A stretch of DNA of 53,163 nt from Mycoplasmatales bacterium (GTDB lineage: Bacteria > Bacillota_I > Bacilli_A > Mycoplasmatales > JABABV01). Positions 1 to 53,163 of this stretch are shown one piece after another (position 1 is the first letter of the stretch; each line of letters begins with the position of its first letter). The notes below the pieces were generated by a model. That model saw only the letters and a program-made list of their open reading frames with translations. It did not search any database and was not told the origin of the DNA. The stretch covers positions 1 to 53,163 of the forward strand of contig JABABV010000006.1 in assembly GCA_014238055.1 (NCBI GenBank). Direction: 5' to 3'. The position numbers and the translations under genes were made by a program.

Positions 1-473
1 TTAAATACGACAAAACTAAATTATATAATATTTCAGAATGAACTTTTAAAACTACCCAACAATTACAATCTTATCCAAAATGAAAGAGTATTTATGAAAT
101 TCAAATAAAGTTAGTTGATAATTTTCATGATCTTGAAAAACAAAATTGATTATCATCTGTTGGTGATAATGCCGATTTCAAAAAACAAGCTCAAGATCGT
201 GAATTTTCAATGGATGATGTTTTAAATAAAACTGGTTATAGCAATCATTCAACTCCTACATCTTCAGGAACAGATGTTATAAATCCCATTAAAGGCGGCT
301 ACGGTTATCAAGGTAAAGCGTCATTTGATTTCACAGTGCATTTAAAAGACGGTACAAATCCAACTTATGCATTAAGTATATATATTAGTTTTAGATACAA
401 AAACACTATTACTAAAACTGGTGCTGGTAATGCTTTTCATCATACTTGAGATGGGGTAGCTATTCATACTTAA
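1..473 (+). CDS. Lipoprotein paralogue, C-terminal part (5' end outside window)
   Basis: C-terminal part of a surface lipoprotein of the same family as the two genes downstream. The frame enters at position 3, crosses TGA (Trp) codons near 39, 87, 147 and 447, and stops with TAA at 471-473. The first 93 bases match 1201-1293 with one difference, exactly 1200 bp away, and the sequence diverges sharply after that. Shared landmarks are the SYPKWKSIY segment, the FSxDDxLNKTG segment, a variable linker ending in a glycine-rich stretch, and the GxGxAFxxTW ending. Function is unknown. The signal peptide is not visible because the 5' end is missing. Confidence 0.85.
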
Positions 474-527
474 TATGGAGTTGTTAAGTAATAGCTAATA
501 TTTAAAATAAAAAATGAGGTTTCAATA

Positions 528-1673
528 ATGAAAAATAAAATATTTAAATTATTTAGTATTTCGTTAAGTGTAGCTTCAATTAGTGCAACATCTTTTGCAA
601 TCGTTAGTTGTGGAAATAAAAATAAAAATAGTTGAAACGATTTTAAAACAAAAGCTTTAAGTGAATCAGCTATGCGTATTATCGCTGCCACTAAACCTGC
701 TAATTGGAGTGATGTAAATTTTTCAGAAATATCTATGAAAACTATTGTCAATAGCGCTTCAAAATCAATCATCGCTACTATTAATAGAAATGTTCAATAT
801 AAAAATCTTACTACAGCAGTTTTTGAAATCGATTTTATGCCAAAAACTGCATATAATGTTAATAATTGAAAATGCACAATTCCTCCAGAACCATCAACTT
901 ATTTATGATCAAGCTTTAAACGCTTAGCTTTATGGGTATCGGCAAATGATTTATTAACACAAGCTAGAAAAGCAAGTAATTGAAAAGATTTAAAATGACC
1001 TTACGGAAATAGAAATCAAAACGTTTGAATCACAAAAGACCAACCTCAGTTTGATATTTATGGTGGAGCTGGTGTGAGCGATCCTTACAAAGGGATGTCT
1101 GGAGAGCCAACTGCTGACGAAACTAATCGCACAGTTACAGCAATCATTTCAAAAAAACACCAAGAGGGACTTTACGCTTCCGATCCAATCGAAGCTACTA
1201 TTAAATACGACAAAACTAAATTATATAATATTTCAGAATGAACTTTTAAAACTACTCAACAATTACAATCTTATCCAAAATGAAAGAGTATTTATATTGA
1301 TCAATCAAAAGCAAAAGTAGTTAATGACTTTAGTAATTTTGAAAATAATAATTGAATAGATTCTATTGATGGTAATACAAATTTTCAAAAACAAGCTCGA
1401 GATCGTGAATTTTCAATCGATGACATTTTAAATAAAACTGGTTTTAGCGATCATTCCAAACCTGTATATGTAGGAGATTCTATTATAAAACCTATTGGAG
1501 GCGGATATCAAGCTAAATTAGTGTTTAATTTTAAAGCACCATTAAGTTGAGTTCGTCGTTATTCACTAAGTCTATATATTAATTTTAAATATCAAGATCC
1601 AAATGATAAAAACGGACCCGGAAACGCTTTTAATTACACTTGATTTGCCGTTACCGGAAAATTGATTGATTAA
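528..1673 (+). CDS. Tandem-array surface lipoprotein, copy 2
   Basis: Complete lipoprotein of 381 residues. It has a positively charged start (MKNKIFK), a hydrophobic signal segment and a lipobox AIVSC with the lipidated cysteine at residue 28, so the mature protein should be anchored to the outer face of the membrane. ATG 528 follows an AATGAGGT ribosome-binding site. Several in-frame TGA codons encode Trp. It has the same length as the next copy and is clearly similar to it over its whole length, with a conserved core and a divergent linker around residues 315-345. It lies 54 nt after the partial copy and 58 nt before the next with no terminator between, so the array may be one transcript. 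No enzyme domain is recognised. Adhesion, antigenic variation or substrate capture are possible but unproven. Confidence 0.9.
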
Positions 1674-1731
1674 TATTAATAATTTATAAAACCAGAACAG
1701 TAATAGTAAATATAAAAACGAGGTTTTAATT

Positions 1732-2877
1732 ATGAAGAATAAAATATTTAAATTATTTAGTATTTCCTTAAGTGTAGCTTCAATTAGTGTCACATCTTTT
1801 GCGATCGTTAGTTGTGGTAATAAAGATAAAAACAAAAATAGTTGGAATGATTTTAACGTAAAAGCTTTAAATGAATCAGCTATGAGTATCATCGCTGTCG
1901 CTAAACCTGCTAATTGGAGTGATGTAGACCTTTCAGAATTATCTATGAAAATTACTGCCAATAGCGTTGAAAAATCAATCACCGCCACTATGGATAGAAC
2001 TGTTCAATACGAAAACCTTACTACAGCAGTTTTTGAAATCGATTTTATACCAGGAACTGCATATAATGTTAATAATTGAGAATGCACAATTATTCCAAAA
2101 CCAGTAACGTATTCATGATCAGGTTTTAAAGACTTAACTAAAAAAGTCTCTGCAAGTGATTTATTAGCACAAGCTAAAAGATCAAGTAATTGAAAAGATT
2201 TAAAATGAACTTATGGAACTGATCAACAAAACGTTTGAGTTGCAAAAGACCAACCTGAATTTGATATATACGGCGGGAATGGCGGAAACGATCCTTACAA
2301 AGGGATGGCCGGAGAACCAACTGTTGACGAAACTAATCACACAGTTACAGCAATCATTTCTAAGAAAAACCAAGAAGGACTTTACGATTCCGATCCAATC
2401 GAAGCTACTATAAAATATAATGAAGATCAATTTTATAATATTTCAGGATGAACTTTTAAAACTACTGAACAATTACAATCTTATCCAAAATGAAAAAGTA
2501 TTTATCGTGATCAAATAAACATGGTTAGTGACTTTAACAATTTCGAAAATAATAATTGATTAGAATCTGTTAACGATAATACGGAATTTCAAAAACAAGC
2601 TCGAAATCGTGTTTTTTCAATCGATGATGTTTTAAATAAAACCGGTTACAGTGCTCATAACAAACTTAATACAATTTCAAGCGATCCTGATATAATTGCT
2701 ATTGTAGGTGGGTATGAAGGTAAAACACAATTTAATTTCGGAGCAGGCGAAAGCCAAGTAGCTTATTATACTCTAATCGCGCATATTAAATTTAAATACC
2801 AAGATCCCACTAATCTAAATGGTCCAGGAACAGCTTTTCACCATACTTGATTCGGTGAAGTTAAATATCAAAAATAA
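1732..2877 (+). CDS. Tandem-array surface lipoprotein, copy 3
   Basis: Complete lipoprotein of 381 residues, paralogue of the gene at 528-1673; the start-to-start period is 1204 bp. It has an N-terminal signal segment with lipobox AIVSC (Cys 28), then a charged Asn/Lys linker and a conserved ectodomain. Segments nearly identical to copy 2 (NLTTAVFEIDF, YNVNNW, DPYKGM) alternate with divergent ones. The C-terminal linker before the final beta-like segment is unlike both other copies. An AACGAGGTTTT ribosome-binding site precedes ATG 1732. Trp is mostly TGA, with TGG at two sites near the N-terminus. The stop codon lies where the remnant of the next copy begins. Function unknown. Confidence 0.9.
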
Positions 2878-3114
2878 AAATAAAATATTTAAATTATTTA
2901 GCACTCATAGAAAACATACACACTCCGACTCGCAAAAACCTGAAACAAAAGATCTTACAAATAGTAAGCGAGCCAATTTGACTTTTATTTTGCAGCGGGT
3001 ACTTTTTATACGATAACTATGTTTATTGATTTTAAATACCAAGACCGTGTTAACACAGATGGACCTGGAAACGCTTTTAATCATACTTGAAGTGGCAGTG
3101 TTAGATTGACTTAG
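2878..3114 (+). pseudogene. Decayed fourth lipoprotein copy
   Basis: Directly after copy 3 the DNA encodes the family's N-terminal KNKIFKLFS segment, but without an ATG and without the rest of the signal peptide. About 100 bases later, in a different frame, the family's C-terminal end reappears (FIDFKYQD, GPGNAFNHTW) and ends at TAG 3112-3114. The roughly 900 bases between are missing, and two stop codons (2962, 2965) interrupt the C-terminal frame. This is best read as a paralogue destroyed by an internal deletion or by recombination between tandem copies. Confidence 0.8.
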
Positions 3115-3134
3115 CAAACAATGTAATAAAAATA

Positions 3135-3165
3135 AAAACTTCGCATTGAAGCGAAGTTTTTATTT
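3135..3165. terminator. Rho-independent terminator after the lipoprotein array
   Basis: Inverted repeat with arms AAAACTTCGC and GCGAAGTTTT around a 6-nt loop, followed by a T-rich tail. A-rich sequence on the left side lets it also serve the convergent gene at 3175-3848. Confidence 0.85.
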
Positions 3166-3174
3166 TAAATATAT

Positions 3175-3848
3175 TTATCTTTCCATTTGTTTAAAAATAG
3201 AATTAATTATTGGTTGAAAAAAGAGAAATAAACCAAAATTAATAGAAATGTTTAATAAATTAAACGGGAACGATATTTCTCATAATATTTTAAAAGTACC
3301 AAATTGGAAACTCCCAAAATATAAAGGATATAAAATAAATTGATCAGCGAAAACCATCACAACTGATGCCCCTACTACTGTTACAATAATAGCTGATGCT
3401 AATAATGTAAAATTTTTAGGAGAATTGTTTATGCGTTTTTTGTTAACAATTTCATTTTCGACTCCAGATAAATCTATGTTGTCGTCGTCTAATTTATTAA
3501 ATTTTCCAATAAATCTAATTGATAAATTTCAAAATGTTATGATCGAAATTATAACTAAAGCATTAGCTATCCCACCAATCAAAGTTCCTGAAATTAATAT
3601 AGTTAACACTCCGTGAAGAACGGCTGCTAAAAACACTAATCAAAAATCAACTAAATAAAGGCAATAATAAATATCATAAATCCAATATCAAAAGATCCTG
3701 TATTGCTAACTCTAAATAATTTTAAAGAGAAAGTTGATACTATCATTGATAAAGCTAATAATAATCCCATAATTGATAATTCTAATAAATATCTGTGGTT
3801 AGTTTTTTCTTTTTTCGGATTTTTAATTAAATATTGTAATAAATTCAT
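3175..3848 (-). pseudogene. ECF transporter S component, frameshifted
   Basis: Membrane protein paralogous to the intact gene at 4687-5328. Both begin MNL-QxL, then a KTNH segment and hydrophobic helices, with a shared (Y)L/FVDFWLVFLAA core and a PFN(L/I)xNIS segment near the end. The N-terminal 65 codons (ATG at 3848) run into TAG at 3651-3653. If one base is added at 3658-3662, where the plus strand has AAGGC and the paralogue implies AAGGGC, the frame stays open for about 160 more codons to TAA at 3175-3177, giving about 225 residues and 5-6 membrane helices. S components bind a vitamin or similar micronutrient and work with a shared EcfA/EcfT energy module that is not in this window. The lesion could be real or a base-call error. 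Confidence 0.75.
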
Positions 3849-3966
3849 ATGATAATTCCTTCTTTAACGTTTTGCTTGTATTGTGAATACGTTAATTATC
3901 ATATATAACTTTCATAATTGTTTGTTTAAATACGCTCATAAAAGTAGTTTTATTTTTTAAAATTAA

Positions 3967-4521
3967 TTAAACTGTGTATTTATCGGGAAATTCTTTTTTC
4001 ATTTTAGTTAAAAATTCTGCTTTAGGCAGTTTACTATATTTAGTAAATAATTCTTGACAATGAGCATATTCTTTAATTGCTCAAGTTACGTTTTCGAATC
4101 CTTGAATATCAACTTTTTTATTTTGTAAGTTTTTATAATTTTCAAAGAAATCTTTAATTTCTGCTAAACGATGTTGATTTAGGTCGTCTAAATTATTAAC
4201 ATCATTTCAACGAGGATCACAATCGATAACACCAATTAATTTAGTGTCAGTTTCACCATCATCGATCATTTTCATAGCACCGATAATACGAGTAGGAACT
4301 TGACAACCAGGTGCAAAACTATGGTCTGAAATAATTAAAATGTCTAATTCATCGCCATCTCAATCAATTGTATTTTCAATATATCCATAATTATATGGAT
4401 ATACGTTAGCACCGTATAAAATTCTATCAACGATAACTTTTCCAGTTTCGCGATCAAATTCATATTTTATATTCGAACCTTTAGGGATATCTATAATTGC
4501 ATTTACTAAATGTTTTTTCAT
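3967..4521 (-). CDS. ppa: Inorganic pyrophosphatase (family I)
   Basis: Soluble enzyme of 184 residues that hydrolyses pyrophosphate to two phosphates, pulling nucleotide polymerisation and tRNA charging forward. Family landmarks are visible: an [12 protein letters not shown] opening, [11 protein letters not shown], and the metal-binding DGDELDILI segment (about residues 64-73), followed by [15 protein letters not shown] codons supply Trp at three sites, which is why no long uninterrupted frame is obvious with the standard code. An AGGAGT ribosome-binding site lies upstream of the ATG at 4521. The next gene is divergent, 165 nt away, so the gap probably holds promoters for both. Confidence 0.95.
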
Positions 4522-4686
4522 GTTTAACTCCTTATATTAACTATAATATGTTATAATTTTTAATATATTTTGCTTATAATTCAATGAATATTTTAAGCTA
4601 TTAGCCTAATATGCTTGGTTTTGCAAAAAATATTATAATATATATAATTATAAAAATAACAAAAATAATTTATGGAGCTATAAAAT

Positions 4687-5328
4687 ATGAATTTAAAACA
4701 ATTTTTATTTAATAAAAAAATACATAATAAAATAGAAAAAAAAACTAACCATCAAATGATTATTGAAATAGCGATTACTAGTCTTTTATTAGCTCTATCG
4801 TTAATTGTTTCATTTGCATCTTTAGAAATACCTTTTGTTGTTGGCGGTTTTTTAAGATTTGACTTAGGTTTTTCAATTATTATTATTGCCCTTTATTTTG
4901 TTGATTTTTGATTAGTATTTTTAGCTGCTCTCGTTCACGGTTTAATGAGTCCTTTACTTTCTGGTTCAGGTGGAATTATTGGTGCATTAGGTAACACTGC
5001 CACTATCATTGCAATTATCACAATGCTACAATTATCAATTATGTTAGTTACTAAAATAAATCATAAAAATGATGATTTAAATAATTTATCTAATTATTTT
5101 TTATTTATTTTTATGATCATTTTAACAATTGTTGTTACTACAGTTATTCTAGTACTTTTAAATAAATTCTTATTTTTAAAATTATATGGTGCCGATTATT
5201 TAATTCATGATAACTATTTTTTATGAGCGGTTTTATTTCCGTTCAACATTATCAACATTAGTTTAAATATTTTATTATGTATGGTTATAAAACCAGTTAC
5301 AGACCAAGTTACTAAACATATGAATTAA
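4687..5328 (+). CDS. ECF transporter S component (substrate unknown)
   Basis: Integral membrane protein of 213 residues with about six predicted helices after a short charged N-terminus. Length, helix pattern and the glycine-rich loop LLSGSGGIIGALGN fit the substrate-binding S component of energy-coupling-factor transporters. It is the intact paralogue of the frameshifted gene at 3175-3848. A GGAGC ribosome-binding site precedes ATG 4687. TGA encodes Trp at two positions. No EcfA/EcfT genes are in the window, so it presumably shares a distant energising module. The substrate cannot be read from the sequence. Confidence 0.75.
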
Positions 5329-5395
5329 TTTTATATATAATTATATACAAGTAAATAAAAACATTATAATTAAAATATAAGAGGAGTTGATTAGT

Positions 5396-6154
5396 TTGTC
5401 AAAAGAAGATAATAAAAATAATACTAGAATTTCTAAATATAAAAAATTACGTTCTCAAATAGATAATAATTTTTTAAATTTAACAAACCAAGCAAACATC
5501 CCTTCTAACAAAGAAGAAAATATTGATTATTATAATAGTAAAAATTATTTATTATTGAGCAAAGAAATTAAAGATCTTATTAAACGTTTAGAAAGAATTG
5601 CTCCTTATTTTGAATTTTATATTACTGGCCAAACTGATTCTGTTGAAAATTCAATTAATGCATTAATGAAAAAAAACAATAGTTCAATTCACGCTGATGA
5701 TATCGTTGCACCATCACCTTTAAGATATGATGTTTTAAACCAAATATTAGAATTTGAAAACAAAGTTATCGTTAATGAAGAACTATTATTTAATCGTAAT
5801 AAAGAAATGTCTTTCAACGATGATAAAGAAAATTTAAAATTAATTATTAATGGATTAATTAATAATTCTAATAAACTACCAGAAAACATGTTTAAAAAAC
5901 GAAATGAATTATTAGAGTTATTATTTAATATTATTAAAGAAAAAGAATCAAATACTAAAAACGAAACTCATTTAAATAAACTTAAAAAAGAATATTATAG
6001 TTTAATTAATGCTGATACTACTAAAATAGAGAAAAAAGAAATGATTAAGAAAAAAATTAATTATGATAGTAGCTTTATTAAAAAATTATTAATAATTTCA
6101 ATTATTACTTCAATTATTACTTGTGTGACGTTAATTATTATTATCTTGACTTAA
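5396..6154 (+). CDS. Hypothetical tail-anchored protein
   Basis: Unrecognised protein of 252 residues: a long hydrophilic, helix-rich, Lys/Asn/Glu-rich domain followed by one C-terminal membrane segment (about residues 228-252). This suggests a cytoplasmic domain anchored by its tail. TTG 5396 is chosen as start because GAGGAG at 5381-5386 is 9 nt upstream; the in-frame TTG at 5387 directly abuts that site. A TATAAT box at 5365-5370 may be its promoter. It precedes cmk by 21 nt and is probably cotranscribed with it. Confidence 0.7.
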   Translation: MSKEDNKNNTRISKYKKLRSQIDNNFLNLTNQANIPSNKEENIDYYNSKNYLLLSKEIKDLIKRLERIAPYFEFYITGQTDSVENSINALMKKNNSSIHADDIVAPSPLRYDVLNQILEFENKVIVNEELLFNRNKEMSFNDDKENLKLIINGLINNSNKLPENMFKKRNELLELLFNIIKEKESNTKNETHLNKLKKEYYSLINADTTKIEKKEMIKKKINYDSSFIKKLLIISIITSIITCVTLIIIILT

Positions 6155-6175
6155 TTATTTTTCAGGAGGTATTTT

Positions 6176-6862
6176 ATGCTCAAAAACAATATTGTCATTG
6201 CAATTGATGGTCCGGCAGGATCTGGAAAATCTTCAATTGCTAAAATTATTGCTAAAAAATTTTCCTTTTTATATATTGATACTGGTGCAATGTATCGCGC
6301 CTTAACTTTAAAAGTTATCAATTTAAAAATTGATATAAACGATCAAAAAGCAATTCAAAATTTAGTTAATTCAACAACAATTAGTTATGACAAAGATGAA
6401 AACTTGTTAATTGATAAAAAATTAGTTACCGATGCTATTCGTCAACAAAAAATTACTGACTTAGTAAAAAAAATTGCGTCTAGTCAAATCATTAGGACTT
6501 TTTTAGTAGATATGCAAAGGATTATTGGTAAACAAAAAAATTCTATTATCGATGGTCGCGATATCGGAACTGTTGTTTTTCCTGATGCTGACTTAAAAAT
6601 CTTTTTAACATCATCAGTTGAAGTACGAGCTCAAAGACGTCTCTTACAAAATCAAGAAAATAATATTAATTTAAACTATAATTTAAACGAAATAAAAACT
6701 ATGATCAGCATACGCGATCAAAATGATACTAATCGTAAAATCGGAGCTTTAAAAATTGCTCAAGATGGTATCCTAGTTGATAGTAGTAAATTAACTTTTA
6801 AAGAAACAGAAGAAAAAATCATTAATTTAATGAAGCAAAAAGGTGTCATCAATGAAAAATAA
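6176..6862 (+). CDS. cmk: Cytidylate kinase
   Basis: Phosphorylates CMP and dCMP with ATP, feeding CTP and dCTP synthesis. The 228-residue protein has the P-loop [11 protein letters not shown] near the N-terminus, an [11 protein letters not shown] substrate-binding segment, and the [20 protein letters not shown] segment typical of the family. Length matches bacterial Cmk. An AGGAGGT ribosome-binding site lies 5 nt before ATG 6176. Its 3' end overlaps the start of der by 11 nt, and the cmk-der-gpsA-hup order is the one known from Bacillus. Confidence 0.97.
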
Positions 6863-8165
6863 ATTATTAACAGTTGCATTAGTAGGAGCTCCCAACGTTG
6901 GAAAATCAACTTTATTTAATCGTTTAATTCGTGAACGTTTAGCAATCGTTGAAAATATTCCCGGCGTTACCCGAGATCGAATTTATGGAAAAGTCGATTG
7001 ATTAACACGTAGATTTGCCGTTATCGATACTGGTGGTCTTGATGTTTTAGAAAGTGATTTACAAAAGCAAATTAGAATTCAAGTTAAAGTTGCTTTAGCG
7101 GAAGCAGATATTATTATTTTTGTAACTAATGCTCAATTAGGAATTACTAAAAATGATGAATCAATTGCTAAATTATTATTTAGAACTGATAAACGAGTAA
7201 TTATTGCAGCTAATAAAGTTGATAATTCTAAAATAAAAGATCGTGCTACTGAATTTTATAGTTTAGGATTTAGTGAAGTTATTGGTGTTTCAGCAACTCA
7301 TAGTATTGGTGTCAGTATTTTACTAGATAGCATCGTTAAAGATAGTCAAATGCAAAATGAAGTTATCGATAGTTCGTTATTAGCTTTTTCTGTTATTGGT
7401 CAACCTAACGTTGGAAAATCAAGTTTAGTTAATTCTCTTTTAAATCAAGAACGTAGTATCGTTAGTCCAATTCATGGAACTACTCGAGATGCGATTGATA
7501 CTGAATTTATACGTAATAAAGAAAAATATTTAATTATTGATACTGCTGGAATTCGTAAAAAAGGAAAATTAATCGAAAAAGTTGAAAAATATTCTGTTTT
7601 AAGAGCTTTTAAAGCGATTGATCGTTCTGATATTGTCTTATTAGTGATCGAGGCAAATCGTGAAATTTCTGAACAAGATTTAAAAGTTGGTGGATATGCT
7701 TTCACTGCTGAAAAACCAGTTATTATTATCGTAAACAAATGAGATTTAATTAAAAAAGATTCTCATACGATGGCAGCTTTTACTAAGAAAATTTATGGAA
7801 AATTTAAATATTTAAGTTTTGCTCCAATTTTATTTACGAGTGCTTTAAGAAAAGAAAAATTAAATTTTATTTTCGATAAATTAGTTTTACTGAAGAAAAA
7901 TTTAACTTTCAAAGTTAATACTAATACTCTTAATAGTATCGTTCAAGATGCTCAAATGTTAAACCAAACGCCCGACTTTAACGGTGGTCGTTTAAAAGTT
8001 TATTACGTTTCCCAAGTTAATGGTCGTGTACCGACTTTCATCTTTTTCTGTAATAGTCCTAAATATCTTCACTTTTCTTATAAACGTTATTTAGAAAATC
8101 AATTAAGAGAATATTTTGGATTTGAAGGAGTTTATATTAAATTAATTTTTAGAGAAAGTAAATAA
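6852..8165 (+). CDS. der: GTPase Der (EngA), 50S ribosome assembly
   Basis: Double-GTPase needed for maturation of the large ribosomal subunit. The 437-residue protein has two G domains, with P-loops GAPNVGKST (about residue 12) and GQPNVGKSS (about residue 183), each followed by DTGG or DTAG and by N-K-x-D type motifs (NKVD, NKWD, the Trp encoded by TGA). A KH-like C-terminal domain ends in the conserved [18 protein letters not shown] region. ATG 6852 lies inside the end of cmk, implying translational coupling. Confidence 0.97.
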
Positions 8166-8189
8166 CTTAAAAAAGGATGTTTAAATAAA

Positions 8190-9194
8190 ATGAATAAAAT
8201 TACAATAATTGGTAGTGGTGCTTGAGGTACTGCTCTAGGACAAACTTTAGCTGATAATAAAAATGAAGTAATTATTTGAGGAATCGAAAAATCACAAATT
8301 GATGATATTAATAATAATCATAAAAATAGTCAATTTTTTCCAAACGTAGAATTAAATAATACTCTGAAAGCAACTTTAGATTTAAAAGCTGCTTTAACTA
8401 ATACTAAAATAGTTGTTATTGCAATTCCTTCACCATTTATCAAACAAGTGATCAAACAAGTGATTGAAAATTTAGATCACAAAGTTTATTTTGTAAACGT
8501 TGCTAAAGGTTTTGAAAAAACTAGTCAACAATTAATGATTCCATTTTTAGAATCAATTATTCCTAGCGATAAAAAAGAAGCAATCATTTCTCTATTAGGA
8601 CCGACTCATGCCGAAGAATTAGCTTTAAGAAATTTTACAGCGATTACTTCTGTAAGTAGCGATCTAAAAGCTGCCACTTTAATCCAAAATACGTTTAATA
8701 ATGATTACTTTAGAGTTTATGTCCAAAGTGATATTATTGGTGCTGAATTAGGCGCTGCTTTAAAGAACCCAATAGCAATTGTTTCGGGAATTTTAAACGG
8801 TTATGGTTATGGTATCAACTCAATTGCAGCTTTACTTACTCGTGGTTTAGCTGAAATGAAACGTATTGGAATTGCTTTTGGCGCTAAGTCAGAAACGTTT
8901 AATGGTTTAACTGGAATCGGCGACCTTATCGTTACTGGAACTAGCAATTTGTCACGTAATTTTAATTTTGGAACTAAGATTGGCCAAGCTCAAGACGCTT
9001 CAAAAATATTAAGTCAAAATTCTAAAACAGTTGAAGGTGTTTTCGCTTGCAAAATCATCAAAGATAAAATCGCCGCTAAAGGACTAAAAATAAAAACACC
9101 AATTATAAACGCACTATACAATATTTTATATAATAACAAACCGATTATGAGTGAAATGAAACGACTAACTAATCGCGGATTGCTTCACGAATAG
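8190..9194 (+). CDS. gpsA: Glycerol-3-phosphate dehydrogenase [NAD(P)+]
   Basis: Reduces dihydroxyacetone phosphate to sn-glycerol 3-phosphate for phospholipid synthesis. The 334-residue protein starts with the Rossmann motif GSGAWGTALG (Trp by TGA). It also has VVIAIPSPF, VAKGFEK, LLGPTHAEE and the catalytic AxLKN segment, then GIGDLIVT near the C-terminus. AAGGA precedes ATG 8190. It carries a perfect 12-bp in-frame tandem duplication at 8439-8462 that repeats four residues (IKQV). It fits the cmk-der-gpsA-hup block. Confidence 0.97.
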
Positions 9195-9299
9195 TAAAAT
9201 ACTATATTATTAATAACTTTTTGGGTATAATTATATTGTAAGGCCTTTAATTAAGTGCTTTAATAACCTTAAAAAATTTAAAATTATAGGGGGAAATTC

Positions 9300-9578
9300 A
9301 TGAATAAAGGACAACTAATTGATGTTTTAGCTGAAAAGTGTGAAATTACTAAAATTTCTGCTGCAAATGTATTAGATACATTAATTGCTGAAATAACAAA
9401 AACATTACAGGGTGGAGAAAAAGTTGCTATTTCAGGATTCGGAAGTTTCGAATCTCGTCACCGTAAAGCAAGAATGGGTATTAATCCTTCAACAGGGGAA
9501 AAACTTAAGATTCCTGCTACTAAAGTTCCTGCTTTTAAAGCTGGTAAATCTTTTAAAATGGCAATTAAAGGTCATTAG
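9300..9578 (+). CDS. hup: HU-family DNA-binding protein
   Basis: Small nucleoid protein of 92 residues that bends and compacts DNA as a dimer. The family signature is plain: an N-terminal MNKGQLIDVLAE helix, GFGSFE, then the DNA-binding arm with RKARMGINPSTGE and the KxPAxKVPAFKAGKSFK ending. A GGGGGA ribosome-binding site precedes ATG 9300. The roughly 105-nt gap before it holds a TATAAT box at 9226-9231, and a strong terminator follows, so it is probably its own transcript. Confidence 0.97.
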   Translation: MNKGQLIDVLAEKCEITKISAANVLDTLIAEITKTLQGGEKVAISGFGSFESRHRKARMGINPSTGEKLKIPATKVPAFKAGKSFKMAIKGH

Positions 9579-9610
9579 TAAATTTTAAAAATTATTAATT
9601 TATTTTTAAT

Positions 9611-9659
9611 ATATACCACAAATAAATTTAAAAAATAGTTTATTTGTGGTATATTTTTA
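9611..9659. terminator. Rho-independent terminator after hup
   Basis: A 16-bp perfect inverted repeat, arms ATATACCACAAATAAA (9611-9626) and TTTATTTGTGGTATAT (9639-9654), 12-nt loop, followed by a T-run. Confidence 0.85.
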
Positions 9660-9666
9660 ATTAAAT

Positions 9667-10386
9667 ATGACTATGCTTTCACAAACATTAACTGAAAATT
9701 TAGAAAATAATTTATTGGTAATTTTATTTATTTTATCTATAAATATTTTATTTTTAATTATAATAAAAATTTCAATATCTTCAAGAGATCGTAAATATAA
9801 CAGTTTAATTGATAATCTAAATTATACTGGTATCCAAGTTATTGATAAAATTTCAAAAATATTAAAATTTGATAATAATAATTTAATTAATTTAATAATT
9901 TCCAAAAAATTACCTAATTTTAAAAAATATCGTTATAACAATAGCGTTCTTTCTAATGCTTTTGCAGTTAATTTGTTATCACATGCTTTAATTTTTTCGA
10001 AAAAAAATTGAGAATATTTGATTACTTTTGTAATTTTTTCAAAAACTTTTATTCGTATAACGTGGGTATTTTTATATATTTCTATATATATGTTTATATT
10101 TTATAATTTAAAAGATTATATCTATATTCCGTTAGTAATAATTTTAATTTTATTAGTAACTTCAATAATCTTTTCTGTTTTAGAGTTCGATAGACATTCA
10201 TCAGTTCTACAAAGAATTATCTATGAACATCTAAATTACAATAGTGAAGAAATTAAAAAAATCCAAAAAATAAATATTTGAATTCGTTGAAATGATTTTA
10301 TATCAATTATTATTGAAAGTAGTTTTATTTTAATGTTTACAATTTCTGCTTTTAAATGATGTTATAAATTCATATTACGTAATTAA
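9667..10386 (+). CDS. YugP-like membrane protein lacking the metalloprotease motif
   Basis: Membrane protein of 239 residues. Segment by segment it resembles the YugP family of membrane zinc metallopeptidases (Pfam Zn_peptidase_2): an N-terminal helix, a Y-x-L-x-x-x-x-TG segment followed by a 'V-I-D-K-I' helix, a central segment, two further helices, then a 'VLEFDRHSSVLQ' segment where YugP has LPVEFNAS. The central HEVGHAL zinc motif is replaced by NLLSHAL, so the first metal-binding His and catalytic Glu are gone. One TGA (Trp) at 10009-10011 is read through. Assignment is from remembered family pattern, not a search. If correct, this copy is catalytically dead or does something else. An unrelated membrane protein is the alternative. 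Confidence 0.55.
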
Positions 10387-10395
10387 GGAGGTCTA

Positions 10396-10995
10396 ATGAT
10401 TAATAGATCTATAACTAATTGATTGTACCAACTATCAATTTCTAAAAATAATTTATTATTAATGAACTATCGTTTATTAAAAATTTCTGATCAAGAAATT
10501 ATTATTATTTTACAAATCCAAAATATGATTGACAATAATCTAATCATTAATCCTCATAAGATTTCTGAAATGATTGAATTAGAAGAAGAAGGCGTTGATT
10601 TAATAATTGACCAATTAGTAGAAAAGCAATTATTAACTATTAGAGCTAAAAACAATCGAATAATTTTTAACTTTAATAAACTATATATTAAAATGCTTAA
10701 ACTAATTAATGATAACGAAGGTACTTTTCCTCAAGTTTATTATTATGTATTAATTGATCAACTAGAAACTTTATTGAACAGACCTCTTTTAGATAAAGAA
10801 ATCATTGAATTAAATTCTAAATTCAAAACTCGCGATGCTTTTAAAAATATTAATAATATTTTAGCTAAAGCGCACGCTAACAATAATTTAATAAAACCTT
10901 TCACTATTGATTGAATTTATAATTTAAGAAACGTAGAAGCGCTTCGTTATCAAGACAACAACAATAACTTAGACTATAATTGACTCGAAGAATAG
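10396..10995 (+). CDS. dnaD: DnaD-like replication initiation protein
   Basis: Primosome component acting with DnaB and DnaI in helicase loading. The 199-residue protein has an N-terminal winged-helix-like region with LLLMNYRLLKISDQEIIIIL, resembling the DnaD start (LLL-NY--L-(L/I)S--E), and a shorter, diverged C-terminal part. Strong support is position: dnaD followed closely by recU is conserved in Bacillus. An AAGGAGGT ribosome-binding site precedes ATG 10396. Its end overlaps the convergent recU by 27 nt. TGA encodes Trp at residues 9, 169 and 196. Confidence 0.75.
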
Positions 10996-11448
10996 TTCTA
11001 AATTTAAAATACCTGGAAAAATAATTTCTATTTCTTGACCTAGTTTTGCAATAGTAGTTATTTTTATTTTTGGATTTTTTTGATAAAGATCTAATAGTTG
11101 TTGACCACCTAAGACGAAAAAGCGTTCTTGTTCAACGAAATAAATAAAAATAAAAACTTGCGCCTTTAATTTTAAAAGGCTTTTTATTTTTATTATCTGA
11201 TCGTTTGAAAAGTTAGTTTTCGAAAGAGTTTCTTTAGTTTTAACACTTTTAGCTTCGATCGCTATAAATTGACCTTTAAAAACGCCATAATAATCTAAAT
11301 TACCTTTATCGCCGATAGAAATTTTGTTTTTGTTTTTTAACGATATAACTTTTAAAGAATATTTAAATAAAAAACAAACTTCTTCAGAATTATAAAATCT
11401 AATAGTTTTATTAATTAGTTCTTCAAAATATTTACCAAAATTTTTCAT
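10969..11448 (-). CDS. recU: Holliday junction resolvase RecU
   Basis: Endonuclease that cuts four-way junctions during recombination and chromosome segregation. The 159-residue protein begins with NFGKYFEELIN, then has GNLDYYGVFKGQFIAIEAK with the acidic and lysine residues of the RecU active site (about residues 50-68), followed by conserved QI-KI and GG-Q-L segments. A GGAGG ribosome-binding site precedes the ATG at 11448. It is convergent with, and overlaps, dnaD. Confidence 0.93.
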   Translation of the reverse strand: MKNFGKYFEELINKTIRFYNSEEVCFLFKYSLKVISLKNKNKISIGDKGNLDYYGVFKGQFIAIEAKSVKTKETLSKTNFSNDQIIKIKSLLKLKAQVFIFIYFVEQERFFVLGGQQLLDLYQKNPKIKITTIAKLGQEIEIIFPGILNLELFFESIIV

Positions 11449-11575
11449 AAATTACCTCCAATAGTCGTTTTAAAATAATGATTTTAGTATAAATATGATA
11501 TGATAGTAGTAATATAATATAAGAAAAAATTATAAAAATGATAATTAATTTATTATAAGAGAGGTTATCGATAAA

Positions 11576-11929
11576 ATGAAATTAAAAAAATTAGATGATT
11601 CATCAATTTTAAAAAAAGATTTTAATATTAGTATGCCAGGATATAACACCTTTGAAGTTGACTATTTTTTAGACCAAATTATTGAAGATTATAAATATTA
11701 TAATAATTATGTTGAAACTTTAAATTTTGAAAACGATACTAATTTAAAAATTATCGAATCCTTGCATCAAAAAATTAATAAATTAGAAATGAATAATAAA
11801 TTGCTGTTAGAAAAATTAAAAGATTTAGATAATCTTGGTTACAATAATTTAGAGATTATTAAAAGAATCAACGTTTTAGAAGAAGCTTTAAATCAAAAAA
11901 TTCAAACTTCATCTACTGACAAAACTTAA
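11576..11929 (+). CDS. gpsB: DivIVA/GpsB-family cell-division protein
   Basis: Coiled-coil protein of 117 residues. The N-terminal membrane-binding domain carries the signature MPGYNTFEVDYFLDQIIEDY (about residues 20-39), followed by a coiled coil. GpsB coordinates septal and peripheral growth in walled Firmicutes; in a wall-less cell its role is unclear. Position just upstream of rnpB and near recU matches the Bacillus order, which favours GpsB over DivIVA. A GAGAGGT ribosome-binding site lies upstream of ATG 11576. Confidence 0.85.
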   Translation: MKLKKLDDSSILKKDFNISMPGYNTFEVDYFLDQIIEDYKYYNNYVETLNFENDTNLKIIESLHQKINKLEMNNKLLLEKLKDLDNLGYNNLEIIKRINVLEEALNQKIQTSSTDKT

Positions 11930-11994
11930 TAACAATTAATAATTAATTGTTAAATCTTTTATTATCGAATAAAATAAATTCCTAATAAATTACT

Positions 11995-12020
11995 AAACTT
12001 AACTAATGTTAAGTTTTTTT
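11995..12020 (+). terminator. Rho-independent terminator after gpsB
   Basis: Arms AAACTTAAC (11995-12003) and GTTAAGTTT (12008-12016) around TAAT, then a run of T. The rest of the roughly 220-nt gap to rnpB is AT-rich and holds only the rnpB promoter. Confidence 0.8.
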
Positions 12021-12113
12021 AATTATTAATCCGTTATCGATAGCTTATTGTAAATTTTGTAATATTTTTAAGATCAATAAAAATCATATATAGATAAAAA
12101 TAATCATAAAAAC

Positions 12114-12142
12114 TTGTCTTTTTTGTAAAATTTTGGTATTAT
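12114..12142 (+). promoter_or_regulatory. rnpB promoter
   Basis: TTGTCT (12114-12119) and TATTAT (12137-12142) separated by 17 bp. The expected start of transcription coincides with the first base-paired nucleotide of the RNase P RNA. Confidence 0.75.
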
Positions 12143-12148
12143 TAAACA

Positions 12149-12537
12149 GTTAATATCGGTGTCAATCGCTGCTACTTACATTTAATTATGTAATTGTAGT
12201 AGAGGAAAGTCCGTGCTCACATATTCTGAGATGAATAAAATGTTTGTGCCAAAGGAATTAACTTTGGGTAGATATTTAATATTTAACGGCGAAATGATTT
12301 TCTAAGGTTTTTGGACTATGAATTGATTTTTGTAAAGTGCCACAGAGACGATTTTATTAAGAAATTAATAAGCTGAAACGCGGTAAACCCCACAAGTGAG
12401 AAACCCAAATTATGGTAGGGGAGTCAAATTTAAAGAAATGAATTTAAATTTGAAAACTAATTTAATTAGTTTAGATAAATGATTGACGTTAATTTTTGAT
12501 TAAATTAATAACAAAACGCGGCTTACAAGATATTTAC
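12149..12537 (+). ncRNA. rnpB: RNase P RNA
   Basis: Catalytic RNA that removes 5' leaders from tRNA precursors. Conserved elements are in order: the 5' block GAGGAAAGTCCGTGCTC, CAGAGACGA, the GGTAAACCCC-GAGAAACCCAAA block, and the 3' block ACAAAACGCGGCTTACA. The ends pair as helix P1 (GTTAATATC at 12149-12157 with GATATTTAC at 12529-12537, one mismatch). Roughly 390 nt is a normal length for the Bacillus-type (type B) RNA. End positions are inferred from P1, good to a few bases. Confidence 0.95.
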
Positions 12538-12575
12538 AAAACAAAAAAAGCACTTAGTGCTTTTTTTGTTTTGTA
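12535..12575 (+). terminator. rnpB terminator
   Basis: Long near-perfect inverted repeat centred on GCACTTAGTGC, with the upstream A-rich arm mirrored by the downstream T-rich arm. It directly abuts the end of RNase P RNA. Confidence 0.85.
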
Positions 12576-12584
12576 TGGTATAAT
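12576..12584 (+). promoter_or_regulatory. Extended -10 promoter
   Basis: TGGTATAAT, an extended -10 box (TGnTATAAT), just after the rnpB terminator and 70 nt before ATG 12655. No convincing -35 box. Confidence 0.6.
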
Positions 12585-12654
12585 TTTTATTAAGAATATT
12601 TCAAACCGGTAAACAAGATTAAAAAATATTAAATTTTTAGGTGTTGGTGTAACT

Positions 12655-12954
12655 ATGACAGATGAAAAAAGAAAAGATATTGCAGATTTAGAAATGGAAT
12701 TTTTCAAAGAGGACATTAAAAATACTATTGAACCTGCTTCAATATTTAAAAAAATGAAATATATTGAAACTGACGATTCTAATATTGCAAAAGATTCTGT
12801 AAACTCTGATATTAGTTGAAAAGATTATTCTTTAGAAGAAACAAAAGCAGATTTAGAAAAAAAAGCTAAAATTCGTAAACAAATATTTTACTATACATTT
12901 ATTTTAACGATAATTATAATTACAGTTTTATTATTCATTTGAGCTAAAAAATAA
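12655..12954 (+). CDS. Hypothetical small tail-anchored protein
   Basis: Unrecognised 99-residue protein: an acidic, hydrophilic N-terminal part and one C-terminal membrane helix (about residues 77-96) ending WAKK, where Trp is TGA. The ribosome-binding site is weak (AGGTG about a dozen nt upstream). It is first in a run of small membrane genes leading to pgsA, 28 nt before the next gene. The topology suggests a cytoplasmic domain held at the membrane. Confidence 0.7.
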
Positions 12955-12982
12955 ATTAATTAGTAAATAATCAGGAGTTAAG

Positions 12983-13495
12983 ATGAAAACATGATTAATG
13001 ATGGGTCTAATAGTTGTTGGATTAATTGGATTTGTAATCTATACAACTATTAGAGATAAAAAGAAAAACAAAACTAGTCGTAAAGACTATAACAATTTGA
13101 TGAGTGATGCAAACATTAAACGCGATGAGTTAATGATGGAATTATTATCAATCATTAAATTAAATGAATCTGACTTAAAAGAATTTAAACCGTCTATCGG
13201 GAAATTTCCAATGAGTACGATCGTTAATAAATCAAAAATATTAGTTACTAATTTAAAGAATTCAAAAGCTTTTGCAACAGCAATTAAATTAGAAATCAAT
13301 AATTTAGAACTAACGAATATTTTTGAAGAATTATTAGAAATTCGTTCAAATCATTGAAATAAAAAATGTAAAGATGTTTTAACGATGGTTGAAGAATACG
13401 TTAATAAATTTGTCGATGTAGAATATGACAATAAAGTACAATATTTAGCTGTTTTAAAACGTTATCGTAAAATTTGAGACGAAATCAAAGTTTAA
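12983..13495 (+). CDS. Hypothetical N-terminally anchored membrane protein
   Basis: Unrecognised 170-residue protein with an N-terminal membrane helix (about residues 5-20, GLIVVGLIGFVIY) followed by a lysine-rich stop and a helical hydrophilic domain of about 145 residues. CAGGAGT precedes ATG 12983. TGA encodes Trp at residues 4, 125 and 164. It sits between two other genes of the pgsA block and is probably cotranscribed with them. No function can be given. Confidence 0.75.
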
Positions 13496-13523
13496 TTAAC
13501 TAAATATTAAAGGAAGTGACGAA

Positions 13524-14162
13524 ATGCAAAAATTAAATCTTGCTAATAAAATTACTTGTTTTCGAATTTTTTTATTAATTCCAATAATATTATTGTTATT
13601 AATTCCAAGCTGAGAAAATGATTGACTTAAAAGCGTTAATTATGATTTTACTAATATTAACTCAATTTGCTTTTTTATAGCTGGAATATTGTTTCTATTA
13701 GCATCTTTAAGCGATTTTATAGATGGGTATGTTGCACGTAAATATAATATGGTAACTACTTTGGGAAAATTTTTAGATCCTATTGCCGATAAAATAATCG
13801 TTAATAGTGTTTTTATCATTTTTGCCTTTTACCATTTAGTTCCTGTCTGAATCGTAGTTTTAATGATTTTACGCGATGTAATCGTTAATGCTTTAAGAAT
13901 GTTACTTGCTAAAAATAATAAAGTTTTAGCAGCTGATAATTTAGGTAAATTAAAAACAGTCTTTCAATTTATTGGTATTTTAATATTATTCTTTATATTC
14001 CCTATTAACCATTATATTAATAGTTGAGATAATTTTATGCCATTAACTAACGATTGATGACTTTGAGTATTAAATATACCAATTATAATTAGTTTATTTT
14101 TTAGCTATTGAAGTGGTTATAATTATATCAAGGGCGGATACGCGGCTTTTAAAAATAAATAA
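13524..14162 (+). CDS. pgsA: CDP-diacylglycerol-glycerol-3-phosphate 3-phosphatidyltransferase
   Basis: Makes phosphatidylglycerophosphate, the committed step to phosphatidylglycerol and cardiolipin. The 212-residue multi-span membrane protein carries the complete CDP-alcohol phosphotransferase signature D-x2-DG-x2-AR-x8-G-x3-D-x3-D at residues 64-89. AAGGAAG precedes ATG 13524. Its Trp residues are all TGA. The pgsA-recA-ymdB-miaB order follows the Bacillus chromosome, with unrelated small genes inserted. Confidence 0.95.
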
Positions 14163-14191
14163 GCAAAGATCAAGAATGGATTTGATAAAAT

Positions 14192-14611
14192 ATGATTAAA
14201 AATAAAACCGAAGAAGCTGTGACTTCAGAAAATAATTACGTTAATCTTAGCGAACTGAAAAGGAAAAGGTATAATAAAAGAGTACCCATTGCTAAAAAGA
14301 AAATAGCTAAACTAACTAAAAAGAGAAATCTTAAATTAACAAAATTAGAAAATAAGTTATCACATTTAAAATCTAACAATAGTAATGAAAAACATATTAT
14401 TAAAGTTAATAAAAAAATTAATAAAGCTAAAAAGAAGATTGCCAAAATTAATTCACAACATTTAACTTGAGAAGAAATGGTAGATCGTTATTACTTTAAA
14501 CTTTTATTAGTTAAAATATTTTTTGCAATAGCCGTTGCTTTTTCTATCTTTGTGATTATCGATGGATACATTGAAGTTAAAGATTTTAATCCTTTAAAAC
14601 CTTTCACATAA
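14192..14611 (+). CDS. Hypothetical lysine-rich membrane protein
   Basis: Unrecognised 139-residue protein. Residues about 23-90 are extremely lysine-rich with a heptad-like pattern, probably a basic coiled coil. A membrane helix at about 105-125 (LVKIFFAIAVAFSIFVIID) and a short tail follow. Trp (TGA) appears once, just before the helix. The ribosome-binding site is weak (AATGGA). The basic domain could bind nucleic acid or phospholipid head groups; this is speculation. Confidence 0.65.
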
Positions 14612-14637
14612 AATAAATTTATAAATGAGGTAATAAA

Positions 14638-14940
14638 ATGAATTTAAAAATACATTATGCAAACCACAAACCTGATCATGATATAAACGGATATATTGAA
14701 GAACAATTACTTTCTCTAAATAAATATAGTAGTTTCCATGAACACGATCGTATCAATGTTGATATTCAAATTCATAAAGAAAATGCTTGTGAAATTAAAA
14801 TCCATATCTTTTTACAACATCATCACGAAATTATCGCTAGCGCTAACAATAATGATATTAAAACTTCTATTAATCAAGTTATTAAAAAATTAGTAACTCA
14901 ATTAAAAAATTTAAAAGATAAAAGAACTGCTAATCATTAA
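14638..14940 (+). CDS. hpf: Ribosome hibernation/stability factor, HPF/RaiA family (short form)
   Basis: Protein of 100 residues with the family's beta-alpha-beta-beta-beta-alpha layout: LKIHYANHKPDHDINGYIEE, then VDIQIHKENACEIKIHIFL and ASANNNDIKTSINQVIKKL. Members bind the 30S subunit in the mRNA/tRNA channel and silence or protect idle ribosomes. Length matches the short class, without the long-form C-terminal dimerisation domain. AATGAGGT precedes ATG 14638, and a terminator follows directly. Confidence 0.85.
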   Translation: MNLKIHYANHKPDHDINGYIEEQLLSLNKYSSFHEHDRINVDIQIHKENACEIKIHIFLQHHHEIIASANNNDIKTSINQVIKKLVTQLKNLKDKRTANH

Positions 14941-14945
14941 AAAAT

Positions 14946-14970
14946 AAAAAAGGGAATTTTCCCTTTTTTT
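14946..14970 (+). terminator. Rho-independent terminator after hpf
   Basis: AAAAAAGGGAA followed by TTTTCCCTTTTTTT, a short GC stem in A/T-rich arms with a T-run. It separates hpf from recA. Confidence 0.8.
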
Positions 14971-14999
14971 TATATATTATTTGTAAGGGGTTGTGATCA

Positions 15000-15968
15000 A
15001 TGAACAATAAATTAAATCAATTAATCACTCAATTACAAAAAAATTACGGCAAAGAAACGATTAATATTAGTAGTAGTTATAAAAACATTAAAGTCTCCAC
15101 TGTTAGTAGTGGTAGTTTTATTTTAGACAATATTTTAGGGGGCGGTTATCCACGAGGTCGAGTTATCGAAATTTTTGGACCAGCTGCGTCGGGAAAAACG
15201 ACAATGACACTTCATGCGATTTCATCGATCCAAAAAAATAATGAAATCGCTGCTTTCATAGACGTTGAAAATGCACTAGATATGGAATATGCTAAAACGA
15301 TCGGTGTTAACGTTGATGATTTAATTATTTCTCAACCTAATCACGCTGAACAAGCTTTTTCAATTATAGAAGACTTGATCAAAAGTAATGTTGTTGGGTT
15401 AATAGTTATCGATTCAGTAGCAGCTTTAGTTCCTGAAGCAGAATTAAAAGGCGAAATTAGCGATAATACGATCGCTTTGCAAGCTCGCTTAATGTCGAAA
15501 GCTCTACGTCGATTAACGAATATGATTAATAAAAACAATATTATTATCATTTTTATTAATCAATTACGTGAGAAAGTTGGCGTTATTTTTGGTAATCCCG
15601 AAATAACGCCAGGAGGACGTTCACTTAAATTTTATGCATCTCAAAGAATCGAAATTAGAAAATCGCAAAATATCACCGTTAAAGGGGAAATAACAGGTAT
15701 AACAGTAAAAGCTAAAGTAGTTAAAAATAAAATCAATGTTCCTTTTAAAAAAGCTGTTATTGAGATATTGTTTAACGGCGGTATAAGCATTAATAATGAA
15801 TATATTAATATCGCTATTGAAAACAATATTATTTTACAAAATGGTAGTTGATATAGTTATAAAAATAAAAAGATTGGTCCTGGAAAAGAAAGATTATATT
15901 TATGGGCAAAAGATAATTCTGCCGAAATGAAAGAAATAGAAAAAGCAATAAAAAAATTAAAATTATAA
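15000..15968 (+). CDS. recA: Recombinase RecA
   Basis: ATP-dependent strand-exchange protein for homologous recombination and repair. The 322-residue protein is complete over the core: Walker A GPAASGKTT (residues 60-68), Walker B LIVIDSVAAL (D138), GEISDNTIALQARLMSKALR, INQLREKVGVIFGNPE and TPGGRSLKFYASQRIEIR. The C-terminal tail is short. One TGA (Trp) at 15849-15851 must be read through. It shows no truncation, unlike the recA reported broken in Spiroplasma citri. AAGGGG precedes ATG 15000. Confidence 0.97.
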
Positions 15969-15992
15969 TTGTTATATTTTTAATTTATTATT

Positions 15993-16001
15993 TGTTATAA
16001 T
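15993..16001 (+). promoter_or_regulatory. Extended -10 promoter of ymdB
   Basis: TGTTATAAT 39 nt before ATG 16040, with no clear -35 box. Same form as the boxes near 12576, 16916, 19977 and 21307. Confidence 0.6.
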
Positions 16002-16039
16002 AATATAATAGTAATTAATGAAAGAAGGGATAAGTTCTA

Positions 16040-16837
16040 ATGAGAATTTTATTTATTGGTGACATTTATGCCGAAACAGGTTTAAAAATGTTACAACGTT
16101 ATTTACCAAGAATTCGTAAAGATTATAAAATAAACTTTACGATTGTAAATGGTGAAAATATCTCTACTAGTGGAAAAGGTATTAAAAAAAGCGAATATTT
16201 CGCATTAAAAGATCTTGAAGTTGATTGTGTAACTTTAGGAAATCATACTTGATTCAGAGATGAAACTAAAAAATTAATCGATGAAGTTAGTGATTTATTA
16301 AGACCAGCTAACTCAAATATTCATCAACCTGGTAAAGGAACACAATTGTTTAATGTTGGAAATACAAAAATTCGTGTTACTTCTTTAATGGGTCGTACTT
16401 TCATGGCTGATTTATCAGATAATCCGTTTTGTAAGTTAGACGATATCTTAAAAGATGATAATTCTGATATTCATATCGTTGACATTCACGCTGAAGCAAC
16501 TAGTGAAAAAGTTGCACTTGCAGCTGAATTTGATGGACGTGTTCAAGCAGTTATCGGAACTCATACTCATGTTCAAACTGCCGATGAAAGAGTTTTACCT
16601 AAAGGAACAGCTTTCTTAACTGATGCTGGAATGACGGGTCCTTATGATAGCGCTATCGGTGCTGATTTAGAAGCTGTTATATATCGCTTAAAAACTGGTA
16701 TGCCTCGAAGATTTGTACCAGCTAAAGGTCCTGCTCAATTATGTGGTTTAATTATGGAATTTAGCGGTTCAAAAGTTAGTCGTTTAAAAAGAATTTTTAT
16801 TTCTCCACAACGACCATACGAACCAAATAAATGATAA
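16040..16837 (+). CDS. ymdB: YmdB-type calcineurin-like metallophosphoesterase
   Basis: Protein of 265 residues of the family with 2',3'-cyclic-nucleotide phosphodiesterase activity (Bacillus YmdB). It starts RILFIGDIY, followed by NGEN, GNHTW (Trp by TGA), VDIHAEATSEK and GTHTHVQTADE, which supply the two-metal ligands. A further TGA just before TAA 16835-16837 adds a terminal Trp. GAAGGG precedes ATG 16040. In Bacillus rny lies directly upstream; here recA is the neighbour. Confidence 0.93.
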
Positions 16838-16881
16838 ACAACATTTATTTAAATTTCTAAAAAACATTTATAAAACGTAAG

Positions 16882-16908
16882 AAATAAAGATAATTCTTTA
16901 TTTTTTTT
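16882..16908 (+). terminator. Rho-independent terminator after ymdB
   Basis: Arms AAATAAAGA (16882-16890) and TCTTTATTT (16895-16903) around TAAT, then a T-run. The stem is AT-rich, so moderate confidence. Confidence 0.6.
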
Positions 16909-16915
16909 ATATTAA

Positions 16916-16924
16916 TGATATAAT
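16916..16924 (+). promoter_or_regulatory. Extended -10 promoter of miaB
   Basis: TGATATAAT directly after the ymdB terminator and 49 nt before ATG 16973. No clear -35 box. Confidence 0.6.
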
Positions 16925-16972
16925 TTTTACTGATTTTAAAATAAATAATTATCGATATAAAAGGGAGGGCTA

Positions 16973-18427
16973 ATGAAAAATTTAAATGAAAAAGTTGCCC
17001 ATTTTTTCAATAAACCATCTTACAAAGATGCTACTAAAAGAACTGAAAAAGCTAAAATATTAGAAGATGCTTATGAAATTCCTGTCAATATGGTAAATGC
17101 TGGAAAAGGGAAAACTTTTCACATTAGAACTTATGGTTGTCAGTCTAACGAAAGAGATACCGAAACTATGGGTGGTATTTTAGAAACTCTTGGTTATACT
17201 TGAATTCCTGAACTAGAAAAAGCTGATGTTGCTATTTTAAACACTTGTGCAATTAGAGAAAATGCTGAAAATAAAGTTTTTGGACAAATTGGATGATTGA
17301 AACCTTTAAAAAAAGAAAGACCTGATATGATTATCGGTGTCTGTGGTTGTATGGCGCAAGAAGAAGGTGTCGTTCAAAGAATCCTTTCTAAACATCCTGA
17401 AGTTGATTTAATATTTGGAACTCATAATATTCATATGTTACCTACTTATTTAGAAAGCGCTATGTTTTCTAAAAAAACAATTGTTAATGTTTGATCAAAA
17501 GAAGGTGACGTAGTTGAAAATTTACCAGTCACTAGAAAATCTAAGATTAAAGCTTATGTAAACATCATGTTTGGTTGCGATCATTTTTGTACTTATTGTA
17601 TCGTTCCCTACACTAGAGGTAAAGAACGCTCACGTGTTATGAAAGATATCGTAAATGAAGTCATCGAATTAAAAGAAGAAGGTTATAAAGAAGTTACTTT
17701 ATTAGGTCAAAACGTAAATTCATGAGCAAAAGATCTTGATAGTGATGATAAATTTTCTGACTTATTAGATGCTGTTGCTAAAACTGAAATTGAAAGAATT
17801 AGATTTACAACTTCTAATCCTTGAAATTTTACAGATGAACTAATTAACGTAATCACTAATAATAAAAATATTATGCCTCATATTCATTTACCTGCTCAAT
17901 CAGGTAATAATACTGTTTTACGTAGAATGGCCCGTCGAAATACAGTTGAAGAATATTTAGAAATTATTAGAAAAATCCGTATAGCTTCACCAAATATAGC
18001 TATTTCAACAGATTTAATCGTTGGTTTTCCAGGTGAAACACAAGCTCAATTCGAAGATACTTTAAAATTATATAAGGAAGTTAAATACGATACTGCTTAT
18101 ACATTTATTTATTCTAAACGAGAAAATACTCCTGCTATGCGTTTTAAAGATGTTGTTACTTTAGCGGAAAAATCTGCGAATTTGCAAACTTTAAACGAAC
18201 TAGTTAAAAAATATTCAAAAGAAAATAATGAAAAATGAATCGGTAAAACAGTTGATGTTTTAGTCGAAGGTCCTTCAAAAAGAAATGAAAATATTTTAAG
18301 CGGTTATTCACCACAATGAAAAGTTGTTAATTTTCCAAATAACGAAAATAAAGATATAATTGGTAAAATTATTAAAGTAAAGATAACGGAAGCGAAAAGA
18401 TTCTCACTTAACGGAGAATTAATTTAA
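16973..18427 (+). CDS. miaB: tRNA-2-methylthio-N6-dimethylallyladenosine synthase
   Basis: Radical-SAM enzyme that adds a methylthio group to i6A37 in tRNAs reading UNN codons. The 484-residue protein has an N-terminal [4Fe-4S] set (C56, C92, C126), the radical-SAM motif C202-x3-C206-x2-C209, and a C-terminal TRAM domain. Conserved QSGNN and VGFPGET segments are present. Several TGA Trp codons are read through. GGGAGG precedes ATG 16973. Full length argues it is functional. Confidence 0.96.
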
Positions 18428-18474
18428 AAAAGGTAAATCACATAAAATCTCCTATTAATAAGTGGAGGTGGATA

Positions 18475-19554
18475 GTGATTTTTTTTATGCACGACGATAT
18501 TGATCCGCAACAAATTAAACAAGACAAACATTTAACTATTATCGAATCAACACCAAAAGATAGTTTTGAATTAAATAATTGTATTATTGATTTCAATACT
18601 TCCTTATCTTATCCAAAATTTACTTTAAAATGGAACGTTTTAACTGCCTCAAGGGAAAATTATAATTTTTTCCTAACTATCAACGAAGCTAAGATTGTTG
18701 TTCCTAATGTACCTAATAACAAAAATAGAATGGACTTAGTTAGTGATTTTATAACTAAAGGTAAACTAACTTTTACAAATTTTTATAAATTTAATTTAGT
18801 AGTGGCAAAATCTAGTTCTAAAGACCCAGGATCAGATCCAGACAGTTATAAAAAAACATGGACTAAAAACGTTACTTTTAATTATGATTATTTAATTAAA
18901 ATTCCTCAAGACGGAATTGAAGATTTTTCTAAATTAATACCTTATAGATTCGACACTTTAAGTGGATCTTTGAATTCTCCAGAAAATTATTTTTTATCTT
19001 TACGATTTCCTAATTTTAATTTTGAACATCCAGTAATAGTTAAAAATGTAGTAAATTTATTATTTGATTCTCGTTTAGAATATGGTATTTCTGGAAGTTT
19101 TGGATTTCAAAATATATCTGTTCCTAAATTAAAATTCAGAAGCGATTCTCACGATTCGGAATCAGGTCTTAAATTCTCAACAATTAACATTAATAATAAA
19201 AGCTATTTTGATAAAGATGATTTTAAAATAAAGATAGGTTTAAATCCTGATGGACCTTCTTTTTCTGGAATCGCCTTAAGTCCAGATAGCGGTGGTAAGA
19301 CAGGTTTTTTAAATTATTCTTTAATTTTTAGTAATAAATTGTTCAATATAACTTTTAATATTGAACATAATATTTCAGTAAAACATTCAATCACCGATGG
19401 ACCTAATAAAATGTATGATATTGAAGAAGCTAAAAATGACTATAATGGTAACGAATATGAAGATAAATTTTTATTCTTATTAAAAAATTTAAATATTATA
19501 TTGAGTCAACCTTTAAATGAAAACACTATTTGAAAATATAAAGAAAAAATATAA
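18475..19554 (+). CDS. Unrecognised protein, first of an overlapping pair
   Basis: 359-residue protein of unknown family. The start is taken as GTG 18475, 5 nt after a strong GGAGGTG site; ATG 18487 in the same frame is the alternative. There is no convincing signal peptide or membrane segment. The sequence is rich in short alternating hydrophobic stretches, Asn, Ser and aromatic residues, suggesting a beta-sandwich-like protein (for example SGSFGFQNISVPKLKF). It has two TGG and one TGA Trp codons, a higher TGG share than its neighbours. Its 3' end overlaps the next gene by 38 nt. Nothing links it to miaB or acpP. It could also be a secreted protein that lost its export signal. Confidence 0.7.
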
Positions 19555-19957
19555 AATTTATCTTTTAATAGCTTTAGGTCCTGCTGCGGCAGTAACTACT
19601 TCAGTTCTTTATATAGTTAATAACTATAGTCATAGTACAAGCGATGATAACGGTGGGTGAGGGCCACCGGCTCTACCACCTAAATCAAATTCTATATTTA
19701 ATAACATCGATAATATTAATTTTGACAAAACTATCGATTTCTACAATTACTATATTAGTAATGGTCGTAAATTAGGATTTGACAAACCTGTTTTTGAAGC
19801 TTTTTTTATGAAAGTTGTCCTTTACAGATTGAATGTTAATAGTGGTAAACTAGAATTTTATTTTCATTTTCCAACTAATCGTAAAGTTAATATAAAAATA
19901 ATTTATAAGAATGGCCTAAAAACAGAACAAATTTTTAAAGAATACGTTCTAAAATAA
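19517..19957 (+). CDS. Unrecognised membrane-anchored protein, second of an overlapping pair
   Basis: 146-residue protein: a basic N-terminus, one membrane segment (about residues 13-36, YLLIALGPAAAVTTSVLYIV), a Gly/Pro-rich linker (GGWGPPALPPK, Trp by TGA), then a compact domain with alternating hydrophobic residues that would lie outside the cell. ATG 19517 is inside the end of the preceding gene, with no ribosome-binding site of its own, so it is probably translated by coupling. The linker DNA (around 19655-19680) is unusually GC-rich for this genome. No family recognised. Confidence 0.7.
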
Positions 19958-19976
19958 AGTAAGCATAAGTCTTTTA

Positions 19977-19985
19977 TGTTATAAT
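19977..19985 (+). promoter_or_regulatory. Extended -10 promoter of acpP
   Basis: TGTTATAAT 22 nt before ATG 20007, leaving a very short 5' leader with an AAGAGGTG ribosome-binding site. Confidence 0.65.
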
Positions 19986-20006
19986 TTCTTAAGAGGTGTT
20001 TAGACA

Positions 20007-20231
20007 ATGGCAGAATTAGAAAAAGAAATAATAAGCATTATCCAAGATAAAACCAAAAATGATAAAATTAGTAAATCTACAGAATTAAAAAATTTAGGAA
20101 TAGACTCTTTAGATCTTTTAGATTTAGTAATTGAAGCAGAACATAAATTTAATGTTCATCTTGAAGATGAAAAATTAATAGAATTAAAAACAGTAGGGGA
20201 TTTTATTAAAGAAATAAAATCAAAAATATAA
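20007..20231 (+). CDS. acpP: Acyl carrier protein
   Basis: Carrier of acyl groups on a phosphopantetheine arm. The 74-residue protein has the attachment motif GIDSLDLLDL, with the modified serine at residue 34, and the usual four-helix pattern. In Mollicutes without fatty-acid synthesis, ACP probably serves acyl transfer to phospholipids. Coenzyme A genes coaE and coaX later in this window could help supply its cofactor. AAGAGGTG precedes ATG 20007. Confidence 0.95.
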   Translation: MAELEKEIISIIQDKTKNDKISKSTELKNLGIDSLDLLDLVIEAEHKFNVHLEDEKLIELKTVGDFIKEIKSKI

Positions 20232-20243
20232 AAATAAAAAAAA

Positions 20244-20264
20244 GCTATTTACAATAGCATTTCT
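20244..20264 (+). terminator. Possible weak terminator after acpP
   Basis: GCTAT and ATAGC arms (20244-20248, 20254-20258) with an A-rich upstream and T-rich downstream flank. The short stem makes this tentative. Confidence 0.4.
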
Positions 20265-20320
20265 TTTTGTTATTATATTTAATGTTGGTTATTAAAAAAC
20301 TAATTATCAACTAAAGTGCT

Positions 20321-20396
20321 AGGGGTATAGTTCAATTGGTAGAACATCAGACTTCAACTCTGAGTGTTGTGGGTTCGAGTCCTGTTACCCCTGCCA
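20321..20396 (+). tRNA. trnW: tRNA-Trp (anticodon UCA)
   Basis: Cloverleaf is complete: acceptor AGGGGTA pairs with TACCCCT, D arm GTTC-GGT-GAAC type, anticodon stem TCAGA/TCTGA with loop CTTCAAC (anticodon TCA), T loop TTCGAGT, discriminator G and encoded CCA at 20394-20396. Anticodon UCA reads UGA, and by wobble UGG, which explains the in-frame TGA codons. The T stem contains three G-U pairs (GTGGG with CCTGT). It is the only tRNA gene I find in the window. Confidence 0.97.
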
Positions 20397-20415
20397 TTTT
20401 TTTTTATGCTTTTTT

Positions 20416-21270
20416 TTATTTTTCTACTACTGCAAGACCTACTGATCCAGGTCCTACATGGATCCCTATACAAGGAGATATTTCATTTATAATAATGTTA
20501 CCATGATCAATATTTTCATTTAGTTTATCGAAGACTTCTTTAGCTTCTTTTAAATTATTAGAATGATATATTATATAAAACGGATTTTTAATTCTTGATT
20601 TTTGATAATCTAAAACTAAATTGATTCCTTTTAAAACAGCTCGTTTTTGAGTTCTAGTTTTTCCGGCTTTATCTAAAATTCCATTTTCTCATTTAATAAT
20701 AGGTATAATATTCATTATATTACCTAAAGCAGCTGCTAAGGGAGTGATTCTGCCCCCTTTTTTTAAGTAAGTTAACGTTTTAGGTACCAAAACCCCAAAA
20801 TTATTATTTTCTCGTTTTTCAAGGATTTTTAAAACGCTTTTAATATCACTGTTTTTTTCGACTAAATTTTTAGCAAATAAAACTTCATGACTTAAAGCGC
20901 TCATTACACGAGTACTTTTTGGGACAAAAATTTTCCCTGGAAATTTATTTTTAGCAATAACTCTTGCTGTATTTCCTGTGCCTGATATTCCATCTGAAAT
21001 AGGCATGTAAATAGCAAAGTCATGTTCTTTTAAAGCTGCATTGAAAACATCAATCAAGTCTCCAGGTGATGGTTGTGACGTACGGAACTTTTTAGCACTT
21101 TTCATTTTATCGTAAAAATCAACTAAATTTATATTTACTCCACTCTTGAATTCTTGTTCATCTAAATATAAATAAATTGGCAAGAAAAAAATGCCCTTTT
21201 CTATACAGTCTAATTTGTGCATCCCCGCAGAAGCATCAGTTATTATGGCGATTTTTTGTTTTTTGATCAT
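20416..21270 (-). CDS. DegV-family fatty-acid-binding protein
   Basis: 284-residue protein of the DegV family, which binds a fatty acid and, in Firmicutes, can present it to fatty-acid kinase FakA (FakB role). Landmarks are KIAIITDASAGM at the start, FRTSQPSPGD, MPISDGISGTGNTAR, and LKKGGRITPLAAALGNIMNI, followed after a TGA Trp by a domain ending IGIHVGPGSVGLAVVEK. A GGAGAG ribosome-binding site lies upstream of the ATG at 21270. The stop at 20416-20418 lies just beyond the convergent tRNA gene. Confidence 0.9.
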
Positions 21271-21306
21271 AATCTCTCCGTTCTAAAAGTAATATTTATA
21301 TAAATA

Positions 21307-21315
21307 ATTATAGCA
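21307..21315 (-). promoter_or_regulatory. Extended -10 promoter of the degV gene
   Basis: On the minus strand the sequence reads TGCTATAAT, 36 nt upstream of the DegV start codon. It lies in the 144-nt divergent gap shared with pncB. Confidence 0.55.
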
Positions 21316-21414
21316 TTCTTATCGATAAACAGTTGCTACTTTTAATTAAAAATAATATAATTATTTTTTTATGTTCTATAATTAAATTAATATAACAAAA
21401 CAAGAGGAGCCAAT

Positions 21415-22458
21415 ATGTTTGATAAAAAATTAGTAAAACAAATTAAAAAAGGTTATTTTAGTGCTGAATATTTTCTTAAAACTAAAACAATCGTTGAAAG
21501 ATATTTTCCAAAAAAAGTTGTAAAAATGCAATTTTTTCAACATCAAAATAATGTTACTTTATGTGGTATAAATGCCGTAATTGAATTGCTACGTAAAACG
21601 ATTAATAATAAAGATTTATTAATGGTTGAAGCGATCGATGAAGGTGCTATTATCAATTCAAGAGAGCCTGTTTTAAAATTAACTGGTGTTTATTCTGAGT
21701 TTGGTTTTCTAGAAGGTATTATCGACGGTATTTTGGCTCGTAATTCTTCAATTGCAACTAATTCTCGAAAAATTAAAGAAGCAGCTCGTAATAAAATGGT
21801 TATTTCGATGGCTGATCGCGCTGATTATTTTACATTATTAGAAACAGATGGCTACGCTTCTAAAATTGGTGGTGTCGAATATCACGTTACCGAAGCTAGT
21901 TTATCTTTATTAGATTCTTATAATAAAAAAGTAGGAACAATTCCCCACGCTTTAATTCAAATGTGTGGTGGTAATTTAATCGAGGCCATGGAATATTTTT
22001 CAGAAGAATTCCCCGATGAAAATTTAATCGCTTTAACTGATTTTAATAATGACGTCATTACTGACTCTTTAACAGTTGCTGATTATTTTAAAAATAAATT
22101 ATACGGTATTAGAGTCGATACAAGTATGAGTTTAAAAGATAAATATTTCAATAAGTTTAAAGAAGATAAAAAGGAATATTATGGCGTTAACCCCATGTTA
22201 ATAAAACAATTGCGTAAAGAGTTAGATTTTAACGGCCATGAACATGTTAAAATTATCGTAAGTTCAGGATTTAACGAAGAAAAAATTACTCTATTTGAAA
22301 AACAAAAAATCCCAGTAGATATTTATGGTGTTGGGAAAAGTTTATTAAATATTAACCTTAATTTTACTGGTGATGCCGTTGAATGTGATGGGCAGCCAAT
22401 TTATAAAACTGGTAGAAAAGAAAGAAATAGTAATCAATTAAAAATAATTAAATTATAA
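21415..22458 (+). CDS. pncB: Nicotinate phosphoribosyltransferase
   Basis: Makes nicotinate mononucleotide from nicotinate and PRPP, the entry to NAD salvage. The 347-residue protein is of the shorter class. It has FSAEYFLKT near the N-terminus, a long mixed region with RNSSIATNSRKIKEAA, the catalytic-histidine segment GTIPHALIQM (H178), DFNNDVI, and the phosphate-binding IYGVGKSL loop near the C-terminus. Length and motif order fit a functional enzyme. AAGAGGAGCC precedes ATG 21415. It is divergent from degV. Confidence 0.9.
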   Translation: MFDKKLVKQIKKGYFSAEYFLKTKTIVERYFPKKVVKMQFFQHQNNVTLCGINAVIELLRKTINNKDLLMVEAIDEGAIINSREPVLKLTGVYSEFGFLEGIIDGILARNSSIATNSRKIKEAARNKMVISMADRADYFTLLETDGYASKIGGVEYHVTEASLSLLDSYNKKVGTIPHALIQMCGGNLIEAMEYFSEEFPDENLIALTDFNNDVITDSLTVADYFKNKLYGIRVDTSMSLKDKYFNKFKEDKKEYYGVNPMLIKQLRKELDFNGHEHVKIIVSSGFNEEKITLFEKQKIPVDIYGVGKSLLNINLNFTGDAVECDGQPIYKTGRKERNSNQLKIIKL

Positions 22459-22515
22459 TAAGTATACATAAACTGTTATTAATAAAATATGATTTAATAT
22501 CTGATGGGAGTTAAT

Positions 22516-22923
22516 ATGGTTTCTTATCTAAATGAAAATAGCGGCGATTTAAAACAAGTTACATCGATCGCCATCATAATACTAATTTTTGTAGTAATTT
22601 TATTATTTTTATATTTATTTACAATTTTTAGAAAAGTTAAAATAATCCTTTCCAAAGTAAATTACTTAGTAGAAGATATTACTTATAAATCAGAAATGAT
22701 GAATTCAACTGTTGAAACAATCGTAAAAATATCTAACTATGTCGATACTTTTGAAGCGATCAGTAAAAAGAACGTTAAATCTATTTCTAAATTAATAATT
22801 CGAAATAGAGACTACGCTTACAAACTTTTCGATAAAATTAAAGAATATGCCAATTCTGAACCAGACAAAAATAAAACAAAGAAAAAATACACGACTAAAG
22901 AACATAGTTATAACAAGAAATAA
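22516..22923 (+). CDS. YtxG-like membrane protein (DUF948 type)
   Basis: 135-residue protein: one membrane helix at about residues 18-39 (IAIIILIFVVILLFLYLF), then a helical domain with KVNYLVEDITYKSEMMNSTVETI, resembling the DUF948/YtxG pattern, and a Lys-rich tail. ATG 22516 is preferred over the in-frame ATG 22504 because GGGAG (22506-22510) is 5 nt upstream of it. It is followed by a gene resembling YtxH, the pair seen in Bacillus. Function unknown; the family match is from memory. Confidence 0.55.
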   Translation: MVSYLNENSGDLKQVTSIAIIILIFVVILLFLYLFTIFRKVKIILSKVNYLVEDITYKSEMMNSTVETIVKISNYVDTFEAISKKNVKSISKLIIRNRDYAYKLFDKIKEYANSEPDKNKTKKKYTTKEHSYNKK

Positions 22924-22937
22924 AGGTGGTTTAAATT

Positions 22938-23354
22938 ATGAAATTAATTAAGTTAATTAAATGAACAGCGATTATTTCTTTCGTTATTTATTTGTTACCA
23001 GACAACGAAGAAGAAGACCAAGATTTAAAACATAAAATGGAACATTTATTCGATAAAATAAAAGAGTTAGCTCAAAAAGGCGAAAATTCAATCAATCCTA
23101 AAGTTAAAAAAGAAATTAAAAAGACTTTATCAAGTATCGGTGATCTTGCAAAAAGTATTGATTTAGATAATTTGAGACATAACGTTGCTCAATTCGTTTA
23201 TAAAGCAGCTAAACATATCGATGTTTTAGAAAAAGAAATGACTCAAAAAAGAACTAATAAACGTCCTATCAAAAAAACAATTACTAATAAAAGCGAAGTT
23301 ATTACTCCAGAAATAGTTAAAACTCGTAAAAGAGTAATTAAAAAACAGAAATAG
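22938..23354 (+). CDS. YtxH-like protein with short membrane anchor
   Basis: 138-residue protein with a short hydrophobic N-terminus (KWTAIISFVIYLLP, Trp by TGA), then a helical Lys/Glu-rich domain and a basic tail. General shape (short anchor plus amphipathic helices) is that of YtxH proteins, and it directly follows the YtxG-like gene by 14 nt. AAAGGTGG precedes ATG 22938. The tyrS ATG is 12 nt after its stop, so the three genes are probably cotranscribed. Confidence 0.55.
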
Positions 23355-23366
23355 AAAGTGTTAATT

Positions 23367-24617
23367 ATGAATATTTTAGAAGAATTAAAATCAAGAAATT
23401 TAGTTAAAGAAGTAACTAATGAAGAAAAATTTTTAAAAGCCGTTGAGATGCATAAAGGAGTTTATGTTGGTTTTGATCCAACTGCAAAATCACTTCATTT
23501 AGGAAATTATGTCATGATGGCTTTTTTGAAAAGATTAAAAATTGCTGGCTTAAAACCTTTTGCGGTTTTAGGTGGCGCTACTGGAATGATCGGTGATCCT
23601 TCTGGAAAAACTAACGATCGTCAATTGTTAAATTTAGAAACTATCGAATTAAATAAAAAGCATATCTCTCAACAATTAAAAAACTTAATCGGTTGTCGCG
23701 TTGTTGATAATTATGATTTTTACAAAGATATGTCCGTAATTGATTTTTTAAGAATTATTGGTAAAAGAATGAACGTTAACCATATGTTGTCTAAAGAAAT
23801 GGTTAAAAGTAGACTAGAGAGCGGTATTTCATATACTGAATTCTCATATCAAATATTACAAAGTTGAGATTTTAAAAATCTATACGAAAAAGAAAATGTT
23901 TGAATCCAAGCTGGTGGTAGTGATCAGTGAGGTAATATAATTTCAGGAATCGAATTAATTGATAAATTTAAAAAAGACGACGAAATTGCACAAGCTAGCG
24001 GAATAACTTTAAATTTATTAACTAATAGTGCCGGTAAGAAATTTGGAAAATCGGTTAAAGGGGCAATCTTTTTAGATACTAGTTTAACTTCTGTTTATGA
24101 AATGTATCAATTTTTATTAAATCAAACTGATAAAGATGTTGAAAAATTATTAAAAGCTTTATCATTTATCAGTCTTGATGAAATAAAAACTATTATGACA
24201 AAACACGCTGAAGCACCTTTTAAAAAAGAAGCTCAAAAAATTCTTGCTGAAGCCGTAGTTTCTGATATTCATAGTAAAGAAGATTTAGAGGAAGCTAAAT
24301 TAATTAGTAAAGCATTATTCAGTGGTGATATAACTAATATTGATCCTATTAAATTATTTGCTTCTTTAAAAAATAGCATCCCTAATAGTATCGAATTAGA
24401 AGACAAAAACATCGTTGACCTTTTAGTTGATTCTAAAATAGTTCCTTCAAAAAGAGAAGCTCGTCAGTTGATAGATAACAAAGCTATCGCTCTAAACGGT
24501 CGTAAAATAACTAATTATGATGATAAATTAGTAATTAATGATTCGCTTAATAAAAAGTTTTCTTTACTTAAAAAAGGTAAAAGAAATTGATTTTTATTAA
24601 AACATTATTCAGAATAA
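23367..24617 (+). CDS. tyrS: Tyrosyl-tRNA synthetase
   Basis: Class I synthetase of 416 residues. It has the ATP motif HLGNY (H44; variant of HIGH) after VGFDPTAKSL, a GGATGMIGDPSG segment, the tyrosine-specific segment ending GGSDQWGN (Trp TGA), the KFGKS loop (about residues 225-229, variant of KMSKS) and a C-terminal S4-like RNA-binding domain with VPSKREARQLI. ATG 23367 is preferred over the in-frame GTG 23358, with AAAGTG as a modest ribosome-binding site. Confidence 0.97.
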
Positions 24618-24622
24618 AAAAA

Positions 24623-24672
24623 TTAATAAAAAAAATAAAAATCTTTTGACAGATTTTTATTTTTTTTATTAA
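24623..24672. terminator. Bidirectional terminator between tyrS and rpsD
   Basis: A perfect 22-bp inverted repeat, arms 24623-24644 and 24651-24672, with loop TTTGAC. A-rich on the left and T-rich on the right, so it can end transcripts from both converging genes. Confidence 0.85.
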
Positions 24673-24680
24673 TCGAATTA

Positions 24681-25286
24681 TTATCGTGAATAAAATTCAA
24701 CGATCATATCTTCATTAATTTGTGGATTTAATTCATCTCTTCTTGGTAATCTTGAGAAAATTGCTGAAAAATGTTTTTCATCCATTTCTAATCAAGCAGC
24801 TTTGTTTGAACTTGCGAAAAATTCAATAATTGTTTTATTTTTACTACTTTTTTCTTTTAGTTCGATTTTATCGCCAATATTAACTTTGTATGAAGGAATA
24901 TTAACTTTTTTACCATTAACTAAAATATGACCATGGTTAACAATTTGTCTAGTTCCACGACGAGTTGGTGCTAATCCCATACGGAATGCAACGTTATCTA
25001 AACGAGACTCTAATAACATTAAGAAGTTTAGTCCTGTAACACCTTTAGCGTTATCAGCTTTATCGAAGATATTACGAAATTGTTTTTCGTTAACTCCATA
25101 TAAATGTCTTAATTTTTGTTTTTCACTTAATTGTAATCCAAATCCTGAAAGTTTTCTTCTTCTTTGTCCATGTTGCCCGGGAGCGTAAGTACGTTTTTTA
25201 CCTTTAGCGAATTCTTTACCTGATTCTAAAATTGAAAATCCCAAACGACGAGATATTTTAGTAACCGATTTTCTTTCTCTTGACAT
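24681..25286 (-). CDS. rpsD: 30S ribosomal protein S4
   Basis: 201-residue primary 16S rRNA-binding protein of the small subunit. It has [31 protein letters not shown], an S4 RNA-binding domain with [20 protein letters not shown] and [13 protein letters not shown]. The C-terminus after the TGA Trp ends EFYSR. It is the zinc-less form, with no N-terminal cysteine cluster. A CGGAGGA ribosome-binding site precedes the ATG at 25286. A leader of about 210 nt suggests autoregulation. Confidence 0.97.
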
Positions 25287-25399
25287 TGTTTGTCCTCCGT
25301 TTTTTAAAATTTAATTTAATATGTAGAACAAATTAATTAGTATTTAAAATAAAGCCACAACTTTACTATAATAATTAATAGTTTATGTTAATATTTTCA

Positions 25400-25475
25400 G
25401 GGAGCAGTAATTCCTTACTCATAAAACATTAGTCATAAACTCAAATAATCATTATTTGAAAGTTAACTGCCTTTC
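25400..25475 (-). promoter_or_regulatory. Structured rpsD 5' leader, probable S4 autoregulatory element
   Basis: In the roughly 210-nt untranslated leader of rpsD, GGCAGTTAA (minus strand, near 25471) can pair with TTACTGCTCC (near 25404). Between them is a perfect hairpin CAAATAAT-G-ATTATTTG at 25442-25458. S4 represses its own mRNA through a leader structure in Bacillus. The rest of the 316-nt gap to ezrA holds the rpsD promoter and a possible ezrA -10 box (TATAAT, 25550-25555). Confidence 0.55.
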
Positions 25476-25502
25476 TTGTATTTATAATAAATTTGCTTAG
25501 AA

Positions 25503-25531
25503 ATTATACTTCATTTTATTTTTTTAGTCAA
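25503..25531 (-). promoter_or_regulatory. rpsD promoter
   Basis: On the minus strand TTGACT (25531-25526) and TATAAT (25508-25503) are 17 bp apart, the best sigma-70 type promoter in the window. Expected transcript start near 25496. Confidence 0.85.
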
Positions 25532-25602
25532 ATATTTTTAAAAACATTATATAATAACTATAAGTATATTATTTAGATTACTAAGCTAGGGGATAGATAT
25601 CA

Positions 25603-27294
25603 ATGAATATTTCAGATCATAAAATTTTAATAATCGCCATTTTCGGTTCTATTGGAGTCTGTTTTTTAGCAGTCTTATTTATCTTTTTCATTTTTGTAAA
25701 ACGAAATAAAATGATCGCTAAAATAGATTCTTTAAGACAACGTTTTTTAACTTTAAACAAAACCCCAATTAAAGTTAAACTTAAAAAAATAGAATTATTT
25801 ATTAAAAAAGAACCTAACTTTAGAGAAGCGATTACGTATTGAAACGAAAGATATCAATCTATTATGGTTGTTCAATATAAAGATTACACAGATTTATTAG
25901 AGAAAATAATAAAAAATTTAAATAGCGGAAATACTAAAGATTTAAAAAAGAATGTTTTAATCGCTACTAAAAAAATTAACCATATTGAATCAGAAGCGAA
26001 TAAATTATATAAAGAACTGACAAAAGCTATGGAAATCGAAAATATCCAAATGATTAAATCAGTTCATTATAAATCTACTTTTCAAACTCTTTTAAATATT
26101 TTCAATCCACAAATTTCTCTATTAGTTAATTCTAAAAATGGAATTCAAAAAAATATTCAAGATATCAAAAAATTATTTATTGAATTTGATGAAAAAATTA
26201 GTAATGGTGAATTACAACATAGTGCCAAAATATTAGAATTAATCGCGAATAAATTATTGTTGTTTGCTAGAATTTTAGATGTCTTTCCTAAAATATCTTT
26301 ATTCCATAAACATATTATTGATCGTAAGATAAATGAAATTCAAAACGATTATAAAAAATATTTATCAATTAATAAAATTCATAATATTCAAAATATTGAT
26401 TTTGATGATGAAATTAAAAAAGTTAATAATCAAAAATCTAAATTAAATCAAAAAATTATTGATTTAGAAATAAATCCAGCTGAAAAATTAGCTAAAGGAA
26501 TTTCTTTAAAGTTAGAAACTTTACATGCGATGTTAGATAACGAAAAAATATCTAAGAAAATTTTTAAAGAATCTTTAAAAACAATCGATATTAACTTTTC
26601 AAAAAACACTAAAAATTATAACGCATTACTATCTCTTGTAAAAACTGGAAACTTCATTGATAACAACTCTATAAAAGCGCTAAGCAATTCACAAAATACA
26701 TTAGTAGAATCTTATGAAAATCTTATGATTTTTGCTAAAAATAACGAAAATTATTTTACTAAATCTCAAGAATTAATAAAATTTATTAATTTATTAATTA
26801 GTTCTTCTACTTTAATTGATCGAGAATTTCTTAAGATAAGAGATGTTCGACGAGAAAGACATATAATAATTCAAAATATTCATAGTTTTAATATATTAGT
26901 TTCTGATATTGAGAGTAAAATTAAAAAAAATAAATTTGTTTTAGAAACTAAAGATAAAAATTTATTAACTAATTTATTACTTAAGTCAAATCAATTAAAC
27001 AAACTAATCATTACTGGAACTATCGACGACAACACGAATCTAAAAGATCTTAAAAAAGAAATTGCTACAGAACAAGAAAAAGCTTATAAACTATATTATT
27101 ATATATTTAATTTTGTGCAATTAAATAACGTTACTGAAAACGCTTTTATTTGTGCCAATAGATTTAATCGTATCAAATACAATTTTAAATTAAACAATAT
27201 TTTACAAACTGCAGAAGTAGTTTTTCAAAACGATAAATTAGCTGCATTAAAAATGATCGTCAATTCTTTAGAAAATAAAGAAGTTAAAAATTAA
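25603..27294 (+). CDS. ezrA: Septation ring regulator EzrA
   Basis: 563-residue protein with one N-terminal membrane helix (about residues 7-33) followed by a long, almost entirely helical coiled-coil domain, the EzrA layout. The segment YWNERYQSI soon after the anchor (Trp by TGA) resembles the family's start. In Firmicutes EzrA modulates FtsZ ring formation at the membrane. It lies next to rpsD/tyrS and thiI, as in Bacillus. AGGGGA precedes ATG 25603. Identification rests on topology, length and context more than on sharp motifs. Confidence 0.8.
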
Positions 27295-27318
27295 TCATCA
27301 TAAAAATGAGGGAATGTC

Positions 27319-28503
27319 ATGAAATTAAACGTTTTAATCCGCTATGGGGAATTAGTAATCAAAGGTAACAATCGTAAAGAATTCACTAACAAACTTGCTA
27401 AAAATGTTAATTCTTTATTAAAAAACATCGTCAATAGAGACCAAGTAAAATTTAAAAGAGATCATGCTTTAATATTGAACCTAGATGAAACTAAAAAATC
27501 AATAATATTTTCAATCTTAACTAAAGTCCCTGGAATAGAATCGTTTTCAATTATTAATATTGTTGAAAACGATCATAGTCTTATTAAAGAAAGCATTAAA
27601 GATCAAATTAAAGATTTACAATGAAAAACTTTTAAAGTTAATTGTCGTCGTAAAAACAAAGATTTTTTACCAAAATCAGATATTTTTAAATTGGAAGTTG
27701 CTGAATTTGTTTTCAAATCATTTCCTGATAAAAAAGTAGATGTTAGAAATCCAGATTTAAATATTAATATTAAGATAAATAATAATAATACTTATATATT
27801 TAATAATAAAATTATGGGTGTAGGTGGACTGCCATCAAATACTTCTGGCCGTGTTTTAATGTTAATTAGTGGTGGTATCGATTCTCCAGTCGCTTCATAT
27901 TTAATGATGAAACGTGGTTTACATGTTGATTTTTTAACTTTTTCAACACCGCCTCATACTTCTCCAGAAGTAATTGAAAAAACAAAATCATTAATCAAAA
28001 TCGTTAATCAATTTCAAGGAAAATCAAGATTTTTAAACTGCAACTTTACTCCTATTTTGCACGAGTTAGCACACATTTCAAAACCAGCGTATAAAATAAA
28101 TTTAATGCGTCGCGAGTTTATTAGAATAGCTAACGAAATAGCTTTAAGAGATAATTATTTAGCTATCGTTACAGGTGATGCCTTAGGACAAGTTGCGAGT
28201 CAAACATTAGAATCTTTAAACACAATTAATGTTGTGTCAAAAGTTTTGATTATGAGACCGCTAATAGGTTATAATAAAATTGAAATCATTAACCTAGCAA
28301 GAAAAATAAATACTTACGAAACTTCAATATTACCGTTCGAAGATTCTTGTAGTCTTTTCGCTCCTAAATCACCAGTTACTCGCCCAAATATTGCCAGAGC
28401 AGAATTATTAGAAACAGAAATTCCTTTATTAGAAGAATTAAGGAAAAATGTAATTAATAATAACATAACTGAGGAGGTTGTTGATATTGCCAAATATGAA
28501 TAA
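27319..28503 (+). CDS. thiI: tRNA 4-thiouridine synthase ThiI
   Basis: 394-residue enzyme that adds sulfur to U8 of tRNA. Domains in order are an N-terminal ferredoxin-like/THUMP region (IRYGELVIKGNNRKEF at the start), then a PP-loop ATPase with LISGGIDSPVASYLMMKRG, TGDALGQVASQTLESL and the cysteine segment FEDSCSLFAPKSPVTRP. No C-terminal rhodanese domain is present, as in Firmicutes. The partner cysteine desulfurase is not in the window. Its end overlaps the next gene by 17 nt. Confidence 0.96.
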
Positions 28504-29473
28504 AAGTTTTGAAAAATTATTAAATTTAATAAAACAACACGATATTATTTTTATGCTTCGTCACAAAATTCCTGATGGTGATGCTTTAGGTTCGCAATTT
28601 GGTTTAGGAACTTGAATTAAATTAAATTTTCCTAATAAAAAAGTTCATTTCGTTGGCCTTAGTTCTGAAGATAGACTATCTAAAATTTTTCCTAAATCAA
28701 ATGATTTCATCGAAATAAAAAATGAGTTGTTAAAAAAATCTATGGTCATCGTCACAGATACTGCTAATTCAGCTAGAATAGATCAAGGGACTATGGAACT
28801 TATCGATCGAGTTAAAACGATTGTAAAAGTTGACCATCACCCTAATCATGAAAGATATGCTCAAGATAATGAAGTTGTCTTTCCAGAAGCATCAAGCGCT
28901 TGTGAAATAGTTAGTTTATTTTTGAAACATCAAAGCGATAATTATAAAACTAATTCTGATATTGCTACGTATTTATATACTGGATTATTAACTGATAGCG
29001 GAAGATTTATGTTCCCTTCAACAACAGTTAATACTTACGAATCAGCAATATTTTTGTTAGAAAATAAAGCTAATAGATTAAAAGTTCATAAAGTTTTATA
29101 TTCTCATCCAACTGAAGAGATTAAATTAATTAATTATATTCAAAGTAATTTTTCTAATTTACCAGGTGGAGTAGCTTATTTAATTTTAAAACCAGAAATC
29201 ATCGAGAAATTAAACTTAAATTTCCAAAAAGCAAAAAATTTCGTCAATTGTCTAAGCGCTTTTGAAGATCATAATTTTTGATCGTTAATAACTTACGATG
29301 ATGTTGAATCTGTCTGAAGAGTTTCTCTACGTTCACGCGAACGTACTATTAACCATATTGCAGAGAAATTTGGTGGTGGTGGCCATAAGTTAGCTTGTGC
29401 TACTAAATTAAAAACTATTTCAGAAGTAATGACATTATTAAATGAATTAAGCGAATTCGCTATTAATAAATAA
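28487..29473 (+). CDS. DHH/DHHA1 phosphoesterase (NrnA-like)
   Basis: 328-residue member of the family that degrades short oligoribonucleotides or cyclic dinucleotides and pAp. Metal-binding motifs are seen in order: RHKIPDGDALGSQ, VTDTAN, VDHHPNH (DHH) and TGLLTDSG(R)F, and the DHHA1 domain ends FGGGGHKLACA. TTG 28487 is taken as start because GAGGAGG (28471-28477) is 9 nt upstream; ATG 28496 is too far. It overlaps thiI. Which substrate it uses cannot be decided from sequence. Confidence 0.9.
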
Positions 29474-29495
29474 AATAATATTTACCGGGGGTTAT

Positions 29496-29825
29496 ATGAA
29501 CGAAAAAGCAAAAAAAACTGATAAAAAGGAAAATCAATTTAACGACAAACTAGAGTTTAAAAAAACGAAAATAAATAATTTAAATAATTCTCTTACAAAT
29601 GACAAAACTTTTAAATTAAGAAAATTCGACACTCAAGATATTGATCTTTTTTCGAAAAGTTTTAAGCACGGTAATAATCCACACGGCAAAACCGATATAA
29701 CATCTTTTAATTTTAAATATGATAAAAATAAAAAAGTCAGAAATACAATGTTAATATCTAGTTTATCAATAATGGCAATTCTTGTACTTCTCCTTATTAT
29801 TTTAACTGTTACTAAAGTCATTTAA
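29496..29825 (+). CDS. Hypothetical tail-anchored protein
   Basis: 109-residue protein: a Lys/Asn-rich hydrophilic N-terminal part of about 80 residues and one C-terminal membrane helix (about 86-107). No family recognised. CCGGGGG precedes ATG 29496. It lies 22 nt after the DHH gene and is followed by a terminator, so it closes that operon. Its architecture resembles the genes at 5396 and 12655, without evident sequence similarity. Confidence 0.65.
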   Translation: MNEKAKKTDKKENQFNDKLEFKKTKINNLNNSLTNDKTFKLRKFDTQDIDLFSKSFKHGNNPHGKTDITSFNFKYDKNKKVRNTMLISSLSIMAILVLLLIILTVTKVI

Positions 29826-29850
29826 ATTACTTTAGTCGGTTTATATTTTC

Positions 29851-29884
29851 AAAATTAAATCACTTCAAACGGTGATTTAATTTT
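29851..29884 (+). terminator. Rho-independent terminator before dnaE
   Basis: Arms AAAATTAAATCAC and GTGATTTAATTTT around an 8-nt loop, T-rich end. The dnaE ribosome-binding site lies just downstream and outside the stem. Confidence 0.75.
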
Positions 29885-29904
29885 ATTTAAGAAAGGAGGC
29901 ATTT

Positions 29905-32895
29905 ATGGAATTTACAAATATTATAACGCTATCAGAATATTCATTTTTAAATTCAGTTATTCGTATTAAAGAATTGATTAATTTTCACAAATCAAAAAAA
30001 TTAAAATACGTTGCCTTGTGCGAAGAAAATGTTATGTATAGTGCGCAGGACTTTTTAAAACAAGCTCTAAGTAATGATTTAAAGCCTGTTTTATCGATAA
30101 AATTTAAATTATATAACGATAACTTAGAAGATAGTTCAGACGCTGTTATTACAGCTATGAATTATCAAGGTTATAAAAATTTAATGATCATTTCTAGTAA
30201 GTTAAATAATTTTAAAAATAATAAAGTAATTTTTTCTGATATTGAAAATTTTATCAAAACAAATAATCTATTAATCGTTAAAAATAAAATAATTATAAAT
30301 CGATATAAAGATTATCAAAATATCTACTACGGCATTACTAATAAGTCGGAAACTCAAGATTATAATAAAACTATTCCTTGACATGAAGTTAAATTTTTAA
30401 CACCTAATCAAGAAATTGCTTTTAAAACAATTCAAGCTATCAAAGACAATAAATCTTTATCAGACATAAACAATACATCTAATAATTGTTGAATTGATTT
30501 AGAAGAAGCTAAAATATATCACAATCAAAAAACACTTTCTAATTTAGAAAACGTTTTAAAAAAAATTGATTTAACGTTACCTAAAAATAAAATATCTTTT
30601 ATGCAATATAAAAAAAACGTTAACAATGCTGAATTGTTATCTAAAAATTGTTTAATCGGGCTGCGATGAAGAGCTAAACAAAATATTGATATTAAAAATA
30701 ATTTTGAGATTTATCAAAAAAGATTAAATCATGAAATTGAAATTATTAATAATTTAGGTTGAGAAAGTTATTTTTTATTAGTTTGAGACGTGATCCGTTT
30801 TGCTAAAAAAAATAATATTTCCGTTGGTCCAGGTCGTGGAAGCGCTGGAGGTTCTTTAGTAGTTTTTTCACTAGGAATAACTAATATAGATCCGATTAAA
30901 TACAATTTGATTTTTGAAAGATTTTTAAATCCTGAACGTGTCTCTATGCCCGATATCGATATCGATTTTCAAGATAATCGTCGACAAGAAGTAATTAATT
31001 ATCTTTTCGATAAATTCGGTATAAAACACATGGCTCACATTATAATATTTCAAACTATTGGTGCAAAGACAGCATTACGTGATAGTGGACGAATTTTACA
31101 AATTGATTTAAATATCATTAATGCAATTTGTAAAATTATCAACACTAAAGATCATTTATTAAAAATTTATCATAATAATTTATATATGAGAGCTCAAGTT
31201 AATATTAATAAAAAAGTAAAAGATATGTTTCGAATAGCTTGTCAAATTCAAGGATTAGTTAGACAGAGCGGTATCCATGCTGCTGGAGTCGTTTTTAGTG
31301 ACCAAGATATGGCTAATTATTGCCCTGTTAAATCTATCGATGAAAAAACTAACATTACTCAATATTCAATGAATTTTCTTGAAGAAGTTGGATTAATAAA
31401 AGTTGATTTTTTAGGATTACGTGCACTTTCTATTATTAAAAATATTAATGAAAGCGGACCAAATATTAATCTAGAAAACATCGATCTAAATGATCAAAAA
31501 ACTTTTAAATTATTAAGTAATGCCAACACAACAGGGATTTTTCAATTAGAATCTTTTGGAATGAGAAACGTTTTAAGAAAGATTCAAATTAATAATTTTG
31601 AAGATATCGTAAGTGCAATTTCACTTTATCGACCTGGACCTCAAGATAACATCGATCTTTTCGTATCGCGAAAACATAAATTATCAAAAATAAGTTATCC
31701 CGACCAAAGATTAGAACCAATTTTAAAATATACTTTTGGAATTATAATTTATCAAGAACAAATTATGCAAATTGCTCAATTAGTAGCTGATTTTAGTTTA
31801 GCTAAATCAGACTTACTAAGACGCGCAATGTCGAAAAAAAATCATCATATTATGGATGATTTAAAAAAAGAATTCATCACTAACGCCGTTAAAAATAAAT
31901 ACAATATTAACAGCGCTAATTTAATTTTTGACTTAATATATAAATTTGCTAACTATGGATTTAACCGAGCTCATGCTGTCGCTTATTCTAAAATAGCTTA
32001 TCAACTAGCTTATTTAAAAAGTAATTATTATTTATATTTTATTATCAACTTATTAACAAACGCAATAAATGATAAAGTTAAAATTAAAGAATTATTAGTC
32101 GAGGCTCAAGTTAACAATATTAAAATTTTAAAAATAAACATCAATCGTTCAAACTTAATTTTTGAAAACGAAGATAACAATATTAGAATGCCTTTAACTA
32201 TTATTAAAGGCATGGGAAAAATTACTTTAAATAAATTAATTGACGAAAGAAAGAAAGAACTTTTTAAAGATTTTTTTGATTTCGTTTCTCGTATGTTTAT
32301 TAACGGTTATAACGAAGCTACTTTTAAAACTTTAATATATAGTGGTGCTTTAGATAGTTTTGCTAATCGTGGTTCTTTATTAAACTCTTTAAATAACGCT
32401 ATCAACTATGCTCATTTAGTAGCAAAAATCAATGATGTTCAAACTATTTTAATTGATAAAAAAATTATTGATGAACCTCAATTATTTTTATGCGATGATG
32501 ATGTTTCTCAATTATCGCAACAAGAAAAAAATGTGTTAGGGTTCAATTGATTTATGCACCCAACAACTCCTTTCATAAAATTAGAAAAAAAATATGTTTA
32601 TCCAGAAATTCAAATTAAACAAAATAAATATAATAATATTAGAGCTATTTTACAAATCAATGATGTTAGAACTATAATGACTAAAAAAGATCAAAAAATG
32701 ATGTTTTTAACGGCAAGCGATCTTTATAATAGTTTTGAATTAGTAGTTTTTCCTGATAAATATAAACAATTATTTTCAGTTTTAAAAACGAATAATATTA
32801 TTGATTGTATGTTAAAAATTGAGAAAAATAATAAAAATACAAATAAAGGAAATAGTTTAATTTTAAAATCATTAAATAAAATTTTTAAAATTTAA
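29905..32895 (+). CDS. dnaE: DNA polymerase III alpha subunit, DnaE type
   Basis: 996-residue DNA polymerase of the C family. It has GPGRGSAGGSLV, the catalytic PDIDIDF motif (about residues 349-355), RQSGIHAAGVVF, FLGLRAL, and helix-hairpin-helix and OB-fold regions in the C-terminus. The N-terminal PHP domain keeps its place (TLSEYSFLNS) but lacks the usual metal-binding His residues. In Firmicutes DnaE extends primers and works beside PolC. AAGGAGG precedes ATG 29905. TGA Trp codons occur throughout. It is followed by polA, mutM and coaE. Confidence 0.96.
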
Positions 32896-32946
32896 AATTA
32901 ACAAGTATAATTTAAATTAATAACATTAATAAATAGGAGTTTTAAA

Positions 32947-35571
32947 ATGAAAAAATTAATTTTAATCGACGGAAATTCTTTATCTTACAGAGCTTTTTAT
33001 GCAACTGCTAAATTAAATTTATTAACAACTAGTTCTGGTCAAGCGACTAACGCTTTGTACGGTATGATTAACATGGTTTACACCGTTTTAAATAAATATA
33101 AACCAGACCATATTATGATAGCTTTCGACGCTAAAGGTAAAACGTTTCGTCATAAAAAACTAGATAGTTATAAAGGGAATCGTAGTAAAACTCCCCAAGA
33201 ATTAATCGATCAACTAGGACTTATCAAAGAGTTTTTAAAATTAATGAAAATTAAAACGTTTGAAATTACTGGTTTTGAAGCTGATGATATTATTGCAACT
33301 TTAGCAACTCAAGCTGGAAACGATAAAGATTTTCAAACTTTAATCATTTCATCAGATAAAGATTTATATCAATTAGTTAATGATAAACAAAAAGTTAAAA
33401 TGTTTCAAAATACAGTTGGTATGAGTAAAGGTAATTTAATTAACGAGAAATTTATTCAAGAAAAATTTGGTTTAAAAGTTAGTCAATTTAAAGATTTTAA
33501 AAGTTTAATTGGTGATAGTAGTGATAACTTAAAAGGGGTTGCTGGAATCGGTATTAAAACTGCTACTAAGTTATTACAAGAATACGATAATTTAAATAAT
33601 ATCTATGATAACTTAGATAAAATAAAACCAAGTTGATCTGCTAAATTAGAAAAAGGTCGCGAAGCTGCTTTTTTAACCGAAGAAATGGTCACTTTAAAAA
33701 CTGACATGGATTTACCTTTTGATTTATCAGACACAGAAATAGATATTAAAAATATCATTAGTGAAGATTTATTACAATTCGTTGAAAAATATGAAATGTA
33801 TTCTTTTTTAAGGAAATTGAAAAAAGATTTTTTCAGCAACTTAGTCCCTGAATTTGAAGAAACTAATAATAATTTAATTAATTCAATTACACAATTAAAT
33901 ATACGTAAACCATTAACTATTTACATAGAACTTTTCACTAATAATTATCATACTAGTAAATTATTTAAAATGATTATTAGTGATGGGATCTATAATTTTA
34001 TTATTAACGATGAAAAAGAATTAGTTAATAACGAAATGATTAAGAAAATTTTTGAAGATGAAACTATTGAAAAATATTGTTTTGATCATAAAAAAGACTT
34101 AGTTTTCTTGAAAAGATTTAATATCAATTTAATTAACGTAGTTTGAGATTTATCATTATCTTTATATTTAATTAATAACGATATCGGCGAAGAATGGTTA
34201 AAAATTAGTAAATATTTAAATTTCAAAATTATTGATGATCAGTTGTTTTATAATAAAAGCGAAATTAAAAAAATTAATCCAGATTTAAATTATGTTCAAT
34301 TATTAGTTGATAAAGCAACGATAATTAATCAAAGTCAAAAAAATCTTTATCAGAAATTAGAAGATGAAAATTTAATGAATTTATATCAAAATATCGAGAT
34401 GCCATTAGCACCAGTTTTAGCTGAAATTGAAATAAACGGTGTTTTAGTTGATCGTCAAAAATTTATCGACATCAAAGAAACAACTACTAAAAAAGTTAAT
34501 CAATTAACGACAGAAATTTATCAATTAGCGAATCAAGAATTTAATATTAATTCTCCAAAACAATTAAAAACTGTCCTTTTTGAAAATTTAGAATTAACAC
34601 CTTATAATAAAAAACAATCAACCGATAAAAAATCTTTATCAAAAATAGCTACTCAACATAAAATTATTGATAAGATTTTACAATATCGTAAGTCGTTTAA
34701 ATTACTGAGCACTTATATTGAAGGTATGTTTAAATATGTAGATAATAGCGATATGATTCATACTATTTACCAACAAAATAAAGCTTCTACTGGGCGATTA
34801 ACTTCACAATTTCCAAATATGCAAAATATCGTTCAACATCAAGATGAACAGCGAGATTTAAAAAAAACTTTTATCGCTCATCAAGGTTGTAGTTTAATTA
34901 GTTTAGATTATTCTCAAATTGAATTAAGGTTATTAGCTTTTTTATCAAACGATTTAGAAATGTTAAAAGAGTTTCGAGATGGTGTTGATATTCATCGCCG
35001 TACGGCAAGTAAAATTTTTAACAAACCTATTTCTGAGATTAGTGACTTAGAAAGAAGTCGTGCTAAAACGATTAATTTTGGTCTTATTTATGGACAAAGT
35101 GAATTTGCTTTAAGTGAAGCTTTAAATATTAACTTTGAGTTAGCTCGTGAATTCATAAATAAATATTTTGAGCAATTTCCTAAAATAAAAGAATTTAAAG
35201 AAGATATGATAAATGCTGCTCAAAAGCATCTTTATTCAAAAACTTTTTTACAACGTAAAAGACAATTAAAAGATATTAATAGTCATAGCTTTATGGTGCG
35301 TAAAGCAGCCGAAAGAATTGCTGTAAATATGCCTATCCAAGGAACAGCTGCCGATATTTTAAAAATTGCTTTAATTAAAGTAGCTAATATTTGCAAAATC
35401 AATAAGATGAAAATCATCGCTACGATCCACGATGAAATAATTATCGAAGTTGACGATAATTATTTAAAAGATTTACCTAAAAAAATTATTGAAGAAATGG
35501 AAGAAAATAATTTTAATATTCCTTTGAAAGTAGATTATAAAATTGGTAAAAACTGATATCAATTAAAATAA
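32947..35571 (+). CDS. polA: DNA polymerase I
   Basis: 874-residue enzyme for gap repair and Okazaki fragment processing. It has an N-terminal 5'-3' exonuclease domain (LIDGNSLSYRAFYA, GFEADDIIATLA, GVAGIGIKTA), a vestigial 3'-5' exonuclease domain, and a complete polymerase domain with motif A LDYSQIELRLLA (about residue 654), the O-helix KTINFGLIYG and motif C HDE (residue 828). Many mycoplasmas retain only the exonuclease part, so a full-length gene supports the Spiroplasma-like assignment. AGGAG precedes ATG 32947. Confidence 0.97.
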
Positions 35572-35585
35572 TAGGGAGTTGTAAC

Positions 35586-36422
35586 ATGCCAGAGTTACCA
35601 GAAGTTGAAACCGTTAAACGAACTTTAAACGTTAATTTAAAGAACAAAAATTATATTATTAACAATGTCATTATTAATTTTCCAAAAATTATTAAAGATA
35701 TCGAATTAAATAATTTTAAAGAAAAATTAATCGGCCAAACTATTAAAGAAGTTGATCGTGTTGGAAAACATTTACTTTTCGTTTTAAATGATTACATTTT
35801 AATTTCTCATTTAAGAATGGAAGGAAAATATTTTTTCACTAATAATCGTGATGAAATAAAAAATAAAAAACATGTTTTAGTTGAATTTGAATTAAGCGAT
35901 AATAATTTTTTATTTTATTATGATACTCGTAGATTTGGCACGATGCACCTTGGTAATTATCAAAATTTTTATAATTTAAAACCATTAACTAAATTAGCTG
36001 CCGAACCGTGAGATATCGATGAAAATTGATTCATTGATAAAGTTAATAAAAGTAGAAAAGCAATCAAAACAATTATTTTAGACCAGCATGTCGTTGCTGG
36101 TATTGGAAATATTTATGCTGATGAAATTCTTTTTAAAAGTAAAATTAACCCTCAAGAACGAGGTAATAATTTAACGAAAACGGAAATCTTAAGAATTTTA
36201 GAAAATAGTAAGATTATTTTAAACCAATCGATCGATATGGGAGGAACGACAATTAAATCGTTTTCTGCCGGTAAACAAATTAGTAGTACATTTCAAAAAT
36301 GATTAATGGTTCATACTAAAAAAGATCAACCATGTCCGAAATGTAAAAATATTATTTTAAAAACTAAAGTTAATGGTCGCGGTACTTATTGGTGTGACCA
36401 TTGTCAAAAATTAAAAAAATAA
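35586..36422 (+). CDS. mutM: Formamidopyrimidine-DNA glycosylase
   Basis: 278-residue base-excision repair enzyme removing 8-oxoguanine and related lesions, with AP-lyase activity. The mature N-terminus PELPEVET carries the catalytic Pro and Glu. It also has the RVGKHLLF lysine, RRFG, AGIGNIYADEILF and the C-terminal zinc finger (CPKC and CDHC). Length is normal. AGGGAG precedes ATG 35586, 14 nt after polA. The polA-mutM-coaE order matches Bacillus. Confidence 0.97.
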
Positions 36423-36432
36423 GGAGGCTATG

Positions 36433-37041
36433 ATGATTGCAATAATTGGTGAAATGAATAGTGGTAAATCTACTTTACTTTCTCAAATAGATAGTCATGG
36501 TATAAAAGTTGTTAATTGTGATGCCTTAATTGAAGAGCTTTATAAATATAATAAAGCTGGTTTTAAAGCTTTAGTTAAAAGGTTTGGCAGCGAAATTATT
36601 ACAAAAGACAATAACTCCATTAGTAAGTCAGCTTTAAAAGCATTGATATTATCTGATCCAAATAACTTAACAATTATTAATGAATTAATTCATCCGATAG
36701 TAATTAATGAACTTACAAAACTAGAACCTAAAACTGTTGTTGAAATTACAGCAATAAGTCCATTAATGCTAGAACGATTTGAAAAATTATTTAATGCTGT
36801 TATTAAAGTGAAACCATCTTTTTGAAGATTAAAATATTACCGTTTTAAAAATAAAAATAATTATCATAAAAAAGTTAAAAAAACACTTTTAAAAAATAAT
36901 CTTTTAAATATAAAGCATCAAAAAACTTTAATTTTAAAAAATAACAATAAACATTCTGTCGATAAAGCAGTTAAATTTATTCATGATCATTTTAATGAGT
37001 TAGAAAAGAGAATAGATGTTTGCGTTAACAAAAAAATCTAA
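36433..37041 (+). CDS. coaE: Dephospho-CoA kinase
   Basis: Last step of coenzyme A synthesis, phosphorylating dephospho-CoA. The 202-residue protein has the P-loop GEMNSGKST (a variant of the usual form), the VNCDALIEELY segment, and INELIHPIV, the family's conserved H-P region. The C-terminal part is more diverged and basic. ATG 36433 is preferred over ATG 36430 because GGAGG (36423-36427) is then 5 nt away. The 3' end overlaps dnaB by 26 nt. Confidence 0.85.
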
Positions 37042-38035
37042 ATATCGCGTTATTTGTGAATCAAATATTAATATTGACCAAAAGTCACTTTTAATGCTTT
37101 ATCAACCTTTAATAGGTGCTTCGGGAGTCGCAATCTATATGACTTTAATATTTGAAGCTGATTTAAATAAATCAATCGGTTGTTATCGTTTATGTGCTTT
37201 AACTCAAAAAAACCTTTTAAAAATTTCAAATTATTTAATTAAATTAAACAATTTGAATTTAATTGATATTTATCAACAAGAAAGCAGCAATCAAGATCAA
37301 TTTATAATTAAGATTAATAAACCGCTTTCTTTTCAAAAATTTAACAAAAACTTAACGATGAAAGAAGATTTAATTAAACGTTTAAACATTAATAATTTTA
37401 AGATTGTTAAAAAACAATTTGATGATTTTGAAACTAACGATTTCACTAATTTTAAAATTATTAAAAAATTGAATAATTTTAATGCTAAAAATGAAAATCA
37501 AAAAACAAAATTAATCAACAATATTAAAAAAAGTGATATCGTTGAAAAAACAAAATTAATTTTTCAATTAGAAACTATTGCTAATCTTTATAAATTTAGT
37601 TATGATATTTTAAATAATATTATCTTTACACACGATTGCCAAGCTAAAGAAATTGAAGAAAAAAAAATCAATATCTTGATCTATAATTATTGAACAAAAA
37701 ATAATAAAATTAATGCTCAATTTCATTCTTTAGACAAAATGACTTTAATGCGTAGCGCTAGTATTATTGAATTTCTAAATATGCGTATTAAAAAAACTTT
37801 AACTCCTAATCAAGTTACTTTTTTAATTAATTTATACGCTTTAAATATTGATTCAGCTATTAAAAATCTCGTTATTGACTATTCATTAATTAAAAACAAA
37901 AGAATTGTTAATAGCTATATCGACAAAATTGTAAAAACATTAATAACATTGAAAATAGAAGACTTTGATGATGCAGTAATTTATTTAAAAAACGCTTTTA
38001 ATGCCAAAAATAATTCTGAAATTATCAAAGTTTAA
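37016..38035 (+). CDS. dnaB: Replication initiation/membrane attachment protein DnaB (Firmicute type)
   Basis: 339-residue helicase-loading protein; not the E. coli DnaB helicase. Its N-terminal domain contains SKYRVICESNINIDQKSLL and LYQPLIGASGVAIYMTL, typical of this family, and a diverged DnaD-like C-terminal domain follows. TGA encodes Trp near residue 227. It lies between coaE and dnaI as in Bacillus. ATG 37016 is within coaE. Confidence 0.88.
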
Positions 38036-38054
38036 ATATAAAGAAGGGCATATT

Positions 38055-38978
38055 ATGGAAAATATTTTTAAAAAATTAAAAAAACCAGTTAACGAAAATA
38101 TTTATTTTATTAAAAATCATAAATTATTTAAAAATGAAATTCTTGAAAACAAAATTAACGATCTTGATATCGAAGCAAATATTTTAAATATTTTTAGAGT
38201 TATCAATGATTATAATTTTGAATATTTAAAGCACGATTTCTCAAAATGTCCTAATAGTACTCCTGGTACTAAATCAACGATTTTATTTGAATTAAAAAAA
38301 ATAATTTTTATTGAAAAAAAATGTCATTGTTATGCTCATAAATTTTTCTCTAAAAATTATTTATATCGTGATTTTCCAAATAATAGTTTACACTTTAATT
38401 TGTACAAAGAATCTAAAAATAAAAAAGATAAATGTTTAATTATCAAGCCTGAGAGAAACGAAATTCTTAGATATTTAAAGACATTTTGTACGAATATAAG
38501 CAATTATAAACAAAACCCTCATATAATAATGAAAGGGTTGTTCGTTTGCGGGCCTCCTAGTGTTGGTAAAACATACATTATGACTGCTTTAGCTAATTGA
38601 TTAGCGAAAAAGAATTTTAAAATCGCTTTTGCTAATACTACTTCGTTTGCAAATGAATTAAAATCTAACTTTAATACTACTATCACTAATAAACCATCGA
38701 CATTAAATATCTTCAAAGAAGCTGAAGTTTTATTTTTAGACGACTTAGGAAATGAAAATAATAATTCATCTTGATGAAGAGACGATATTTTATTTAATTT
38801 ATTAGATTATCGTTCGAAAGCTAATTTGCCAACTTTTATAAGTTCAAATTTCAACATCAATCAAATAAAAAAAATATATGCTATTCATAAAGAGTTTACA
38901 GATAACGTTCAAGTTGATCGTTTAATTAAAAGAATTCTAACTCTTTGTGAAGTTAAAATTTTAAAACAAATATCTTAA
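38055..38978 (+). CDS. dnaI: Primosomal protein DnaI (helicase loader)
   Basis: 307-residue AAA+ ATPase that loads the replicative helicase. It has an N-terminal helicase-interaction region with cysteines (CPNST, CHCYAHK) fitting a zinc-binding module, Walker A GLFVCGPPSVGKT, Walker B VLFLDDLGNE, then sensor regions. GAAGGGC precedes ATG 38055. It follows dnaB by 19 nt. TGA Trp codons occur after Walker A and Walker B. Confidence 0.93.
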
Positions 38979-38988
38979 GGAGATAAAT

Positions 38989-39756
38989 ATGAATCCAAAA
39001 ACAATAATAATCGGTAATTGAAAAATGAATAAAACTAACAAAGAATCAACAGCATTTATTAATGAATTTAATTCTTTAATAACTAACGCCACATTAAGAG
39101 AAAACTTAGTTTATGGAATTGCTAGTCCAGCAACTAATTACTCAGTAATAAATGAAATTAAAAAAAGTTCATTAGAACTAGTTGCCCAAAACTGTCATTT
39201 TGCTCCTAATGGTGCTTATACTGGTGAAATTTCAATCGCAATGTTACAAGAATTACATATTAAATACGTAATTATTGGTCATTCTGAAAGAAGACAATAT
39301 TTCAACGAAACTGATTGTTCTATTAATAAGAAATTAGTTAGTTTACTTGAAAATAATATGAATCCTATTTTATGTGTTGGAGAAACTTTAGACCAATTCA
39401 ATAGCGGTGACACTAACAAAATAGTTGAAAATCAATTAACAAAAGATTTAAAAAATATCTCAAATCTTCAAGCCCAAAAAATAGTTATTGCATATGAACC
39501 AATTTGAGCGATCGGAACAGGTAAAACTGCAACTCCAGAAATTGCTGAAAAAACATGTGCTTTTATTAGAAAAACATTAACAACAATTTTCAACGCTGAA
39601 GTTGCTAATGCGATTACTATTCAATATGGTGGTTCTGTTAAGCCAGCAAATGTATGTGAAATTTTATCACAACCAAACATTAACGGTGCTTTAGTTGGTG
39701 GAGCTTCTTTAACTGCTGATAGTTTCATAAAATTAATTACTACAAAAAAGGACTAA
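38989..39756 (+). CDS. tpiA: Triosephosphate isomerase
   Basis: 255-residue glycolytic enzyme interconverting dihydroxyacetone phosphate and glyceraldehyde 3-phosphate. Complete motifs are IIGNWKMNKT (catalytic Lys), VIIGHSERRQYF (catalytic His), the glutamate loop IAYEPIWAIGTGKTATPE (Trp by TGA) and the phosphate-binding QYGGSVKP and LVGGASL. AAGGAGAT precedes ATG 38989. It lies between dnaI and thrS, 10 nt after dnaI. Confidence 0.98.
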
Positions 39757-39758
39757 TT

Positions 39759-41432
39759 ATGAAAATCAATAACAAAGAGTGGAATGATGGCGCAGCCCAT
39801 TTATTAACTTTTGCAATTAAAAAAATTTGAAAAGATGCCGAACTAATTTTAAGCTTCAGCAATGAAGAAACTTTTTATTGTGATTTTAAATTTAGTAATC
39901 CCGTTTCTCAAAATGATTTTAAAGTTATCGAAAAACAAATGAAAAAAATCGTTGGTGGAGCTTACAAATTAATCCATAACGGTAATAATGAAATTTATAA
40001 CTGAGAATTAGTTGACCATATTAATGGTCAATGTGATACTAACAATTCTATCGCTAACACTAATCTTTTAAAAAATTATAAATTATTATCTTTGGCAGGT
40101 GCTTATTTAAACAACGATAGTAGTTTAGAACAAGTTACTAGAATTCATGGAGTAGCACGTGCTAACACACAAGAATTAAACGATTTTTTAAATATCTTAA
40201 AAGAACGTAAAGAACGTGATCATCGTAATATTGGTAAAGAGTTAGGTATTTTTACTTTTTCACCATTATCAGGAAAAGGTTTTCCGATTTGATTACCAAA
40301 CGGTTTTATCGTTCGTGAAGAAATTAAAAAATTCGTAACTTCAAAAGAACGTAAATATAATTTTACAGAAGTTATAACTCCATCTTTAGGATCAATTGAC
40401 TTATATAAAACTAGTGGTCATTGAGATCATTATAAAGATGATAATTATCCTATAATAGAATTAGATAAAGAGCAATTGATGTTGCGTCCAATGACTTGTC
40501 CTCATCATTGTATTATTTATAAAAAAAGTAATCATTCTTACAAAGATTTACCAATCCGCCTTTCTGAACATGCAAAATTATATCGTTACGAATCTTCAGG
40601 TTCTCTTTCAGGACTAGAACGTGTTCGTGCAATGGTTTTAACTGATGCTCATATTTTTGCTCGTGTCGACCAAATTAGAGACGAATTTAAACATGCTTAT
40701 AAATTAATTAACGAATGTTTAGAAGCGTTCAACATTGAAATCGATTACATTTCTTTATCATTAAGAGATCCCGAAGATAAAGAAAAATTCTATGACGATG
40801 ATGAAATGTGAAACAAAGGGGAAGTTCTTTTAGAAGATTTACTTAAAGAACTAAAAGTAAATTATAAGAAAATGACTGGAGAAGCTGCTTTTTATGGTCC
40901 TAAATTAGATATCCAAATTAAAACTGCTCTTGGGAGAGAAATCACTGTTTCAACATTACAATTAGATTTCTTATTACCTAATAAGTTTGAATTAGAATAC
41001 ACTAATAAAGACAACGTTAAAGAACGTCCAGTTATGATTCATCGTGGTTTAATCGGGACGTATGAAAGGTTTGTCGCTACTTTATTAGAACAAACTAAAG
41101 GTGCTTTACCACTTTGATTATCTCCATTACAAGTGCAAATTATTCCTGTTAGTCGTGCCGAATCTCATTTAGAGTATTGTCAAAAAATTAAAGCTGCTCT
41201 TAAAGAAGATAATATTAGAGCTGACATTGACGTTCGCGAAGAACGTTTAAGTTATAAAATGCGCCAAGCACAAACTAAAAAAATTCCTATTCAATTAATA
41301 ATTGGTGATCAAGAAGTTGAAAGCCAAACTATTAATTATCGTCTATATCAAAAAACTGATAGCCATGTTTTAAACATTCAAGAGTTTATTCAAAAAATGA
41401 AAAAATCAATTAATCAAAAATGTCCGTTTTAA
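39759..41432 (+). CDS. thrS: Threonyl-tRNA synthetase with degenerate editing domain
   Basis: 557-residue class II synthetase, shorter than the usual 640 or so. The catalytic core is intact: [20 protein letters not shown] (zinc Cys), [22 protein letters not shown] (zinc His), [15 protein letters not shown] and [14 protein letters not shown] (zinc His), then the anticodon-binding domain. The N-terminal TGS domain is missing. The editing domain starts at once with DGAAHLL, where active enzymes have HxxxH, and its second half lacks the C-x3-H segment. ATG 39759 is 2 nt after tpiA. Its 3' end overlaps coaX by 13 nt. Confidence 0.95.
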
Positions 41433-42142
41433 TTGATTTAGGTAATAGTTTTTTAAAACTAGCTATCGTAGACGAAAAAAATAAAATTATTAACGTTAAA
41501 AAAATCAAATTAGAAGATCATAAAAAAGATAATATTAAAACAGAAATAGTTAATCACTTGGCTGATATAAAAACTACTAATAAAAAAATAATAATTAGTT
41601 CTGTTAACAACAAATGAAATGATTTTGTAAAAAATATTTTCATTAGTGATGATCTGAAATGATTAAATTTTAATGATTTTACTAAACTTAATTTTCCTAA
41701 TAAAAGTGAAACTGGGATCGATTTATTATGTTTAGGAGCAGCTGTTTTAAATCAAAAAAATACTTTAATAGTATCTTTCGGAACAGCGACAACTTTCACA
41801 TTATGAAACGATAACAACTTATTGGGAGCAATTATTTCTCCTGGTGCTTGAACTGCTTTTAAAGGATTAACAAAATCAGCATCTTTAATTAAAGATACTA
41901 TGAAAATTAATTTTAAAACTAAATTAGGAGTTATCGGTAGCGATACTAATAGCGCTATCAACATTGGAACTTTTAAAGCGCATGCTCTTATGAGTGAAGC
42001 TATCATAAAAGATATCCAATCAAAACACTCAATCAGTAATATTATTTTTACTGGCGGAGGTTTAGATAACATAAAACCTTATTTAAAAGGTGATTATAAA
42101 ATTAATGAAAATTTAATATTTGAAGGAATGTTAAATTTATAA
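41420..42142 (+). CDS. coaX: Type III pantothenate kinase
   Basis: 240-residue enzyme of the ASKHA fold that phosphorylates pantothenate, first step to coenzyme A. It has the phosphate-1 motif [22 protein letters not shown] (active-site Asp), VSFGTATTF and GAIISPGAW (Trp by TGA), and TGGGL near the C-terminus. Together with coaE it supplies CoA for acpP and metabolism. ATG 41420 lies inside thrS. An 18-bp hairpin follows its stop. Confidence 0.92.
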
Positions 42143-42159
42143 TTAAAGATTAAAAAAGG

Positions 42160-42203
42160 AAAACCTCACTCTTAAGTTATATATTACTTGAGAGTGAGGT
42201 TTT
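42160..42203 (+). terminator. Hairpin after coaX that contains the ribosome-binding site of the next gene
   Basis: Arms 42160-42177 and 42186-42203 pair over 18 bp with one G-U wobble and an 8-nt loop, then a T-rich stretch (TTTATTTTTG). It looks like a terminator for the thrS-coaX transcript. The right arm also contains GAGGT (42196-42200), the only ribosome-binding site for the TTG start at 42208. Confidence 0.8.
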
Positions 42204-42207
42204 ATTT

Positions 42208-44250
42208 TTGAAGATAAATCAACAAACAGAATTCAATGAATGTGGTTTGCTAATTTTGCAATCTTTATATAAATTTTTTTATCACAAAAAAATCAGTTTG
42301 TCTTTTTTGCATTCGTTATCTGATTTAAAAGATAATGGCATTTCTCTAAAAGAAATGGTTAATTTAGGCGCAATGATCGGTATTAAAATTGTTTTTTATA
42401 AAATGGATAAGCAAGAATTCAATAATTATATGATCATTAATCCAATGATCAGTTTAATTAAAACCGATTCACAACAACATTTTGTTATAGTTTATAAAAA
42501 GAATAATAAATATATTTATTATTCAGATCCAGAAACAGGAAAAAATTATAAAGTTAAACGAGATAGTCAGTTTAGTAAAAAAATGATCTATATTTTTGGG
42601 ATTGTTGCTAAAAACAATTCAATCATTTTAAAAAATAAAATAAAAAATACTGTAGTTGAATTTACGAAAGAATATTTTAGTGATTTAATAATTGTTTTTT
42701 TAATTAATATTATTTTAATATCTTTAACTATCTTTGCCTCTATTTTTAGTAAAGTTTTAATTGATTATATTATTCCAAATAAATTGATAATTAATTTATT
42801 AATCATTAGCGCTTTTTTTGTCATGATCCATTTATTTAAAAATATAGTAACTTTTATTCAAAGTCGTATTTTGCAAAATATATTACTTAATTTTCATGCT
42901 AAATTATATCAAAAATTTTTATTAAATTTAGATAAAAAAGATTATAACTTTAATAATAATTTCAAAGATAGTAGTATCATTAGAAAAACCCAATTAATAG
43001 GCGTTGTTAGTAATTTCATTGTCGTTAAAATAATTACATTATTCTCAAATATATTTTTATTTATAGCTTTATTTATTTTTTTATTTTTTATCTTTAATAT
43101 TTTTGCTCTAGTTCTTTTGATATTTTTATGTTTATTTTTATTAATAAACACGTATTTAAAATTTAATAGCGAATCTTTAATAAAAATTCAACAAAATAAT
43201 ATTAAAGAAGAATTGAACAATCGATTACCTTTAATTTATTTAAGAAAGAATTTAAAAACTGGTAATAAACATAAATTTATAAAAGATGTTTGATGGAAAA
43301 GTTTTGTAAAATTACAAAATAATACATTAAATATAATTTCATTCAATAACAAAAGAACTTTATTAAACGATTCTTTTATTGTTATTATAAACTTTTTATT
43401 CATTACAGTTTCTTCAATTTTAATAATCAAAGAAAATCTTTCAACAGGAACTATAATAATCATAATTAGTGTATTAAGCTTCATGTGAAATCCTCTTACT
43501 TATTTTAGTAATTTTATAAATTCTTTAAATAAAGATATTTTAAATTATAATGAAGTTAGCAAAATTTTAAACGCACCAAATGAAGACATTAACAAAAATG
43601 GATTTGCAATTAAAAAGATAACTAAAATTTCTATAATAAAACTAAATTTTTCTTATAATCAAAAAACTATATTTAAAAATATGAATTTATTAATTGATAA
43701 ACATTTATTTATAAATGCTAAAAATGGTACTGGAAAATCTACTTTATTAAGAATAATTTCTGGAATTGAAAAAACAATTAAAACTATTAAAATCAATAAT
43801 CAATATTTAGAAAATATAAATTTACAACATTATCGACAAAATATTATGTTACTAACTAACCAATACGATTTTATAAATCAATTAATATCAGAATTAAAAG
43901 ATCCTCAAAAATCTAAATATTGATTTAGTTTGTTCGCTAAATATCATATGTTAATAATTTTTAAAAACGCTAAAATAAATTTATTAAAGATAACCAAAAA
44001 TAATTACCATAATTTATCTTTAGGGCAAAAACAAATTTTAAATTTTTTAATTTTATTCAAAAAACTATATTTATTAATCTTAATCGACGAAGTTTTAAGT
44101 AATGTTGAATATAAAATAAATCATTTATTATTCTCTATTTTATTGAAATTTCAAAAAGATGCTTTAGTAATCATTGCTAGTCATCACAAAAACCCTAATC
44201 CACAAAAAATTAAACAATTTAATTTTAAGGAGTTCTATGATATCGAATAA
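42208..44250 (+). CDS. C39-peptidase-containing ABC exporter (bacteriocin/peptide type)
   Basis: 680-residue protein combining three domains. An N-terminal C39 cysteine protease has Q6, C12, H91 and D107 in the expected order (QTEFNECG; QQHFVIV; SDPETGK). About six membrane helices follow in residues 145-460. The C-terminal ATPase has Walker A AKNGTGKST (504-512), signature LSLGQ (603-607), Walker B LILIDE (D627, E628) and H-loop H659. Such exporters cut a leader after a double-glycine and export the peptide. The TTG start is fixed by the need to keep Q6/C12 and by GAGGT 7 nt upstream. TGA Trp codons are read through. No substrate gene is visible nearby. Confidence 0.88.
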
Positions 44251-44614
44251 TAAAAATCGTAATTATATTTTATTTTTAATGATTTGCATAACTCAAATAA
44301 CTTTTTTAATATTAAGCTTCACAATTAAATGTAAAACTGTTTATAATACTTCTATAACAGATGATGCAAACAACAATACTTTTCTTTTAAGTGATTCAAA
44401 AAATTTATATAAATTAACGAAAAACAGCACTATAAAGATTTTATTTACGCAAGCAAAAGTTATTGTTTATGCTAATGTTGGAAATTATCAGAAAATTACA
44501 AATAATCAATATTATGTTATTATATATACTACTCATAAATATTTATTAAATGATACTACAACTAGTGTAAAAGTAATTTATGGAAGTACTAAATTAATAA
44601 AAATAATCTTTTAA
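44237..44614 (+). CDS. Small membrane-anchored partner of the C39 exporter
   Basis: 125-residue protein with one N-terminal membrane helix (about residues 10-29, ILFLMICITQITFLILSF) and an outward-facing domain of about 90 residues with alternating hydrophobic residues. It starts inside the end of the exporter gene (14-nt overlap) with AAGGAGT upstream, so the two are coupled. No double-glycine leader is seen, so it is not an obvious substrate. A role as accessory or periplasm-side adaptor is inferred from position and topology only. Confidence 0.7.
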   Translation: MISNNKNRNYILFLMICITQITFLILSFTIKCKTVYNTSITDDANNNTFLLSDSKNLYKLTKNSTIKILFTQAKVIVYANVGNYQKITNNQYYVIIYTTHKYLLNDTTTSVKVIYGSTKLIKIIF

Positions 44615-44626
44615 ATGAGGTGCATT

Positions 44627-45082
44627 TTGATTTTAGATATAAATTGTAAAACTGAATACGATTATTTAAAACATCAAAAAGATTTTAACGATATAGTTAA
44701 CAACACAATTGATATATTAAATATTAAAGATAATATTGAAATCTCTGTAACATTTGTAAGTGATCTTGAAATAAAAAAAATTAATTATCAATATCGCAAC
44801 AAAAATAAACCTACAGACGTAATTTCATTCGCTTTTGAAGATAACGATGATGCGATCGAAGAAAATATTGGCATTAGAGTTCTTGGCGATATTTTGATAG
44901 CTAACGATTATTGTATAGCGCAATCTAAGAAGATGGGTCATTCAGAACGTCGTGAAATATCTTTTGTTTTTGTTCACGGATTATTACATTTATTAGGTTT
45001 TGATCACATCCTAGAAAAAGATTGAGATGAAATGGTTAAATACGAAAAATTAATTTTAGAAAAGACACAAATTTTAAAATAA
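44627..45082 (+). CDS. ybeY: Endoribonuclease YbeY
   Basis: 151-residue metal-dependent RNase involved in 16S rRNA 3' maturation and ribosome quality control. It has the zinc motif HGLLHLLGFDH (H117, H121, H127) and YRNKNKPTDVISF. TTG 44627 is chosen as start since GAGGTG lies just upstream and the in-frame ATG 44615 has no ribosome-binding site. Trp at 45023 is TGA. It opens the ybeY-dgkA-cdd-era block known from Bacillus. Confidence 0.93.
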
Positions 45083-45095
45083 AAGGAGTCCTACA

Positions 45096-45467
45096 ATGAA
45101 ACTATGAAAAAATGCTTTAAAAAAATTCTTTCACGCTATTAACGGTATCTACATTATGATCAAAGAAGAAAGAAGTTTAGTAATTCATTTTATATTTCTT
45201 ATTTTAGTTGTTGCCTTAGGTTTATGACTAAATATAACAAACACACAATGAGCTATTATAATATTAGCTTGTGCTTTGATTATCGGTTTAGAAATAATCA
45301 ATACTGCTGTAGAAAACTTGGTAGATATGATATCATTTAAATACAATTTAAAATCTCGGAAAATCAAAGATATTTCATCTGCGGCCGTTTTTTTAAGTAG
45401 TGTATTCGCTTTTATTATCGGATTAATTATATTTATGCCATATATTATTAGATTAGTAAATCAATAA
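45096..45467 (+). CDS. dgkA: Diacylglycerol/undecaprenol kinase
   Basis: 123-residue membrane kinase with three helices. The signature EIINTAVENLVDM is present (about residues 65-77). An E near the N-terminus (KEERSLVIHF) fits the first metal or substrate segment. In Gram-positives this family phosphorylates undecaprenol or diacylglycerol; in a wall-less organism lipid recycling is more likely. It contains a CGG arginine codon at 45357-45359, rare in Mollicutes. AAAGGAGTCC precedes ATG 45096. Confidence 0.93.
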
Positions 45468-45485
45468 CAAGGAGAATTTTTAAAA

Positions 45486-45902
45486 ATGAAAAAATCAAAC
45501 AAAGATATTTTTAATTTAATGCAAGAATTTAAAAGTAATTCTTATTCTAAATATTCAAATTTTTGAGTTACCGCTGTAGCAGTAACTACTGATGGAACGA
45601 ATTTTAAAGGTGTTAACGTTGAAAATTCAGCTTATGGAGATACAATCTGTGCTGAAAGAAGCGCTTTAGTATCAGCTATTTCTAACGGATATCGTCCTAA
45701 AGATATTGTTGAAATTCACGTTTTAACTAAAAATGCAGATTTCGGAAAACCTTGCGGAAGTTGTAGACAAGTAATTAGTGAATTAGTGAACCCTGAAATA
45801 GGTAAAATTTTTATGTATAATAATGAGGGAGATTTTAAAGCTATCACAATTTCTCAATTATTACCTTTTGCTTTCACTGTTAAGGATTTAAAAAATGATT
45901 AA
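45486..45902 (+). CDS. cdd: Cytidine deaminase
   Basis: 138-residue zinc enzyme converting cytidine and deoxycytidine to uridine forms in pyrimidine salvage. Catalytic segments are [19 protein letters not shown] (Cys ligand and catalytic Glu) and [11 protein letters not shown] (two Cys ligands). A TGA Trp near residue 27 splits the frame under the standard code, so the gene is easily missed. ACAAGGAG precedes ATG 45486 by a few nt. It overlaps era by 8 nt. Confidence 0.95.
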
Positions 45903-46782
45903 ATCTGGATTTATTTCTATAATAGGTAGACCAAACGTTGGTAAATCTACATTTTTAAACCAAATAATAGCTGCTAAAATAGCTATCGTAACTAACAAGC
46001 CACAAACTACTAGAAATCAAATTAAAGGTATTTATAATGATGATAGAGGTCAAATGATCTTTATCGATACTCCAGGTATTCATAAAGAACATCACGAATT
46101 AGGAAATAGATTAAATAATATTGCATGATCATCATTGAAGAATAGTGATCAAATATTATGATTCATTCCTGCTAACGAAATAATTGGTCTTTACGAAAAT
46201 AAAATAAAAGATTATTTTCATAAAGAACATGCTAATCTTTTAAAAAAATTAATCGTAATTATTACTAAGAGTGATACTTTAACAAAAGATGCTCTTGTAA
46301 AAAAAGAAGAAGAAATAAAAGAATTCGTACAACATAATAACGTAACTACTATTAGCGCATTAACAAATTTTAATCTTGAAACATTGAAATCACAATTATT
46401 TGATAATTTACCAGAAGCACCTCTTTATTATCCAATTGATGAAATCACTGATGTAAATAATAAATTTATTACTCAAGAAATTATTAGAGAAACTATCATC
46501 GAAAAAACTAGAGAAGAAATTCCTTACAGCATAGCTGTTATAATAGAAAAATTTGATAATAAAGATAATTATTTATTTATTGAAGCAAAAATAATCGTTG
46601 ATAAAGATAGTCAAAAAGGTATTTTAATAGGTAAAGGTGGAAAAGCTATTAAAGATATCGGAATTGACGCTAGAAAAAAAATAACTGATTTTTTCGAAAA
46701 AAAAGTAACATTAAAATTACTTGTAAAAGTTATAAAAAATTGACGAAATGATAAAAGCAAACTAAACCAACTAGGTTATTAA
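45895..46782 (+). CDS. era: GTPase Era
   Basis: 295-residue GTPase that binds the 3' end of 16S rRNA in 30S assembly. It has the P-loop GRPNVGKST (residues 11-19), effector region [18 protein letters not shown] and ITKSD, and a C-terminal KH domain with [18 protein letters not shown] Trp codons occur after residue 77 and near the end. ATG 45895 is inside cdd. In Bacillus recO follows era; here glyS follows after 18 nt. Confidence 0.97.
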
Positions 46783-46800
46783 AAATTCAAGAGGTAAAAC

Positions 46801-48180
46801 ATGAACAAAAAAAACAACGAAGAATTTATTACTTTACTTCAAACAAGTGGTTTCATATTTAAAGGTAGTCAAATATATGGAGGACTATCTAATAGTTGAG
46901 ATTACGGTCCATTAGGTGCTTTATTAGCACGAAACATTAAAGACTTATGATGATCTAACTTTATCAAAAAAGATCCTAATAACTTTGGTTTAGATAGTGC
47001 TATTTTAATGAATAGTAAAGTTTGGAAAGCTTCTGGACACGTCGATAATTTTAACGATCCTTTATTTGATTGTAAAAACTGTCATAGTCGTTTTAGAGCT
47101 GATAAAATATTAGAAGAATTGGATCCTAATACTAATTGGGAGAAATTTAGTAACCAAGAATTAACTCAAAAAATCAAAGATAATAAAATCGTTTGTAAAA
47201 AATGTAAATCTGTTGATTTTACTGATGTTCGTAATTTTCATTTAATGTTTTCTACTAAAATGGGAATTATAGAAGGTAGTCAATCTGAAATATTTTTAAG
47301 ACCTGAAACTGCTCAAGGTATATTTTTAAATTTTAAAAATGTTTATCGTTCAATGCGTAAAAAATTACCTTTAGGAATCGGTCAAATTGGTAAAGCTTTT
47401 CGTAATGAAATAACTCCAGGAAATTTTATTTTTCGAATGAGAGAATTCGAACAAATGGAACTTGAATTTTTCTGTGTTAAAAATGATGTTGATAAATGAT
47501 ACGATTATTACATCAATAAAGCTAACGCATTCTTAACAGAAGAGTTAGGAATTTCGAAAGAAAAAATTAGAACTCGTGCTCACGAAGAAGATGAGCTAGC
47601 TCATTACTCTAAAAAAACTAGTGATATCGAATTTAATTTTAATTTTGGTTGAGGAGAATTATGAGGAATTGCTCATCGTGGAAATTTTGATTTACAGCAA
47701 CATCAAAATAATGCTGATGAAGATTTATATTATCACGATCAAATTACTAACGAAAAAATGTTGCCAGAAATAATTGAACCTTCTGTAGGTGTTGATCGTT
47801 TAATGTTAGCAACTTTAACTAATGCTTATAATGTTGAAAAACTCGATAATGATAAAGAAAGAATTGTTTTAAAATTACCTTATAAAATAGCGCCTTATAA
47901 AGTGGCTGTATTCCCTTTAAGTAAAAAAATAAGTAAACAAGCTTTTGAATTATTTACAAAAATATTAAATTGAGATATTTCAGCTACTTTTGATGAGACT
48001 GCTTCTATCGGTAAAAGATATCGTAGGCAAGATTCTATCGGTACTTTTTGAGGAATTACTTTCGATTTTGATTCTTTAGAAGATAATCAAGTAACTTTAA
48101 GAAATAGAGATACGATGAAACAAATTAGAATTCCAATAAATGAAATTAAAAATTACTTAATGAAAGATGATATTCATTAA
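46801..48180 (+). CDS. glyS: Glycyl-tRNA synthetase (homodimeric type)
   Basis: 459-residue class II synthetase. It has GGLSNSWDYGPLG at the start, an insertion with two cysteine pairs (CKNC, CKKC) suggesting zinc, [40 protein letters not shown], and the motif-3 region EPSVGVDRL, followed by the anticodon-binding domain. It is the single-chain alpha-2 type, not the alpha/beta glyQS of Bacillus. AAGAGGT precedes ATG 46801. The end overlaps dnaG by 14 nt. Confidence 0.97.
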
Positions 48181-49870
48181 TAATAAAGCTAATAGCACGA
48201 ATTTAATAAACAATATTAAAGACTCAATTAATATTGTTGATATAATCAGTAACATTATTACCCTTAACAAAAAGGGCAATAATTTTTTTGGTATTTGTCC
48301 GTTTCATCCAGACTCAAATCCATCTTTAACTGTTTCGCCTCAAAAACAAATATATAAATGTTTTGTATGTAATAAAGGTGGCGATGTTTTGAGTTTCGTT
48401 AAAAATTATTATCATTTAACATTATGAGAAACTTTAGAAAAAATTAATGAAATGTCAAATTTTAAATTTGATCTTCCTAAAAATAATAGAATTAGTAATT
48501 TTGAGCAAAAATTATCAAACAATATCATAATTAAAGTTAACGAAAAGGCGAATGCTTTTTTTCAATATAATTTATTAAATAGCAATAATGATTTTAAAAA
48601 TTATTTATTAAACGAAAGAAAATTAACAATCAATATAATTACTAAATATAATATTGGTTGCAGCAGTCAAAAAGATAATTTAAGAATATTTTTAAATGCT
48701 CATGATTTTTCTAATAGTGATATTTTAAAATCTAATTTAATGAGCATGTCAGATAAAGGTAGTGATTTTCGAGACTTTTTTATAAATAGAATTATATTTC
48801 CTATTAAGAATGAGTTTGGTATGACTGTCGGTTTTTCTGGAAGATCTATTGAAAAAGATGTAAAAGCCAAATATATAAATTCTAAAGAATCAATTGTTTT
48901 CAAAAAAAGCCAACTTTTATATAACTTACATAACGCTAAGAGAAGTAGATCATTATTAGATGATAATGAAATAATTATTGTTGAAGGATTTATGGATGTA
49001 ATTGCACTAGATTTAATTGGTTTTAGTAACACTATTGCGATAATGGGTCTAAGTATTTCACAATGACAAATAGACAAAATTAAATCATTATCTAAAAATA
49101 TTGTTTTATTCTTAGATAATGATAATGCCGGTATAAAAAGTAGCTTCAAATTTATAAACACATTTATAAATAATGGTTTTAGTGTTAAAGTAGTTCATAA
49201 TAAAGTTAATAAAGATCCTTATGATATTTTTCAAGAGCTGGGATTAGAAAAATTAAAAGAAGTTTTTCAAGATAAAATAGAATGATACCAATTCAAAGTT
49301 AACGTTATTATTAATTCTTCAAAAAACGAAAACGAAAAAGTTAATTTAATTATTAAATTACACGATAATCTTAAAACTAGCATATTAAAAAATAATTTAA
49401 TTCATTATATTAGAAATTATAATACGGAAATTTATAAACGTATTGATGAAATAATCAATAACAATAAAGTCGTTATACCTCGTAAAATAGTTGATAATAA
49501 ATTAAAATTAGTAAAGTTGATGATAGTTTCTAAATTTTATACTTTAAATTATATTGATAAAATTTATTTTATACCTGATGAAAAATTAAACATTATCGCT
49601 TCATATATAGTAAAATATTATAATAGGTATGATTATCTAGAAAAAAGCAATATGATAAACTTTTTTAATGCCGAAATTAAAAACAATACTTTAAAAGAGT
49701 ATGCCATAACAATTTTAAACCAATCTATTAAAGAATTTAACAACTTAATAGAATCGATTGTCCACGAAGTAAAAGAAAAACATATTTCTGATATTAAGCA
49801 ACAAATTTTACAAGAAAAAGATCCGAAGTTAAAAAAAATTAAAATTTCTGAATTAACAAAATTAACTTAA
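48167..49870 (+). CDS. dnaG: DNA primase
   Basis: 567-residue primase making RNA primers for replication. An N-terminal zinc finger (CPFH, then CFVC), the catalytic core with VGFSGRS, and a Toprim domain with [12 protein letters not shown] (catalytic Glu) and LFLDNDNAG are visible. The C-terminal helicase-binding part is diverged. The dnaG-rpoD pair, the old macromolecular-synthesis operon, is preserved. ATG 48167 lies within glyS. TGA Trp codons occur near residues 87 and 300. Confidence 0.95.
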
Positions 49871-49913
49871 ATTTTAATAGTATATAAAAATTAAAAATGG
49901 GTGATTAAAAAAT

Positions 49914-51110
49914 ATGAAATTAAAAGATATGGAAAAACAATACAAAACGATTTTAAAATTGTTGAAAACTAAAATTAAGAAAATTAAAGATAGAACTTAT
50001 CTTACTCCAGATGAAGTTTTTAGTGTATTAGAAAAAAACAAACTTTCTATAGACGAAAAACATTTTTCTGAATTTTTATTATTTTTAAAAGAAGAAAAAT
50101 TAGTTGAAGATATAATTCAAAAATCTGACATGTACATAGATGGCGACGAAAGCAAAGAAATAAACGAAGCTACTCTTTTTAATGACGAAGATCTTTCTAA
50201 CGAAATAACTGAAACTAAAGATAGTGTTAAATGATACATGCGCTGAATCGGTAAATATGGAGAACTTTTAACTAAAGAAGAAGAAATTAAACTAGCAAAA
50301 ACTATCAAAAAATATACTAAATATGCTGAAGATGGTACACCTAAATATGGTTTTAAAGCTAAAAAAGCAAGAGAAAAATTAATTCAATCTAACTTAAGAC
50401 TTGTTGTTTCTATTGCTAAAAAATATAAAAATCGTGGTTTAAATTTTATGGACTTAATTTCTGAAGGTAATAACGGACTAATTAAAGGTGTAGAAAAGTT
50501 TGAATGAGAAAAAGGATTTAAATTCTCAACTTATGCTACTTGATGAATTAGACAAGCAATTACAAGAGCAATAGCTGATCAAGCTAGAACTATCAGAATA
50601 CCAGTACATATGGTAGAAACAATCAACAAATTAATTAAGATAGAAAAAGAATTACTTCAAAAAACTGGTAGAGCTGCTACTGATGAAGAAATTGCAGACG
50701 AAATGGGTGAAGGATATGATGCTCAAAAAATCAGGAACATCAGAACAATAAATATCGATCCTATTTCTTTAGATAAACCAATTGGAGAAGAAGATTCTAA
50801 ATTATCAAATTTTGTCGAAGATAAAAGAAGCGAAAATCCTATAGATTTTGCTTACAGACAAGAATTAAAAGAAATTCTTAATTCTGTTCTTTCTGATGTA
50901 CTAACATTAAGAGAACAAGAAGTTATAAAAAGAAGATATGGTATCGGGTTAGATGAACGTAATATTCCTTTAAGAACTCAAACTTTGGAAGAAGTTGGTA
51001 ATCATTTCGGAGTAACTCGAGAAAGAATTAGACAAATAGAGGCAAAAGCTTTAAGAAAATTAAGACATCCTCAAAGAAAAAAGAAATTAAAATCATTTCT
51101 TAAAAATTAA
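49914..51110 (+). CDS. rpoD: Primary sigma factor RpoD (SigA)
   Basis: 398-residue housekeeping sigma factor. It has region 1.2-2 with [42 protein letters not shown] (a variant of the usual QEGN-GL), the -10 reading segment FSTYATWWIRQAI-(T)RAIADQ, and region 3. Region 4.2 is the helix-turn-helix [20 protein letters not shown]. The ribosome-binding site is weak (GGGTG, 10 nt before ATG 49914), 43 nt after dnaG. It is the expected reader of the promoters in this window. Confidence 0.97.
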
Positions 51111-51114
51111 AAAT

Positions 51115-51759
51115 ATGAATAACACTAGATTAGAAACTATTTTTAGTTGAATTGATAAAAATTTAAAAGTGGCCGATATCGGTTCTGATCATGGTAAGTT
51201 AGCTATTGAATTATCTAAAATATCTGATCATGTTTATGCAACAGAATACAATCCACAACCATATTTAAGATTATTAGAAAATATTAATCGTTCAAAAAAA
51301 ATAAATATAACAGTTCTTAAAGGTGATGGATTTTTACCTTTAATAGATTATCATTTTGATATAGGTGTTATTGCCGGTATGGGTGGTAATACTATAGTAG
51401 AAATAATGGAAAAAGCTACTTCAAAAACTGTTATGCCTTCACAAATAATTATAGCTCCTCAAAATAACGTTGAAAAAACTAGACTTTTTTTTAAAAAGAA
51501 TAATTTCTCAATAGTTAAAGAAATTATTCTAAAAGAAAAAGGAGTGTACTATAATATTATTAAGGCGGAGAAAAGTAAAACTTCAAATATCTTAAATGAT
51601 CAAGATATTCTTTTCGGACCTTTATTTATAAAAAACAATATAAATTTAGAATATGTAAATATCAAATATTTAGAATTAAAAAACATTAATAAGCACCGTA
51701 AAAATAAACAAATTCAAAATAACCTTTCTATTATTGAAAAATTAATAAAAAGTTGGTAA
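51115..51759 (+). CDS. trmK: tRNA (adenine(22)-N1)-methyltransferase TrmK
   Basis: 214-residue SAM-dependent methyltransferase making m1A22 in tRNA. It has the SAM-binding VADIGSDHGKLAIEL, GDGFLPL, VIAGMGGNTIVEIM (family signature GMGG) and PQNNVEKTRLFF. The C-terminal helical domain is short. ATG 51115 follows rpoD by 4 nt without a clear ribosome-binding site, so coupling is likely. The order rpoD-trmK matches Bacillus, with cccA absent. One TGA Trp near residue 12. Confidence 0.93.
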
Positions 51760-51765
51760 CATTAT

Positions 51766-53163
51766 ATGAAATTATTTTTTAAAAATTTATGATATTATCG
51801 AGAAGTAATTTGAAAAAAACCAAACATTAATCGTAAATCTGATAAACGTAGTGCCAGTTACTTGGAACTATTTTTTGACTTGGCTTTCGTGTCTGCTATA
51901 TCTGTGTTTTCGAACTATATAGATTACAGCTGACATAATCACCAAATGTTTTTATGATTATTGTTTTTTTATTTTTTATGAAGTGTTTGATTCAACATTA
52001 CTTTATATTCAGATAGATTTGAAACATCTGGAATAAGGTATAGGCTTCTTTTATGAGCTAATATGATACCTTGTTTGATAATGGCTTTCGGGTTTTCTGA
52101 AACTCACTTAATAGCAAGATATAGTAATAATACATTATTGGAATTAAAAGGAACGTATATATTTGGTTTTGTAACTTCTAGACTATTAATAGCAATTATA
52201 TATTTAGATATTGTTGTAAATTCTTCAGAACAAAATAGTTTTATTTATCAAAATTATTTTTTTCCAGCAATTGGATTTATAATTAGTCCTCTTTTAATGT
52301 TTACTTCTTATGCTTGATCTGATAATTTTAATTTTACGCACAGTAAACATTTTGGAGAAATTCTATTTTCCTGTATAGCTGTTATAGAATTTGTTTTCAC
52401 CACCATACCTTTATTTATGTGGTCTGAAAAATTACCTAGACTCCACAAAACTCATATAACAGATAGATTTGTATTGTTCACCTTGATTACTTTAGGTGAA
52501 ATAATGCTAACTTCTTTTGTAAGTTTAATAGATACTAATAAGCTTAATTTTTTATTAACAAACTTGAATCTTAATTACATATATTTGATTTGAAGATTTT
52601 CAGTCAGTATTCTCTTAATTTTCTTAATATGATGGGTTTACACAGACTGGGTCGGCTCGATAATTTACACTAAAACAAAGCATAACCGGAAGATTATTTT
52701 ATATTCTTATGCTCACTTTGGCCTCGTAGTTGGACTCTTGTTGATTTCTAGAGGAATAGACGGCATTAATACAGTTTCAACAATTGTTCATTCTGGTCAT
52801 ACTTTATCCGAAACACAAGCTATAATATCTTCGTCAGAATTAACGGATATTTATGGTGGTGAACAAGTATATATTTATACTAAATTATTTAACATAGGTT
52901 GTTCTATATATTTAATTTCAATATTATTGATCATGTTTACAACTAATTTAAAATTTGCCAGTCAAAATTTTGAAGCGAATAACCATGAAATAACGTTATG
53001 ATTGTCAATCGTAGCTGCCATAGTTACTTTTGCCACATTGACCGCAATAACCGAAACAACCGAAGACAAACATTTTGTATTTTTCTTTGAAGTAAATATA
53101 TATATTGCCGTTGGCGTCATGCTTTATTTAATAATCAACGGAATCATCGTATGAATGCTTTAC
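51766..53163 (+). CDS. ltrA: LtrA-family low-temperature-requirement membrane protein (3' end outside window)
   Basis: First 466 codons of a large membrane protein with about ten helices. The N-terminal segment SASYLELFFDLAFVSAIS is the signature of the LtrA family (ELFFDLVFV), and a second landmark FVLFTLITLGE lies in the middle. The family's function is poorly known (low-temperature growth in Listeria). Trp is TGA at twelve sites and TGG at three, with a CGG Arg codon at 52687-52689 and a small GC-richer patch around 52620-52690. ATG 51766 is 6 nt after trmK without a ribosome-binding site. Confidence 0.88.

Follow-up and report, generated by a model that had tools for sequence, protein, structure and literature searches.

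Mollicutes have few transcription regulators, and the question addressed here is how they keep seldom-needed genes quiet within long gene runs. Elsewhere, the expression platforms of riboswitches and ribosomal protein leaders are of the terminator or the sequestor type, controlling either read-through or access to the ribosome-binding site (SD). In phage T4, the SDs of genes e, soc, 49 and I-TevI are sequestered in long early transcripts and accessible in late ones, whose start lies within the hairpin, and for gene e the masked long early transcripts yield about 100-fold less lysozyme (PMC3014915). Promoters of M. gallisepticum consist of TATAAT with no -35 element, and its hairpin terminators are about 0.95 efficient (PMC4245973).

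The locus described here lies in a window of 53,163 nucleotides (the whole stretch of DNA analysed), where a stable hairpin lies in the junction between coaX and an ABC exporter of the C39-peptidase type, enclosing the SD of the latter. As at T4 gene e, mRNA from upstream would contain both arms and mRNA starting past the left arm would be open. Unlike gene e, the hairpin has a terminator tail, ends a housekeeping run and is cellular, and an internal promoter is only suspected. Because that candidate promoter was examined as sequence only, the likeness is one of working rather than of membership. The hairpin shares with the M. gallisepticum type of Mollicutes terminator a stem with an A/T base, a T-run, a position just after the stop of the last gene and no need for Rho, and differs in its longer stem and in a right arm that doubles as an SD. 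A single hairpin governing read-through or SD access also recalls the riboswitch and ribosomal protein leader platforms, from which the exporter leader differs in showing no aptamer, alternative fold or Rfam family over threshold; an L21 leader was found in the same genome. If the right arm of a terminator also serves as the SD of the next gene, a single short element would block read-through mRNA at two levels.

Genome and gene assignments

The genome (G000, 845 kb) has 25-29% GC in the stretches read and uses TGA as a tryptophan codon. Stretches totalling about 565 of the 845 kb were sampled, of which 554 kb were analysed. Among the genomes compared, no other belongs to the same family, and the closest match to its glycyl-tRNA synthetase (55-60% identity) is in another family of the same order; the attribution to Spiroplasma made in the first-pass annotation is therefore not established. 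ARAGORN called a tRNA-SeC with anticodon tca at 20321-20396 of the window, which, given that TGA is read as Trp, is in all likelihood the tRNA-Trp that decodes UGA.

The exporter matched NF045998 with E 2.8e-114 and 383 bits over residues 5-662, missing the curated equivalog cut-off of 500 bits, and Peptidase_C39 with E 3.9e-17. NF045998 is by far its best family, of which it would appear to be a distant member or a sister group. The alignment shows conservation of Q6, C12, H91 and D107, of the signature SxGQ and of the Walker B DE. The TTG start proposed in the first-pass annotation is correct, since M1 occupies the same column as the start codons of homologues in 28 of 29 loci and Q6, C12, H91 and D107 are invariant; no other in-frame ATG, GTG or TTG was present between 42154 and the codon for Q6. 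Small membrane proteins resembling the MAG1140 type come after the exporter in most of the relatives checked, as they do here. The highest-ranking promoter-like site of the 38-48 kb region of the window lies inside the MAG1140 gene (TTCACA-18-TATAAT, 44318-44347, with TATAAT at 44341-44346 on the plus strand); it could be a candidate start for the run from ybeY to rpoD, independent of the exporter.

Table 1. Features of the coaX-exporter junction and masking hairpins elsewhere in the genome. Positions are those of the window unless preceded by C76.
Feature	Position	Strand	Remarks
coaX, type III pantothenate kinase	41420-42142	+	Pfam Pan_kinase E 4e-24; TIGR00671 over cut-off
TATAAT, consensus -10 candidate	42138-42143	+	overlaps coaX stop codon; enriched word of the genome
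AAAGG, SD-like stretch	42155-42159	+	immediately 5' of left arm; no start codon behind; from motif search
Stem	left arm 42160-42177 / right arm 42186-42203	+	18 pairs, 6 G-C, one T-G pair (42173-42190)
Left arm	42160-42177	+	includes ACCTC, complement of SD
Loop TATATATT	42178-42185	+	8 bases; carries TATATT, weak -10 candidate
Right arm	42186-42203	+	TTTT at end, then ATTTTT (terminator tail)
GAGGT, exporter SD	42196-42200	+	wholly paired inside stem
C39-peptidase ABC exporter (Mbov_0121 family)	42208-44250	+	TTG start, 680 aa; NF045998, Peptidase_C39
MAG1140-family membrane protein	44237-44614	+	NF045999 36.6 bits, cut-off 35; overlaps exporter end
ybeY, dgkA, cdd, era, glyS, dnaG, rpoD	3' of MAG1140 gene		names read from ORF sequences
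comEA masking hairpin	about C76:79126-79185	minus	L039
Metalloprotease masking hairpin	C76:149672-149719	minus	L043; TATAAT in loop
metK masking hairpin AAACCTCTTC...GAGGTTTTTATTATG	upstream of C76:212124	minus	L046
Masking hairpin before 1455-aa FtsX-type permease	C76:259644-259682	minus	L048; TTG start

The hairpin between coaX and the exporter

The junction comprises 65 bases only, with coaX as the final gene 5' of the hairpin. A 121-nt fold containing the hairpin reached -35 kcal/mol (z = -6.4), a value that 0 of 200 shuffles equalled, and the hairpin ranks top among the terminator-like sites in 38-48 kb of the window. It has the form of an intrinsic terminator, with a G+C-containing stem and a T-run directly after it (3' tail ATTTTTG), and it sequesters the SD in full, at an opening cost far over the background. 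The first-pass description of an 18-bp stem with a terminator-like tail, holding in its right arm the exporter's only SD, was thus confirmed from the sequence. No near match to either arm elsewhere exceeded the reversed-pattern control in the search for a trans-acting RNA. The AAAGG stretch before the left arm also occurs in the comEA leader according to the motif search, and a function can be ascribed to it only tentatively.

The cost of opening the SD was surveyed for 430 SD-bearing genes in the 554 kb, with dinucleotide shuffles as controls. An Rfam search found no 16S rRNA in the genome, so the anti-SD sequence is not directly readable. Against a background median of 1.97 kcal/mol, the exporter SD required 14.1-14.5 kcal/mol in RNA with the left arm and 1.7-2.3 kcal/mol in RNAs beginning at 42178-42193. 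Costs of at least 9 kcal/mol were found for 8 of the 430 genes (0.8 in shuffles), or 7 without ORF C76:188647, which was excluded as spurious because it spans a stretch resembling tRNA genes in antisense. At thresholds of at least 10 and at least 12 kcal/mol, there were 5 and 3 genes, respectively, against 0.2 and 0.0 in shuffles. Since the excess over shuffles holds at all three thresholds, the exporter mask is far beyond chance and is one of several in the genome.

With little better than even confidence, we favour the reading that the hairpin is a combined insulator, serving both as the intrinsic terminator of the thrS-coaX run and as a translational mask on the exporter. Polymerases arriving from upstream would mostly halt in the T-run. 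Any read-through mRNA would bear both arms, leaving the SD locked by about 14 kcal/mol, and the exporter would consequently not be produced from the housekeeping mRNA. Its translation would be restricted to mRNA without the left arm, whether started or cut in the loop or right arm, or to occasions when the stem is opened; without the left arm, the SD would be open to the genome-average degree. What is observed is the anatomy, the energies, a frequency of masks above chance and the recurrence of the design at further operon junctions of the genome; from these we infer termination, silencing and the origin of the productive mRNA. The earlier proposal that one element both stops read-through and hides the start therefore stands as regards the terminator form and the severity of the mask, with the stopping and silencing themselves being predicted.

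Promoters at the junction

TATAAT is enriched 5' of operon-leading genes in this genome (103 occurrences, compared with 63.6 in shuffles); the word carries a TG extension, and a -35 box is lacking. As promoters here are of this -10-only kind and one such word stands at the end of coaX, with the weaker TATATT in the loop, the first-pass statement that there is no visible independent promoter between coaX and the exporter is wrong as it was put. The TATAAT precedes the start codon by about 70 bases, inside the usual range for the genome. A stop codon within or touching TATAAT was found for 21 of 524 genes.

Transcription from this TATAAT would start near 42150 and place the whole hairpin in the leader. 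This counts against the insulator reading, as the only consensus -10 nearby (42138) sits upstream of the hairpin and would give a completely masked mRNA. It is also the basis of a second explanation, unlikely in our judgement though it deserves weighing, in which the exporter is transcribed from a promoter of its own and the hairpin acts as an attenuator, to be opened in response to a signal by a ribosome waiting at AAAGG, by a protein, by a helicase or by RNase III cleavage. Such a conditional leader would suit the ordinary spacing of the -10 site and the element ATTAAAAA(A)GGAAAACCTC, which is common to the exporter and comEA leaders and which, with a matching hairpin, was found at these two places only in the 554 kb sampled. 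However, 43% of upstream regions have an equally good -10 site even after shuffling, and 18 bp makes for a very stable stem if the element is to act as a switch. The exporter leader showed neither an aptamer or alternative fold nor a leader peptide, and nothing at the hairpin rose above an Rfam gathering score.

For the insulator reading, the site of interest is instead the TATATT in the loop, which would give mRNA from about 42191, without the left arm. The word is not enriched as a promoter (58 against 60 in shuffles), which counts against this reading. The test for internal promoters, made on sequence alone, returned TATATT for the exporter loop and the enriched TATAAT for the metalloprotease loop. 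None of the candidate promoters at the junction can so far be taken as established to yield an open exporter SD.

Other masked genes in the genome

The highest opening cost among the masked genes belongs to comEA (15.3 kcal/mol), which is the first gene of a comEA-comEC-holA run located immediately downstream of pfkA-pyk. Behind the exporter come a MYPU_1760-type HExxH metalloprotease (12.4 kcal/mol), a surface protein whose gene stands after trmB, and metK (SD GAGGT, 11.7 kcal/mol). Weaker masks were found at a lipoprotein (9.7), an FtsX-type permease (9.2) and a GTG-start ORF at 18475 of the window (9.0 kcal/mol). The identity of comEC was obtained by Pfam and NCBIfam searches and that of the metalloprotease is also supported; the other masked genes were named by reading their sequences. 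A SAM-responsive leader was considered for metK and rejected, as the locus holding this gene gave no Rfam match.

At comEA, the exporter, the metalloprotease and metK, the design is the same: a terminator-like hairpin takes its right arm and T-run from the SD and the T-rich spacer that goes with it. Housekeeping genes precede three of the four strongest masks (pyk, coaX and trmB being those before comEA, the exporter and the metalloprotease, respectively). The comEA leader ATTAAAAAGGAAAACCTCCC...GGGGAGGTTTTTTTATG resembles the exporter leader ATTAAAAAAGGAAAACCTCAC...GTGAGGTTTTATTTTTG, the left sides being nearly identical, and there was no third leader of this type in the sampled 554 kb. The FtsX-type permease has a masked SD without a T-run, so masking and termination are not always coupled, a point against the insulator reading. 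In its favour, SD-like motifs are scarce in other terminator arms of the genome: of 38 such arms, 3 carry one, and among these 3 is the coaX-exporter hairpin read on the other strand. The overlap of exporter start and terminator, which the first-pass annotation had called unusual, is so for a single gene, but not for this genome, where strong SD masks of the terminator type number at least four. What is new here is that the exporter belongs to a small set of SD masks that includes the DNA-uptake operon. That the design recurs at comEA-comEC offers a testable account of why natural DNA uptake and peptide export might seem silent in bacteria of this kind.

Comparison with relatives

The homologues of the exporter reach no more than 32% identity with it, and strong SD masking was seen at none of 89 homologous loci (29 + 60). 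The stem, whose retention in relatives the first-pass annotation had made a test of its proposal, is accordingly not kept among these distant homologues, a result that weighs against the insulator reading. No other genome checked has coaX adjoining the exporter, as judged by eye from listed positions, the nearest pair being about 11 kb apart. In a genome of another family (G231), comEC follows valS in the same layout, with a TTG start and a terminator-type hairpin CTCCCCATTT...AAATGGGGAGTTTTT at C1 about 108185 (L196). The comEA SD is moderately masked in 2 of 30 comEC loci of relatives, at 10.9 (L237) and 9.6 kcal/mol (L238), and masking of comEA is possibly a theme of competence operons. Strong masks as a general feature of Mollicutes were rejected: in the sampled parts of four other genomes, opening costs of at least 9 kcal/mol were found for 2 genes against 0.7 expected (G231), 1 against 1.0 (G165), 0 (G307) and 0 (G285). 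As none of these shows a clear excess, the excess is clear in G000 only.

The homologous exporters without a hairpin, like the shortness of the junction, would agree with an accident of compaction, in which an ordinary terminator happens to have an arm that is the next SD, and production of the exporter is low and constant, with nothing regulated. The SD with its T-rich spacer already resembles half a terminator, and such an overlap would therefore arise easily. We nevertheless think this quite unlikely, since this genome has more strong SD masks than its shuffles, and most of the strongest belong to accessory or surface genes that come after housekeeping genes.

Distinctly improbable, in our view, is an extension of the masking idea to a post-transcriptional regulon, whereby comEA-comEC-holA, the C39 exporter and surface proteins would all be silent in read-through mRNA and jointly activated by a common unmasking event. 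It is highly improbable that the hairpin acts as an operator bound by a protein, in the manner of a CIRCE-like heat-shock element, rather than as an RNA device: it contains half-sites CACTC...GAGTG and CIRCE-like elements exist in the genome, but it fails as a CIRCE/HrcA operator (TTAGCACTC-N9-GAGTGCTAA), with 20 bases between the half-sites instead of 9 and different flanks, whereas the CIRCE-like sites of the genome fit TTAGCACT-N9-AGTGCTAA.

These CIRCE-like elements (at most 2 mismatches) are located at C76:14233, 8494 and 44059 on the minus strand (L036, L038), ahead of genes that resemble clpB, grpE and lon by sequence.
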